A stretch of DNA of 64,000 bases from Zygosaccharomyces rouxii (taxonomy: Eukaryota; Ascomycota; Saccharomycetes; Saccharomycetales; Saccharomycetaceae), in assembly GCF_000026365.1 (NCBI RefSeq), contig NC_012994.1, positions 62,001 to 126,000 of the forward strand, read 5' to 3'. A program made the translations under genes and the position numbers. The notes under the pieces were generated by a model. It was not told the origin of the DNA, made no database searches, and was given only the letters and a program-made list of their open reading frames with translations. Numbering within the stretch: the stretch's first letter is position 1; each line of letters starts with the position of its first letter. This document shows, in pieces, positions 1 to 64,000 of the stretch.

Positions 1-12
1 CTGTGTCCGAAG

Positions 13-324
13 ATGTCCATTAGGGGCCTTTTAGTCGATGATCAATCCCGTTGTGAGCATTGGCATTTGCCACTGGACGTAATTGCTTTAAGGTTTAGGT
101 GTTGTGACGAGTACTATGCATGTTATTCTTGTCATCAACAATGTACTAACCACGAGGTAGAAAAGTACTCCTTAGAGAATTCTCAATCATCACCACTAAT
201 AATGTGTGGTATTTGTAAGTTACAGATGTCCTTTGAACAATATCGTCAATTGGAATGTCCCCGTTGTCATTCGCCTTTTAATCCCGGCTGCAAACTACAC
301 TACCATTTGTATTTTGATCCATAA
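13..324 (+). CDS. HOT13: Hot13, CHY zinc-finger protein of the mitochondrial intermembrane space
   Basis: 103-aa CHY-type zinc-finger protein; the S. cerevisiae protein is 116 aa. It keeps the family pattern: VDDQSRC-H-HLP near the N-terminus, a CC pair, CxxC (YSCHQQC), CGIC, CPRC and the C-terminal block NPGCKLHYHLYF. In yeast Hot13 removes zinc from small Tim proteins and helps the Mia40/Erv1 relay. The ATG used leaves 7 residues before VDDQ, close to the yeast protein, but the frame stays open to the window edge, so an upstream start cannot be excluded. It converges with AVO2, with only 9 bp between the stop codons. Confidence 0.9.
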   Translation: MSIRGLLVDDQSRCEHWHLPLDVIALRFRCCDEYYACYSCHQQCTNHEVEKYSLENSQSSPLIMCGICKLQMSFEQYRQLECPRCHSPFNPGCKLHYHLYFDP

Positions 325-333
325 TAATCAAGT

Positions 334-1560
334 CTAATCACTGTCATGACTTCTTAGCTTAGCTATTGGTATGTTTAGTAAAGATACTCGGCCTCTAATG
401 CCTTTTGGTGATGTAGGCGTGCTTTCTGATACCTCTTCACCATGGCCTGCTATTCGATTTTCATGGTTTTCTGTCATTAAATACTTGTTCACCAAATCAG
501 CTGTATTGCCATGACTATTGGTTAGAGTATGACTACCACTGCTCGTTCTACCGCCACTACCACTGCTACGTCGATTGTCTCTTTTGGAAGGTGAAATTTC
601 TGCTGATGATCTTGTCTGTTTATCCATAGAACTGTTTAATGTGTCTCTTCCCTGTAATGAACTGGAGGAATTGCTTAACGATGATTCCTTTGATGCAAAC
701 CTTGACGCTATATTACCCACTGGTGATTTAGAACTTGTTGCTAATGAAGGTCTACGACTAGTAGAAATCCTAGGTAGATGTGGGAATCCACTACCAATGG
801 CAGACCCTCCACTGCCGCCAGCCCCATTTTGTGAATATAGTGAATATGGCGAATTTAATGCCAGAATAGGTGAAGGTCCATCATCGAAAACAGCCCTTGA
901 ACTTTGTGTAGGTGTTCTGTAAGAACCAAAGTTAGGTTTAGTAACGTTTCCAGGCATTTGTGCTTCCTTTAACACTTTGGTATACAGTTTAGTCGTTTCA
1001 TATGTGGATGCAACGTCACTTGGCTTCCAACCTTTCTTATTTTTTACATGATCATCCACAATACCTCCTTGTAATATAAGCATCTTCATACAATTAATTG
1101 ATCCATACTCAAGGCAAACGTGCAGTGGGGTATCTCCATAATCATCCTTAATGGTTAAATTGGCACCAACGCCCATTAAAAGATTAAAACATTGAAAATA
1201 ATCGTGTTGACATGCAATGTGAACTGGTGTCTTGCCTTCATGACCTCTCCAATCGATAAGTTGCGGGAAGTATTGTAATAAAAGATGTGTCGTTTGTTCA
1301 TGACCATTCATCAATGAAAGATGTGCACACGTATTGCCCTTAAAAGTTGTATGCACTTCTTGCTTATCATGCCCACATTGAATCAAATATACACATACCA
1401 GGTATCTACCATAATATGATGCATAGTGTAGTGAACTCCAACCGTTTGTTGGATCTATATTGGTCAATAACTCTGGGAACCTCTTTAGCAGCCTTTTAAC
1501 TACAAGCAGATTACCTTCAATAATTGCATCTCTTAGTCTAACTGATGGATCTACCAGCAT
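334..1560 (-). CDS. AVO2: Avo2, ankyrin-repeat subunit of TOR complex 2
   Basis: 408 aa. Residues about 5-190 form four to five ankyrin repeats (GWSSLHYASYYGRY, GNTCAHLSLMNGHE, GKTPVHIACQHDYF, GDTPLHVCLEYGS). A low-complexity Ser/Gly-rich tail follows, ending in the conserved basic block RGRVSLLNIPIAKLR. Length and layout match yeast Avo2 (YMR068W), a non-essential TORC2 subunit at the plasma membrane. The start ATG gives the expected MLVDPSVRLRDAIIEGNLL N-terminus. It is divergent from UBX4 (YMR067C), as in S. cerevisiae. Confidence 0.94.
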   Translation of the reverse strand: MLVDPSVRLRDAIIEGNLLVVKRLLKRFPELLTNIDPTNGWSSLHYASYYGRYLVCVYLIQCGHDKQEVHTTFKGNTCAHLSLMNGHEQTTHLLLQYFPQLIDWRGHEGKTPVHIACQHDYFQCFNLLMGVGANLTIKDDYGDTPLHVCLEYGSINCMKMLILQGGIVDDHVKNKKGWKPSDVASTYETTKLYTKVLKEAQMPGNVTKPNFGSYRTPTQSSRAVFDDGPSPILALNSPYSLYSQNGAGGSGGSAIGSGFPHLPRISTSRRPSLATSSKSPVGNIASRFASKESSLSNSSSSLQGRDTLNSSMDKQTRSSAEISPSKRDNRRSSGSGGRTSSGSHTLTNSHGNTADLVNKYLMTENHENRIAGHGEEVSESTPTSPKGIRGRVSLLNIPIAKLRSHDSD

Positions 1561-1742
1561 ACTGGATACAATACAATCTTACTGGGGTGAGATGAGGTGG
1601 TTTAGCAGTGTATATCGGTAACATATCAAAGGTAAGGCGAAACCGAATCATCACTACAATTACAATGTACAACTAAAAAGTGCTACTTAAACACTAAGCT
1701 TTCGTCTTAGAAGTGTCGATAGGAGTAGTAGAAGACAACGTT

Positions 1743-2987
1743 ATGTCCACTGTTACAGTTAGCTACAATTTCAGTCAATTTCGAGTCAAAGTGACTCCTA
1801 GTATGGTGCTTAACGATGTACTGTCTCAAAGTCTTCAACACTTTAGATTATTACAAGAAGGTGGTAGTGGAAAATGGGGGCTTACCCACAACGACAAGCC
1901 TGTGGAATTGGATCTACCCTGGAGATTAATGAATCTACCTACTGGCGTCAAGTTAGAACTAAAACCCTTGAGTGATGATGGTGGCGATAAAATTATAAAA
2001 GTTAGGGTACAAGCGCCAGGTTATAGTGCTAAAGTGGAATCTGTTAGTATCAATGCAAACTTGAGAACATTTTTACAGCAACTGTCAGAAAGTGCTAATT
2101 GGCCCATTCAAGATCCTGGTGCTAAATTGCAGTTCTTCACCAAGACGATACCTATAAGCGAACTGAATGATCAAACATTGAAATCCTTGGGGATCATGGA
2201 ATCTCTGTCAATACGATTAATATTTCCATCTTCAACAACGACAGACGCTAGTGCAAGTATGCCAATACCAGCTGGAACAACTCCCGCAAGAGAACAAGAG
2301 GATACACACAGGAAAGTGGAATCGAGGAAAATCCACCAATTACATCAGGTTTCCGCATATATCCCCTCTGAAAAGACTATCGCATCTCAATTAAACATTC
2401 AAGAAGAGAATGATGATCCTGAATTGACAGTTGCACATGCAAGAAGGTACCAACAGATGGTTCTAAGACAGACTGGTGGGCTTGGTGGACCTATGGTTCC
2501 CAGAAGGATTAAGGAACAACAAGAGGCAGCAGCTGCTAGAAGGAAGTTGGTCGAAGAGTGTCTTGTTAGAGTTAGATTTCCAGATCGTACGCACATCGAA
2601 GTTGCTTTTAAAAATGACGATACCATGTCTACCATTTACCAGATCATTTCAAGCAGTCTTTTGAACGAACAACTGCAATTTAAACTCTATCAATCACATC
2701 CACATGTTGAGTTACCACCAAGCGATCAAAAATTGGTAGAAGATTTAGAATTCGGATCTAAAACTTTACTACTTTTCGAATCAAACGGCAAAGGCCCTTT
2801 CTTAAAGGGTAGCATTTTAAAGGATGCAAAGGATTTAGCAGATGCTGAGGACGTGAAGTTAGATAGATCTGATAAAGTCGAAACCAATGACCAGGCTGAG
2901 AAACAGGATTTAGAACCGGCCCAACCCGAACCCAAGAAGTCAACACCGGGCAAGTACCCAAAGTGGTTAAAATTGAGTAAAAAATAG
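1743..2987 (+). CDS. UBX4: Ubx4, UBX-domain Cdc48 cofactor
   Basis: 414 aa from the ATG at 1743; the frame is open about 30 nt further upstream, but only from a GTG. An N-terminal TUG-type ubiquitin-like domain (VTVSYNFSQFRVKV, then WRLMNLPTG) is followed by a linker and a C-terminal UBX domain starting near LVRVRFPDRTHIEV. The tail is acidic then basic. Length is close to yeast Ubx4 (416 aa), which binds Cdc48 and helps clear ubiquitylated ERAD substrates. It converges with SOV1 with 8 bp between the stops. Confidence 0.93.
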   Translation: MSTVTVSYNFSQFRVKVTPSMVLNDVLSQSLQHFRLLQEGGSGKWGLTHNDKPVELDLPWRLMNLPTGVKLELKPLSDDGGDKIIKVRVQAPGYSAKVESVSINANLRTFLQQLSESANWPIQDPGAKLQFFTKTIPISELNDQTLKSLGIMESLSIRLIFPSSTTTDASASMPIPAGTTPAREQEDTHRKVESRKIHQLHQVSAYIPSEKTIASQLNIQEENDDPELTVAHARRYQQMVLRQTGGLGGPMVPRRIKEQQEAAAARRKLVEECLVRVRFPDRTHIEVAFKNDDTMSTIYQIISSSLLNEQLQFKLYQSHPHVELPPSDQKLVEDLEFGSKTLLLFESNGKGPFLKGSILKDAKDLADAEDVKLDRSDKVETNDQAEKQDLEPAQPEPKKSTPGKYPKWLKLSKK

Positions 2988-2995
2988 AGTGTCTA

Positions 2996-5635
2996 TTATA
3001 AAATTTCACTATTTACACGGTTTATCAATTCCGAAAGATTGTCCTTTTCTATTTTCAATTCATTCATTGCTCCATAAACGTCATTGAATTGAATATCTTG
3101 AGGATTTTTAAATTTAAGCAACATTAATATTTGTGGAAGCAAATCATCAACACTATACTGGTGGTCCATTCGAGGGGTTAAAATCAATCCACGAAGCTTT
3201 AGTTCCTTGACTTTTGCCATCGCTTGTGCATTAGATTCCTCAACGCTTTTGCCGTCTGCTTGATGTTTCTTACTGATTACCACTAATAACTCCTTTTCAA
3301 GACCCTTTGTCACATACACAATGAATTGGGTTTCAAGGGGGAATCCATGTAATTCAGTCATCGTGCATAGTACTCCGGGAACGATTGCCCAGTCCCTGCT
3401 GCGCATTAGAGTTGTTAATATCATATAGTACATCTTAGTATCGGGTAACACATTGTCCAGTTGGATCATTGCAGTAAACAGGGTCCTTACTGGAAATTCA
3501 GGATGCACTCGGGTTCTCTTAATAATCTTGGCAACCTGGGTCTTCCAACCTGAATAATTAGATTTCTTCTCAACCCTTTCCAATTCCTTATTGAATATTT
3601 TGTAATATTTACCATAGGCTCTCCACATCTCCACATAAAGTGGCCTGGTTACATCTCTGCGATTATAGAATCTAGTATGGCCTGAATCTGTAACCAATTG
3701 CTTAACGAGTTTTTCTTTCATGACTTGATTTATAATTTCAAAACATTTATTAAAATTGTTGAAATCCCTGTAAAAGATCAAAAGTTTTGCAAGAAGCACG
3801 GAGTTATAAGGCACACCATGATTCTCCATCCTTTCCACAATTCTCTGAACTTTTTTCTCCAAATCACTGTGCATAGACTTTGGGAAACGATCCTTGGATA
3901 AAGTAAAATATTCCACAAAGACTGCATAGTGATGAGGCTGCACTTCTGGATAAAATTGTGCTCCTTCCAACTCTGGGGAATTCCTAGATTTCAACAAAGC
4001 CTCCTCCATCTTGAATAATAGGAAAAATGCTTCCTTTTCCTTTCCTGTAGCCAGAAGAATTTTTAACAATGCATGGAATTTCTTTGATGGTGACAAATCC
4101 TCATCAGCGGTTGCCCTTTTCCTCACAAAATCCTCCATTACTTTGGTCAGCTCGGGAAAAGATGCCAGGGATGCAACGTTGTTGAACAATAGTTCTTGAC
4201 TAAAACTGATATCTATATCATGCTCCTTTCTCACTTCATCAAACGATTTTTGTAGTTCATCTAACTTTTCTTGCACTGTAGTAGGATTTAAATGAGGGCC
4301 CAAGGAGTTTCTCAACTGCTCAAAACTTTGCAGCAGATTGAACTTCAATTGAACGATGAGGAATCTGTAATTTTCATCTGTGATACCGTCTGTCTCTAAG
4401 TATTTCGCCACCAATTTCATTGCAGTATGAATGTTCTTCCTGAAAAGATGATATTCAATCAATGTAATAAAATCATAATCACTTGGGGGTGTCATTTCAT
4501 TTAAAAATTCATCAGCTTGATCCTCTGTGGTAAAATTAATCATCTGCTTACCATCATTACCAGGAGCTTCATCAAATCTTTTACATCCGTAAACTGAAAC
4601 CATTTCTAAGAACCTGTCGGTAAGTCTATTAGCACTTTTGATATCACCTATGAGCAATTTACGCCTCACCGCTAATCTGAGAACTTGTGTGGAAACATAA
4701 GGATACATTCCAAACCGAAGATCAGTAGCTATGAATAATTTATCAAATTTATTCAAATAATTTGCTCTCAAAGCCACCATCATACCTAGTTCGTACCACC
4801 ACCGTTCATCAACTTTGACTCTGTTACTTTCAAAGAGCTCGAAAGCTCTTTTATAAAACCCGTAGTTTACCAAGGAATCTATGTAGAATGATTCATTAAC
4901 CGGGTCCATTCTAACAGTCCCCAAGGAATACAACAGATTACCTGCTAAAAATATACCTCTTTTACGTCTTCCTTCAATGCCTATTAACTTAGCCAATTCG
5001 AATACCTGTACCAATTGTTCTAACGTAAGTACGCTTAGGCCTTGTGACTTTCTATCGTTAAGATCTGTAAGGATTTGGTAGACGAGATCCGTGTGGTTTA
5101 AATAGTTCTGACTATTTTCAGCAGAATCAAATAAATCAGAGAACACAGCATCTTCTAACTGTTCCGGAGTTTCAATCGGGAGATCTGATGGCTTATCCTT
5201 CACTTCTTTTGATTTCTTTAATTGATCTGGTCCCAATTGATTCAGCATTTTAATTTCAATTTCACACTCTTTCAACAGATAGTCAAATAAAATTTGCAAT
5301 CGTTCATTTGGTCCTAATGTATCCGTTTTCAATTCCTTACTCAGATTTGAGAGGTTCTTAGCGCTTTGCCTGACACCTGAATTCGCATGTTTTAGGTACT
5401 GTAATATTAATTCCTCCATATACTTGTTGGAGTTCCATTCCTCGAAACCCATCTTTTTCAAATTTTCCTCAGTTTCATGAGAGTCTTTGGCTTTGAGACT
5501 GATTTCACCTGCGTCTCGTAGTAATCCATTCTGTTGTAGAGCTGGAATGTGAGTTCCAGTGGGTAGTCTTCTTCGTCTGTAAAATCTTGCTTGAATACGT
5601 ACAACGTTTCTCAGGGTAGAAGTAAACCTAAACAT
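2996..5635 (-). CDS. SOV1: Sov1, mitochondrial pentatricopeptide-type protein
   Basis: 879 aa (about 900 in S. cerevisiae YMR066W). The N-terminus (MFRFTSTLRNVVRIQARFYRRRRLP) is a typical Arg-rich mitochondrial presequence with no acidic residues. The body is helical with degenerate PPR-like repeats. Sov1 is needed for respiration and for expression of mitochondrially encoded VAR1. Identification rests on length, presequence and position between UBX4 (YMR067C) and KAR5 (YMR065W); no catalytic motif exists to check. Confidence 0.88.
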   Translation of the reverse strand: MFRFTSTLRNVVRIQARFYRRRRLPTGTHIPALQQNGLLRDAGEISLKAKDSHETEENLKKMGFEEWNSNKYMEELILQYLKHANSGVRQSAKNLSNLSKELKTDTLGPNERLQILFDYLLKECEIEIKMLNQLGPDQLKKSKEVKDKPSDLPIETPEQLEDAVFSDLFDSAENSQNYLNHTDLVYQILTDLNDRKSQGLSVLTLEQLVQVFELAKLIGIEGRRKRGIFLAGNLLYSLGTVRMDPVNESFYIDSLVNYGFYKRAFELFESNRVKVDERWWYELGMMVALRANYLNKFDKLFIATDLRFGMYPYVSTQVLRLAVRRKLLIGDIKSANRLTDRFLEMVSVYGCKRFDEAPGNDGKQMINFTTEDQADEFLNEMTPPSDYDFITLIEYHLFRKNIHTAMKLVAKYLETDGITDENYRFLIVQLKFNLLQSFEQLRNSLGPHLNPTTVQEKLDELQKSFDEVRKEHDIDISFSQELLFNNVASLASFPELTKVMEDFVRKRATADEDLSPSKKFHALLKILLATGKEKEAFFLLFKMEEALLKSRNSPELEGAQFYPEVQPHHYAVFVEYFTLSKDRFPKSMHSDLEKKVQRIVERMENHGVPYNSVLLAKLLIFYRDFNNFNKCFEIINQVMKEKLVKQLVTDSGHTRFYNRRDVTRPLYVEMWRAYGKYYKIFNKELERVEKKSNYSGWKTQVAKIIKRTRVHPEFPVRTLFTAMIQLDNVLPDTKMYYMILTTLMRSRDWAIVPGVLCTMTELHGFPLETQFIVYVTKGLEKELLVVISKKHQADGKSVEESNAQAMAKVKELKLRGLILTPRMDHQYSVDDLLPQILMLLKFKNPQDIQFNDVYGAMNELKIEKDNLSELINRVNSEIL

Positions 5636-5850
5636 CCGAAAAGATTGGCTACAACACTCTATGAAGGATATATTATCCTATATTTTGTGATTCTTTGTGC
5701 TGTTGAAACTTTTGAACTTAGCCCGATGACCTTTTGGAAGCGATGAGCTAGCGTAAATCATCTAACGGAAAAATGGTTAACTATACACACATATATTATA
5801 TACTATATTACACAGGGTATAAGTTTTATTTTGAATCTATACCTTAGTTA

Positions 5851-7179
5851 TTATTTCTTCTTACCACTTTTCAGCCTTCCTTCGAATCCAGCTCTTTTCA
5901 CCATAGTTGAATTACCCTTATAAGCACTCTTCATCTTTTGCTGTTTAGACCTTTTCACACCTTTGTTCTGCTTTCTAATCTTCAAATTTTCTTCTCTTCT
6001 CTTTTGCTTGTCGGCCTTTGACGTCGTTACTGCTAATTTACGATCTCTCCACTCTTGTTCTGAACGTCTTTTCTTTGCCTCTTTACGCTTTAAAGCCTTA
6101 CGAAGTAATTTCTCATCATCCTTTAACTTTATACCTTCAGCTTGCAACATGGCACGTTGCCATTTTTCCTTTTCCTTAGCATTTATTTGATCCATTTCTT
6201 CTTTAGATTCTAATTTAGCTTTCTTGGCTTCTAAAAGTTTTAAATGTGCCCTGATATCGTTTTTAGCAGGTCCTTTCTTCTTTGGTCCCCTCTTCAGATG
6301 CTGTAAGTTTGAAGTTATCTTATTACCATCATCAAATTCAATATTTTGATACATAATGTCATTAGCATCCACTTCAATTTTCGCTTTTTTAGTAGGTGGT
6401 TGAGTCTCGATATCACTATCATCTTCATCAGATTCACTTTCATCACCACTTTTATTATTCTGCTGCTTTTGAGAATCGTTTTTCTGTTTCCTAAGATCCA
6501 ATCTCTGTTTTCTTTCTTCAATAATCGCCTCTCTTGAACTAGGTGCACCTCTAACCCTTGTACCAGGAGCTCTACGTCTTTCCTTCATATCTTGAATCTT
6601 GGCTTGCAATTTTGACCGCAGAGCTTCTAGATTGGGCTTATTCTGAGACTTTTGAGATTCCTTATTTTCTTGTTCAACAGACCCTTCTTTATGTTCCTCC
6701 TCAGATTCTTCTTCTACAGCAGGAGACTTCTCTGGCTCTTCTGGCTCTTCTTGGTGCTCTTCCTCTTCCTCTTCCTCCTCATCCTCCTTCAAATTGATTT
6801 CATTACCTTCATCATCGAATACAACATCAATATCCTCAGTACCATCAATTTCTTCGGAAGGTTCGTCCTCCTTAACCTCTTGTTCCCGTTCCTTCTCTTC
6901 GTCCTTCAACTTCTTCAATTTTTCACCTGGTAACACCACAGGTTTTGCATCTTTTTCCCTTTCTTTCATTACTTCCAAAGTACTCAGAGAGTTTTCACCC
7001 TGCTGTTCAGGATCTAATTTCTTCTGTTTATCCTCCTTAGACTGCGTCTTACTCTTCTTCTTAGCCTTCCATTGCTCCTGTGTCTGGTCATCGTAGTAGT
7101 ACTTAGCTGGAATTAGCGAAAGCAAACCTTCGAAAGCATTCGAATTCGACCGCAGCCTCTCTTCGAGCAAATTAGCCAT
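5851..7179 (-). CDS. RRP14: Rrp14, SURF6-family ribosome biogenesis factor
   Basis: 442 aa from the ATG at 7179; four more in-frame codons upstream start only with TTG. The N-terminus LEERLRSNSNAFEGLLSLIPAKYYYD is the conserved Rrp14 start. A long acidic stretch (about residues 90-170, E/D-rich) is followed by a very basic C-terminal SURF6 domain (KAKLESKEEMDQINAKEKEKWQRA... and a Lys-rich end). Rrp14 is nucleolar, acts in 60S and 40S assembly and affects cell polarity. Its promoter has a PAC array and an RRPE. Confidence 0.94.
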   Translation of the reverse strand: MANLLEERLRSNSNAFEGLLSLIPAKYYYDDQTQEQWKAKKKSKTQSKEDKQKKLDPEQQGENSLSTLEVMKEREKDAKPVVLPGEKLKKLKDEEKEREQEVKEDEPSEEIDGTEDIDVVFDDEGNEINLKEDEEEEEEEEHQEEPEEPEKSPAVEEESEEEHKEGSVEQENKESQKSQNKPNLEALRSKLQAKIQDMKERRRAPGTRVRGAPSSREAIIEERKQRLDLRKQKNDSQKQQNNKSGDESESDEDDSDIETQPPTKKAKIEVDANDIMYQNIEFDDGNKITSNLQHLKRGPKKKGPAKNDIRAHLKLLEAKKAKLESKEEMDQINAKEKEKWQRAMLQAEGIKLKDDEKLLRKALKRKEAKKRRSEQEWRDRKLAVTTSKADKQKRREENLKIRKQNKGVKRSKQQKMKSAYKGNSTMVKRAGFEGRLKSGKKK

Positions 7180-7268
7180 CGTAGGATTCAAATAAACCTT
7201 TAACGTGGTAAATGAACGGGCGAATCGACGTATATTACCTATTGATACTTCTTATTACTATACAGCTA

Positions 7269-7310
7269 CTCATCTCATCTCATCTCATCTCATCGCCTGC
7301 AAAATTTTTC
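7269..7310 (-). promoter_or_regulatory. PAC array plus RRPE in the RRP14 promoter
   Basis: Read on the minus strand, GCGATGAG is followed by four further tandem GATGAG units (7269-7296), with an RRPE core GAAAAATTTT at 7301-7310. They lie 90-130 bp upstream of the RRP14 ATG. PAC (Dot6/Tod6) and RRPE (Stb3) are the standard motif pair of yeast ribosome-biogenesis genes. Confidence 0.8.
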
Positions 7311-7805
7311 AGATGAAAGGCCGGGTAATATGTTTTATTGGGGGCATAAAACGCGATTTCGCCGCCGAGATCAAGATCATCTAAAATTTACGAATCACTC
7401 GTGAGAAGCCAAAGAAGCTCCAATACAAGGTGAAAGGGTTCATTGAGAACCTTATATGACTGGAGGAAAGTTGTTATATGGATATTGAATGCTTTCATGA
7501 ATTTTTCCCGCGTTTTCTACGTGTTTCACTTCGGCGGCTAATTTTCCCAGGTCATAAAGTTGTTTGGTGGTTAAGTAAAAATTTGATACTCTGAGATCCA
7601 ATTAATAGTTCAAGTGCTCTATTCACCCTTACATGTGGAGCATCGTCTGTTGTGAGTTTATGTGAACTGGAAGTATACCGAAAGGTCTCATAATATAAAG
7701 AATGCCAACAACCTTAACGAAGCTTGTCTGTTTCTTTTACTTCTTCATGAAGACCTAACCCGAACGGCATCATTTGGTGAAAAAAATGTTCCCCGGGTAA
7801 CGAAA

Positions 7806-7858
7806 GCGATGAGCATCGGTTGTTGCTAAAATTTTATTATAAAGATGAAAAATTTTCA
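7806..7858 (+). promoter_or_regulatory. PAC and RRPE in the TEF4 promoter
   Basis: GCGATGAG at 7806-7813 and TGAAAAATTTTCA at 7846-7858, 65-115 bp upstream of the TEF4 start. The same pair occurs at RRP14, DHR2 and PRP43, so this translation factor probably shares growth-rate control with them. Confidence 0.7.
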
Positions 7859-7921
7859 GTGTAATGAGGTTCGAACTTTTCTTCCTTTCTCTCAGAAGGT
7901 TTTCTAGACCATCGCTGCTCA

Positions 7922-9353
7922 ATGTCTTCCACTCTTTACATCATTGAAAAATCTCCAAGAGGCCAGCTCGTCTCAGATCTGGTAAAGTATTTGAATCTTG
8001 ACGTTAAGATCGTCACTGATAGAGAATCAGATTCAACTTTTAAGAAAAACTTTCCATTAGGAAAGATTCCTGCATTCCTTGGCAAAAATGGTTTCAAATT
8101 AACTGAAACCATCGCTGTCATCTATTACCGTATGTTACTTTATGCCTTCCATTTTATTTTTTTTCTTTATGTTGCTAATTGTATGATGAGAAACCTTTTA
8201 TCAATATACAGTTATCCCTGTCTGAATGACAAATATGTCGAGATTTATTATACTCTGATCAACTAGCTTCATAAAGAAATATGAATCCGTTATGAACTTT
8301 TACTAACAAACAATTCTAGTTGTCACCTTGACCAATGACGAAAAAATTCAAAATCAACTAGCCGGTTCCACTGCTGAAGAAAAGGCTAGCATCTTGAAAT
8401 GGGTTTCATTTGCCAACTCTGATGCTGCTAGAGCAGCTGCTTCAGCTGTCTTTTTACTAGTTGGTCTAAAACCTTTCAACAAGAAGGAATTAGATACTTC
8501 TTTGGAAGCTCTAGAACAGTATGCTCAGGCTTTTGAACAAAGACTTTCGGAATACACTTACTTGGCTACTGAAAATGTCACTCTTGCTGATATCGTGTCT
8601 TATTACATCTGGGCCTTTTCATTCTCATCTGCTCTTGGCGCTGATTTCAGAAAGAAGCACCCTCAATTGACAAGATGGTTCAACACCATTGGTGCTCACC
8701 CAAGCGTGCAATTTTCTCACAAGGGTTTCAAACCTGTGGAAAAGGCTCTTGAGCCACCTCAAGGTAAGAAGAAGGAGCAAAAGAAGGAACAAAAGAAGGA
8801 ACAACCAAAGCAAGAAGCCGCCCAAAAGGCTCCTGCTGCTCAACAACCAGCTCAAGAGAAGAAACCAAAACACCCATTGGAAGTATTGGGTAAGTCATCT
8901 TTCCCACTTGAAGACTGGAAGAGAAAGTACATGAATGAAGACACTAGGCCAAGTTCATTGCCATGGTTCTGGGAAAACTACAACCCTGAAGAATGGTCTC
9001 TTTGGAAGGTTGAATACAAATATAACGATGAATTGACTTTGACTTTTATGTCCAACAATTTGATCGGTGGTTTCTTCACCAGATTATTTGCATCCGTTAA
9101 ATACATGTTCGGTTGTTTGGTTGTTTACGGTGAAAACAACAACAACGGTATCATCGGTGCCATCATGGTTAGAGGCCAAGATTACGCAAAGGCCTTCGAT
9201 GTGGCTCCAGACTGGGAATCTTACAATTTCACCAAATTGGACGCTACTAAGCCAGAAGACAAGGCCTTCGTCGAAGACATGTGGGCTTGGGACAAGCCAG
9301 TTATCGTCAATGGTGAACCAAGAGAAATCTCTGACGGTAAAGTCTTGAAATGA
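7922..9353 (+). CDS. TEF4: Tef4, translation elongation factor eEF1B gamma (spliced: 7922-8129, 8320-9353)
   Basis: 413 aa after splicing (yeast Tef4: 412). Exon 1 (208 nt) ends in ...AVIYY plus one base; exon 2 restores L-VTLTNDEK. A GST-like N-terminal domain (residues 1 to about 215), a Lys/Gln/Pro linker and the conserved EF1G domain (KHPLEVLGKSSFPLEDWKRK through DGKVLK) are all present. eEF1B gamma anchors the eEF1A guanine-nucleotide exchange complex. Both TEF4 and its paralogue TEF3/CAM1 exist in yeast; position between RRP14 and VMA5, the intron and its snoRNA identify TEF4. Codon use is of the highly expressed type. Confidence 0.96.
8130..8319 (+). other. TEF4 spliceosomal intron
   Basis: 190 nt. 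Donor GTATGT at 8130, branch site TACTAAC at 8301-8307, acceptor TTCTAG ending at 8319. It interrupts codon 70 after its first base. It is shorter than the S. cerevisiae TEF4 intron (about 326 nt), and about half of it is the embedded snoRNA. Confidence 0.95.
8174..8267 (+). ncRNA. SNR38: snR38, C/D box snoRNA in the TEF4 intron
   Basis: C box ATGATGA at 8183-8189, D' box CTGA at 8222-8225, D box CTGA at 8255-8258. A terminal stem GCTAATTG (8174-8181) pairs with CAACTAGC (8260-8267) at 7 of 8 positions. Directly upstream of D' is the guide CAGTTATCCCTGT (8209-8221), exactly complementary to the universally conserved 25S rRNA segment ACAGGGATAACTG in the peptidyl-transferase centre. That is where yeast snR38, also hosted in the TEF4 intron, directs 2'-O-methylation of a G. 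The length of about 94 nt agrees. Box C' is not clear. Confidence 0.9.
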
Positions 9354-9582
9354 TTGAAATGTATACTAATTATTGTTTAGTGTTTAATACTATTAGTACC
9401 TGTACTGATAACTCGATTTTATACTCCTCGTGTCGGATGACACAGGGGACAGATGTGAAGGTCTACATGGGCTGCTCTTGTTAAACAACAACGCTTACAG
9501 ATCGAAGTAGTTGAGGTTAACGATTCAATCGGTTGTCAAGGGGCTTCCGTTGTTGATTTAGAACTGCTCTGCTTTACTAGAA

Positions 9583-10761
9583 ATGTCTACAACTCTGTAC
9601 ACTGCAAACGATTTCATACTTTTGTCACTACCTCGGAATGCAGCACCTGCCAATTCTTCCAATTCAAGTGCAGATTCTTGGTTACAAAATGAATTGATCG
9701 GTGGTAGGGCATTTGTATCTGATTTCCAAATTCCTGAATTTAAAATAGGCTCATTAGACAGCTTAATTGTACAATCTGAAGAATTGGCGAAAGCAGATAA
9801 CCAAATTGGTTCGTCGATTGGTAAAATTGTTGAGATTTTAACTAGTTTAAACGAAAGTGGATCCAATGCCTATAAGACTGTCCCCATAAATAACGTGCCA
9901 GTACCTGAATACTTGGAAAATTTTCAATGGATGACAAGAAAGTTTAGACTTGATAAGTCAATTGAAGAATTGATGAAATTGATTACGGATGAATCTACAC
10001 AATTGGATTCTGATGTTAGAGCAACTAGTACCAATTACAACAATGCCAAAACCAATTTAGCGACTGCAGAAAGGAAGAAAACGGGTGACTTATCTATAAG
10101 GTCATTACACGATATTGTTAAACCAGAGCATTTTATCTTGAACTCAGAGTATTTGACTACGGTACTCATAGCCGTACCTAAAAGTTTGAAATCTAATTTT
10201 GAGAAAACCTATGAGACTTTAGCCAAAAATGTGGTCCCAGGATCCGCTGGTATCATATCACAGGATTCAGAGTACATTCTTTATAATGTACATCTTTTCA
10301 AAAAAAGTGTACAGGATTTCAATGCAGCTGCAAGGGAAAAGAAATTTACTCCAAGGGAATTTGATTATTCAGAAGAATTGATTGACCAATTGAAACAAGA
10401 GCACGATTCTGCAGCTCATTTGGAGCAATCATTGCGCTCACAATTGGTTAGATTGGCTAAGGCTGCTTATGCAGATAGTTTTATTAACTGGTTCCACACG
10501 AAGGCGCTTCGTGTCTTTGTCGAATCAGTACTTCGTTATGGTTTACCACCCGACTTCAATACTAAGATAATTGCAGTGCCACCAAAGAACTTGAGCAAAT
10601 GTAAGGCTGAACTTACGGAAGCATTTGGATATTTGAGCGGTAATGCATTTGCAAGAAACAAACAAGGTAAAATTGTGAAGGAAGACGCAAGTCTTCACCA
10701 ATATGCGGCTCTAGTGGATACAGAATACGAACCATTTGTCATTTACACCATCTCTCTGTGA
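9583..10761 (+). CDS. VMA5: Vma5, V-ATPase V1 subunit C
   Basis: 392 aa, the same length as yeast Vma5, and alignable end to end by eye (LYTANDFILLSLP, GGRAFVSDFQIPEFKIGSLD, ENFQWMTRKFRLDKSI, ERKKTGDLSIRSLHDIVKPE, ALRVFVESVLRYGLPP, YAALVDTEYEPFV). Subunit C bridges the V1 peripheral stalks to V0 and is the subunit released on reversible disassembly of the pump. A V0 subunit (STV1) lies 36 kb downstream. Confidence 0.98.
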   Translation: MSTTLYTANDFILLSLPRNAAPANSSNSSADSWLQNELIGGRAFVSDFQIPEFKIGSLDSLIVQSEELAKADNQIGSSIGKIVEILTSLNESGSNAYKTVPINNVPVPEYLENFQWMTRKFRLDKSIEELMKLITDESTQLDSDVRATSTNYNNAKTNLATAERKKTGDLSIRSLHDIVKPEHFILNSEYLTTVLIAVPKSLKSNFEKTYETLAKNVVPGSAGIISQDSEYILYNVHLFKKSVQDFNAAAREKKFTPREFDYSEELIDQLKQEHDSAAHLEQSLRSQLVRLAKAAYADSFINWFHTKALRVFVESVLRYGLPPDFNTKIIAVPPKNLSKCKAELTEAFGYLSGNAFARNKQGKIVKEDASLHQYAALVDTEYEPFVIYTISL

Positions 10762-11041
10762 AGGTAATAAATAACTTTTTTTTTGTTCTTAGCCGTAAAA
10801 ATTATATAGACCCCCTGATGAAATGTCAGCACCAACTGACCCAAGAATCTAAGGTTACATCGTCATCTTATTCTGATCTTTACTCTTCATCGTAGTTAAG
10901 TGATTTTTTCACGCCGGATCGATTTACGCACACGTAGTAGAGATTAGACCCTCTCGCTGAAAAACTATCTAAACCAATTACTACGCTTACTGCCAAGTTG
11001 ATAAAAGGTGCCGACGGGTTGCTTCAACCAATCTTTTGACC

Positions 11042-13048
11042 ATGCAGTCTATTTCAAACGGTTGTACCGATGCAATTGTCCAGCCTACCTCTATTAGGGT
11101 TGTGTTGAGGTTAAAACCACTTATTGATGAAGCGGCCAAGCTGTCATATGTGGAAGATGGCGCTGGATCCTTATCGTTACAAGATTTCCCACAAGTAGCT
11201 GGTAAGGCAACTTTCTTTAGTGATGCAAATGATACCAATAAATTTCGATTCAATAAAGTTTACGACGTAGGTGTGAGACAACAGGAAGTATGTGAAGATA
11301 TCATTGGTGACAATGTAATGGAACTCCTAGCAGGTTTCAATGTAAGCATAATGGCCTTTGGATCAGAAGGGTCTGGTAAAACATATACTATGTTCGGTAA
11401 TGATCACGAGGAAGGTATAGTTCAGCGGATGTGCCAATCAATCTTTGATCAATTGGATAAGTTACATGAAGATAGTGGCAATGAATCAACTATCAGTATA
11501 AATTTCTTCGAGTTATTTGCTGAGAATGTTTATGATCTCTTATCTCTTCAGAAAAATTCAAAAGTTTTGAAGACATCCAGTGATACCAAAACACATACTT
11601 TGTCTGTTAAGGGTCTTCGAACTGTCAGCGTCAATTCCGTTTATGAGCTTTTAGCTTATATTAATGAAGGTCACCTTCGTAGGTGTCATTCGGATTCTCA
11701 TTATAGGAAATCTAGATCTAGTGCCTTTTTAAATATTACAGTGGAACAAAGGAATAAAAAGGAGGAGACCTTGAAGCATAGCGTTTTGCAACTAATAGAT
11801 TTAGCCAGTTCTGATAAATTGGATAAGAATTTGAAATATGATATTTCAACCGATGAGATGAAATCTACCAATTCATCTATGCAAAATTTGCATCAAGTAG
11901 TTTATGGACTATCGGAATTAGAATCACCATCCTCAAAGAACCATAGCTCTAAACATACTCATCGTACCTCTCGTCTGGCAAAATTTTTACAACAGGCAAT
12001 TGGTGGTGATAGCAAGACTACAGCCGTGATGCTTTCTTCCACCGATAAGGCGGATAGAGAAAATACTGTAATCACTCTATCGTTGGGCTCCAGACTCAGA
12101 TCAATCCATAACTTTCCAGTACAAAACAAAATGGGACTTAATTCTAAAGCTCTTCTCGATCTTAGACTAAAGAATATGAGCACAAGGGAGGATAGTTATT
12201 TGACTCGAATAAAATATTTGGAAGATGAAGTTAGTAAATTGGGTGGTACCATTCAGCAGAATAAAAACCAAGTTTCCACAAACAAATCTTTGACCGAAAA
12301 GAATATGAAGTTAATGGATCAATTAGAATTATATCGTAAATCTCAACAAACTCAGAAATCCGGTTCTGAAGAAGAGAATTTAACGTCTCAACAAAATGGA
12401 AGGATTCAAAATGAGATGTCTGAAGTTTTAGATAACCTAATGGAAAAATGCGAAAGAGTAATTCAATTACAGATGAGATTGGATGAAGAATTACGCCAAA
12501 AGTCACAAATGTCGCAGCAACTCAACTACAAGGAATCAAAGGCTCAGGCTCTTGAAGCTATGAACGTTAAGCTTTTAGAACAACTGAACACCAACGAAAA
12601 TGAAATGAGGAACGTTCTCAATACCAATTCAATTCTGCGAAAAGAGATGGAAAAATGGATGCATGTAGCTAAAACACGTTCAGAAAAAATCGAAGAATTA
12701 CAAAATGAGATCCAAGAACGTCAGGTTGGAAATGTCCCTCAAAATGGTCTATTGTTTCCCCCAGGAGAATTGAATCATATTAGAGATGCCTCTAAGAATA
12801 AAAAGGGCAATTGGTTATTCGGTAATTCCAGTAATAACGCTCTAGGGACCAGAAAAATATCTAATCTATCCAATAGTAACAATCTAGGGACCAGGAAGGT
12901 ATCTAATGTATCCACTAGTAGTGCCGTGACGATAAATTCCCAAGAATCTAATAGCTCTAAGACATCCCATAGAGGACTTAACCTTCATGCAGTTCGACTA
13001 CCTTCAGGCATTGAGAACGAAAACTCTAGTGACAAAAACAATCCTTAG
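11042..13048 (+). CDS. SMY1: Smy1, degenerate kinesin-like partner of type V myosin
   Basis: 668 aa from the ATG at 11042. An N-terminal kinesin-like motor domain (about 20-370) is followed by coiled coil (about 380-570) and the family-specific tail with RKVSN repeats and GLNLHAVRLPSG. The P-loop GSEGSGKT is intact, but switch I is altered (RKSRSSAFLN) and switch II reads DLASSD instead of DLAGSE. Yeast Smy1 promotes Myo2-dependent polarised transport without microtubule motor activity. The gene lies between VMA5 and KAR5 and converges with KAR5 with 20 bp between the stops. Confidence 0.93.
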   Translation: MQSISNGCTDAIVQPTSIRVVLRLKPLIDEAAKLSYVEDGAGSLSLQDFPQVAGKATFFSDANDTNKFRFNKVYDVGVRQQEVCEDIIGDNVMELLAGFNVSIMAFGSEGSGKTYTMFGNDHEEGIVQRMCQSIFDQLDKLHEDSGNESTISINFFELFAENVYDLLSLQKNSKVLKTSSDTKTHTLSVKGLRTVSVNSVYELLAYINEGHLRRCHSDSHYRKSRSSAFLNITVEQRNKKEETLKHSVLQLIDLASSDKLDKNLKYDISTDEMKSTNSSMQNLHQVVYGLSELESPSSKNHSSKHTHRTSRLAKFLQQAIGGDSKTTAVMLSSTDKADRENTVITLSLGSRLRSIHNFPVQNKMGLNSKALLDLRLKNMSTREDSYLTRIKYLEDEVSKLGGTIQQNKNQVSTNKSLTEKNMKLMDQLELYRKSQQTQKSGSEEENLTSQQNGRIQNEMSEVLDNLMEKCERVIQLQMRLDEELRQKSQMSQQLNYKESKAQALEAMNVKLLEQLNTNENEMRNVLNTNSILRKEMEKWMHVAKTRSEKIEELQNEIQERQVGNVPQNGLLFPPGELNHIRDASKNKKGNWLFGNSSNNALGTRKISNLSNSNNLGTRKVSNVSTSSAVTINSQESNSSKTSHRGLNLHAVRLPSGIENENSSDKNNP

Positions 13049-13068
13049 AATACTCGAGCTCTGTCATT

Positions 13069-14568
13069 TCATGTACCAACGGACATTATAATATTACCCA
13101 ATTTTGACCCACCATATATGGCAAAGATTAGAAGACAAAATTTTGCCATTACTTGTGCATAGGCGGCAATGGGAGACAGTAGTTTACCCCAGGAAAATTG
13201 TAAGGAAAATCTCTTAATTGCAAAAGTAATGAAGAAAAATCTCCAAACGTATTTGCTCGTGGAAAAGTGGTATACTGCGCTAAAAGTATACTGTGTGAAA
13301 GTGCTGATACAAGTGATCAGTTGTGATACCCTTGTCAAGATTTTTTCAAATTTTGATAAACTTCGATCTATATTATCAATTGCTCCCAGCGTGGTATTTA
13401 GTTTCAGGGAAATTTGTTGAAAAGTGTCATTAATCTGATTATTCCACGATTGAAAATCTGTATTCATCAAGTATGTGGCAGATTTCCAATCTTCTAACAA
13501 ATCTTCTTTGATGTTAGACAATTGAGGAGCTAACTCCTCTATTATAGAGGGCAACAAGGATACTCGGAGTTCTTCTACAGCTCTCAACTGAGATTGTTTA
13601 ACATCATCTGTAACTAGATCCATATTTTTTTTGGTATTCTCGAAGAATAGTTGCATTTCGTCATTCATCTGAGTTTGACCATGTCTTTGAAATTGGTAGA
13701 TTTCCTGCATAAGATTTTTCATTTGCTTCAAACTGTCTAAATTTTCATTTTGGACTTCAACAATTTGTTGAGATATTTCATCATTCTTTAAATCCATAAT
13801 TATACCATCTATCATATGTTGCAACGAATCCATACTTTGCATGAACCCGACATTCTGCTTTTTAATGAATTGTGAATTTTGAACTATTAAACTCTGCATA
13901 TCATCTTGATACCCTTCGAATTCGGTTTGCTTATCCTTAAATGTTTCATCAAATTGTTTTAAATATTCTTTAAACAATTGGGCAATCGTTTGTAAATGTT
14001 CGTCTGATGATGATTCCACATTTGACATCATGTTATAGAAATGTCGGGTAAAATTATCGTTAATTTCACTTTGTATGTTTGTAATATTGAGGAATAAGGA
14101 CAATATCTGTTCCTTTTCGTAAGGGAGAGAATTTTCAAAACATATGGAAGATAACCGCTGATAATTCCCACTGTAAGTCGTCCACCATTGAGCAGAAGAT
14201 TCTAGCTGTATCATACAATCCATCATAGAATCAGTTTGTGTGTTTTTACAAGAGTCTGGGATATGTCCCAAGCCTGCAACCTGGAATTCACATATGGATA
14301 ATTTAACTGCGGTTTCCACTTTAAATGAAGATTCTATGGATTCAACACCTTGCTTCAAACATATAGGTAGAAAAGTTCTAAGAGCATCCCTCACACAACT
14401 AGATTTTAAAAATGGGAAATTTCTTTGTAAAGTCTCATCTGATACAATATCATCCCTAAAGTTGCTTGAAAGTAGCCTTTGCTGAACGCTTTCCACAACT
14501 TCAGCGGTATGGCATTGGATTACAAGCAATAAGAGATTCCATGATAAGAAATGCAATAGCGATCTCAT
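13069..14568 (-). CDS. KAR5: Kar5, nuclear-envelope fusion protein of karyogamy
   Basis: 499 aa from the ATG at 14568; the open frame continues upstream only from a GTG. The start gives a clear signal peptide (MRSLLHFLSWNLLLLVIQCHTA). The Kar5/Tht1/Brambleberry core follows: Cys residues in SSCVRDALRTFLPICLKQG and VKLSICEFQVAG. A long coiled-coil lumenal region (about 190-390) and C-terminal hydrophobic segments come after. Kar5 acts at the spindle pole body for nuclear membrane fusion during mating. Confidence 0.92.
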   Translation of the reverse strand: MRSLLHFLSWNLLLLVIQCHTAEVVESVQQRLLSSNFRDDIVSDETLQRNFPFLKSSCVRDALRTFLPICLKQGVESIESSFKVETAVKLSICEFQVAGLGHIPDSCKNTQTDSMMDCMIQLESSAQWWTTYSGNYQRLSSICFENSLPYEKEQILSLFLNITNIQSEINDNFTRHFYNMMSNVESSSDEHLQTIAQLFKEYLKQFDETFKDKQTEFEGYQDDMQSLIVQNSQFIKKQNVGFMQSMDSLQHMIDGIIMDLKNDEISQQIVEVQNENLDSLKQMKNLMQEIYQFQRHGQTQMNDEMQLFFENTKKNMDLVTDDVKQSQLRAVEELRVSLLPSIIEELAPQLSNIKEDLLEDWKSATYLMNTDFQSWNNQINDTFQQISLKLNTTLGAIDNIDRSLSKFEKILTRVSQLITCISTFTQYTFSAVYHFSTSKYVWRFFFITFAIKRFSLQFSWGKLLSPIAAYAQVMAKFCLLIFAIYGGSKLGNIIMSVGT

Positions 14569-14767
14569 GTTCTTCCTAGTATTTCCCTTCACAGTCTAAG
14601 CCATGTTGAAAGTAGTTGTTCAATTACTTGTTTTACCAACTTTTCTTACACGTCTTTCATAACACCTTTGATATATGACGTATCACCATGATTAATATCA
14701 TTATCATTATCACAATTATCTACATGAATATAATAGAAGTACATGAATAAAATGCCAAATGGAAATT

Positions 14768-16504
14768 TTATTGAGAAGATTCTGTCGCACCTGCTGCTTT
14801 ACCACTGAGTGATTCAATTTCTTGACTAAAGGGTTTAAGAGCTGCCACTAAATGCGGAACCCTAAAGATATCTTCCCAAGTAGTAGCTGGAATGAACCGT
14901 AACAGGTTACTCTCATAACCCATAGCTATCAGTTCATTCATGACATCTGCCTGACCAGCACTGACAAGTTTCAACTCTTGTTTTATAGCTTCTGTGAAAA
15001 GCTTTGGTGTATCAAAAGTAGCACTTATTGATGATCTAGCCCTCAGTGACATCTTCGAATACAATGGCAGAACATACTCCCAAATGAAGATCTTACGCAT
15101 CTGAACAACACCCCCTGGATAATTGGTAGAATCTGTAACACCTTCTTGTGACGCTGATAATAGTGAAGCTATGGAATTAGGTGTGAAATAGGATGGGTAT
15201 TGTTTGAAGAACCCTGCGATTGCAGACCAATTATTGAATTTGGCAAACTGAAGGGCAAACGCTTTGACAAATTTGGCTGGTAAATTGTTATCGTAGTAAG
15301 GTAAAACAGTACGATGGAGTTCGTATAGGTTTGCAGATTTATACCTGTTGTTCTTCCCCATATGCGTTGTTGCCTCGATCATAGAAAGAAGCGTTACATC
15401 AAATACCTCCCTTGTGTTATGCACCTTCTCTGTAATGACAGTTAATAGACTGTAAAGCTCACCGAAATGTCTACAGTAAGGTACTAGGGCAGCAAAGAAA
15501 AGTGGTGTTTGAGCTCTTTGTAATAAAGGTCTAAAATCAGAAATGTATGCAAACCTTTTCAAAGTTCTTGTATCTATATCCTCATCACGTACTTTGGATT
15601 CTACCAACTGCAAATATTTGACAGATAAATCTTCTCTGAGCGCCCAACCATTTAAAATAAGATGACTGAGTAATTTTTTACTGTGATTCAAATCACCACT
15701 CATAATATGGAATTCTAATATGCATTGGGTTACTAAAGGGTCAAATTGTAATTCACAAGCATTAGTGTAGAATTTTTGATTCACTGCGTCAATCAACTGA
15801 TGGTATGCATTCACTAATTCCTTCGTGACGGGCAACCTGTTCCTTTGCATTGATAAAACGAGCTGTAGAATCAAAGTTTCTGCTACTTTTAATTGATCAA
15901 TATCGGCTTCCATGTGTGATTTAATTGATTCTATAATTGCTATCAGTTTACCTTCAGAATTAACGTGGTGTTGCAATAAGTATATATAAACATCTTCACA
16001 GAATAAATTTTTTTCCCTATCATTGACAAGTTCATCCACAATTGAGTCAAGGGCAGCTGAATTCAAATGCTTAGTACGTTCAGATCCGAACAACTCCGTC
16101 ACTTTGTCCACAAGTGGTACATTGGATCTATGCAACTTACTCGGAGTTATAAGTTTCTCTGGTTGACCCTCCAAAGTACGATATATCACACCTTCAGCTT
16201 CTTTTCTTCGAGAAGCATACCCCTGTAACCATACATTGACACCTTTAACCGTATCGAATTTGATAAATCGATTCCTAAGCAATGGCTTTCCTTTCCAATC
16301 TGTAACAAGTGCAGGAACCACTTTAAGACCTTCTAATAATTTACCTCTAACTTCTTTAGAACATGCCGATAGCTCAGCTGCTCTAGTAGGTGTATAAAAT
16401 GGATGAATTATTTGATGCGGCAATGGGGTCAATCCATTCTTTTGATACCGGGACTTTTGATCCAGGAAAAAGTTCCTAGGAATATGACGGGGTTTCGTGG
16501 GCAT
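14768..16504 (-). CDS. AEP1: Aep1, mitochondrial factor for ATP9 (OLI1) mRNA
   Basis: 578 aa (yeast Aep1 about 518). The N-terminus is basic and lacks acidic residues ([22 protein letters not shown]), fitting mitochondrial import. The block [16 protein letters not shown] matches the yeast segment around IIHPFYQPT, and [15 protein letters not shown] matches its C-terminal half. Aep1 is needed for translation or stability of the mitochondrial mRNA for ATP synthase subunit 9. The rest diverges fast, so position between KAR5 and RIM9 carries much of the assignment. Confidence 0.87.
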
Positions 16505-16625
16505 CAGAAATTAACTAGAACGCTGAATTCCTCCTAAAGCATCTACTTTCCACGCTCTTGCAATGAATGAGTATTGGTTGATTCGATGTCCCTCATTGTT
16601 GAAAAATTTCAGACGTGCGAAGCGA

Positions 16626-17330
16626 TCAATCGATAGTACTTGTATAAGTCAACTCGGGTTCGAGAAGGGGTTTACTATGATCATCGCTACGAATAATGGA
16701 GGGAATTCTTGTTCTATCTCTCCAATCGTGCATCGAATGAGTTTCAATTGTATTAGCTCTTGAGCTCTGCAATGTTTCGTAATTCTTGATTGAAACTGTA
16801 CTTCTCAAATTCCAAAGTAAGGAGCAGCAAACGGCGATGACAATTGTAGCCGGTAACATCAACCAACCAGGCCAGCATAGATCAGAGCTGAACACCAAAA
16901 GGTCCACCAGGAACGACAATAGGCAGATGAGAAATGTGGGTAGTGAGAAAAGTGCAATCGATAAAAGAAACATGGGAGAATTTGCCAGTTGCTGGTGACT
17001 CATAAGAAAAATCAGTACGTATAACGTCAATGTAATAGCAAATGAAAGTGGATGTACCACCAGTAATTTGGTGACACTATATTTTAAGCCCGATGGTAAA
17101 GTAGGTACTTTGTTTGGTGGCATTGGATGTGGTGCGAACTCTAGTGAATAACCGATTTTCCGTGAACTGCATTTGTGAATATTAGTATTACAGTATCCAA
17201 AGACTCCATATTCAAAACCCGGCGAAGTGGAAAGAGGTATAGATGATAGCGGAGTTGATATGATCGCGAACAATTGAAAAATGAGAGAAACCGTAAGCAG
17301 TGCTAGACAGAATTTGACTGCTAGTTTCAT
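16626..17330 (-). CDS. RIM9: Rim9, PalI/SUR7-family membrane sensor component of the RIM101 pathway
   Basis: 234 aa (yeast 239). Four hydrophobic segments: residues about 5-27, 95-115, 120-145 and 150-175. Between the first two lies an extracytoplasmic loop with the family motif GVFGYCNTNIHKCSSRKIGYSL. The cytoplasmic tail is short and polar. Rim9 works with Rim21 and Dfg16 at the plasma membrane in sensing alkaline pH or lipid asymmetry upstream of Rim101 processing. Confidence 0.9.
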   Translation of the reverse strand: MKLAVKFCLALLTVSLIFQLFAIISTPLSSIPLSTSPGFEYGVFGYCNTNIHKCSSRKIGYSLEFAPHPMPPNKVPTLPSGLKYSVTKLLVVHPLSFAITLTLYVLIFLMSHQQLANSPMFLLSIALFSLPTFLICLLSFLVDLLVFSSDLCWPGWLMLPATIVIAVCCSLLWNLRSTVSIKNYETLQSSRANTIETHSMHDWRDRTRIPSIIRSDDHSKPLLEPELTYTSTID

Positions 17331-18820
17331 AGCAAGTTTCCTGAACGATTCCTAGATGTGGCTAATTTGAACGCTGATCCAGTGCGAAGACGTATTTGAC
17401 GTTCGGTGTGATTTGATGATGAAAATTGGGTTCAAGATATCTAACGATAAGCCGTTGATAAAAAGCTTAAAAAACCGATTAACAGCCACATTTAAATTTA
17501 ATATATGTGTAGAGAATAGAGTCCCGTGGGTTATCGTTTGGCATTCTTAATGGTTTTCCAGGGGTAACTCTTTGATAAGACGCTTAATGGTCATGGGGAC
17601 TAATGTGACCTAATCTCACTTGCTATTTGAGAAGTATCAGAGCTAACGTGATGAAATTCTCTGGAAACTTTTTTCGAAACGTAAAGTGGTTACAAATTCT
17701 CATACCCTCGTTAATAAGCCGGTGTTCTTGTTCTTATCTTACTGTGCTTGTCGATTTTCGATTGTTATCGAAGTAATAATACTGGTGTATAATGCAAATC
17801 ACCGTCAATCACTAGAACCATAGTACTGGCATCTTATTAGCCGCCATCAGTATTCCGATGGATTTGCACATTCAATGCAATTCATTATCTTTCCTAAGAC
17901 AGTGTTCTACTGCTACTGTAAGTTGTTAACGTCCAAGCAACTAATTTCCTAAGACAGAATCGCACTGTTACTTCCTAATACGTCAGTATTCTAAAATAAT
18001 AGCGTGATTGTTCAGTCTCGTTTCCGCCGATTTCCTTTTTAGTTTTTGGATTTTTGTCCCTCTCACTTATTGGGACGAATGTCAAAAATTCTCTTCCCAA
18101 TTGAAATTAATCCTGTCGGAGTTAAGAACTCCGTTAGGGACAGTTTCCCTTTTGGTTTATGCAGGGCCAGCCTTTCTGAAACTGACCCTGCATTTGGTAT
18201 GACCGCTTTACGTATGGCTGTTTTTTTTACAATTCCACTTTAGTGTATGTACCATTCAATTAAAAGGGCATTGTTGGCATTTCCTCATTCGAGTACCATT
18301 CATTGACGTTTGCCTGCATTCCCAATGAAGATCAAAGTTCTCCCATTTGTCCCTTTCATCTTCGTAAATCTCGGACTTAGTGTATTACTAGGACTGTGTT
18401 GCTGGTCTAGGTGGGTTTTCGAGGGAAACCGATTGAAGAAGTCTCGACATAAATTATTAGTACATTTTATCTCGTTCCGTAAATCGTCTCTTTGATTGCA
18501 GATTGTATACCAAAGGCCAATACCCAGTAATTGGCTTCTTTAAACACTCGCCGCTACCCAAGGCGCAAGAACGCATTGTGATAAGATGCATGTCCAGTTA
18601 TTCTTAGCACATCTGAACCCTTGATTTTATTCGAATACGTAACGGGGAAATCTACTAATTTCTTGCATTCGTTAGTGCTGATATCAAAATCGATTACACT
18701 TTAATGGATCAAATAGTACACTTATATCGCAGCTCCTCCTTAAAAGAACAAAATGATCACTTAAATTTATTGAGCAACCGACATCTTGCTGCAACTGCCA
18801 ATGTAACTGCCCTGTTACAC

Positions 18821-18920
18821 GCTGTTCTTTTAAAAAAGAACCAAAACAGTCGCTGTTCGCTTCGCTCACAGCTTCAAAGAAACATGCAATAGTTCAAGTT
18901 CGTCTTCCCGCTCAGCTCCC
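18821..18920 (+). repeat. Structured intergenic element, copy A
   Basis: Hairpin 1 is a perfect dyad GTTCTTTTAAAAAAGAAC (18824-18841). The 11-nt linker CAAAACAGTCG follows. Hairpin 2 has stem CTGT/ACAG (extendable to GCTGT/ACAGC, 18852-18872) around the 11-nt loop TCGCTTCGCTC. Downstream, 18892-18920 (GTTCAAGTTCGTCTT...) matches the end of copy B closely, after about 20 nt not present in B. The function is unknown. Confidence 0.7.
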
Positions 18921-19184
18921 ATTCTATAAATTCCCACTCGCCATCATTCTGCGTAGAAGTATCGCGTATATGATAGCGGCTACCGAGATTCTGACTCAAG
19001 CGAGATTACCCTGCCCATCACGTGATACAGAGATACAGCCATACTACTTATCCAATTACATAACCTACGTATCCAGTTTGCTCCCCAAAATATCGAACAT
19101 ATTACTACCTTTATCGCCTATAGCTTCATCGTCCTTGTACATCTTCCGATATCAACCTCGAGTAATCTTTTCGTAAGATATGAC

Positions 19185-19213
19185 TGAAAAAATCCTCATC
19201 AGCATCTCATCGC
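19185..19213 (-). promoter_or_regulatory. PAC site (with RRPE-like tract) of DHR2
   Basis: On the minus strand GCGATGAGATG occupies 19203-19213, about 85 bp before the DHR2 ATG; an RRPE-like TGAAAAAATCC lies at 19185-19195 on the plus strand. This fits the role of Dhr2 in rRNA processing. Confidence 0.65.
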
Positions 19214-19296
19214 TACCACCGCCGCCCTACAATAACAGAAAGATAAAAACCCGTCAAGCATAACCGCTCTGCTCTTTCCCTGCCCCCATCGCCGGT

Positions 19297-21180
19297 ATGT
19301 TACTACCAGTTCAAGTTCATAGTGATGAGATCCTCTCCCACATCCTTTCTCATGATACAACAATTCTAATCGGTGAAACTGGTTCGGGTAAATCAACCCA
19401 AATTCCACAGTTACTCTTAAAATATGGTAAAATCGCAATCACACAACCACGTAGGGTCGCTGCGATTAATTTAGCCACTAGGGTCGCACAAGAAACAAAT
19501 TCAAGAGTTGGTGATACTATTGGTTACTCAGTTCGTTTCGATCACAGGACTTCATCAAAAACAAGATGCAAATACGTTACAGACGGTATGTTGCTAAGAG
19601 AAATGATTAATGATAAAGAGCTAAAGAACTACGATACTGTTATTATCGATGAAGCCCATGAAAGAACAGTTTTGACTGATTTAATTATCGGTTTCCTTAA
19701 GGAACTACAGGGACGGAGAAAATTGCGTATAGTTATCATGTCGGCTACATTAAACGCCGAATCTTTTAGCCGATTTTTCCACAATGCCCCTATTTTACAT
19801 GTTCGTGGTAGAAGATTCCCAGTACAACAATTATACCTTAGAGAACCGTGCGATGATTTGGTCGAGATAGCTATTCGTTGTGTGGTACAAATTAATGCGG
19901 GGGAACCCCTCGGTGACGTATTGTGTTTTTTACCGGGACAAGAAGAGATCGACAGGGCTGTAACTTTCCTCGAAAGAATTGGACCGGAGATTAGAAGTAG
20001 GGGATTCCCAGTCATGGTCGGTATGCCACTTTATGCTTCATTACCACCATCAGAACAATTGAAAGTTTTCCAAAGGATCAAAGGTAAACAACAATCACGT
20101 AAAATTATTTTCTGTACAAACGTTGCGGAAACATCTATTACAGTCCCCGGTGTAAAATACGTTGTTGATTCAGGATTACGTAGGGTTAAAGTTTGGAGAC
20201 ACGCATTAAACTTGTCTACCTTGCTTACCGTCCCAGTTTCGCGCGCCTCTGCACAACAGCGTTCCGGTAGAGCCGGTCGTGAATGTGCAGGAAAATGCTA
20301 CCGATTATTCCAGGAATCAGATTTTGAGAAAATGCCAGCAGTTACAGAACCAGAAATCGCGCGATGTGACGTCACAGAACCATTACTGTTGTTAAAGCGT
20401 CATGGTGTAGATGATGTTTTGAATTGGTCATGGTTTGAACATCCGGGGAAGGAATCTATTTTGCAAGCTCTTGGAGAACTGTTACTATTAGGGGCATTAG
20501 ATGCAAAGGGATCGTTGACACCCCTAGGATATAGAATGTCATCTTTACCACTGCCACCGCAGTTAGGTGTTGTTCTAATAGCCGCCGAAGATAAACAAAA
20601 GCACTGCCTCGACACTTGTATTGATATTGTTGCGTGCCTGAGTGTGGAGAATGTTCTGCTGTCTCCACCGTGGGAACAAAGGGATATAGTCAATGAACGC
20701 CGTACAGCCATCTGCCACCGTGCATCACGTTGGGGAGATTTGGTGCTCTACAAGGAATTGTGGGATCACTACTTTAGAACCTCCTTGACCGGCGATGAGA
20801 AAAAAACCTTCTGCCAAGAACTATACGTAAACCAAAGGGCAATGCGACAGGTGCAAAAAGTGCGGGGGCAACTACGGAGTCTATTCCGATTACATGAGGA
20901 TCCTGACCCCACCGCACACCACGCCCTTGAGACTGAAGAAATCCCCGCAGTCATTACATGTTTTTTATCTGGGTACCCTAAGAACTTAGCAATTTTACAC
21001 CCAGACCGTTCACACAAGATTGTTACCACCGGTGAAACGGTTCAACCACACCCTGCTTCAACTCTTTTCACACAGCGCAAGACCGATTGCCCCGCGATCC
21101 TCTACACGGAATACGTTTATACGTCAAAAGGTTACGCTAGGAATGTTTCTAGGCTCGAATTATCATGGTTAAGTTCGTAA
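19297..21180 (+). CDS. DHR2: Dhr2, nucleolar DEAH-box RNA helicase for 18S rRNA
   Basis: 627 aa. Helicase motifs in order: GETGSGKST (about 28), [12 protein letters not shown] (about 119), SAT, TNVAETSITVPG, QRSGRAGRE, then the HA2/ratchet and OB-fold regions ending in ELSWLSS. QPRRVAAINLATRVAQE and DEAHERTVLTDLIIGFLK match Dhr2 better than Prp43 or Prp22. Yeast Dhr2 is about 735 aa; this protein lacks the N-terminal extension and begins at the conserved LPV before motif I. There is an in-frame TAA at 19261 and no AG between it and the ATG, so a spliced N-terminal exon is not possible with a canonical acceptor. Confidence 0.92.
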   Translation: MLLPVQVHSDEILSHILSHDTTILIGETGSGKSTQIPQLLLKYGKIAITQPRRVAAINLATRVAQETNSRVGDTIGYSVRFDHRTSSKTRCKYVTDGMLLREMINDKELKNYDTVIIDEAHERTVLTDLIIGFLKELQGRRKLRIVIMSATLNAESFSRFFHNAPILHVRGRRFPVQQLYLREPCDDLVEIAIRCVVQINAGEPLGDVLCFLPGQEEIDRAVTFLERIGPEIRSRGFPVMVGMPLYASLPPSEQLKVFQRIKGKQQSRKIIFCTNVAETSITVPGVKYVVDSGLRRVKVWRHALNLSTLLTVPVSRASAQQRSGRAGRECAGKCYRLFQESDFEKMPAVTEPEIARCDVTEPLLLLKRHGVDDVLNWSWFEHPGKESILQALGELLLLGALDAKGSLTPLGYRMSSLPLPPQLGVVLIAAEDKQKHCLDTCIDIVACLSVENVLLSPPWEQRDIVNERRTAICHRASRWGDLVLYKELWDHYFRTSLTGDEKKTFCQELYVNQRAMRQVQKVRGQLRSLFRLHEDPDPTAHHALETEEIPAVITCFLSGYPKNLAILHPDRSHKIVTTGETVQPHPASTLFTQRKTDCPAILYTEYVYTSKGYARNVSRLELSWLSS

Positions 21181-21762
21181 TTGCGTAACCCGTGGAAAAG
21201 GTTGCCGTTCAACCGAGAGCAACAGGACAACGGTGTACATTTAGAGTCCGTTTTGTCCCAATGACGTACCTATATGGTTTTTTATATACAATACTATATA
21301 CGGCCAGCCAGCCACATTCTTTCTTATTTTTGACATTCCCACTTTCTGACGTTTCCCCTCCCCCTCTTCTCATTCCCTTTCTCCGCTCCACTACGGGCCG
21401 CACGGCACGGCATTAACATGCACAAACACACAGGGTCGCTTTTTTTCTTACGCTTCCCTCGAATACTGATCCCCGCGTAGTTACTTGGAAGCAATGCTAC
21501 AGGCTCTTCTTCGAGCAACTAGGGCTAAGAACGGGACGTACGGAGTTGGAGACTCGGCGTGCATTCTGTATGTGTGTATAGTGCCGTCCGTGCAAAAAGA
21601 TCATATAAAAGGAATTGTATTAACAAGGATCTGTAAGTTTTTTCCGTAATCAATGAAGATATAAAATATTGCAACGAAATCTAATTGCTTCCTACTTAAG
21701 TCTCCATCTCGAAAGGACAAGCTTAGTGATTCAGCCAAAGACATAGGACATAATCAAGTGCT
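21181..21762. other. Intergenic region DHR2/STL1 paralogue
   Basis: 582 bp promoter region. Two CCCCT stress-response-type elements lie at 21355-21359 and 21361-21365 in a C/T-rich tract. That is barely more than chance would give. No ORF is supported. Confidence 0.5.
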
Positions 21763-23724
21763 ATGGCTGCAAGTAGTGTGAGTGAAAAGGATATACCTCC
21801 AGATAACCGTCATACGATGGGGGACTTAGAGAAAGGTTCATTAATTGAATCCGCCAGTTCCAGTAGGGAACGCTATTCTACTATTGCAAAAAAAGAAGAT
21901 GGGAATGAAAAGCAAACTTACGGTGGGGAAACTCCCCCATCTTCCGACTCTCCCGTTGTACGGGGGAACGGCGCGGAGTCATTACCCCGCGATCTTCCCG
22001 AGGGTGATTCTTACGATCAGCTTGGGTTCGAACCCCCAAAGGGGATAAAGGCATACATGTTCTCTAGAACTGCCCACGCCGGTGCAAGGGGTTTAAGACT
22101 TCGAGTTCTTTGTTCGGCTACTGCTGTGATTGCGTTCTTGCTTTTCGGATATGATCAGGGTCTGATGTCCGGTGTTATTAGTGGTGATGAATTTAACAAC
22201 GAATTTCCTGCAACGAAAGAGAAGGCAACTCATAAAAGAACCACTGTTGTTATTCAAGGTGCTGTTACCGCTTGTTACGAACTGGGATGTTTTGTCGGTT
22301 CAGTCTTTGTTATGTTTTTCGGTGAAAAAATTGGTAGAAAGCCTTGTATTATTATGGGTGCTTTGATCACAATTGTCGGTGCTACCATTTCTACTGTTGC
22401 ATTCCATCACGCATGGGGTTTGGGTCAATTTGTTGTGGGTCGTGTTGTTACTGGTGTTGGTACTGGTTTGAATACATCTTCTATTCCCGTGTGGCAATCA
22501 GAAATGGCTAAGCCTAATGTTAGAGGTCGTCTAATTAACTTGGATGGTTCTACCATTGCTCTTGGTACGATGATTGCCTACTGGTTAGATCTGGGCTTTT
22601 CCTTTATTAAGAACTCTGTTCAATGGAGATTCCCCGTCTCACTGCAAATTCTGTTTGCCCTAGTACTATTCTTTGGTATTATTCAAATGCCCGAATCACC
22701 ACGTTGGTTAATTGGACAAAAGCGTGTTCAAGAAGCCAAGTATATTCTCGCCTGTTTAAACGATTGCAGCATGGACGATGACGAAATTGTCGCCGAAGTT
22801 ACCATGTTGATTGACACCGCTAGAAGATTTGAAAATAAGAAGCGCAGCATCAAGGATCTATTGACCAACGGTAAGACTCAAAATATGAACCGTGCCATTA
22901 TTGCTGCCTCCACCCAATTCATGCAACAATTCACTGGTTGCAATGCTGCCATTTATTATGCTACTATTTTGTTTCAACAAACTTTGAAAAGGTCTCGTAC
23001 TGTAGCATTGATCGTTGGTGGTGCTTTCTCTACCGTCTATTTCTTCTCGACCATACCTACCTTCTACTTAGTTGAAAACTTAGGTCGTCGTCCCATGTTT
23101 TTAATCGGTGTTACCGGTCAGTGTTTGTCGTTTGTCATTACATTTGCTTGTTTGACCCATCCTACTCCAGAACACGGTAAAGGTGCCGCTGTCGGTCTTT
23201 TCTTGTTTATCGTGTTCTTCGGTTTGGCTATGTTGCCACTACCATGGATTTACCCACCTGAGGTCGCTTCTATGAGAGTTCGTGCTGCTACCAATGCTTT
23301 GTCAACTATGTGTAACTGGTTGACAAACTTTGCTGTCGTTATGTTTACACCAGTTTTCATTCAAACTTCTCAGTGGGGTACCTATTTCTTCTTCGCTTTA
23401 ATGAACTTCATCTATATCCCAGTTGTCTTTTTGTTTTACCCTGAAACTGCAGGTAGATCATTGGAGGAAATTGATGTCATTTTCGCCAAGGCCCATGTGG
23501 AACACGCTCAACCTTGGAGAGTTGCCGCCAAGTTACCTAAGTTATCAATGACTGAAGTTGAGGACTACTCCAGTGCCTTGGGTCTGTACGACGACGAAAA
23601 CGAAAAGGAGGGTATTGAAGGTGGAGAAGGAGATGAAGAACCACAGGAAAATGCACTTTTCACCGCTGAGCCATTGAACGGCTCTTCTTCGTCGCGTGAA
23701 TCTGAGCGGGCTCCTCACGCTTAA
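21763..23724 (+). CDS. STL1-type glycerol/H+ symporter, first (longer) paralogue
   Basis: 653-aa sugar-porter-family MFS protein with 12 predicted membrane segments. Motifs: FGYDQGLMSGV (end of TM1 region), GRKP, VGRVVTGVGTGLNTSSIPVWQSE, PESPRWL, QQFTGCNAAIYYAT, LPWIYPPEVASMRVRA and PETAGRSLEEIDVIFAKAH. These match Stl1 (PVWQSEM, YPPEIASMKVRA, AGRSLEEIDIIFAKA), not the Hxt hexose carriers. It differs from its neighbour by a hydrophilic N-terminal extension of about 70 residues and an acidic Ser-rich tail. Stl1 carries glycerol inward with protons, an osmotic-stress function. Z. rouxii is known to have two such genes; which number this one bears I cannot tell. Confidence 0.88.
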   Translation: MAASSVSEKDIPPDNRHTMGDLEKGSLIESASSSRERYSTIAKKEDGNEKQTYGGETPPSSDSPVVRGNGAESLPRDLPEGDSYDQLGFEPPKGIKAYMFSRTAHAGARGLRLRVLCSATAVIAFLLFGYDQGLMSGVISGDEFNNEFPATKEKATHKRTTVVIQGAVTACYELGCFVGSVFVMFFGEKIGRKPCIIMGALITIVGATISTVAFHHAWGLGQFVVGRVVTGVGTGLNTSSIPVWQSEMAKPNVRGRLINLDGSTIALGTMIAYWLDLGFSFIKNSVQWRFPVSLQILFALVLFFGIIQMPESPRWLIGQKRVQEAKYILACLNDCSMDDDEIVAEVTMLIDTARRFENKKRSIKDLLTNGKTQNMNRAIIAASTQFMQQFTGCNAAIYYATILFQQTLKRSRTVALIVGGAFSTVYFFSTIPTFYLVENLGRRPMFLIGVTGQCLSFVITFACLTHPTPEHGKGAAVGLFLFIVFFGLAMLPLPWIYPPEVASMRVRAATNALSTMCNWLTNFAVVMFTPVFIQTSQWGTYFFFALMNFIYIPVVFLFYPETAGRSLEEIDVIFAKAHVEHAQPWRVAAKLPKLSMTEVEDYSSALGLYDDENEKEGIEGGEGDEEPQENALFTAEPLNGSSSSRESERAPHA

Positions 23725-24974
23725 TCTTTACTTCACTTTTAATGCTTACCCTTTTCTCTTTTTTGTCTGAACTGCAAGGCGTGCAGCTGAGACAATCAGG
23801 GATTGTAAAAATATGTTGAAGTTATTTTCATCTTATCTTTGTTGTTTAATTCACGAGAAACGAAGGACAAAAAAAATCATAATCATAACTTTAAGCTGTG
23901 CAGGCTAGTGGACAGTAATATCCAGCTCAATTTAATTATTATATAACTTTTCTTTTATTCTTCCTTTTTGTTTAAGGTTATACTGATCGATATTTTAGAA
24001 CCAATCAAATTACATTAGTATTAAAGTACTAATTTATCTATCAATTTATACCTCTTTTTTTTTTTTGTTTTTGACACCTTTTTTGATTCAAAAGATCTGG
24101 CCAGGGCTCTATCTACTCCACCTTTCCACCTAGTTACATCGGTAATGTAGTCCTGCCCGCCGTCTTCCCCTCACAGCCGTACAATTACGTCTTATCTTTC
24201 GTGTTTACCGTGCTACAATGTAACACCGTCCCCGCACCGTGATATTTACACACCATTCGCTCCCCACAAGTGTACGTATCGCACCGCCGTTCTCCGACAT
24301 GCCACACAGTATTTCAGACAGCCGCATTAGCCCCAGGCGAGTATGCAACGGGCAAGTATGCAACGGGCGACGGTACCCCGGAAGTGTGCGTATGAACAAT
24401 CAGCCGTAAGCAGAAAGAGGGGATGTGTGAAGTCCTAAATGGGACCCTTGCTCCGCATTTTCCGTATATAGTATAAGGGCCCTTGCGCCGAGTAGCGCCA
24501 TTTGCCCACGTCACAATTCCATGAGCTTAATACTACCGGATTCCCGGGATAACGTCATAAGAACTATAAGCGGTAAAATCGGTCTACTAGTGCCAAATGT
24601 AGCTTAGTAACGTATCATGCTGGAACGCTACCATGGGGTTTACTTAGAAACGTTCGGAGTAATATTCCCACTATGGCGGGTAGGTTCTCCCCACTTGCTA
24701 GCAGACCGTTGTACGTCTAGTTCTTTCGGAACTACGCTGGGGGAGATAACTAGGCGCTAAGGAAGGGGTCATAACCACTGTTTAGCTTGAAGAATGGTCA
24801 ATCAGTTTCAATTATATAAACTGAAGGATTATTCTCTTGCTTTCTAGATCCCGACTGGTCGTTTTCGTTGTAGATCCTAGTTTTAAATAGACACATATAT
24901 ACAAATAGTAAAAGTAAGAACCCACCCGTTACTTATCTGCTATTCAATAACTTTTAATAACGTTAACAGAGACA
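23725..24974. other. 1.25-kb spacer and promoter between the STL1 paralogues
   Basis: No supported gene. The left third is AT-rich with poly-T tracts (3' region of the first gene). The middle (24.1-24.8 kb) is noticeably more GC-rich and contains a 15-bp tandem duplication (24337-24366) and two AGGGG stress-type elements (24418-24422, 24764-24768). The right end is the core promoter of the second STL1 gene. Confidence 0.55.
24337..24366 (+). repeat. 15-bp tandem duplication in the STL1 promoter
   Basis: GCGAGTATGCAACGG is followed directly by GCAAGTATGCAACGG (one difference), then GCGACGG. It lies about 610 bp upstream of the STL1 start. Confidence 0.7.
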
Positions 24975-26753
24975 ATGGGTAAAAGAACACAAGGTTTCAT
25001 GGACTATGTATTCAGCAGAACTAGTACAGCTGGTCTCAAAGGTGCGAGACTCAGATATACGGCAGCAGCTGTCGCTGTTATTGGATTTGCACTTTTCGGT
25101 TATGATCAAGGTTTGATGTCAGGTCTTATTACTGGTGATCAGTTCAACAAAGAATTTCCACCAACGAAATCAAACGGTGATAATGATCGTTATGCTAGTG
25201 TTATTCAAGGTGCAGTTACCGCTTGTTACGAAATTGGATGTTTTTTCGGTTCACTGTTTGTTCTTTTCTTTGGTGACGCTATTGGTAGAAAACCATTGAT
25301 TATTTTTGGCGCTATAATTGTCATTATTGGGACTGTTATTTCTACAGCACCTTTCCACCACGCTTGGGGTTTGGGTCAATTTGTTGTTGGTCGTGTTATT
25401 ACTGGTGTTGGTACAGGTTTCAACACTTCTACTATTCCAGTGTGGCAATCTGAAATGACGAAACCAAATATTAGAGGTGCAATGATTAATTTGGATGGTT
25501 CTGTTATTGCTTTTGGTACTATGATTGCTTACTGGCTTGATTTTGGATTTTCCTTTATTAATTCAAGTGTTCAATGGAGATTTCCAGTTTCTGTTCAAAT
25601 TATATTTGCTTTAGTTTTATTGTTCGGTATCGTTAGAATGCCAGAATCACCACGTTGGTTAATGGCAAAGAAAAGACCCGCAGAAGCTCGTTACGTGTTA
25701 GCTTGTTTGAATGATTTACCCGAGAATGACGATGCAATTTTAGCTGAAATGACATCTTTACACGAAGCTGTCAACAGATCTTCGAACCAAAAATCTCAGA
25801 TGAAATCATTGTTCTCTATGGGTAAGCAACAAAATTTTAGCCGTGCGTTGATTGCATCTTCTACCCAATTTTTCCAACAATTTACTGGTTGTAATGCTGC
25901 CATTTACTATTCTACCGTTTTGTTTCAAACTACTGTTCAATTGGACCGTTTACTTGCAATGATTCTAGGTGGTGTCTTTGCAACTGTCTACACTTTATCT
26001 ACATTGCCATCATTTTACTTGGTCGAAAAAGTTGGTCGTCGTAAGATGTTTTTCTTTGGTGCATTGGGTCAAGGTATTTCATTCATCATCACATTTGCTT
26101 GTTTGGTTAATCCAACAAAGCAGAATGCAAAGGGTGCCGCTGTTGGTTTATATTTATTCATTATATGTTTTGGTTTGGCAATCCTAGAATTACCATGGAT
26201 TTATCCACCTGAAATTGCATCAATGAGGGTTCGTGCAGCTACTAATGCCATGTCAACCTGTACTAATTGGGTTACCAATTTTGCAGTTGTTATGTTTACA
26301 CCAGTTTTCATTCAAACTTCTCAATGGGGGTGTTACCTGTTCTTCGCGGTTATGAATTTCATCTATTTGCCAGTTATCTTTTTCTTCTACCCAGAAACCG
26401 CCGGTAGGTCGTTGGAAGAAATCGATATTATTTTTGCCAAGGCCCATGTCGATGGTACATTACCATGGATGGTTGCTCATCGTTTGCCCAAGTTATCAAT
26501 GACTGAAGTTGAAGACTACTCACAATCCTTGGGTCTTCATGATGATGAAAATGAAAAGGAGGAATACGATGAGAAGGAAGCTGAGGCAAATGCTGCTTTG
26601 TTCCAAGTGGAAACTAGTTCTAAATCACCATCATCTAATCGTAAAGATGATGATGCACCAATTGAACATAATGAAGTTCAAGAATCAAATGATAATTCAT
26701 CAAACAGCTCTAATGTGGAAGCACCAATTCCAGTACATCATAACGATCCTTAA
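24975..26753 (+). CDS. STL1: Stl1, glycerol/H+ symporter
   Basis: 592 aa; the closer of the two to S. cerevisiae Stl1 (569 aa), starting with the same compact N-terminus (FMDYVFSRTSTAGLKGARLR). Shared signatures include FGYDQGLMSGLITGDQFN, VVGRVITGVGTGFNTSTIPV, LDGSVIAFGTMIAYW, PESPRWL, QQFTGCNAAIYYSTVLFQ, LPWIYPPEIASMRVRAA and PETAGRSLEEIDIIFAKAH. The C-terminal cytoplasmic tail is acidic and Ser/Asn-rich. It imports glycerol against its gradient at the plasma membrane and is typically induced by hyperosmotic shock through Hog1. It is about three-quarters identical by eye to the upstream paralogue in the membrane core, and its codon use is more A/T-ending. Confidence 0.93.
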   Translation: MGKRTQGFMDYVFSRTSTAGLKGARLRYTAAAVAVIGFALFGYDQGLMSGLITGDQFNKEFPPTKSNGDNDRYASVIQGAVTACYEIGCFFGSLFVLFFGDAIGRKPLIIFGAIIVIIGTVISTAPFHHAWGLGQFVVGRVITGVGTGFNTSTIPVWQSEMTKPNIRGAMINLDGSVIAFGTMIAYWLDFGFSFINSSVQWRFPVSVQIIFALVLLFGIVRMPESPRWLMAKKRPAEARYVLACLNDLPENDDAILAEMTSLHEAVNRSSNQKSQMKSLFSMGKQQNFSRALIASSTQFFQQFTGCNAAIYYSTVLFQTTVQLDRLLAMILGGVFATVYTLSTLPSFYLVEKVGRRKMFFFGALGQGISFIITFACLVNPTKQNAKGAAVGLYLFIICFGLAILELPWIYPPEIASMRVRAATNAMSTCTNWVTNFAVVMFTPVFIQTSQWGCYLFFAVMNFIYLPVIFFFYPETAGRSLEEIDIIFAKAHVDGTLPWMVAHRLPKLSMTEVEDYSQSLGLHDDENEKEEYDEKEAEANAALFQVETSSKSPSSNRKDDDAPIEHNEVQESNDNSSNSSNVEAPIPVHHNDP

Positions 26754-26965
26754 TCATGATAATAATAATAATAATGCCTTTTGATTATCCGAATTATAAC
26801 GATCTAATTCCTCTTTTTGTTTTGTTGTATTTTTAATCCTTTTGGTTCCTCCATATGTATTCTAGGAAGTCAGTTTCATTTGAATTGCATTTTTTTTCTC
26901 CCTCTTCCACTTCGAACTTTATTTCTATGTAATATTTTTACAATTTTATTTATGTGACGACTGGT

Positions 26966-26972
26966 ATGACTC
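26966..26972 (+). promoter_or_regulatory. Gcn4 site of ARG7
   Basis: ATGACTC, with TT following, is the optimal Gcn4 half-site arrangement known from amino-acid biosynthetic promoters. It lies about 135 bp before the ARG7 start, the usual distance for general amino-acid control. Confidence 0.75.
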
Positions 26973-27103
26973 TTTATACATAAGAGGTGATCAAGAGAAT
27001 ATATAATACGAACAGTTTTAATTTTTCAACGTAGCTGTAGCTGTCCTTCGTCCTCTTCTTCTTCTTCGTTTAAGGAAAAACACAATCGGAGAGTAATAAG
27101 AAA

Positions 27104-28417
27104 ATGAAGTTTTCTAGTGTTCTCAAGCAAAGTGCTAAATATGCTGCCCATGTTCCCAAGAGTGGTGTATTTCCTCGAGGTTTCCAAGTCGGTTCCATAG
27201 CGTCTGGCGTTAAAAAGAATGGTAATTTAGATCTAGGTGTATTGGTCAATACCAACAAGTCTTATGAATCCTCGGCAGCTTCCGTCTTTACTACCAACAA
27301 ATTTAAAGCTGCACCTGTTATATTATCTCAGAGAGTTTTAGAAGAAAAAAATGGTAAGGGTATTAATGCTATTGTAGTTAATTCCGGCTGTGCAAATTCC
27401 GTTACTGGTGAAGTTGGTCTTCAAGATGCTACTCAAATGGCCAAGCTGATTGATGAAAAATTGGGTGCTACGAGTCCTTCTACACTTATTATGTCTACCG
27501 GTGTTATTGGTCAGAGATTACAGATGGATAAGATTAGTAAAGGTGTTTCACAGCTTTTTGCTAACAATTCCTTTGGTAGTGATTTCAACAGTTGGTTAAA
27601 CATTGCTAAATCGATTTGCACTACTGATACTTTCCCAAAATTAATTACTTCAAATTTTACTCTAAAGAATGGTACTCAGTATACCTTAACTGGTATGGCT
27701 AAAGGTGCTGGTATGATTTGTCCTAATATGGCTACCTTGTTGGGTTTTATCGTTACAGATTTACCTATTGAGAGTAAAGCATTATCTAAAATGTTGAAAT
27801 TTGCTACTGATCGTTCCTTTAACTGTATCTCAGTGGATGGTGATATGAGTACCAATGATACTATAAATATGATTGCAAATGGTGCCGTCAAGACAGATGA
27901 AATTACAGAGGATTCACCTGAATTTTTGCAAGTTCGTGACCAGGTGACTCAATTCGCCCAAAAATTAGCACAACTAGTGGTTCGTGATGGTGAAGGTGCA
28001 ACTAAATTCGTCACCGTTAAAGTGCAAAACTCTTCAACATTTGCTGATGCTAAAATCATTGCAGAATCGATTTCAAACTCTATGCTTGTGAAGACTGCTC
28101 TTTATGGTAAGGACGCGAACTGGGGTCGTATTCTTTGTGCAATTGGTTATGCTAAACTGGACAATTTAGATTCTTTACAAACTGACAAATTAAACGTTAG
28201 CTTTGTCGCTACTGATAATTCAGAACCAAGAGAATTGAAATTGTTGGTCAATGGTGTTCCTCAGTTGAACATCGACGAGGAAAGAGCTTCACAGATCTTG
28301 GCATTACCTGATTTGGAAGTGCTCGTAGATCTTGGTACTGGTAACGAAGAAGCCCAATTCTGGACCTGTGACTTGTCCCACGAGTACGTTACAATCAATG
28401 GTGATTACCGTTCTTGA
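27104..28417 (+). CDS. ARG7: Arg7 (Ecm40), mitochondrial ornithine acetyltransferase
   Basis: 437 aa (yeast 441). ArgJ family: [21 protein letters not shown], the autocleavage site with catalytic Thr in [16 protein letters not shown] (K-G-[AS]-G-M-x-x-P-x-M-A-T-[ML]-L), DGDMSTNDT, and the C-terminus [16 protein letters not shown], identical to yeast. The basic N-terminus ([21 protein letters not shown]) fits matrix targeting. The enzyme moves acetyl from N-acetylornithine to glutamate, closing the acetyl cycle of arginine synthesis, and is processed into two chains before the Thr. Confidence 0.98.
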
Positions 28418-28445
28418 GAAAGGGGTTTGTAAAATACGTTTTTTA

Positions 28446-28492
28446 TTTCATAATTATAATAATAATAATAGTAATAGTAATAATTATAATAC
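28446..28492. repeat. AT-rich trinucleotide microsatellite between ARG7 and RNA14
   Basis: Interrupted (TAA)n/(TAG)n run in the 122-bp convergent spacer; it probably serves as an A/T-rich 3'-end signal on both strands. A shorter (AAT)n run follows the STL1 stop at 26758-26775. Confidence 0.6.
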
Positions 28493-28539
28493 ATTTGCTA
28501 TATAAAAATCATGGAGTAAAAAAGTTATCTTACGATATA

Positions 28540-30498
28540 TCATTTTGGGGATGGTAATTCTACTTGATCATTTAAATAGTTTATCAAACTTTGAGGGTCT
28601 AATAATGGAGCCTTGAAATATTGTCTCTTGGGCAGAATTGCTAACACATTAATGATATCCTCAGGAATACCAATTTTATTCTTTTGCTTTTTATTTGATT
28701 GTAATTTGTCTTGAGTTTCACGAGTTCTCTTTAATGAAGATCCCGTTAATTCTGTCAAATCTGAAGATGACAATAGATCGTCTGCCAGATATGTTAGTTC
28801 TAATTCCTTTATCAGATTTTCCTCTTGAATTCTATAACGATCGGTAAAGATTTCAATCATATTCTCCTGAGGAAATCTTTCGAAGAATCTATTCTCTAAT
28901 GAATAAACGTTTTGTAAATTACCAAATTTTGATTCATAACTAATCATTTTCTTGTAAATCGATTTTAAACCGGTTAAATCTTGAATCTTTTCTACTGAGG
29001 TTTCAAAAAGTGTCTTTATCTGTGAGTCTCTATTGAGCAGAATTAAAAAATCCAAATATTTGTTCACGTAAAGAGCATCAGTTTGGAAATATTTGAGTCC
29101 CAATTCTAAAACTTTACATGGTGTTTTGTAGTCATTTTGATTTTGAAATTCCAAATAGGCATTTTCGATATAAATATCATGGGTCAATATCCTTTTTAAT
29201 TTACGACATTTTCCAAATACCATTCTTGCCGCTGATAATCCTGCCAACCTTTTCATCGCATTCATATACACACAAAACACGAATGTCAATTTTTTTCTTT
29301 GCTTGAAAACTGGCATGCTGTCGTCATCTTGCTCATTTGCCATAGCTTGGTAACCTTGCAATAACGCATTCGTACAATCTTCGAAACATCTTTTCACCTC
29401 ATCAAATTTATTATCAGTTTCGTAGGACTCTGCAAGTTTAAAAGTTAAGGAGGGGGAATCCGAATTTGCCAAGACTGCAGTATATAATATCTGTTGACGT
29501 TCAGATACGTCCGGAATGTACATAGCATAGTCGTACCACATCTCTGCAGCAAAAAGCATGTATTGGACGCTTTGTTTGTAAATGTAAGTTATTCTTCTAT
29601 TCAATAAATCCTGGTTCAATGACATTTTGTTCTCCTTTTCCCAATGGATCCAATTTAACCAGATTTGCAGTTGACTCGGATCCATTCCTTCCCCCGTTTG
29701 AGGAACGTTGTTTTTATTGGCTGTCGAAACACTAACTGGATATGACCTTCTTAACCCCTTTGTAATGTGAGACCACTCTTGATACAAAGATCTAGCTTTC
29801 ATATATTCCGACGATAATTCACCAATGAATTTTCTAGCGGTTAATGAATTCACATCTTGTTCCCATTCAGTATAACGATTCCACATTTTTTCAATATTTT
29901 CAAATGGAACACAAAGCATCCTTTTGTAGAGGGTCCTAATCATATCTAATCGTTGTTGTTCCTCCCATTTATTGACAGGCTTCCATTGTTCCAAAAAGCT
30001 CAGATAATCGTTCCAAAATTGTGAGGACTTAGGTTCAAAAATTGCACATTTATCCATTACTAATTCAAATGCCTTTACTACAACTGCTCTTGCCTCTTGA
30101 CCACCTGTAATTAAATTGTTTCTCCGGCGAACGTAATCCAAATAAGTAGACCATAATGGTAGATCGTTATTCGCCAATTTACCTGAAAGACATTGTGCTA
30201 ACATTTTTTCCACGAATTCAAATTCATCCCTTTGTAATTCTCCCTTCAACTGTAAAGTCCATAGTGGTGAATATGTGGGGAATTTATCATGTAAACTGTT
30301 ATAAACTTCTCTTGACTCTTGAAAAGAATCCTTAGATTCGTAATACTGCACTAGCTCTAAATATGGTAATATATCTGCTGGATTTAACTCGATCTTACGA
30401 CGAATTCCATTAACTATATCGTTATCACCTTCATTCCCTGGCAATCCATTTGGTTGGTTAGTCCCTACCGAAAGTTCAGGTGTAGCAGCACTAGACAT
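28540..30498 (-). CDS. RNA14: Rna14, CF IA 3'-end processing factor (CstF-77)
   Basis: 652 aa (yeast 677). HAT repeats occupy most of the protein (ILPYLELVQYYESKD, WNDYLSFLEQWKPV, WLNWIHWEKENKMS, AEMWYDYAMYIPD). The C-terminal monkeytail segment that binds Rna15 is present (GIPEDIINVLAILPKRQYFKAPLLDP). Rna14 scaffolds cleavage factor IA in pre-mRNA cleavage and polyadenylation. It converges with ARG7, as in S. cerevisiae (YMR062C/YMR061W). Confidence 0.96.
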   Translation of the reverse strand: MSSAATPELSVGTNQPNGLPGNEGDNDIVNGIRRKIELNPADILPYLELVQYYESKDSFQESREVYNSLHDKFPTYSPLWTLQLKGELQRDEFEFVEKMLAQCLSGKLANNDLPLWSTYLDYVRRRNNLITGGQEARAVVVKAFELVMDKCAIFEPKSSQFWNDYLSFLEQWKPVNKWEEQQRLDMIRTLYKRMLCVPFENIEKMWNRYTEWEQDVNSLTARKFIGELSSEYMKARSLYQEWSHITKGLRRSYPVSVSTANKNNVPQTGEGMDPSQLQIWLNWIHWEKENKMSLNQDLLNRRITYIYKQSVQYMLFAAEMWYDYAMYIPDVSERQQILYTAVLANSDSPSLTFKLAESYETDNKFDEVKRCFEDCTNALLQGYQAMANEQDDDSMPVFKQRKKLTFVFCVYMNAMKRLAGLSAARMVFGKCRKLKRILTHDIYIENAYLEFQNQNDYKTPCKVLELGLKYFQTDALYVNKYLDFLILLNRDSQIKTLFETSVEKIQDLTGLKSIYKKMISYESKFGNLQNVYSLENRFFERFPQENMIEIFTDRYRIQEENLIKELELTYLADDLLSSSDLTELTGSSLKRTRETQDKLQSNKKQKNKIGIPEDIINVLAILPKRQYFKAPLLDPQSLINYLNDQVELPSPK

Positions 30499-30775
30499 CT
30501 CTAGGGGGGTCAGGGAAAGACGACTAAGGAGGTTATAGGCCGAGGGAAAAGGATCTTTTCTAACAAAGACCTTATTCCTTGAGATTGGGTTGGTAGTTCG
30601 TCGAGTTTCTCCGTATTACGGTGGTTGGTGCTCTTTCTACAGCTTGTATTGGTGATGATTTGGTGAAAAATTCTAAGATGCGGGTTACCTCTTCGCATTA
30701 TACAATATGAATTATAAAGGTAGGAAATCAGTTAATATTGGACCCATTGGTCATTTTTGAGCAGTTCAAAGTATC

Positions 30776-31699
30776 ATGAGTGAATTCAGCATATCCGTTT
30801 ACCTTTGGGGTGAAACAGGTAAACCGAGTTTAGTGTCCCCAGAGAGTATTGCACTCTTTTGGTTTTTGAACAGTTACTATGGGGATTACAAGTCAATAGA
30901 GGTAGTGTTTGCCAATAATACAGATCTTTCCCCTAATGAAGAGTTACCACTTCTCGTGGAAAATGGTAAGAAATGGTCGGGATTTGTTGATATAGTTAGC
31001 TATTTGATGGAAAAGATGCAAAATAATGATGATGTGGAAACTACACTCTTGAAAGATGGCTTATTAGAGTTTACTGGTGAATTGAGTGTGCTCACAGAGT
31101 ACCAGATGTATTTGAATAAAATCAACTATGAAACTTTTACTCGTAAGGCGTTTTCTCAGCTGTTGCACTGGCCTATGTGGTATAATACTCCGATGAATTA
31201 TAGAACTAGAGCAAGACAGAGATGTTCAAACACCTTGGGATATTTGATGCACGATGATGATCCCGATAGTTTAGAATCGCTCGAATTAGAATCTACACGT
31301 TTACCACAGTCTAAGGCATTCCAAGCGACTCAAGATCGTAAGATGCGCAGTAAAGAGGAATTGCAGAACGTTAAACACAATTTACAATATTTGACAAGAC
31401 TTAAGGATTATCTAAGGACGTGGTCACAGGTTAGGAATAGTATCCCCCACCAAAATGATACAATTCCAGCGGACTTTCTATTGTGGGCTAATCTGTTCGT
31501 ACAGTTAAATCTACCAGACGGCGAGAAGGTAGGTCAGCAGGTTAAGGATGCGGTTAATGACGACTTTCACCAGCTTGTTCAAAGTAAGATTGATCAACTG
31601 TCATCTTTGGAACCTCGGGTGTTCCAAAGGGACCCCATTTTCCAAGAACAAGGCAACGTCATCATGTCAATATATCACTACGTGCATAAATTCGTTTAA
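30776..31699 (+). CDS. SAM37: Sam37 (Mas37), subunit of the mitochondrial SAM complex
   Basis: 307 aa (yeast 327). A metaxin/GST-like fold: N-terminal SVYLWGETGKPSLVSPESIALFWF, middle block FSQLLHWPMWYNTPMNYRTRARQRC and C-terminus RDPIFQEQGNVIMSIYHYVHKFV all match yeast Sam37. It sits on the cytosolic face of the outer membrane and helps release beta-barrel proteins from Sam50. It converges with SEN15 with 11 bp between the stops. Confidence 0.94.
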   Translation: MSEFSISVYLWGETGKPSLVSPESIALFWFLNSYYGDYKSIEVVFANNTDLSPNEELPLLVENGKKWSGFVDIVSYLMEKMQNNDDVETTLLKDGLLEFTGELSVLTEYQMYLNKINYETFTRKAFSQLLHWPMWYNTPMNYRTRARQRCSNTLGYLMHDDDPDSLESLELESTRLPQSKAFQATQDRKMRSKEELQNVKHNLQYLTRLKDYLRTWSQVRNSIPHQNDTIPADFLLWANLFVQLNLPDGEKVGQQVKDAVNDDFHQLVQSKIDQLSSLEPRVFQRDPIFQEQGNVIMSIYHYVHKFV

Positions 31700-31710
31700 T
31701 TCAGTTTTGT

Positions 31711-32115
31711 TTAGTTCCTCTTGGGTTTATGTATACCCTTATAGACAAAATAAAACATTACGGTACCATCAGAATTAGCTAATGCCAGTGTAATTCTCCT
31801 GGCATCTGGCGGGCATAGCTGATCAAATATAAGATCTAGACATTTGAACGTCAACTTTCCAGCCTTGTACTGCGACATCTCAATGGGAAGTACATATTCT
31901 ATCCCATGGTCGTTTTCGTTTCCACCATCATCGTCGTTACTCAGTTTATGGGGTGGTTTACCTTCGATGATTTGTAACGTTTGGCCCTGCCATTCAACTT
32001 GCTCATCTCTTGTCCTCAATTGCTCCCACAGTTGGGCGTATGCCAAGTTATCCCATACTAACCTAAATGTGGACTCACCAATTCTATTGGTTACATCTGT
32101 ATAATCAGAATCCAT
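31711..32115 (-). CDS. SEN15: Sen15, tRNA-splicing endonuclease subunit
   Basis: 134 aa (yeast 128). The conserved C-terminal half (RITLALANSDGTVMFYFVYKGIHKPKRN) is the Sen15 endonuclease-like fold. This is a non-catalytic subunit paired with Sen34 in the Sen2/Sen34/Sen54/Sen15 complex on the mitochondrial surface. The window also carries a substrate, the tRNA-Trp gene with an intron. It neighbours SAM37 as in S. cerevisiae (YMR060C/YMR059W). Confidence 0.93.
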   Translation of the reverse strand: MDSDYTDVTNRIGESTFRLVWDNLAYAQLWEQLRTRDEQVEWQGQTLQIIEGKPPHKLSNDDDGGNENDHGIEYVLPIEMSQYKAGKLTFKCLDLIFDQLCPPDARRITLALANSDGTVMFYFVYKGIHKPKRN

Positions 32116-32159
32116 ACTTTGAGGTCTTTTATAGGTTAAGCAAGCGGTTATTTAACCAT

Positions 32160-32183
32160 GCGATGAGCTTCAACAATTTTTCA
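32160..32183 (+). promoter_or_regulatory. PAC and RRPE-like pair upstream of SEN15
   Basis: GCGATGAG at 32160-32167, and on the minus strand TGAAAAATTG at 32174-32183, 45-70 bp from the SEN15 start in the SEN15/PSG1 divergent promoter. This suggests co-regulation with RNA-processing genes. Confidence 0.5.
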
Positions 32184-32331
32184 CTAAAACTTCGCATGGA
32201 ATTGCTTATTTCAACATGTTCAAGAACAACAGTACAGAAAATCATCTAAGAATACAAGATATACTTCTGGGCGACTTTTTTTAGACCGTTGAAGGTAGTG
32301 TTTGTTTGAACTAACGCATTAACTTTGCTAC

Positions 32332-33522
32332 ATGAGAAGCCGTTTTCAGATTTTAGCCAGTTTCCTGCTGTTTTTACTACACATTAATTGGGTAAATGGC
32401 TATAGGCCAATTGTACAACCGGGAGAGAAGTTAACTACATCCGAAGAGCCAAAACCATGGTATAGAACCATTTATGGTGACAAAGTAGAGATTGTCACAC
32501 CTACCGTTGTTGCAGGTGTTACTTTTTCACGTAAACCATTAGAGACGCCTGATCCATTGGAACCATGGGTTTCATTAAATAAAAATGGTATACCTAAAAC
32601 TATCAAGCCTGAAATTAAGAATGGTAGAACCAAGAATGGGCATCCTGATTACTCCACCTTTTTCAAAGAAGTTCACACCAAAACTCTTGGTTATGATGAT
32701 TTGAAGGCGGAGAATATGGATTACGGTGATGTACATGAGGAAGAGGTTTTTGAAGATGAAGATGAGACTTATACTTCTTTGAATCCCATTGTTAGATGTA
32801 CTCCCAAGAGGTATTTTAATAAGGGCCATTCCAAGAACATTCCCAGTGAACCATTTTGTACTCCACATGAAGATTCTATCTGGAATGTGGGTAAAACTTA
32901 TTTCTTGACCTGGTATACTCACTTCTTCAGGGATGAACATTCGAATGAAGTTGTCGAAAGAGTCAGGATTCATATGGCCTACATCAGAGAGAAATCTAAT
33001 GAGAAGGGTGTTTTGAAAAGAGATGCACCATCTGCTACTTTTTTCCATTCTGAATGGATTAAAAATGCAGACGGTGTTTACCCAATAGAAATTCTTCACG
33101 AATGGTTACAAGGTGTAAGAACTCGCAAAATTGTTATCTCTGTGCAACCAGAAACTGTATCGGATGCAGAGTTTGATCCATTGACACACGGTGTATTTGT
33201 GTATTTGGATGAAGGTAGTAGAGTCTACAAGCAAACTAATAAAGAATTGGCATTGAATGATGCGGGTATTACTGATGATAAATGGTACTACGTGGTGGTT
33301 TCAATTCCCACAGCCGTGATTGTTGCACTTGTATTGATGTACTTCTTTATTATTGCCAATCGTAGATACAGTGATTTTTCAGAGGTTACCAACAAGGCAT
33401 GGCAAAAGAAACATCGTGTTCTAGGTAAAGTTACCGATTTTAAGAAGTACAAAAACATGAAGAATAGACCCTACTCAGAATTGCCTATGCATAATAAGGG
33501 AAATCCAGGCAAACAGAGTTAA
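32332..33522 (+). CDS. PSG1: Psg1, Kex2-processed Golgi/ER membrane protein (Pma1 stabilisation)
   Basis: 396 aa (yeast YKL077W 392). Signal peptide at about 1-24 (MRSRFQILASFLLFLLHINWVNG), a large lumenal domain, a dibasic Kex2 site LKR at residues 228-230, one transmembrane segment (WYYVVVSIPTAVIVALVLMYFF, about 323-344) and a basic cytosolic tail. Yeast Psg1 stabilises the proton ATPase Pma1 in the early secretory pathway. The identity is supported by this layout and by position next to YKL075C. Confidence 0.9.
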   Translation: MRSRFQILASFLLFLLHINWVNGYRPIVQPGEKLTTSEEPKPWYRTIYGDKVEIVTPTVVAGVTFSRKPLETPDPLEPWVSLNKNGIPKTIKPEIKNGRTKNGHPDYSTFFKEVHTKTLGYDDLKAENMDYGDVHEEEVFEDEDETYTSLNPIVRCTPKRYFNKGHSKNIPSEPFCTPHEDSIWNVGKTYFLTWYTHFFRDEHSNEVVERVRIHMAYIREKSNEKGVLKRDAPSATFFHSEWIKNADGVYPIEILHEWLQGVRTRKIVISVQPETVSDAEFDPLTHGVFVYLDEGSRVYKQTNKELALNDAGITDDKWYYVVVSIPTAVIVALVLMYFFIIANRRYSDFSEVTNKAWQKKHRVLGKVTDFKKYKNMKNRPYSELPMHNKGNPGKQS

Positions 33523-33550
33523 TATTTATTTAATAGTTTATGTATAACCC

Positions 33551-34861
33551 TCAAATCCATTTCTGTCTAGCGGCAACTTCACAAATTTTTTCCAGTATGA
33601 TAACACGGGGATCCGGTTTAAAAGAATGTAATAATTCACCACCGTCACCACCGCTTTCATCGAGCATTTCATCGTTAGTGCCATTTTGAGACTCAGTATC
33701 GCCATCATCACCTACATCTTCAATGTAGTAGAAAAATGGTTCTAGTACGATCATTATTTTCCAAAAATTGATGGATCCACAGTTTTGGAAAAGTACATCG
33801 ATTAAGCTAGGTAAATATTCCAATTCGACGTATTCCTCAGCGCAACATACAAATTCATCCAATTCGTAATCCTGTTCATCAGCCGATAGTGTCGAATACA
33901 TCTCTGATAGCAGAGTCAATTCTTTACTGATCGTCTTGGGGATATCTTGACGCGCCTGCCATAACAATTTTTGGGCTCTTTGTAATCTTTCCTGCGTAAC
34001 ACAATCACCAACCTCATATGTTTCTGCCACACTTTTGCCCAATTTTAATGGATCCTTCGTATCACCAGGTGCTGGTAAAAACCCATTGTGTTCACTTTTC
34101 TCCATTAGTTCATTATATTCATTGTACAATGAAATAATCTTCATCATTGGCTTGTACAACTGTTGGCAAACTTTCATTTCAGAATGCGGGACAATCACTT
34201 GCTCTAAATAGTGGTTCATTAGTCCCTCCATAAAATTGGCCCAAATGGATGAAAAAACGTAATTCTCATCATAAGTAGACTCTGTAAAATCTTGATTAAT
34301 GTTTTGACGCATAATATGTTCCGTTAGTGAAAAGATTGCATTTTTTTTAGTATCATTTTCCGTTTTATTATGGTTGTGGCGATTTGAATGTGTTTTATTA
34401 TCCTTGTCCTCATCAATATTCGTAGTGGCACTATCATCGTTTTGATCCTTATCCATCCAGTATTCGGGACCACCTCTTTGAGACAGAGTGACTAGCAATA
34501 GGAAGAATTTGATTTTAACCCATGGTCCTAGCGAATGGACGTAGTTATCGGATATCTTATTGACGTCATGATCAATCTTTTTGTGGATACACTTGATGAA
34601 TTTCTCAATGTAGTGGCTCTTACGAATATCATATTTCTCGTTGAGATATTCGACTGAAGTGATCAAATTGTAATCAGTACCTTCAAAATCCATACACTTG
34701 CTAAATCTGAATCTTTTTTTCGGTCTCGTAGTCTTGGGTCTACGATGGCGATGCATATTACCTCTTACCAAGTTCCTAGGTTTTCGATCATTTGTCTTGC
34801 ATGGAGGTAAACCACAATTGCAAGTACACTCTTCTCGTCTAACTTCATCGGAGGAGAGCAT
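33551..34861 (-). CDS. YKL075C-like protein of unknown function
   Basis: 436 aa (S. cerevisiae YKL075C: 450). The N-terminus is Cys-rich (ECTCNCGLPPC) followed by a basic segment (HRHRRPKTTRPKKRF); then mostly helical sequence with acidic Asp/Asn-rich inserts (about 150-175 and 375-405). No known domain is recognised. Assignment is by length and position between PSG1 and MUD2. It converges with PSG1 with 28 bp between the stops. Confidence 0.75.
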   Translation of the reverse strand: MLSSDEVRREECTCNCGLPPCKTNDRKPRNLVRGNMHRHRRPKTTRPKKRFRFSKCMDFEGTDYNLITSVEYLNEKYDIRKSHYIEKFIKCIHKKIDHDVNKISDNYVHSLGPWVKIKFFLLLVTLSQRGGPEYWMDKDQNDDSATTNIDEDKDNKTHSNRHNHNKTENDTKKNAIFSLTEHIMRQNINQDFTESTYDENYVFSSIWANFMEGLMNHYLEQVIVPHSEMKVCQQLYKPMMKIISLYNEYNELMEKSEHNGFLPAPGDTKDPLKLGKSVAETYEVGDCVTQERLQRAQKLLWQARQDIPKTISKELTLLSEMYSTLSADEQDYELDEFVCCAEEYVELEYLPSLIDVLFQNCGSINFWKIMIVLEPFFYYIEDVGDDGDTESQNGTNDEMLDESGGDGGELLHSFKPDPRVIILEKICEVAARQKWI

Positions 34862-35200
34862 ATCAACTGTATTACTTGGCCCCTTCCCTGTTTAATACTC
34901 GTTTGATTCTTAACCTTGGAGTGACAAAAAGTCGATCTTTATATGTATATTAAATATTGAAGGCGAATTGACAACGAAAAATAGGTGAAAAATCCTATGT
35001 ACAAAGATGTAAAGACATTTAGATTCTGCTAATATTCCCTTACGTTAATCATGAGTTAATACTAATCAATAGAAATTATACTTATAGTCATAATAATATT
35101 AACAGAAATAGTATAGAATCGAAGGTCTTCTGTGTTTAAACCATTGAGAGAAAAACAGGAAATTAGAGATAAAGATGAATTATTGTAGAGTTTTGAAAAA
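34862..35200. other. Promoter of the YKL075C-like gene and FET3 3' region
   Basis: 339 bp, AT-rich, with no ORF and no recognisable motif. Confidence 0.5.
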
Positions 35201-37147
35201 TTATTTGGAAGAAGTTTTAGATACTTCTTTGGTGGTTTCGTGATCCCGTAATTTTTGTTCTTCTTCTAGTGTGCCTCCTTCAGACTTGCCAGATTTTGCA
35301 TATACTTGGTTAGTCTCAATTTCTTCATCATCGTCTTCTTCGAGCAAATCTGTTGCAGGGATCTGGAGATCCTCGATGACTTTCTCCTCGACATTTTGCA
35401 AATCCATGAGACCATAGATGGTAATTGTAATTAGACCAAGTACACCCGCCACGCATGAAAATACAAATGCCACATAACCCTTGGCTGTGAATCCACTTGG
35501 AATTGATTTTTCCTGTTTGTTTTCAAGAGCCAAATTGAACCAGTCTGTGGTGCCAGCAGCATTACCTTCAATGGGGACACCAGAATTTTTACAAACGCGT
35601 TTATGGGAGTCTGTTAAGTATTGCGATGGGTTGGATTGAATTCCTTCTGGATCTTCCACAAGAACAATTGCTAGCCCTTGTATCAAATGCCATTCGATGT
35701 GACAGTGGAAAAACCAAACACCTGGATTATCAGCTCTAAATCTAATGACGAAATTTGATTGCGGTCTTACGTAAATCGTATCTCTCAACATTGGGTATTC
35801 GGGGAAACTTGTATGGTTCTTAGGATCAAATGGAAGCGGAGGATCGTTATCATCAACAGCGCCTGCACGAGCAATTGTTTGAAAGACGTGACCGTGTAAA
35901 TGGAATGGGTGGGTACCTGTATCTTGACTGTTGAGAACGATTTCGACGATTTCGTTTCTCTTCAAGACAAAGGTATTCGTGTTAGTACCATAGATGTAAC
36001 TGTTACTGGCATATTTACCGGCAGATAGAACAGTCATCAAAGTGGGGACCTTTGGTGTAGTATAAGTGATATTGTTGAAGAAAGCATAGTTTTTACCACT
36101 GATTAAATTATCCATGGCCACCGTCAATTCAATTCTGTGATCTGGTTCTGGTAGCAATTCCTGTTTATGATAAGGCACCAAATAGAAATCATCGAGGAAA
36201 TTGTCAAGAGAATTCACATATGCTTCTTCGGGCTTAGGTTTACTGGAATCGTAAGTCATATAAGAAGTCTGGTTTAACAACAAATGTTTGGGAATCTTAT
36301 CAAGCATGCTATCGTCGTATTTCTGCATAATAGCATAATTTTTATCCTTATTATCCTTCGTCCTCACCAGAACAGAATACCTCTGAGCAACGGTGATATA
36401 CAGCATATCTGTCGCATTCTTTTCGGTAACGACACCATCAACTTCAACAACCTCCATTTCGTGGTCTTCAAGCCAGAAATATTGTGAGACGAACCCACCG
36501 GTATTAACAATACGTAACAGATAAGTCTTATTGGGTTCCACGTTCCACGTCAAGTTTCTGGTATTATTGATCAGTAAATTTTGTGGGATGGGTTCAGCAC
36601 CAGTTGGATTAGTCAATGATAAGAAAGCTGGTTTCAACTTAGCCACAGTCTGATCGTACCACTCACCAATTTCAAGCAACACTTCTTCATCGTAATCGTA
36701 GGGGAAATTTTTGTTATTTTCACCATCATCAATGATGAATAAACCTCTCATACCATCTTCATACTGAGCATCCGTGTGCGAATGGTACCAGTAGGCACCT
36801 GCATTGTCAGAAACCGTAAAGTTATAGGTAAAAGTATCATTAGGGCTGATTGGACATTGTGTTAAGAATGGTGGTCCATCCATCTGAGTGGAACCATTTT
36901 GGAACATACCGTGAACATGTAAAGTAGTATTAGAATCGTTAAACCCATTAGTTAAATTGATAATAACTCTGTCGCCCTTGGTGACACGAACTGATGGCCA
37001 AGGAAATTCACCATTACAGGTAACCACCTCTCTTCTCTTGATACCATCTGGATTGGCGTAACCCCATCCAGTGGTCCAGTTGTAAACATGAGTGGCACCT
37101 AAAACCTGCTGGAAGAGCAGAAACACTAGCGCCAAGCTTAGAATCAT
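35201..37147 (-). CDS. FET3: Fet3, multicopper ferroxidase of high-affinity iron uptake
   Basis: 648 aa (yeast Fet3 636). A signal peptide (MILSLALVFLLFQQVLGA) is followed by three cupredoxin domains with all copper-ligand blocks: LHVHGM, WYHSHTD, HPFHLHGH and HCHIEWHLIQG. Many N-glycosylation sequons occur. One C-terminal TM (YVAFVFSCVAGVLGLITITIYGL) precedes an acidic cytosolic tail. Fet3 oxidises Fe2+ at the plasma membrane and hands it to Ftr1. The vacuolar paralogue Fet5 would look similar; position (YMR058W next to SEN15 and AAC1) supports FET3. Three Aft1-type sites lie upstream. Confidence 0.95.
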   Translation of the reverse strand: MILSLALVFLLFQQVLGATHVYNWTTGWGYANPDGIKRREVVTCNGEFPWPSVRVTKGDRVIINLTNGFNDSNTTLHVHGMFQNGSTQMDGPPFLTQCPISPNDTFTYNFTVSDNAGAYWYHSHTDAQYEDGMRGLFIIDDGENNKNFPYDYDEEVLLEIGEWYDQTVAKLKPAFLSLTNPTGAEPIPQNLLINNTRNLTWNVEPNKTYLLRIVNTGGFVSQYFWLEDHEMEVVEVDGVVTEKNATDMLYITVAQRYSVLVRTKDNKDKNYAIMQKYDDSMLDKIPKHLLLNQTSYMTYDSSKPKPEEAYVNSLDNFLDDFYLVPYHKQELLPEPDHRIELTVAMDNLISGKNYAFFNNITYTTPKVPTLMTVLSAGKYASNSYIYGTNTNTFVLKRNEIVEIVLNSQDTGTHPFHLHGHVFQTIARAGAVDDNDPPLPFDPKNHTSFPEYPMLRDTIYVRPQSNFVIRFRADNPGVWFFHCHIEWHLIQGLAIVLVEDPEGIQSNPSQYLTDSHKRVCKNSGVPIEGNAAGTTDWFNLALENKQEKSIPSGFTAKGYVAFVFSCVAGVLGLITITIYGLMDLQNVEEKVIEDLQIPATDLLEEDDDEEIETNQVYAKSGKSEGGTLEEEQKLRDHETTKEVSKTSSK

Positions 37148-37325
37148 CGCAGTCCAAATGCACTCAGCTCGTAGTGATGGATGATAAGAGGGAACTATAT
37201 AACGCGATGTTAAAAGCCTTGAGTCTTTTCAAGCAATGGTGAAGGTGGCTACGGTTTAAATAAGAATTTATGAGGTATGAAGAGAAATATAATTTGAGAG
37301 AATGGGTCGAGTATGTGGCAAGCGT

Positions 37326-37520
37326 TGCACCCGTTGCACACATGGTCTTAGTATCACTTGTGCAGAGGAATACAAAAAAAAAAAAAAAAAGTTGTTGATC
37401 AATACCGGTGTAAATGTTCAAAAGAAGGAATTCGTTCGTTAATTAGACCGGATATGACGGTACTGCACGACTTCATTAGTGGGGAAAGTTCGGTTGTGCA
37501 CCCTTCGAAATACTGCACCC
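37326..37520. promoter_or_regulatory. Aft1-type iron-responsive sites of FET3
   Basis: TGCACCC occurs three times in the FET3 promoter: 37326-37332, 37497-37503 and 37514-37520, about 180, 350 and 367 bp from the ATG. The last is in CTGCACCCATTTTC, close to the Aft1 site of S. cerevisiae FET3. It indicates induction on iron limitation. Confidence 0.78.
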
Positions 37521-37784
37521 ATTTTCGAGAAAAGAGTCCGAAGATTGATATTTACCATAGATACAAGTATTATGTGCGCGAAAACCTGTAGTAGTAAGGG
37601 TCGTAAAAGTAATAGTAATAAGAAATGAAAAGTATGGGTGATTCTCCCATAGTGCCTTGGAAGGTTGGTGCTCGATGAATTGTATGAGAATTAATAGAAA
37701 GATATGCAGTTGGTGTGTGGGTGTCTGACCAACGAAGTGTGTGGGTGCTCTGTAGATAGCCGCTGAGGTGGGGAAATAGGAGGA

Positions 37785-37870
37785 GGGGAGATGGGCGGCA
37801 AGACGAACTTGAACTCCAACCTGTAAGCGAAGCGAACAGCAACTGTTTTGGCTCTTTTCAAAAGAACAGC
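37785..37870 (-). repeat. Structured intergenic element, copy B
   Basis: On the minus strand: hairpin 1 GTTCTTTTGAAAAGAGC (37851-37867), where a T.G wobble replaces a T-A pair of copy A. The linker CAAAACAGTTG is next. Hairpin 2 CTGT-loop-ACAG (37821-37839) has loop TCGCTTCGCTT. GTTCAAGTTCGTCTT and further similarity to copy A continue to about 37785. Confidence 0.7.
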
Positions 37871-37943
37871 TTATCGTCAACGCGACGGCGGCTGCAACAC
37901 CAACATTTCTCACTCGTTGACACACCTCGTTGGACGTCGGCGG

Positions 37944-38009
37944 ATTGTTCTTTTAAAAAAGAACCAAAACAGCTCTTACTCGCAACGCTCGTAATCTTCA
38001 AACATACAA
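37944..38009 (+). repeat. Structured intergenic element, copy C
   Basis: Hairpin 1 GTTCTTTTAAAAAAGAAC (37947-37964) is identical to copy A. The 11-nt linker CAAAACAGCTC follows. Hairpin 2 is TTAC (37976-37979), 11-nt loop TCGCAACGCTC and GTAA (37991-37994). Then CTTCAAACATACAATA resembles CTTCAAAGAAACATGCAATA of copy A. It is head-to-head with copy B. Confidence 0.7.
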
Positions 38010-38441
38010 TATGTTAACGGGCTCATCACAGGCGCTCTGCCAGCAATGAATTCTTATGGGGTTCTATATATGCATATATGTCTCCTTCCTAGCGCGTGTT
38101 GAGCCGCTTGTATTTATTTTTCGTTCGAGAACGGGCCAATTCGAACAAACAGGTGAGAAAAAGGGAACGTTAACCCAGTAGACGACTGCACCATGCAGGA
38201 TAGACGAGTTTTCTAGTTGTAACTCGTAACTATCACAATCTGTAAGAAGCACTTGCGGTCTTCATCGCGATCAACCGGCTGTCAGGTACAGTTCGTGGGA
38301 TCATTTAACGATTTATTCCGGCTTTTAGCCATCGCTTTAAGTGACTTCTGGACTTGGCGGAGCCGTAAATCATTGTAGATCTCGTAAATCAAAAAATTCT
38401 CGCATGAAAAACCAACACCATTAATTTCCGGCCTGTATAGA

Positions 38442-38702
38442 TTACGCGAAGAGCTTCTTCACCCTCTTCACAATACCATTGTTTCCACGATTGGTGCTTC
38501 TCTTAGCGCTACCGCCCCTGAAGCTGCGGAACGTTCTCGATATCGTCGTTGTGTCAGCATGCTCATAATTATCTGTAGGCATAACTTGAGAATCCTGTGG
38601 TGTCACCAATTCGTAAAGAACCAACTTTTCGCTGTTGTCCAACGGACGTCCAACACCTTCGTAACGAGTTAAATATGGACCAGTGTATTCAGTGCTTATC
38701 AT
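38442..38702 (-). CDS. Unrecognised small basic protein, 86 aa
   Basis: I do not recognise this protein. It begins MISTEYTGPYLTRYEGVGRPLD, has a charged middle part and ends with a strongly basic stretch (RSFRGGSAKRSTNRGNNG then KRVKKLFA). There is no signal peptide or membrane segment. Support for a real gene: an ATG start in a good yeast context, balanced codon use, isolation in otherwise non-coding DNA, and a (TTG)n tract just upstream as 5' leader. It could be lineage-specific or a fast-evolving small ORF with no S. cerevisiae match. Confidence 0.6.
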   Translation of the reverse strand: MISTEYTGPYLTRYEGVGRPLDNSEKLVLYELVTPQDSQVMPTDNYEHADTTTISRTFRSFRGGSAKRSTNRGNNGIVKRVKKLFA

Positions 38703-39662
38703 TGTAATTTGTATTTTTGTTGTTGTTGTTGTTGTTTTATTTCAAAAGAATTGCAAGAGATCTATTGATTTTACCATGATGAAATTCGTTCACATTATAT
38801 ATGATGGGTTGGTTCTTGTGTCGGATCCCTTCCGATAGCTGTTGTCTTGGAAGTGAGCCAGTAGATCTAAAGCTTCTTTACTAAGAAAAAGCGGCTGACA
38901 AATAAGCTTAAACGTTCCGCGATTCCATTCGGTAACCGCTCCTTCTGGTATTAGTTGTTCTTTTTTTTGGAAGCTTTTGAAAATCTATAGAATCGTAATG
39001 CGTGCCCCACAAGGTTTCGGACATTTTGAGACTATCATGTATACGTCATTCGCTTGTAACTTTTTCCAGAACTTCTACAAACATAGGTAATTCCACGCTT
39101 TTCACACCAAATTTTTTGCGAGAAAAATTAAAACGTAATAAGCCACCGATTGCTTATTACGTTGCTAAACAAAAGCATTATTCTTGACGTAATTGAATTT
39201 ATCTGCCTTTATCTTCCGGTTAAAGTGTCTGAGTGTCCCAAATAGGGTGGCAACGGCAAGGAACTGATATCTAGATATGCTATGCTGACAGTGTTGTCCA
39301 GGGTGTCGCCGATGCTGTCAAACAAATAATATTCATTCGAATACCTAACTAGTAATATCTTTCTAGGACCTAAAATAGCCGCTGAGCATATATGTGGGTC
39401 ATCTCATAGCGCCGTGTAGATCATGTGCGGCGATACAAATTTGTGAAGCAAAACTCCGAGAGACCCATAAAGGATAATGGGGGTTAGGGATTAAGGAGCA
39501 CCAGGGATTCCATCCTTTGATCTTCTGCTTTTCCCCCAGCAGGTACCAGAAGGTCTCCAAAGGGTCTCAGGGGTGTCGTATATAAGAGTAAGTTGAGAGA
39601 TTCGAAACTGGGGGACCATTTGTAGTTTCATCTCTATGTCGTAAGCGATTTCCCAAAGCACC
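38703..39662. other. Intergenic region upstream of AAC1
   Basis: 960 bp shared by the divergent small gene and AAC1. A (TTG)n repeat of about six units lies at 38717-38735. Other short open frames begin only at non-ATG codons or lack coding character. Confidence 0.55.
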
Positions 39663-40559
39663 ATGCAACAAGACTTCTTGGTAAACTTCCTCATGGGTGG
39701 TGTGTCTGCCGCCGTCGCCAAAACATGTGCAGCCCCCATTGAGAGAGTGAAGCTTATGATGCAGAATCAGGGTGAGATGATGAAGCAAGGCGCCTTAGAC
39801 AGACGTTATGCCGGTATTGCAGAATGCTTCACAAGGACTATAAAGACTGAGGGTCTTCTTTCTCTCTGGAGAGGTAATACTGCCAATGTTTTACGTTATT
39901 TCCCTACGCAAGCTTTAAATTTTGCCTTTAAGGATAAGATTAAGGCAATGTTCAATGTCGGTAGAGACCAAGGATATGGACGCTGGTTAAGTGCTAACAT
40001 TGCATCTGGTGGTGCTGCAGGTGGTCTTTCTTTAGGTTTTGTGTATTCCTTGGATTATGCAAGGACAAGACTGGCAGCCGATGCCTCTCATCACGGTGCA
40101 GAACGCCGTTTTAAAGGGCTGGCCGATGTATACAAGCAAACTTATGCCACTGATGGTATCCTTGGTCTTTACAGAGGATTTGCGCCTTCTGTGGTAGGCA
40201 TCATGGTCTACAGAGGTCTTTACTTTGGTCTCTACGATTCTATAAAACCAGTGCTTCTCACGGGTAAATGGGAGAGATCATTTCCGGCATCCTTCCTTCT
40301 GGGGTGGGTGGTCACTACAGCTGCTTCTACTGCGTCTTACCCATTGGACACAGTGAGAAGACGTATGATGATGACCTCAGGTCAACAGATCAAGTACACA
40401 GGTGCTTGGCATTGTTTGACTAGTATCTATGAGCAAGAAGGCTTCAGAGCATTCTTCAAAGGATGCGGTGCCAACATAGTAAGAAGCATTGCAGCGGCTG
40501 GTGTCATCTCACTGTATGATCAACTCCAGTTGTTAATGTTTGGTAAGACCTTTAAATAA
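39663..40559 (+). CDS. AAC1: Mitochondrial ADP/ATP carrier
   Basis: 298 aa (yeast Aac1 309). Three mitochondrial-carrier repeats with [17 protein letters not shown] and [12 protein letters not shown], each a P/S-x-[DE]-x-x-[RK] gate. The last contains the RRRMMM signature specific to adenine-nucleotide carriers. It swaps cytosolic ADP for matrix ATP across the inner membrane. The short N-terminus lacks a presequence, as usual. The AAC1 name follows from position next to BUB2; by sequence alone AAC2/AAC3 cannot be excluded. Confidence 0.93.
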
Positions 40560-40659
40560 GTAGACGAAGCGATGAGATAGGTAACTATATTTACAATAAA
40601 TACACATGAACACTCTAAGATTCACCATTGGTAAGGCTTAAAGTAACCATCAAAACTCG

Positions 40660-41598
40660 ATGAGTTCCATTGAAAGATTTCTTTCGCAACCACCGCTTAT
40701 TATACAGTCTTCATTGGCTCAGTTGCGTTATTTGGTTCTTAGTGAAGGTTTACCGACAGGAAATGACAAGAATATACAGAGGACAAGATGTTATACGTGG
40801 TCAGTCTTATCTAGAACTTCGATGGAACGTTGCACACAGATATACATTTCATATGTGCAGCTAGGATCCGCCCCCCAGCCAATTTATCATAAGATCAAGA
40901 ATGATACCTTTAGAACTTTACAAACAGATCCCAAATTCATAACTACAGTATCTGAAGACGCATTACTGCGATGTCTTTCCAGTTTTGCATGGCAGTGTAT
41001 TGAATTGAAAAACGTACAAGATCCAAGATTACCTCCTCAATTGAGTACTTATGTGCAGGGAATGAACGTTCTATTAGCACCTTTACTTTACTCATGCCCC
41101 TCTGAACCGATGGCATTTCAGCTATTTTCCACGTTATGTTACCAAATAATCCCTACCTATCTGAACAGTAATTTAACAGGTGTTCACAATGGGGCTAAAT
41201 TGTTGGACATATGTCTGAAGATTATTGATCCAAAATTGAGCAAATTTTTAAGTGATAATTTGCTAACAGCAGAGATCTATGGGATACCTTCCATCTTAAC
41301 GTTGTGCAGTTGTAATAGGCCATTAGATCAAGTTTGCAAATTGTGGGATTTTATGTTTGCATATGGATTTCACATGAATATTCTTTTCGTCGTGGCTATC
41401 TTAGTGACCATTAGACACCAAATTTTAAGATCAGAATCACCAATGAATCTACTGACTAGACAACTACCAGAATTTGACGCTGACGAAATTATCAAACTAG
41501 GTGTTGGATTTCTCGCCAAAATTCCGCAAAGTGTTTATTCTTTACTGGTGGAGCATTTAACAAACTTAAACATCAAGATTCCATATAACGATTATTAA
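40660..41598 (+). CDS. BUB2: Bub2, TBC-domain GAP subunit of the mitotic exit checkpoint
   Basis: 312 aa (yeast 306). TBC domain: RTRCYTWSVLS with the catalytic Arg finger region, YVQGMNVLLAPLLY (the YxQGMN glutamine finger) and CKLWDFMFAYGFHMN. With Bfa1 it keeps the GTPase Tem1 inactive at the spindle pole body until the spindle is positioned. It converges with MUD2 with 16 bp between the stops. Confidence 0.95.
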   Translation: MSSIERFLSQPPLIIQSSLAQLRYLVLSEGLPTGNDKNIQRTRCYTWSVLSRTSMERCTQIYISYVQLGSAPQPIYHKIKNDTFRTLQTDPKFITTVSEDALLRCLSSFAWQCIELKNVQDPRLPPQLSTYVQGMNVLLAPLLYSCPSEPMAFQLFSTLCYQIIPTYLNSNLTGVHNGAKLLDICLKIIDPKLSKFLSDNLLTAEIYGIPSILTLCSCNRPLDQVCKLWDFMFAYGFHMNILFVVAILVTIRHQILRSESPMNLLTRQLPEFDADEIIKLGVGFLAKIPQSVYSLLVEHLTNLNIKIPYNDY

Positions 41599-41614
41599 AG
41601 GAAATTTACATATA

Positions 41615-43072
41615 TTATAAAATGCCCAAAGTCTCAAAATCGGATTCTGCCACGTAGCAGCAAAGTACACTACGTCCATTGAACTTTCTATGCGGTAAGT
41701 TTTCCATGGCTGCTTCAGCAGATTCTACATCCTGAAATTTAACGTAAACATTTCCAACGCCTTCTCCAATGCGTTCCAAATTGAGTCTAAAGTCTGCACT
41801 TGGCTTTTTCATCCTTACGCTTTCCACCTTGTGCAGCGTAGATTCTAAAGTTGTTTTCACTTCTTGGGCAAATGCTTCTAGTTTCAAATCAAGCGGATCA
41901 ACAAGGTTCATTAGCAGCAACACTCGTGACGGTACTCTAACTTGATCTGTAGCCAATTTAGGCAATCCTTGGAAAGTCATGTAAGATATATTTTGCTTCA
42001 TGTGAGATTCATTAGGTTTAAACCATCGTAAACTTCCGTTCGCAGACGGTTCTTCTTCCACTTCAACTAATGCACAACCTGTAAATAATCTTTCTTGGTT
42101 CTCTTGAGAAATTGTGAATATGGGCTCCATGAAGACTACTTTGAAACCCTGATCGGTCAATTCTTTTTCTTCACCATGCACCAGGCCTTCTACCGCCAAA
42201 ATTTCAGGCCCACATAACCTCTCAGAACTATCTACCTGTTGAACGTATTCTTGCGGTCTTTGCCAATCACTACCATCAAAATCTAATTCCTTGGATATAA
42301 AAGAACGACAACTGAGTACTATTGTAGTGCAGACAGCGTCATTAAATTCCAATACTAGGTGGGACGGTCCCTGTACTACTTCTTTTACATGATACTCACG
42401 ATCTATTGCTTGTACAAACCCATTCAAATAAGCTTCGATGCGATTCAAATCCATTGAATCTGTAGTTCCACGTACAATTATTCTACAAGACATTCTGGAA
42501 AATATCAAATGGTTACCATCTGCATCCTCGAAAAGAATCCTTGTACGCCGATTATTAGTTCCCCCTTGTGCAATAACTTTCTCCAACTTGTCACGATCTA
42601 ATTCATGAGGTTTACCAGGTTGTGGGAATAATTTACTTAGTTTTGCTCTTTCAGTTGGCACGCTTTCAAAACCCTTTGGAGTAATATCCCATTTTGTTGG
42701 TCTCATCCTCTTTCTTTCACCTAACGGTACCACATGGGCAAGATCCTCCTCTCTAAATTTGCCTACACTTGTATTGGAGGCCGCATTACCTTGGTATCGA
42801 CTGTACTGTGGCCTAGGAGGGAATCTTTTCTGTTGCTGTTGCGCCTGATACCTTGATCTTGGATTGCTCTGATGTCTCTTGGGATAATTGGGACCGGAGT
42901 AGCCATTTTTATAACCCCTACTCCCATCATCTCTATTCCTCTGTCTTTTATTATTATGCATTTCATCACCGGCCAAAGCGGTTCTCTTGTTAGAACTTGG
43001 CTCGTTACTCATCGACGCAATAATCTTGGATCTGAGATCTTCTAAGGCGTGTTCATTATCATCATTCCCCAT
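41615..43072 (-). CDS. MUD2: Mud2, U2AF65-like branch-point recognition factor
   Basis: 485 aa (yeast 527). A basic, Arg/Asn/Gln-rich N-terminus is followed by three RRM-like regions (about 195-275, 285-370 and 385-480). The last is a U2AF-homology motif with VYVKFQDVESAEAAMENLPHRKFNGRSVLC. It binds branch-point-bridging protein Msl5 in the commitment complex. The introns here have very short branch-to-acceptor distances, leaving little room for a polypyrimidine tract. Confidence 0.9.
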   Translation of the reverse strand: MGNDDNEHALEDLRSKIIASMSNEPSSNKRTALAGDEMHNNKRQRNRDDGSRGYKNGYSGPNYPKRHQSNPRSRYQAQQQQKRFPPRPQYSRYQGNAASNTSVGKFREEDLAHVVPLGERKRMRPTKWDITPKGFESVPTERAKLSKLFPQPGKPHELDRDKLEKVIAQGGTNNRRTRILFEDADGNHLIFSRMSCRIIVRGTTDSMDLNRIEAYLNGFVQAIDREYHVKEVVQGPSHLVLEFNDAVCTTIVLSCRSFISKELDFDGSDWQRPQEYVQQVDSSERLCGPEILAVEGLVHGEEKELTDQGFKVVFMEPIFTISQENQERLFTGCALVEVEEEPSANGSLRWFKPNESHMKQNISYMTFQGLPKLATDQVRVPSRVLLLMNLVDPLDLKLEAFAQEVKTTLESTLHKVESVRMKKPSADFRLNLERIGEGVGNVYVKFQDVESAEAAMENLPHRKFNGRSVLCCYVAESDFETLGIL

Positions 43073-43154
43073 AGTTCAACGGTTGCTAATGTCCACAGAT
43101 ATTCCTACTGCTTGCTGGTGATGATAATATTGCTTACTTATGGGTATTATTTTC

Positions 43155-43162
43155 TGACGTGA
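43155..43162 (+). promoter_or_regulatory. UPRE-like Hac1 site of LHS1
   Basis: TGACGTGA, a Hac1-type unfolded-protein-response element, lies about 120 bp before the LHS1 ATG. It fits an ER chaperone known to be induced by the UPR in yeast. Confidence 0.6.
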
Positions 43163-43280
43163 CGAAGTTGGAAAAGTTTTGAACAGATCATTAAAACTTA
43201 AAGACGTCAGGAATCATCGGAAAGACAGTGGAACTTGTTATTTTGAAGCTTTCACGTTCGTGAAATTGGTGAGATTCAAT

Positions 43281-45998
43281 ATGAGGAATAGTATAGTTCT
43301 TTTGCTGATTTCCATTTGGTCAATTTGGTGTCATTTTACGCTTGCAGCGGTTGTTGGTGTCGATTATGGCCAGCAATTTATTAAGGCAATGGTGGTTTCA
43401 CCAAGAGCCCCCATGGAATTGATCTTTACACCAGAAGCAAAGAGGAAAGAAATATCAGGATTAGCTATAAAGAGTTTAGGTGGTGACAAGGGGGAAATTG
43501 AAAGAATTTACGGATCCGCCCTAGGTTCCATGGCCACTAGATTCCCTAAGAATACTCTTTTGCACGTCAAATCTCTCCTGGGTAAGACTATTAATGATGA
43601 AGGAGAGATTTCTACCTATTTGAATGAGCATCCAGGTATTGATATTGTTCCTAACAAGAGAAATTCGTTGTCATTTGTTGTCGGTGATGAACAATACCCA
43701 GTGGAGGAAGTAACAGCTATGAATTTACAAGAGACCATAAACAGGGCCAATTTATTGCTGAGGGAAAAGGATCCTAGTGGTAGTGATTTGGTAGATAAAT
43801 TGGCTCTTACGGTACCAGAATATTTTGATCAATATCAACGTAGGGCTCTATTAGACTCTGGATCCTTAACTACGGATGCATTGGACACATATTTAGTTCC
43901 AGATGGATTATCCGTGGTAATCAATTTCGTATTAAAGAAAAGAGATTTCAAAGGTAAATCTTACTACGTGGTTTACGATATGGGTGGTGGCTCCACAAAA
44001 GCTTCGTTGTTCTCCATTGAGCAACCAGAAAATGAAACAGAACCATTAAGGATTGAATTTGGTGGTTATGGGTATGACTCTCAATTGGGTGGTTCCAACT
44101 TCACTTTGCAAGTGGCTAGTTTGATTGAAAACAAATTTTTATCCAAACGTAAAGATATTACAGCTGAAAAATTACATCGCAACCCTAAGGCAGTGGCAAA
44201 AATTGTACAAGCAGCCGAAAAAGCTAAATTAATCCTGAGTGCCAATTCTGAAGCTTCTATTAGTATTGAATCTGTTTTGGAAGATGTTGATTTTAAGACA
44301 AAGATCACTAAGCAAGAATTTGAGGATTCATTGAGTGATAGTGCTTCTGAAATCGTGAAACCAATTAAAGTTGCTTTAGATGGCCAATTCTGGGATGAAA
44401 AAATCGATCCTAAACAAGTGTCAGGTATCATTCTAACTGGTGGATCTAGTAGGGTTCCTATCGTACAATACAAATTGGCCGAATATATGGGCGAGAACAA
44501 AATACTCAAGAGTGTGAATGCCGATGAAGCAGCTGTAGATGGTGCTACCATTAGAGGTATAAAGCTTTTTGAAGCTTTCAGAACCAAACCATTGAATATT
44601 ACTGAACGTTCCATTTCTGATTATGCCGTGACTTTGAATCAAAAGGGTGAAAATGTTGTGGTATTCCCCAAAGGTACGGTCTTCCCCACTAAGAGGACTT
44701 TGGAACTTGGCAATGCAAAGGATCTTCCAAAAGATTTCGATATTAAATTATGGGAAAATGGATTACCATTTCAATCTGTGAAGACCAAGACATCTGGCGC
44801 AGACGATATCTATTCACCCGAAAAATGTCCTAACGGCGTCATCTATAACGCTACCTTCTCAATTTCACAAAACAGATTATTCAATTTGGATAAAGTTGAG
44901 GCTATCTGCTTGAAGGATGGGTCCTCTTCCGTAGAAAAACCTCAGAATGAAACTGGTAAGAAGAGTAATTTAGGCTCTTCTAAACGTTCAGTGAAATTGA
45001 CCATTTCGAGTGAAGGCTCTAATATTAAGGCCATGTCTTCAGATGAGCAGTTGAGACTCAGAGAATATATTAGAATTCTAGATCAAAAAGATGCCGCTAG
45101 ATTTGAACTTGAAGAAGCAAAGAATTTGTTAGAAGCTCTCCTATATGATGCTAGATCTTATTTGGAATTGGAAGAGGTTGTAGAAAAAGGACCTCAAAGT
45201 TACTTGGGCAAATTGTCCGAGGCAGTCACCAAACATTTGTCATGGCTGGAAGATGAGGCTGATGAAACTACTAAATTGGAAGTCATTCAAAGAAGCAGCG
45301 AAGTGCAACAGCTAAGAGATAAACTGGAAGCATATTTACAGTCACTTTCTGAGCCCCTAGATTCTAAGCAGTTCCAAAGCATTCTAAACAATGCCACCAA
45401 GCTTTTAGAGCAAATTGATTTAACTCAAATAAATCAGCAAGAACAAGTCGCTTCTCTAAAGGATAAATTCGAAGAACTGGGACATAACGTTGAAGAACAG
45501 TACGCAAAGATTAAACTGCCACATCATATTGCTGCACCATTGAGCAGTTGGAACGATACCGTTTCTGCATTCAAGGAAGTGATTAAATTAGTTGAATACG
45601 CTAAATCTAGTGCCTTTAAAAAGATGGGCAGGGAACAATTATTTGAAATTAAATCAGCCTTTGACATCGCATCCGCTGAACTGGAATCTATAATAGATTA
45701 TTTTGGTAAGGCTCGTGATTATCGCCTACATGAATTGCAAGCGTGGATACAGAAGGCTGAGAAGACCAAGAAAAGAAAGGAGGAGAGATTGAAAAAGAAG
45801 ATGGAGGACAAGGAAAAGGAAAAGGAGTCTAAGAGTTCATCAACTGTTTCAGGTAATCCAAGTACCGCTGAAAGCGAATCTTCCACAGTTCCCACTACTA
45901 CAACAACTGCTTCTGCTTCTGCTTCCACCACGTCCCCACAAAACAAACAAGGGACAAGCTCTTCAACCGCCACGACTCCATTGCACGATGAGTTGTGA
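43281..45998 (+). CDS. LHS1: Lhs1, ER-lumenal Hsp70/GRP170 chaperone
   Basis: 905 aa from the ATG at 43281 (yeast 881). The frame is open 102 nt further upstream without another ATG, and this start gives a perfect signal peptide (MRNSIVLLLISIWSIWCHFTLA). The Hsp70 ATPase domain follows: VGVDYGQQFIKAMVV, VYDMGGGSTKASLF, ILTGGSSRVPIVQ. Then come a beta domain, an extended helical domain (about 640-830), a Lys/Glu-rich stretch, a Ser/Thr-rich stretch and the C-terminal HDEL retrieval signal. Lhs1 is the nucleotide exchange factor of Kar2 in translocation and folding. Confidence 0.96.
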   Translation: MRNSIVLLLISIWSIWCHFTLAAVVGVDYGQQFIKAMVVSPRAPMELIFTPEAKRKEISGLAIKSLGGDKGEIERIYGSALGSMATRFPKNTLLHVKSLLGKTINDEGEISTYLNEHPGIDIVPNKRNSLSFVVGDEQYPVEEVTAMNLQETINRANLLLREKDPSGSDLVDKLALTVPEYFDQYQRRALLDSGSLTTDALDTYLVPDGLSVVINFVLKKRDFKGKSYYVVYDMGGGSTKASLFSIEQPENETEPLRIEFGGYGYDSQLGGSNFTLQVASLIENKFLSKRKDITAEKLHRNPKAVAKIVQAAEKAKLILSANSEASISIESVLEDVDFKTKITKQEFEDSLSDSASEIVKPIKVALDGQFWDEKIDPKQVSGIILTGGSSRVPIVQYKLAEYMGENKILKSVNADEAAVDGATIRGIKLFEAFRTKPLNITERSISDYAVTLNQKGENVVVFPKGTVFPTKRTLELGNAKDLPKDFDIKLWENGLPFQSVKTKTSGADDIYSPEKCPNGVIYNATFSISQNRLFNLDKVEAICLKDGSSSVEKPQNETGKKSNLGSSKRSVKLTISSEGSNIKAMSSDEQLRLREYIRILDQKDAARFELEEAKNLLEALLYDARSYLELEEVVEKGPQSYLGKLSEAVTKHLSWLEDEADETTKLEVIQRSSEVQQLRDKLEAYLQSLSEPLDSKQFQSILNNATKLLEQIDLTQINQQEQVASLKDKFEELGHNVEEQYAKIKLPHHIAAPLSSWNDTVSAFKEVIKLVEYAKSSAFKKMGREQLFEIKSAFDIASAELESIIDYFGKARDYRLHELQAWIQKAEKTKKRKEERLKKKMEDKEKEKESKSSSTVSGNPSTAESESSTVPTTTTTASASASTTSPQNKQGTSSSTATTPLHDEL

Positions 45999-46147
45999 AT
46001 GTTTTTCATGTCATTCCATTTTTTCCTTTTTCATAAACATCTTTAAGTCATGTACACACTGAAATGTAGATACAAGTTAACCGTTATTGGTTCAAAATGT
46101 TTTTCATAATTTTATCAATTGCATCATTATCTATATCTGCTTACTGT

Positions 46148-48847
46148 CTATTCAACGAGATTTTTAAACGTAAAGGGTTCATATGGGTATCCATCACCTT
46201 CAAAAAATTTGGACATTGCTTCCACCCAGTGTAAACGTAGAGAGTGCAGCATAGCCGATGTACCTTCCATGAGCACCAGTATGCATACAGTAAGAACGAA
46301 CCACATGGCGAAAAGGAGAACCACTCTAGTCACAGCAAGCGGCGAGCCGGAGTTTTTAGGTGAGAATGCATTTTTGATGGTCATGTCCCAAAGCACACTT
46401 GACAACTGAGCATGTGCCAGTGATAGCGCCCATAGACGTAAGTAGGATGCCGTGTGGGAAATGCAGTTGAGACAGAATTCAATCGTGTGAATTACTTGGT
46501 GGATCATAACTTCACCAAAATTGAATTCTTCATTCTCTTCGTGTCCATGGTAGTCCGTGACAATCATCCCATCACCCTCGGTAGCCTGTAGATCTGCAGT
46601 CAATTCATCAACTCCTTCACTTCTGTTTACTGATTCGTACCCATTCAAACTAACTCCACTATGTTGCTTCTTCAAAGTAAGTGGTTTGTATAATAACAAC
46701 CAAGGAATACAAGCGAGAGCTGCAAGCAAGAGGAGAATCTGTAGAACATTTTGACCGGAATAAAGTTGATCATCTATGTGACCAGGTGATAGAAACATGT
46801 TTATCAGCATGTTCAATAAACTTGGTGCTGGTTTGTTGTCTTTGATCCAATCCTTTGACCATTTGTAAAGGATGGCCCATGTCAAGTATCCGAAGATAGA
46901 TTGCATGAATATCAAACCTGGAAGAAAATTACCAATGATATCCACCCTCGACTTTTTGTATCTATAATTGACCAAAGAGAACATGAAAGAATAAGTCATG
47001 TGCAGGAACCCCATGATGACAGATAATTTCATTTTGTAGGAGTTGGTATAAATTAATCCGTTGTCTGTACCATGCCAGGCATGGTCCAACCCGAATGGGT
47101 ACGTACCCGTTTGCTCAGCCACAATGCTCTCACCTTTTTTGAAGTTTGAAGGCCACTTCCAACCTGATTTGAAAATGGTCATTGATTTGGAGAAAATATC
47201 GTTGTATAACAAACCAGTGTATACTGAAAAGGCACCCATTAGAGTAATAACGTACCTTCCTGTGAAAACAATATCAAAGATTTCTCCACGTTGCATAGTT
47301 TCAAACTTCTTTTCCATCATTAACAAGAAAACTCCAATTAACATCAGTATGAAACCGTGTCCCAAGTCACCGAACATAATGGCAAACATAAAAGGGAAAG
47401 TTACAATAGTGGCCAACCCAGGATTCACTTCTTTATAAGTTGCAGTACCATAAGCATCACAAATGGATTGGAATGCTTGTGTAAATTTATTTGTTCTGTG
47501 ATACGTTGGTGGTGCTCTATTAGTATGTATAACACTTACCACGGTACTATATTCGGAACCTACAGTTTCACTATAGTCCTTCATTGCATCTGAAATAGTT
47601 GTAAGTTCTAAAGTTGGTAACCAGCCTTCTGCAACCAACCCATGAGTTTCTTGTTTGAAAAGGTTTAAAGTTGCATAAATGTATTTTTCTCTTTTGACCA
47701 TTGCATTCCAAACTGGTAATTGATCGGATACCACTAACAGTTCAGCATGTAGAGTGGATTCCGTAGCGTAAGCAATCTGTTGAATTTCTGAGATTCTATC
47801 GTTCAATTTTTGGATTTCTCTATGAGTACAATGAGCCAACGATACGACTCTACCATTTAATGAGTCTACCACACGTTGAACTTTCTGTAATAGATACTCA
47901 CCATGTGTGAAAACGAAAAAACAGTCTTTTTCCACTTTTTCACCATTTTCTAATAGAGGTTCATCAATGGCAAAATTTTGGAAAATAAGATTACCACGTA
48001 ATAATCGCCAAAGAATTCTATTCAATACTTCTACTTTGTCTCTCCTAATGGAGCCTGCGATCATGAATCTATCGTGGAATCCAATTTCTAGCAAATTTTG
48101 ATCAGCTTCGAATTCCATCTGGTCGTTCAAGGCTTCCTGTTGTTGTTGCTGTTCATCAGTTGGTTCAGTACCGTCTTCAAAAGAAAAAGTGTCACTTAAA
48201 GTTTCACTCAACTCGTCGAGATTCAATCTAAATTCATCTACATCTCTCAATTCCCTCTCTTCACGTCCCATACGTCCAAACAAACCCGGATGGCTCTGTA
48301 AGAAACGAGTAACTTCAAATATAACGTATCTCTGCTCCAAGAGACCGTTTAATTTTTCTTTTAAATTTGTAAGAGAATCATCTAACCTTTTCACACGTCC
48401 TTCGAATTCATGAATTTCACCCATTGCAGCATTGATAATATCGTGAGAATGGGTTTGCATTTCGGAAACCAATTGAGTCACACTGGGACGTTGAATATCA
48501 TTGCCCTGTTCATCTGTATGTAAAATATATTTCCAGGTAGCTTCTGCATGTTTGTCACTAACTTCTTGCATGTAAAGGACCAATCTTTCTACTTCATCCA
48601 GTTTTCTAATTTGACCCACATATCCTCTTTGGAATGCAGTTAAGTCCTTATTAAGGTCTCGAAACATCAAGGTGCCCAGATTACCTAAGAGACACGCAAT
48701 CTCTCTGGAAATCTCCAGTGGAATGTACAGCTGCACATATGTCATATCCGCAGAGCCTATATCACCTCCTGTTAGTATTCAATTCATAATTTCTCATTTC
48801 TAACATAGTGTTCTCAACATACGGAATATAGCCTCTTCTCTAACCAT
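46148..48847 (-). CDS. STV1: Stv1, V-ATPase V0 subunit a, Golgi/endosome isoform (spliced: 48847-48823, 48756-46148)
   Basis: 877 aa after removal of a 66-nt intron (yeast 890). Exon 1 encodes MVREEAIF plus one base and exon 2 completes R-SADMTYVQLYIPLE; yeast Stv1 begins MNQEEAIFRSADMTYVQLYIP. Without the intron the protein would start at internal Met13. The soluble N-terminal half and the membrane half with TASYLRLWALSLAHAQLSSVLW (including the essential Arg) follow the Stv1 form (KDLTAFQRGYV, NRILWRLLRGNLIFQNF, KNSGSPLAV) rather than Vph1. The position next to BUB2 and STB2/6 agrees. Confidence 0.96.
48757..48822 (-). other. STV1 intron
   Basis: 66 nt. Minus-strand donor GTATGT (48822-48817), branch TACTAAC (48777-48771), acceptor ATATAG ending at 48757. 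Two nearer AG dinucleotides directly after the branch are skipped. Splicing restores the conserved EEAIFRSADM. I know of no intron in the S. cerevisiae gene. Confidence 0.9.
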
Positions 48848-49189
48848 TTTCAATGTTTACAAGGACTACTCTAGCAAATACGTAGCACAATTTCAATTTG
48901 CAATCCTTTTCCAAAGGCTTGAAGAGTCTAATTAGTCCCAAATGGCCTTTGAAAGTCTGATTTGATAATGTATTGTATTTTGTAGTTCTTTGATTACTTT
49001 CGCTCCTACATGTCGTTAATCGCGAGGCCATCAAAAAAGGTCCTTAAGTAAACTGATGATTACAAAGAACTCTTCCAATCAAAACTAAGTAGGATAGCTT
49101 CAAAAGGAAACACTTCCACGTTATTTAGAGGTGAAATTTGGAGAGTACGATTGTGAATTTGTTAGGATAGCATTTTTTTCGTCTCCAAT
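48848..49189. other. Divergent promoter STV1/STB2-STB6
   Basis: 342 bp with no ORF of substance and no motif I can name. Confidence 0.5.
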
Positions 49190-51505
49190 ATGACTCTTGA
49201 GACTCCAACGAGTAATGTTTTCCAGTCGCCCAAGGCTGTTGATTCTAAGAAGACAACCCATAAGACATCGACGGTGGAACCTCTTGTGAGTTTTATTTTT
49301 CCGGATGTTAGAGCATTACATGAGATACGATTAGAATCTTTTGTCGAGCTGCAGTATAAGGAGATTACCGTGCATGGATTTGAAATATACGTTGTGGAAC
49401 AATGGGCAGCTGAGAGGAAACTCTCTACAGTGATTACTTCATATACGGGTAATTCACAGGATACAATTCATGCAGTACAAGTGGTATTGCCCAAGGATCC
49501 CGAAAAATGGCCGGGAAGGTTTAAAGAATACTACGAGGATCTATCTATTTTCGCCAAGGCCAGAGTTATGCCCAAGGGTTCAATTTTCATTACTAATTTG
49601 GCCACCGTTCCATCTACTTTAAACCTATTGCATGTAGAATGTGGTGATGTGAGAGCAATTTGGAAAGATTTTGAAGTTAATTTTGACTTAAAGAGACTGC
49701 GATGTGGTGGTAGGTCTGCCTTACTCCTTGGCGGGACTTCCACAGCGGCTGAAGATAAATTTGGGCAACTGTACAAAATTTCAATTGATTTCGGTGAACG
49801 TAAGGTTTTGTTAAAAGAACTGGAACAATGTGAACATTTCCCACACTTACAAAGGAATTATCACCCTGTTATTGAATTAGTTACCATGATCCAGGTCTGT
49901 TTGAGCTATTTCAACCTTTATCATTCTGCAAAAGATGGATTACTTTGTGATAAGACTGAAGCTGCAGTGGCAAATTTCTGGTCAAAGTTAGCTAAATATT
50001 ATTTTGGCATTGAGAGACCAAAAAATGAAGGTATTTCGGGACCTGCCACAGTTGCAGCACTAATAAGTTTAGTCTTGAGTTGCTATTACAAGTTACAAGT
50101 GGAAGATTGCATATCTTCCAAAGATCCATTTGAGGAAGAAGAGTTTTTTGCCGGTATCTACAGTTTCCAGAAAAAACATGGAATCACCAGGGGTACAAAT
50201 CCTGTTTATTTGGATGATTTGACTTTGCAAAGATTATTTGAAGTGTCTGCAAAGACTTCGAGTTCAGATATATTCAAATTTAAAAAAGTGGTTAAATCAA
50301 CGGTATCTGATATTACTGGTAAGGGTAATCCGATGCATCTTTGTAATGAAATATTGACGACAGATTTAGATGTAATGGTTAAAAATATCCATAGTGGATC
50401 TATTGGTCTTCTTTGGAGGGGTAAAGGAAGATTACGCAGGAATTTTTATAAAGGTTATGACAACTTTTGTGAAATTAAATTCTCTAGAGGTGATCCCGAA
50501 TTACTCTTAGAAAAACAGGCAAATGAAATGCAAGGCGATGGTTCTGAGTCCCAGGAATCAACATCTTCAGCTGATCAGGAGAAAAATGTTTTTGATAATA
50601 ATTTGGTTAGATATAGCACTTCAAGTTCATCGGTATCGGCATCATCAATGTTTTGTAATTACGACAAGACGACTTATGCGACCAATTTTGGCTTGAATAA
50701 ACTTTATCATGGCGAATATTTTAGAAGGAATTCGATGCCGTTTCTGTCGGATGGTACTCACGATCCAATGTTGGAAACAAAAAAAAATGATGATACGGTG
50801 AAGGGACTGCATAGATCCAATTCGTTATCACAGGTACAGGACGTAGTTGAGCCATGGAGTTTACCATTTGATCCTTCCGTGGTAAGAATGGCAAGAGATT
50901 TATTGAAAATCAATAACTTAATACAGGTTCAAGAGAGGGAAGAAAAGGAGAAACAAACTTACATGCGTGAAAATGAGGTATGTCATGCTGGTCATGGTGA
51001 ATCCTTTGACACTGATTTCGATCATGTATTAAGTGGTTTACAAGGTTGTCATCAGGTTTACAATCATAAAGTCAAGAAATTAGAGGAAAATAATAAGGAA
51101 GTGGAAAAAAAACAGTTGTTACTATTTGGAGAGATGAGGGCATTGAGTTCACTGACATCAAAATTTAAATATGATATGGGTATTTTGGATATGAGAATGA
51201 GAGATGTTGAGGAAAGTATATCACAGTTTGATAAGAAATTAGCTGCGGTACAAAAATTGCTTGTCGATCAAGGATTAGGTAAAGCTTTGGGTACAGAACT
51301 CTTAGTGGACAAGGAACAATTAGAAAGCTGCTTAAAAGATTTCTTAGAAGCTGAAAATACCAAATATGAGGGTCTTTGCTGCAGAATGTGCAGTAAAAAA
51401 TACTTCAAGCAAATTCACAATGATTTGAAGGCATGGACTTCATGGGCTTTTAATAAATTCTTCAATAAAGATACCAAATTGACCGAAAATGAGGAAATTA
51501 TGTAG
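49190..51505 (+). CDS. STB6: Stb2/Stb6 orthologue (Sin3-binding protein, unduplicated)
   Basis: 771 aa (yeast Stb6 766). Conserved N-terminal block VSFIFPDVRALHEIRLESFVELQYKEITVHGFEIYVVEQW, a central Ser-rich linker, and a C-terminal helical and Cys-containing region (CCRMCSKKYFKQ) before a Trp-rich end. Stb2 and Stb6 bind Sin3 in two-hybrid tests; their function is unclear. In S. cerevisiae they are a duplicated pair (YMR053C and YKL072W) from the two chromosomes represented here; only one is present, so either symbol is fair. Confidence 0.88.
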   Translation: MTLETPTSNVFQSPKAVDSKKTTHKTSTVEPLVSFIFPDVRALHEIRLESFVELQYKEITVHGFEIYVVEQWAAERKLSTVITSYTGNSQDTIHAVQVVLPKDPEKWPGRFKEYYEDLSIFAKARVMPKGSIFITNLATVPSTLNLLHVECGDVRAIWKDFEVNFDLKRLRCGGRSALLLGGTSTAAEDKFGQLYKISIDFGERKVLLKELEQCEHFPHLQRNYHPVIELVTMIQVCLSYFNLYHSAKDGLLCDKTEAAVANFWSKLAKYYFGIERPKNEGISGPATVAALISLVLSCYYKLQVEDCISSKDPFEEEEFFAGIYSFQKKHGITRGTNPVYLDDLTLQRLFEVSAKTSSSDIFKFKKVVKSTVSDITGKGNPMHLCNEILTTDLDVMVKNIHSGSIGLLWRGKGRLRRNFYKGYDNFCEIKFSRGDPELLLEKQANEMQGDGSESQESTSSADQEKNVFDNNLVRYSTSSSSVSASSMFCNYDKTTYATNFGLNKLYHGEYFRRNSMPFLSDGTHDPMLETKKNDDTVKGLHRSNSLSQVQDVVEPWSLPFDPSVVRMARDLLKINNLIQVQEREEKEKQTYMRENEVCHAGHGESFDTDFDHVLSGLQGCHQVYNHKVKKLEENNKEVEKKQLLLFGEMRALSSLTSKFKYDMGILDMRMRDVEESISQFDKKLAAVQKLLVDQGLGKALGTELLVDKEQLESCLKDFLEAENTKYEGLCCRMCSKKYFKQIHNDLKAWTSWAFNKFFNKDTKLTENEEIM

Positions 51506-51521
51506 AATTTTGATTTTTGTA

Positions 51522-52142
51522 TCATATGGGTAAGTCAATAGATATATTATACCGGTTTTCCAACATTTTTAATTTAGATTGAAATTTAATGAAGTCCTTC
51601 GAATTTTTCGGTACTAAATTCCAATCTATCTCTTGCACCAAGTGTTTGAACTCTTGAATAACCAACTCGGATTTCCCTTTACTGACGTTAATTTCATTTC
51701 GCAGCACCTGACAGCTCATATCCAGCCTTTGACCATTCACCGTAAATTTCTCATCTATGAAATTCGTTACATCTTTCGAAGCTGCTAGTTTCCTTTCGAT
51801 GACAAAATTCCTAATTGAGCTTAGGTGTTCGTTGATTTCATTGATAAGTAACCAAACTTTATTGTTCATATACTCCTGTAACTCAATCTGCTTTACTAAT
51901 TCATAATTCTGCATAATCAATTGATCCTCTTCCGTAGGGGTCGATATTTTATCGAACAATTCTTTCTTTCTGGGTGAAACATTACCACTTAATTGTTCAT
52001 AATTAACGTATGACTGCTTAGCCAATCTTTTAAACAGATGTTCTACTTTATCCCTTTCTTGACGATTAGCTCGGCATTCAGCACTCAATATCTTAGTCAG
52101 TTGTAGAATGTATTCGAAATTATCACTACTGGAACCATCCAT
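51522..52142 (-). CDS. FAR3: Far3, Far3-7-8-9-10-11 complex (pheromone arrest)
   Basis: 206 aa (yeast 204), nearly all coiled coil. The N-terminus SDNFEYILQLTKILSAECRANRQERDKVEHLFKRLAKQS corresponds closely to yeast Far3. It is a component of the STRIPAK-like complex needed to keep G1 arrest during pheromone response. It converges with STB6 with 16 bp between the stops, and is the last gene of the YMR/YKL synteny block. Confidence 0.9.
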   Translation of the reverse strand: MDGSSSDNFEYILQLTKILSAECRANRQERDKVEHLFKRLAKQSYVNYEQLSGNVSPRKKELFDKISTPTEEDQLIMQNYELVKQIELQEYMNNKVWLLINEINEHLSSIRNFVIERKLAASKDVTNFIDEKFTVNGQRLDMSCQVLRNEINVSKGKSELVIQEFKHLVQEIDWNLVPKNSKDFIKFQSKLKMLENRYNISIDLPI

Positions 52143-52350
52143 AGTGAGCAGAATAAGGTTTACAAAACACTAGCAGCCTTCTTCAATAGAATTCGCCAAT
52201 ATTACCCAAGCGTCGTTGTAGTACGATAGTACGCAGAACCTTTACCGACCTTGATCTTTTGATTAGTAGTGTATCGTTAGGAAAATAACACATGCTGATA
52301 CTTTTCCATTATATCGTATTGTTAATTCATCCTAAACATAGATGGACAGT

Positions 52351-52451
52351 GAAGCGGTGGCTCAATGGTAGAGCTTTCGACTCCAGTTAGATCCTGGAAA
52401 TTTCCGGAATTGGCAATCGAAGGGTTGCAGGTTCAATTCCTGTCCGTTTCA
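52351..52451 (+). tRNA. tW(CCA): tRNA-Trp (CCA) with intron
   Basis: Acceptor stem GAAGCGG pairs with CCGTTTC (52444-52450), discriminator A at 52451. The A box lies in GGCTCAATGGTAGAG and the B box in GGTTCAATTCC. The anticodon is CCA (52383-52385). A 29-nt intron, placed one base 3' of the anticodon (about 52387-52415), leaves a 72-nt mature tRNA. The mature sequence equals yeast tRNA-Trp as I remember it, except that base 37 is G rather than A. A T run follows at 52461 as Pol III terminator. Confidence 0.96.
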
Positions 52452-52615
52452 TTCAAATTAATTTTTTTTTTGTAGATCCCCATGATAATAAAAGTACAGG
52501 AGGGAAGAACTCCCATATTTGAATAGCTCTCTATATCAATCACATTTAGACCTACCTTTTAAAATCAATTAAATCAAATTATTTACATAATCTACAAACC
52601 CTTTCTCCTATTAAC

Positions 52616-54364
52616 TTATTCCAAATGAAAAAAATCGTGGAAATATTTGGAACAAGGAATTGTAGCTCCCATCCTTGCACAGAGTAGGAAGATTCCACTG
52701 AATTTTCTATGCAATGAATAAGTTTCCTCGGGTGGTGGGCACAACCTTTCATCTAACATTAATCCAATATTAGCTCTTATTCTATCGGAGACTGTCTGAT
52801 CTCTAAAACTAAAGGGTTTGTCAATTGGCCCGGAAAATGGCTCACCCAAGGTAATAACACTGCGTACATGTGCATCCACCATCGCTTGTGATTCGAGACC
52901 ATTCAAATATCCTAAATCTTGTGATAATTTACGCACCATTTCATGATCCCCTAGGGTAGCATAAGTCAGTAACTTTCTGTAATCACTAATAAATTCATCT
53001 GGGAAAACCCTAGAGGCACCAAAATCTAGTAGTTCAATCTTGTGAGTCTTGTGGTTGTAAAGAAAATTGGCCCAGTTTGGGTCCGTTTGCATACAATGAA
53101 ATACCGCAATTTCTTGCAAGCATAACTTCATGATATTGCCAGCAATGTAATCCTTTAAGTGTTGAGGTGTTGATGGTGCTAACTTCATTATTTCTATACC
53201 CTCCATGCGACTCATGGTAATAACATTGCTAGTGGTTAAATCTGGGTACACGTGAGGAACTTCAAAAACAGGGTCATCCTCTAGTAATTTTTCAAATTGC
53301 TGTAAACATTGGGCCTCTCTCACATAATCACATTCCCATTTTAATTCTTTTCTAGCGTTGTCGATAGTTTTATCTAGAAATAACCCCTTTGGTAATAATC
53401 TAGAGGCCCCCAACACCATCATGATATTGTTTAAATCTGAATCAATAGAATCCTTGACACCCGGGTATTGAATCTTGACGACAACTTTATCACCATTTGG
53501 TAGAACTGCATTATGTACCTGACCAATACTAGCAGCTGCAATGGGGATTCTGTCAAATTTAGCAAAGTTAGATTTCCAATTATCACCAAATTCAGCTTTT
53601 AGCACTTTATCCAATTGTCTCTGGGGCATGTAATGAGCACTATTCTGTACACGAGATAGAATTTCGTAAAGGTCTCTGGGCAACACTTTATCGTCTTGGA
53701 ATGACAGAATTTGACCAACTTTTAGAGCAGCACCTCTCATTTGTGAAAATGTCTTCGTTATACGTTCCACATTGGAATCCGATAAAATCAGTTGTTTCCA
53801 AGTTGGAGTTCTCCCTTTGGCGACTTCTGTTATACCTTCAGTGGCAGCATGAATACCAACACCCGCTGCTAACGAACCGTAGTGGAAAAGACGTGCTAAT
53901 CGAGATGACGGCACTTCCGAGCTTTGTAATTCCCGTTGTGGTCTTTGAGATTCCTGCTGTTGTAATAGACGGCTCTACTCAATTGTTAGTCACATAATTC
54001 CTGTACAACCTATTAATCATAATCACAGCCATGTAGTTTTATTACATACTTCTTCTTCAGGTGGTACTTTGGTGGAAGTACTGTACTCCCTTGTACCCTT
54101 AGTGGTAGGCCCCACCTTCTTTCTAGATTTCTTTAGATGAGGTTTTCCACTATGTAAATTCCTCGTGTCTTCTGCCAGTTTCTTAGCTTCCTCCCATTTA
54201 GGATCATAAAACCACTGGTATTCGTTCAGAATAGGTCTAGTAAGAGTTGAAGTATTAATCCATGAACCCAATGATTCTTTACCAATATCCCATGAGCCAC
54301 TCAATACACTTCTCGCTGATGAACCAAGGCAGTATATGTGGTAAAGGGTTCTTCTGGTGCTCAT
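52616..54364 (-). CDS. COQ8: Coq8 (Abc1), mitochondrial ADCK-type atypical kinase for coenzyme Q synthesis (spliced: 54364-54050, 53974-52616)
   Basis: 557 aa after splicing (yeast 501). The main exon has no ATG before the conserved region: its frame begins after a TAG at 53975, and PSSRLARLFHYG is preceded by SSEV with a GTG. Joining an upstream 105-codon exon in phase 0 supplies an N-terminus (MSTRRTLYHIYCLGSSARSV... ending EYSTSTKVPPEEE) with mitochondrial character. Kinase features: KxGQ motif (ALKVGQILSF), A-rich loop AAASIGQVH, VVVKIQYPG, ECDYVREA and DFG in LLDFGASR. Coq8 supports the matrix CoQ synthome, with ATPase rather than kinase activity. Confidence 0.9.
53975..54049 (-). other. 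COQ8 intron
   Basis: 75 nt. Minus-strand donor GTATGT (54049-54044), branch GACTAAC (53991-53985), acceptor GAGTAG ending at 53975. The exons are in phase 0. Using the AG three bases earlier would put a TAG first in exon 2. Without splicing, the upstream exon would be a 113-aa ORF and the kinase would lack a start codon. Confidence 0.87.
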
Positions 54365-57119
<2,755 letters not shown>

Positions 57120-57377
57120 ACATGTGTACTCAGTTGAAATAATAGAAATTGTATAATAATAACTGAACTGGTTATAAAATCACTTTTTGGCTTGAGCGCT
57201 GAGTCTTGTGACTCCGAAGTCCTTGTTTGTCATAGTGCGGCTGTACTTAATCGCCCATATGGGGAAGGGGGGATGAACTTCACCACACATTAATTGCAAT
57301 ACTAGTGTGGTCAACTCAGAGAAGGAAATACAAGATCCCTATCTCTACACCTCGATAGCTAAGAAGTACATAGTATT

Positions 57378-57770
57378 ATGACTGGTTTAAGTGAATCCTT
57401 TTTACAGCTAACAATGCTGGGAGACGGCAGCCCAAATGAAGATGTCTTACAATTGTTGATGTATTCCAACTTTCGTGAACAACTGAGTGAATCTGCACAG
57501 GAGCTGCACAACATAACGGACAGGATTCTTGTCCATCGGGCGTCAAGATCAGTAACTTCGATAGAAGCTCACGGTCTTATTTTACCACTGATGGCGATGT
57601 TGATAGAGAGCAGGGAAAGGGCAAAAAGAATCTATAGAGATGCATTATCATCAAGAATGAGTACTACCACCGATTGGAATATTGATCCGCTGTGTGACGA
57701 AGTGCATGAGGAATTAATAAGGACTAATGATTTGTTAAAACTGTACCCAAGAAGGGAGTCATTGTGGTAA
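57378..57770 (+). CDS. GPG1: Gpg1, proposed gamma-like subunit with Gpa2
   Basis: 130 aa (yeast about 126), all helical, with SIEAHGLILPLMAMLIESRERAKRIYRDAL as the most conserved-looking part. It lies between PRP43 (YGL120C) and NAB2 (YGL122C), exactly where S. cerevisiae has GPG1 (YGL121C), in the same orientation. Gpg1 is a proposed gamma subunit mimic of the Gpr1-Gpa2 sensing pathway and a prion-affecting factor. The sequence diverges fast, so position is the main evidence. Confidence 0.8.
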   Translation: MTGLSESFLQLTMLGDGSPNEDVLQLLMYSNFREQLSESAQELHNITDRILVHRASRSVTSIEAHGLILPLMAMLIESRERAKRIYRDALSSRMSTTTDWNIDPLCDEVHEELIRTNDLLKLYPRRESLW

Positions 57771-58272
57771 TTGGGAACAAATTTGGAAATAAAACGTCAT
57801 TGTATGATATGGACGTAAATGACTAGGTAAGTAGGTGATGATCGACGTTATGGTTATCTAGAATTTTAAATAATTAAGAACTGAATACATGGGTACGAAT
57901 TGCTCTTTTGAAGTGGTATACAATGCGTGAATGCTTTGATTCATGAACAAAACAATAAAATTAGTAACTGAATTTTTTCCAATTGTAAGAATCCTTAACC
58001 AATACAAACAAACTTCGAAAACTTCAGCAAAATTATCTACAAATGCTCCAAAATTCCTATTTTCTGGTTCTACTAACGATTATTGTATTTGTATTTGTAT
58101 CGGTATTACAATAAATAATATCTATGAACCGCCAATGGTAAAGACCGGGTAACGGATGACATATAAAATTTTTTTGGTATCCGTTATAAAAACGAAGGGT
58201 GATTACGAAAAGAATCATTTCCCTTCCTTCAAGATACCATCAACGACAAGGACCAGTGGAAAGATAGATAAG
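57771..58272. other. Intergenic region GPG1/NAB2
   Basis: 502 bp, AT-rich; NAB2 promoter and leader. A short ATG frame at 57943-58152 has no coding character. No other feature is seen. Confidence 0.5.
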
Positions 58273-59784
58273 ATGTCTAGTGAACAATATACAGAGAATC
58301 TGAAGATCATAGTTGCCGAGAAGCTCGGTACACTAGAAAATTTCAACGAAGATATCAAATATGTGGCAGAATACATTGTTTTACTGATGGTAAACGGAGG
58401 AACTTTAGAGAACGTTGTACATGAATTATCGACTCTGTTCGACTCTGTGTCGACAGAGGCTCTGACCGATGTTGTTCAAACAGCTTTCTTTGCCCTGGAA
58501 GCTCTACAGCAAGGTGAAACTGTGGATAGTATTGTAGGTAAGATAAGAGGTGTTTTACAGCAACCAGTTCAACAAGAGCAACAACCACAGCCACCTCAGC
58601 AAGAGCAACAGCAGCAGCAACAGCCCCCTCAACCTCCAGCACCTATGTCAGCTTTTGGTGGTATAGTATCGACAGAGCCTCCCGCTAAATTGAATACTAC
58701 TGATTTCCAACCAAATTTCCAGCAGAGAAACGGTGCTGTTGGTAAAGGTGGTCGCGGCGGTCGCGGTGGCCGTGGTGCAACTCGTGGTGCCGGCAGGGGT
58801 GCCAGCCGCAACGGCAACGCCAGATTCAACCCACTAGCTAAAGCACTAGGTATAAACGGTGAGGGTGCTGGTAATTTGAATTTTGTGCATAGTAAGAAGG
58901 AGGGTCGTTGTAAAGTTTTTCCTCGTTGCCCCTTGGGTAAGTCATGTCCACACGCACATCCTACTAAGGTGTGTAACGACTACCCCAATTGTCCTAAACC
59001 ACCTGGCACTTGTGAATTTTTGCACCCAAGTGAAGATGAAGAATTAATGAGAGAAATTGAAAGAACTCGTGAAGAGTTTCAACAAAGGAAGGCCGCTTTA
59101 CTTGCTGCCAAGGCTAAACCGGTGCAAACAGGTATTGTTATCTGCAAATTCGGTATTTTGTGTTCTAATCCTCTATGTCCCTTTGGTCACCCAACGCCGG
59201 CTAATGAAGATGCTAAGGTATTGGAACTAATGTGGTGTGCAAACAATCTAACGTGCCAAGACCCAAGTTGTACTCGCGCTCACTCTTCGCTATCCAAGAT
59301 TAGAGATGTGACGCCTTTAGGAGGTCCAAAGAAACCACCTGTGGTTATGGCTCCACGTCCTGTGGAAAAATCGTTGGAGCAATGTAAGTTCGGTACTCAT
59401 TGTACCAACAAACGTTGCAAATACAGACATGCTCGCTCACACATCATGTGCCGTGAAGGTGCTAACTGTACAAGAATAGACTGTCTTTTCGGACATCCAA
59501 TTAATGAGGATTGTAAATTTGGTATTGATTGCAGAAATCCAAACTGTTTGTTTAGACACCCAACCGGTAGAAATATCGATGCCAATACGAACAGTGGTAA
59601 TGGTGGAGCCGCTAATGCTGAAAATACTGGTGTTGGCGAAGGTTTTTCTACTAGTCAGAGGTTATTTGCCATTCCCGAGGGCCCCCACATCGAACAATCA
59701 CAAGCACAAGGCGGTGGCGGTTTGCCCTCGATATATGCTCCAGCTAATGCACAAAATATGGATCAGGACACGGATATGAATTAA
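58273..59784 (+). CDS. NAB2: Nab2, nuclear poly(A)-binding zinc-finger protein
   Basis: 503 aa from the ATG at 58273 (yeast 525); the frame is open upstream, but MSSEQYTENLKIIVAEKLG is the conserved start. Order: N-terminal PWI-like fold (1-97), a Gln/Pro-rich stretch (about 105-130), an RGG box (GRGGRGGRGATRGAGRGASR, about 160-180), then seven CCCH fingers (CKVFPRC, CNDYPNC, CKFGILC, CANNLTC, CKFGTHC, CREGANC, CKFGIDC). Fingers 5-7 bind A-rich RNA. Nab2 controls poly(A) length and mRNA export with Mex67, Mlp1 and Gfd1. Confidence 0.96.
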   Translation: MSSEQYTENLKIIVAEKLGTLENFNEDIKYVAEYIVLLMVNGGTLENVVHELSTLFDSVSTEALTDVVQTAFFALEALQQGETVDSIVGKIRGVLQQPVQQEQQPQPPQQEQQQQQQPPQPPAPMSAFGGIVSTEPPAKLNTTDFQPNFQQRNGAVGKGGRGGRGGRGATRGAGRGASRNGNARFNPLAKALGINGEGAGNLNFVHSKKEGRCKVFPRCPLGKSCPHAHPTKVCNDYPNCPKPPGTCEFLHPSEDEELMREIERTREEFQQRKAALLAAKAKPVQTGIVICKFGILCSNPLCPFGHPTPANEDAKVLELMWCANNLTCQDPSCTRAHSSLSKIRDVTPLGGPKKPPVVMAPRPVEKSLEQCKFGTHCTNKRCKYRHARSHIMCREGANCTRIDCLFGHPINEDCKFGIDCRNPNCLFRHPTGRNIDANTNSGNGGAANAENTGVGEGFSTSQRLFAIPEGPHIEQSQAQGGGGLPSIYAPANAQNMDQDTDMN

Positions 59785-59826
59785 GTGTAACTGTTAATAT
59801 TATTAATTCGTTTTCAATGTAATGTA

Positions 59827-59857
59827 ATAAAATAAAAAAAAAATAAAGAAAAAAGAA
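59827..59857 (+). promoter_or_regulatory. A-rich tract in the NAB2 3' UTR
   Basis: About 30 nt almost entirely A with scattered T and G, starting 43 nt after the stop. S. cerevisiae NAB2 carries a 26-A run in its 3' UTR through which Nab2 limits its own mRNA. This tract is the likely counterpart although interrupted. Confidence 0.6.
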
Positions 59858-59863
59858 TGGAAA

Positions 59864-59910
59864 CCATTTGCACAAGTGGTTGTCAAGAGGAAAATCATTT
59901 GCATAAATGG
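59864..59910 (+). repeat. Tandem hairpin pair downstream of NAB2
   Basis: CCATTTGCACAAGTGG (59864-59879) and TCATTTGCATAAATGG (59895-59910), each followed by TTGT. Both fold into 6-bp stems (with T.G wobbles) around 4-nt loops; the differences between them keep the pairing. The period is 31 nt. Confidence 0.6.
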
Positions 59911-60202
59911 TTGTAGTATCTTGAGTAACTTTGCACTGGTAGTATAGATGTAGTCACAGATTCTTGCCGTAGGCATATCTTGGATAAAAGTATCTTGCGT
60001 AAGCTTCTTGTTCTTAACCTTGATTTTCAATCTTAGAATTGGTGTCAAAACGCTAGCGGGTCAAGTCGTCCTAAGAACGACGACAACCAGGGCGACATAA
60101 GATAAAGACTACCAAAGATCAATCAAGTTCAACACAACACAACTCATGAAATTAGAGCTAAGTTACAAACGTTAAAAATTACAAACTTAGACACATCCGC
60201 GC

Positions 60203-60961
60203 TTAGAATCTCTTCTTTTGCACAGCAGCTTCGTCGGCGTAGATGTCCAATGGAGAAACTGGCAAAGCGTGTTCGGCCCACAAGTTTGGAGTCAAGAAAC
60301 CGTAAGTGTTACCGATAGCAGCGAAAGCAGCCTTCAAAGTGTTTTCCAAAGTTCTGGTGGAACCGGTGGATTGAGTGTAAACATCTTCCAAACCGGCCAA
60401 TTCCAACAACTTCTTAACACCTGGAGAAGCGACGATACCAGAACCTCTTGGAGCTGGAATCAATCTAACGGTAACGGAACCACACTTACCGGAGGTCTTG
60501 GTAGCCAAAGAGTGAGGTTCACCCAAGTTGTTACCCCAGTAACCTCTTCTGATTGGAATAACAGACAACTTGGCGATCATGATACCAGCTCTGATGGCAC
60601 CAGCAACTTCCTTGGCGGTCTTGATACCCAAACCGACGTGACCGTTGGAGTCACCAACGACAACGACAGCCTTAAATCTGGTTCTTTGACCGGCTCTGGT
60701 TTGCTTTTGAACTGGCTTGATGTTCATAACTTCATCGGACAAACCTGGCAACAAAGTGTCAATGATTTGGAATTCCTTGACTGGCAAAGAGTGCAAGAAA
60801 ATTTCTTCGATGGTAGTTAGCTTACCAGCTTTCACCAATCTACCCAACTTGGTGACAGGGACCCATCCCTTTTCTTCGACGTTTCTACCTCTTCTTTGGA
60901 AACGACCTCTGTTTCTACCGGCGAAACCGCCTCTTCTTTGTTCTGGAGCTGCAGCAGACAT
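60203..60961 (-). CDS. RPS2: Ribosomal protein S2 (uS5)
   Basis: 252 aa from the ATG at 60961 (yeast 254); an upstream ATG 48 nt earlier would add 16 residues not seen in the family. An N-terminal Arg/Gly region ([18 protein letters not shown], an RGG-type methylation target of Rmt1) is followed by the S5 domain ([63 protein letters not shown]). It is part of the mRNA entry channel of the 40S subunit. Codon bias is very strong. Confidence 0.98.
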
Positions 60962-61504
60962 GTCGGAATGGTTCACGGAAAGTTGATGTAGGTAACTTTC
61001 GATCGACAATGGTATTTTTCACCTAAGAAAGACACTAATCAACTACTGTATTTTGCACTCTACTTGCTCATCGACGTATACTTCCTAGCTGGTATTGATG
61101 TTGAAAATTTCAGGATTGCGTCGATGCGTTATCGAGTCAGAATCGCCTGTAGAAGGAATTTTAAATTTGAAAAGAGAAAAAAAAGAGATATCGCAAAGGC
61201 AAAATGTACGGGTGTAGTACATGGAGGTACGGGTGCAGATAGTCATTTTTAGAGAGAGATCACACAATACGAACAATATATAGTCACGTGATTGTTTATC
61301 GATTCTATACTATATCACTTTTCCTTCTCCTCTCCCCTTTTTCCCTTTGAAGGGACAATAAAGAGCAAGGGGACTTTACTACTAAAGCTGAATAAGATCA
61401 ATTGCTACATAAAGCAGCTTTTGACTACAATTAGTACTCAGAACTATACAATAAAAGTACTTATACGAGTCTGATTTAGAGTAAATATTATCGATTTCAG
61501 GAAC
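60962..61504. other. Divergent promoter RPS2/OM14
   Basis: 543 bp. It holds two Rap1 sites near RPS2 and a palindromic TCACGTGA Cbf1-type site (61284-61291) nearer OM14. No other gene is supported. Confidence 0.65.
61204..61237 (-). promoter_or_regulatory. Tandem Rap1 sites of RPS2
   Basis: On the minus strand ACACCCGTACAT (61204-61215) is a perfect Rap1 consensus, and TGCACCCGTACC (61226-61237) is a second, near-perfect one. They have the same orientation and 22-bp spacing, about 245-275 bp upstream of the RPS2 ATG, as is typical for yeast ribosomal-protein promoters. Confidence 0.88.
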
Positions 61505-62060
61505 ATGTCAGAGTATGTTTTTTTATAGCACGATACAATACTATACGGCATCGTTTTATATTTGTCCTATCGTTTATTGGCCCATGCATCAATACTAACT
61601 CGTATCATTAAGAAACGAAGAAAAGTTCTCTCAAAAGGCTAGGGCTGAAGCTAGAAAGACCGCTGATCAACTCAAGAAGGATGGAGAAGCCGCTAAGGAT
61701 ACTGTAGAATCTTGGACGGAACAGCTTAAGAAATGTGTCGAGACTGCATCAACGAGTGTCTCAAATGGGGTCTCACAGGCAGTTTCCCAAGCTCGTAGTG
61801 CAACTGCAACTGCTGCTGCCAAGGCTAGATCCATTGCAGGTAGATCATGGGAAGAATTGCATAACCCGGTAGTTTTGTTGAACTTTTTACTGGGTTCTGG
61901 TGCATTGGCCGGATTGATTGCAGGATACGCTCAATATGATACTAGATATCTAAAAGGTAAAAGTGATGGTGTCATTTTGGCAACAGTTAGCGGTGCTTCT
62001 GCCATTGTAGCAATCGATGCTCTTTTGTCGGCTAAGTACTACAACAAATATAGGAAATGA
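61505..62060 (+). CDS. OM14: Om14, mitochondrial outer-membrane protein (spliced: 61505-61512, 61613-62060)
   Basis: 151 aa after splicing (yeast 134). Exon 1 is only ATGTCAGA; exon 2 gives MSE-NEEKFSQKARAEARKTADQ, an Ala/Lys/Ser-rich amphipathic N-terminal half, then hydrophobic segments NPVVLLNFLLGSGALAGLIAGY and SDGVILATVSGASAIVAI and the end YYNKYRK. Yeast Om14 (YBR230C) also has NPVVLVNLLL, an AxFLKGK-like link and KYYSRYDKK, plus an intron after a few bases. Om14 is a ribosome/NAC receptor and partner of porin. Confidence 0.92.
61513..61612 (+). other. OM14 intron
   Basis: 100 nt. Donor GTATGT at 61513, branch TACTAAC 61593-61599, acceptor ATTAAG ending at 61612. It splits codon 3 after its second base. 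An intron near the start is also present in S. cerevisiae OM14. Confidence 0.93.
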
Positions 62061-62256
62061 TTGAATGAAGTCATTGTAGGGGAGGAAGAAAGAAATAAAT
62101 GAATAAATACTATATTCGATATGACCAAAGTAAATAAGGTAAAATTTATTCAAATCTTAATCTCTACGTCTTTGTATATCTTTATGTTTTTATTTACGCT
62201 GCATGTCAAGAGTTCATATCCTTTTCACTCTACATGATAGATAGGTTGAACCGACA

Positions 62257-63786
62257 ATGGATTTAGACGAATCTTATGTGGACGACAGAAGAGAAAGGGC
62301 CAATGAGCCACTATATATACCACCAATAGCTGCGGAACCAACTACATCAATAAACTTAGCTCAAACTCTTTTCCAACCGTCAGAATTTGACGAAAGTTTG
62401 GAAGATCAATTGGCTCAAAGTATAAGCTCATGCGATAGAAGACATCCATTAGTATCTACAGAGATTCCAAATGTGTTCCCTCATCGGTATGACAAGAATT
62501 TTTTAATCCTAACATCAGCTGGTAAACCTATTTATGCAATGAAAGATGGCGATGGTACGATTGCGTACATGGGGGTTATCCATACGATAATGAACTACTT
62601 CAAATTGAAAGAGGATCAGGACTTAAGATGTATTGAGAATGGTGATGTCAGATTTGCATTTTTAGACCGTGAACCTATTGTCCTAGTGGCATATTCGGCA
62701 AGAGGTGAAACTAGTAACGAGTTATTCAGCCAATTGGATTTTCTACATTCATACTTACTATCATCATTAAGTGAAAGGCAACTATCAAAAATATTCAGCA
62801 AAAGACAGAATTTCGATTTGAGAAATTTCCTTGAATCTACAGATTTCGAAAACCTTGATGAGATTTGTTCATTACTATGTGAAAGGCTGTATCCTGATGC
62901 ACTGTTGGGTGCACTAAGGTCGCTATCCATGAAGAAATCCCATAGAGCTCAGTTGCATGAGGCCATGTCTCAACAATTGACCAAAGAAAAGGATTTACCA
63001 AGAGGAACTCTTTTATACGGACTCATTGTGGCGCCTGAGAATAAATTATGTTCCGTGTTACGCCCCAAAGGTCATACTTTGCATACAACAGATTTACACC
63101 TTTTATTCTGCTTAATATTCCATAGGTTCCAGAACTTAGACGATAGTCAAGAGCTTTGGGTCCCCATATGTTTTCCTAAATTTAACGCTAACGGGTTTCT
63201 TTACGGTTATATCAAATTCTTACCCAAGTGCAATTCCATTTTAGTACTGATAAGCGCTCAAAAGGATGCATTCTTCAATTTAAAATCATTTGCTGATCAT
63301 TTAATCAAGGATATTTCCAGTAATGGCCTCCTAGAAGAAATCCATAAGGCCAAGGGATTTAAGATTAGTGATATTCCGGCACCGTTGGTACATCATTTCA
63401 TTTACAAATCTAAAAAGCACGTTCAATACGTGATGCCAGAATTAGAACTTCACAGTGATACTGAACCCGAACAATTGATAGAGTTAGAACGGAAATTTAT
63501 GACCTATTACCAACAAATTCATAACTCTGTGGTGCGTGATGATGGATTGGCTTTCAACAAATCATGTCTAAATTTTATCAGATGGGATTCCGATGCGATT
63601 GAACCATCAGAAGAACCAATTGCCATGTTGGGTTTAGGTTGGATTACACCCAAATTTGAGCTCTATTTGATATGTAATAATGGTGTGGATGATAAACACG
63701 TTATCTTTGAGAGTGCAAAGAGAATTATTTCGTGGTGTCGAAAGCATGAATCAAGGTTGTTTGTTAATGAAGGTGCTATATTTTAA
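62257..63786 (+). CDS. MON1: Mon1, Ypt7 guanine-nucleotide exchange factor subunit
   Basis: 509 aa. Three longin/roadblock-type modules with the family blocks FPHRYDKNFLILTSAGKPIYAMKDGD (first longin), FLDREPIVLVAYSARGE, PICFPKFNANGFLYGYIKFL and the C-terminal HESRLFVNEGAIF. With Ccz1 it activates Ypt7 for vacuole and endosome fusion. Yeast Mon1 is 644 aa; the missing length is at the N-terminus, where only about 75 residues precede the first longin domain. Confidence 0.93.
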   Translation: MDLDESYVDDRRERANEPLYIPPIAAEPTTSINLAQTLFQPSEFDESLEDQLAQSISSCDRRHPLVSTEIPNVFPHRYDKNFLILTSAGKPIYAMKDGDGTIAYMGVIHTIMNYFKLKEDQDLRCIENGDVRFAFLDREPIVLVAYSARGETSNELFSQLDFLHSYLLSSLSERQLSKIFSKRQNFDLRNFLESTDFENLDEICSLLCERLYPDALLGALRSLSMKKSHRAQLHEAMSQQLTKEKDLPRGTLLYGLIVAPENKLCSVLRPKGHTLHTTDLHLLFCLIFHRFQNLDDSQELWVPICFPKFNANGFLYGYIKFLPKCNSILVLISAQKDAFFNLKSFADHLIKDISSNGLLEEIHKAKGFKISDIPAPLVHHFIYKSKKHVQYVMPELELHSDTEPEQLIELERKFMTYYQQIHNSVVRDDGLAFNKSCLNFIRWDSDAIEPSEEPIAMLGLGWITPKFELYLICNNGVDDKHVIFESAKRIISWCRKHESRLFVNEGAIF

Positions 63787-63805
63787 CAAAAAAAAAGTTT
63801 TGAAA

Positions 63806-63847
63806 GTTTTATTATTATTATTATTATTACTATTGTTATTATTACTT
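63806..63847. repeat. (TTA)n microsatellite after MON1
   Basis: About fourteen ATT/TTA units with two interruptions (ACT, GTT) in the convergent spacer downstream of MON1. Confidence 0.8.
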
Positions 63848-63882
63848 ACCCCAATGAACCATTCGCCTCCTTCACCCAAGAT

Positions 63883-63999
63883 TCAGAGACGTGCAAATCG
63901 GGGAATTTTCCTATTCTGCGGATCTTCAGTTTGTCTCGATTTCATTATGGATGTGGCCACTTCTTCACCAAATTTTTTTATCAGTTTCTTATAAAAGAG
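63883..63999 (-). CDS. C-terminal end of an unidentified gene, cut by the window edge
   Basis: An open minus-strand frame enters from the right edge and ends at TGA 63885-63883. Its last 38 codons read LFYKKLIKKFGEEVATSIMK followed by a polar, basic end (ending RFARL). Composition is protein-like. It would converge with MON1. In S. cerevisiae the convergent neighbour of MON1 is MET13, but I see no match to the Met13 C-terminus, so identity is left open. Confidence 0.4.
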   Translation of the reverse strand, partial: LFYKKLIKKFGEEVATSIMKSRQTEDPQNRKIPRFARL

Positions 64000-64000
64000 T

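Follow-up and report, generated by a model that had tools for sequence, protein, structure and literature searches.

We confirmed that the three related elements (copies A, B and C) in the 64,000-nucleotide stretch of the Zygosaccharomyces rouxii genome analysed here, called the window (C5:62001-126000), are members of a dispersed intergenic family of about 40 two-palindrome elements. The analysis establishes the family and its geometry, the retention of the dyads, the common tails and spacers and, in the examined stretches, the intergenic position. These elements look more like protein-bound DNA sites than RNA genes. We suggest, with a probability of roughly 40%, that the core of the element is a composite protein-binding site, which is read as double-stranded DNA and was retained after dispersal.

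A dispersed family of two-palindrome elements

The initial annotation described three copies of a structured element in the window. All three are present where it placed them and have the claimed architecture: an A/T dyad, an 11-nt linker beginning CAAAACAG and a 4-bp stem that encloses an 11-nt loop. The repeat finder linked A, B and C independently (D7, I2, I3). Stem 2 is CTGT/ACAG in copy A and TTAC/GTAA in copy C, so that three of the four pairs differ on both sides, and the T.G wobble in dyad 1 of copy B was also seen. The likeness of A and B extends beyond the core, as had been noted, and takes in GTTCAAGTTCGTCTT (pairs I2 and I3). Copies B and C form a single head-to-head composite, in which B is oriented toward a FET3-like gene. 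The tail of copy A lacks the exact CTTTTATA and carries TCTATAAAT close to that place. Copy A may retain part of the spacer found between B and C. The features of these loci are listed below, with the evidence in brackets.

18824..18871, + strand: core of copy A, R type, class CTGT/ACAG (sequence, DNA search, profile)
18824..18841, + strand: dyad 1 of copy A, GTTCTTTT-AA-AAAAGAAC (sequence, pairing count)
18853..18871, + strand: stem-loop 2 of copy A, CTGT-TCGCTTCGCTC-ACAG (sequence, pairing count)
18872..18935, + strand: tail of copy A, homologous to other R tails (repeats, alignment)
18976..18982, + strand: GCGGCTA site downstream of copy A (motif scan)
19297..21180, + strand: DEAH-box helicase gene, downstream of copy A (ORF, annotation)
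35201..37147, - strand: FET3-like multicopper oxidase gene, downstream of copy B (ORF, annotation)
37757..37763, - strand: GCGGCTA site downstream of copy B (motif scan)
37765..37820, - strand: R tail of copy B (GTTCAAGTTCGTCTTGCCGC...), without CTTTTATA (repeats, alignment)
37821..37867, - strand: core of copy B, R type, class CTGT/ACAG, with a 1-nt loop in dyad 1 (DNA search, profile)
37868..37946, no strand: B-C spacer, between the two heads (alignment, DNA search)
37947..37994, + strand: core of copy C, L type, class TTAC/GTAA, head-to-head with B (profile)

Elsewhere in the window, two related genes lie in tandem, 2951 nt apart (21763-23724 and 24975-26753), and the first is a sugar transporter according to Pfam. 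A 42-nt unit is present in two tandem copies, 81% alike, at 12827-12910 within a 668-aa ORF.

The genome searched comprises 9,764,635 bases in 7 contigs. DNA searches gave 18 matches with copy A as the query and 23 with the C6:99.7k copy. The loose core pattern CAAAACNGNNNNTNNTCGCTNCGCTC, with up to three mismatches, matched 44 places in the genome and only 2 when reversed. Thus, the likeness of the copies is not due to chance. A core profile was built from 23 cores and applied to the fetched stretches with a cut-off of 25 bits. It turned out that 38 cores, distributed over all seven contigs, reach this score. Among them are 37 of the 44 pattern matches; four others fall under the cut-off (C3:546373, C7:60133, C7:230327, C7:295393), and three lie outside the profiled stretches (C1:661484, C3:1354879, C6:273257). 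Two single-arm echoes and two half-cores were excluded from the family counts, and C4:1338k was not a copy on inspection. The window copies are therefore not a simple duplication without further members in the genome.

Other queries were less productive. A search of the genome with the tail only found one other place. A fixed-spacing pattern of a TATA-like box and TTGCCACC recovered three C7 copies exactly; beyond these copies the same spacing showed no excess (11 matches versus 13 for the reversed control). A pattern scan of viral contigs gave 0 matches, and a pattern with 16 set letters matched genome contigs at least 118 times; as this is about the number estimated for chance, these matches were set aside.

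The core of about 48 nt comprises an 8-bp A/T dyad, an 11-nt linker and a 4-bp dyad enclosing an 11-nt loop. In dyad 1, GTTCTTTT and AAAAGAAC are separated by a loop, which has 2 nt in 31 of 38 copies and between 1 and 5 nt overall. The linker has 11 nt in nearly every copy and mostly reads CAAAAC[A/T/C]G..., and the loop of stem 2 is TCGC-NNN-GCTC. The stem-2 classes are CTGT/ACAG and TTRC/GYAA; a CTTT/AAAG class is represented by one perfect copy, C2:305k, and by three relatives, CATT/AAAG, with a mismatch. Over the 38 copies, the 152 stem-2 cells include 132 Watson-Crick, 6 G.T, 8 A.C and 6 other pairs, and the 304 dyad-1 cells include 290, 5, 4 and 5, respectively. The added copies thus keep the pairing, with 138 of 152 stem-2 cells paired if G.T is included. 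The two positions beyond the fourth stem-2 pair show no clear pairing in the 38 copies.

Inverted pairs less than 90 nt apart account for 18 of the 38 cores. Seven pairs are head-to-head (C2:196k, C3:393k, C3:443k, C3:546k, C5:99k, which is B/C, C6:99k and C7:1175k), and two are tail-to-tail (C7:541k, C7:754k). L-type copies end with the core, and R-type copies carry on into a tail, which reads GTGACATGCAAAAG-TCAAG...TTGCCGC, next CTTTTATA in 9 of 16 copies and next TTTGCCACC in seven. Many copies have this common tail, and a TATA-like box is frequent in it.

Fungal mitochondrial double hairpin elements contain two hairpins per unit, and the yeast unit likewise has two hairpin-capable dyads (290/304 and 132/152 cells Watson-Crick). 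Sponge mitochondrial genomes contain repetitive hairpin-forming elements (PMC2800124), and the yeast copies are like these sponge and fungal elements in being short intergenic hairpin-capable repeats. In contrast to the mitochondrial elements, the yeast copies lie on the seven large nuclear contigs searched, have a conserved linker and loop words and are often paired inside larger cassettes. The initial annotation knew of no described family, and the titles and abstracts retrieved with a few terms, which cover part of the literature on the element or its kind, yielded none either. The part covered on double hairpin elements and on template switching contains no account of this element. Within this literature, the element is undescribed.

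Conservation, neighbouring genes and a possible bound site

Among the 38 copies, pairwise identity is 74% over the last 30 nt of the core and 27-30% in the 20-nt flanks (ungapped). In the eight solitary copies, these values are 76% and 27-28%. This difference argues for a bound DNA site. For 14 R-type copies aligned with gaps, conservation in windows of ten columns is 0.27-0.45 ahead of the core, 0.71-0.95 within it, 0.55-0.87 in the proximal tail and 0.23-0.47 beyond. It is higher in the loop words TCGC and GCTC of the core than in the stems. However, conservation of the core could also stem from an active mobile source, which counts against the DNA-site reading.

If the core is bound by a protein, its two dyads at nearly fixed spacing would each probably be contacted by a putative dimeric or tandem DNA-binding protein, and the loop words TCGC and GCTC would be read by it directly. 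The core lies within intergenic DNA, and in many cases a larger, promoter-like cassette contains two cores head-to-head. Such cassettes may have been dispersed through duplication or gene conversion; afterwards selection would have held the core, and most flanks would have drifted. Selection may then act at the sites at present, and the bound protein may affect FET3, FTR1 or other genes.

In the stretches examined, no ORF longer than 180 aa overlaps a core (301 nt only at C7:1757k). Copy A is located between divergent SUR7-like and DEAH helicase genes, and copies B and C between divergent FET3 and mitochondrial carrier genes. Other divergent loci are CBS protein/desaturase, NDC80/FTR1 and Vid24-type/HMG-box. 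The loci C6:705k, C7:832k, C5:168k and C2:196k are convergent or tandem, and several loci lie between convergent genes, which argues against the DNA-site reading. We classified 16 of the 17 R-type copies by the facing gene, with C7:1757k excluded. The tail faces a gene start in 10 of 16 and a 3' end in 6 of 16. The genes faced include those of Aim19, a desaturase, a phospholipase, a helicase, FET3, a Hap4-motif protein, FTR1 and an HMG-box protein. Of the 10 tails facing a gene start, 5 carry the exact CTTTTATA, and of the 6 facing a 3' end, 4 do. A role as promoter of the neighbouring gene was not supported, since just 10 of 16 tails face a gene start and CTTTTATA is unlinked to facing. The same two observations also speak against a bound site.

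GCGGCTA, which resembles the Ume6 site URS1, occurs 25 times in 19.3 kb near the cores and once in intergenic DNA elsewhere in the window (12.1 kb). Within 600 nt of the cores, 15 of 27 sites are on the tail side, in the core orientation. The excess is partly due to shared descent and to the higher GC near cores (0.45 versus 0.38). CAGCGGCTA gave 139 genome matches versus 20 for the reversed control, which indicates a wider motif of this genome; this widespread motif is perhaps URS1-like. TTTGCCACC is the reverse complement of the Rpn4 site PACE. With GCGGCTA/GCCGCC words and TTTGCCACC near the cores, the family resembles the URS1 (Ume6) and PACE (Rpn4) promoter elements, but we know of no yeast site that matches the 48-nt double dyad, which far exceeds URS1 and PACE in length. 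TGCACCC, the Aft1 word, lies between core and gene at both FET3 and FTR1 and is absent from most loci. Three such words (37326, 37497 and 37514) are located upstream of the FET3-like gene, as expected under Aft1 control.

Upstream of FET3, of FTR1 and of an OLE1-type desaturase gene there are L-spacer-R composites that are 84-85% alike and form one group. The spacer of this group recurs at a single additional locus, C7:754k. The products of FET3 and FTR1 belong to one iron-uptake complex. These composites and the excess of GCGGCTA were counted for the DNA-site reading. However, the grouping was spotted post hoc, and equally or more closely related groups lie beside unrelated genes (C7:60k/230k/295k; C3:443k/C3:546k/C6:99k). 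Therefore, it is a lead and not a test. In addition, the R core and the spacer (0.72-0.97) of the FET3/FTR1/desaturase group show about equal conservation, which argues against a simple rule that only the core is kept. This conservation and the close groups beside unrelated genes moved a little weight from a bound site to a relic of a mobile element.

Mobility and duplication as alternative explanations

Such a relic of a small non-autonomous element is the main rival, and we regard it as quite possible. The core would then be a terminal or subterminal transposase site, the R tail would be the element's own promoter, and the copies would now be functionless. The intergenic copies on all 7 contigs and the inverted pairs agree with this, as does the TATA-like box, which is found in R tails regardless of whether a gene start is faced. 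C7:541k and C7:754k are homologous to the C7:1175k composite only as far as the R-core border, and in one group spacer and core are about equally conserved. The core borders of the 38 copies were tested for target-site duplication, and none was seen there: the longest shared word averaged 3.84 for a copy's own borders and 3.89 for mismatched ones. Thus, of the earlier proposal of a dispersed family or a small mobile element, the family with its many members stands and mobility is possible, but the core borders do not carry this mark of insertion. The integrase core PF00665 had 0 matches in the genome, with a positive control in 6 of 14 cases, a result that does not exclude old relics. The hAT profile PF05699 gave 0 matches, but its control was silent too, so that this search was uninformative. 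In the stretches examined, core pairs never have an ORF of more than 180 aa between them, and nothing but the core is common to the solitary copies.

Yeast MITEs and solo LTRs are short, non-coding, dispersed and intergenic, with a promoter-like tail in some, and this family is like them in all these respects. In contrast to them, it has no core-border target duplication or TG...CA ends common to all copies, and no autonomous partner was found in limited searches. An LTR relic of a living retroelement was rejected because no integrase-core match was found in the genome. Insertion targeted to tRNA genes was rejected as too weak: only 4 of 20 loci have tRNAs, five in all, no further than about 1.3 kb from the element, which is on the tRNA 3' side in 3 of the 4.

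It is unlikely that the family arose only through segmental duplication and gene conversion of intergenic DNA, with functionless palindromes kept by arm-to-arm template switching. Duplication or gene conversion is indicated by C7:60k, C7:230k and C7:295k, three distant places on one contig. C7:60k has 309 nt in common with C7:295k at 98.4% identity and 345 nt with C7:230k at 93.6%, and two of the places also carry degenerate cores, with a similar spacing of about 480 and 168 nt. Coupled changes would also be expected from arm-to-arm copying. However, the 48-nt limits are identical in 38 copies on seven contigs, and TCGC and GCTC, which are outside the protection by arm copying, exceed the stems in conservation. 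Still less likely is a nuclear counterpart of the mitochondrial double-hairpin elements, a unit of about 48 nt that is moved or copied via a two-hairpin single strand and was co-opted as a regulatory site for FET3, FTR1 and others. If the element is mobile, its size would be unusually small among those of the nucleus.

Coupled changes in stem 2 and the question of RNA

We assessed the covariation suggested earlier from copies A and C. Stem 2 stays paired across the classes. In 37 distinct copies, 41 stem-2 cells were changed on both sides (shuffle mean 17.1), and the covariation score was 0.658 versus 0.328 for shuffled copies and at most 0.139 for slid structures; neither the double-change pair count nor the pair-type count exceeded the shuffles. 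A tree, weakly resolved, was built from 36 copies with the stem columns removed and two copies with linker indels excluded. It gave 10 same-branch double changes versus 3.0 expected, and 0 of 2000 placements were as high. Coupling is plain between the classes and at most weak within the TTRC class. In the third pair of the TTRC/GYAA class, 18 copies have A-T in 9, A.C in 6, G-C in 2 and G.T in 1 (Fisher P 0.56); with five near-members added, these numbers are 10, 7, 5 and 1 (P 0.15). This mixture resembles degenerate half-sites. Six TTAC/GCAA copies carry a standing A.C mismatch. Three pairs changing together between classes are awkward for a protein site.

A transcribed core that folds into two hairpins as a structured RNA appears improbable. 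The coupling between classes and one double change in dyad 1, at C7:832k, are in its favour, and RNAalifold placed stem 2 and the inner two pairs. However, RNAalifold left dyad 1 unpaired, and the second stem has just 4 bp around an 11-nt loop. For an RNA, one strand should have more G.U than A.C. No such bias is seen on either strand (8 A.C and 6 G.T in stem 2, 4 and 5 in dyad 1, small counts in which related copies share states); this speaks against RNA, as does the standing mismatch, and is what DNA predicts. RNA folds of the three window copies on both strands had z-scores of -1.40 to +1.00 relative to shuffles. They have no extra stability, which counts for the DNA-site reading. A search with Rfam and for tRNAs gave no match over the copies, in the window and 20 loci, and in the 20 loci found only tRNAs beside the elements; the hint of a Pol III B box in the tail was thus not substantiated. 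Elsewhere in the window, Rfam matched snoR38 at 8176-8265, inside a 2.4-kb stretch without a 150-aa ORF, and a tRNA of 101 nt at 52351-52451, perhaps intron-bearing, which ARAGORN in bacterial mode missed. An RNA gene is disfavoured, since G.U bias, fold stability and an Rfam match are all lacking. Selection on structure was proposed initially; at the RNA level it is not supported, given that A.C outnumbers G.T in stem 2, that the window copies fold like shuffles and that the third pair is not significantly coupled within the TTRC class.

About 40 double-dyad copies are spread over a 9.8-Mb yeast genome, and some of them adjoin genes of iron uptake, fatty-acid desaturation and respiration control. 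If, as we suggest, the core is a bound double-stranded DNA site and a host factor binds the element, this would define a new set of co-marked genes.
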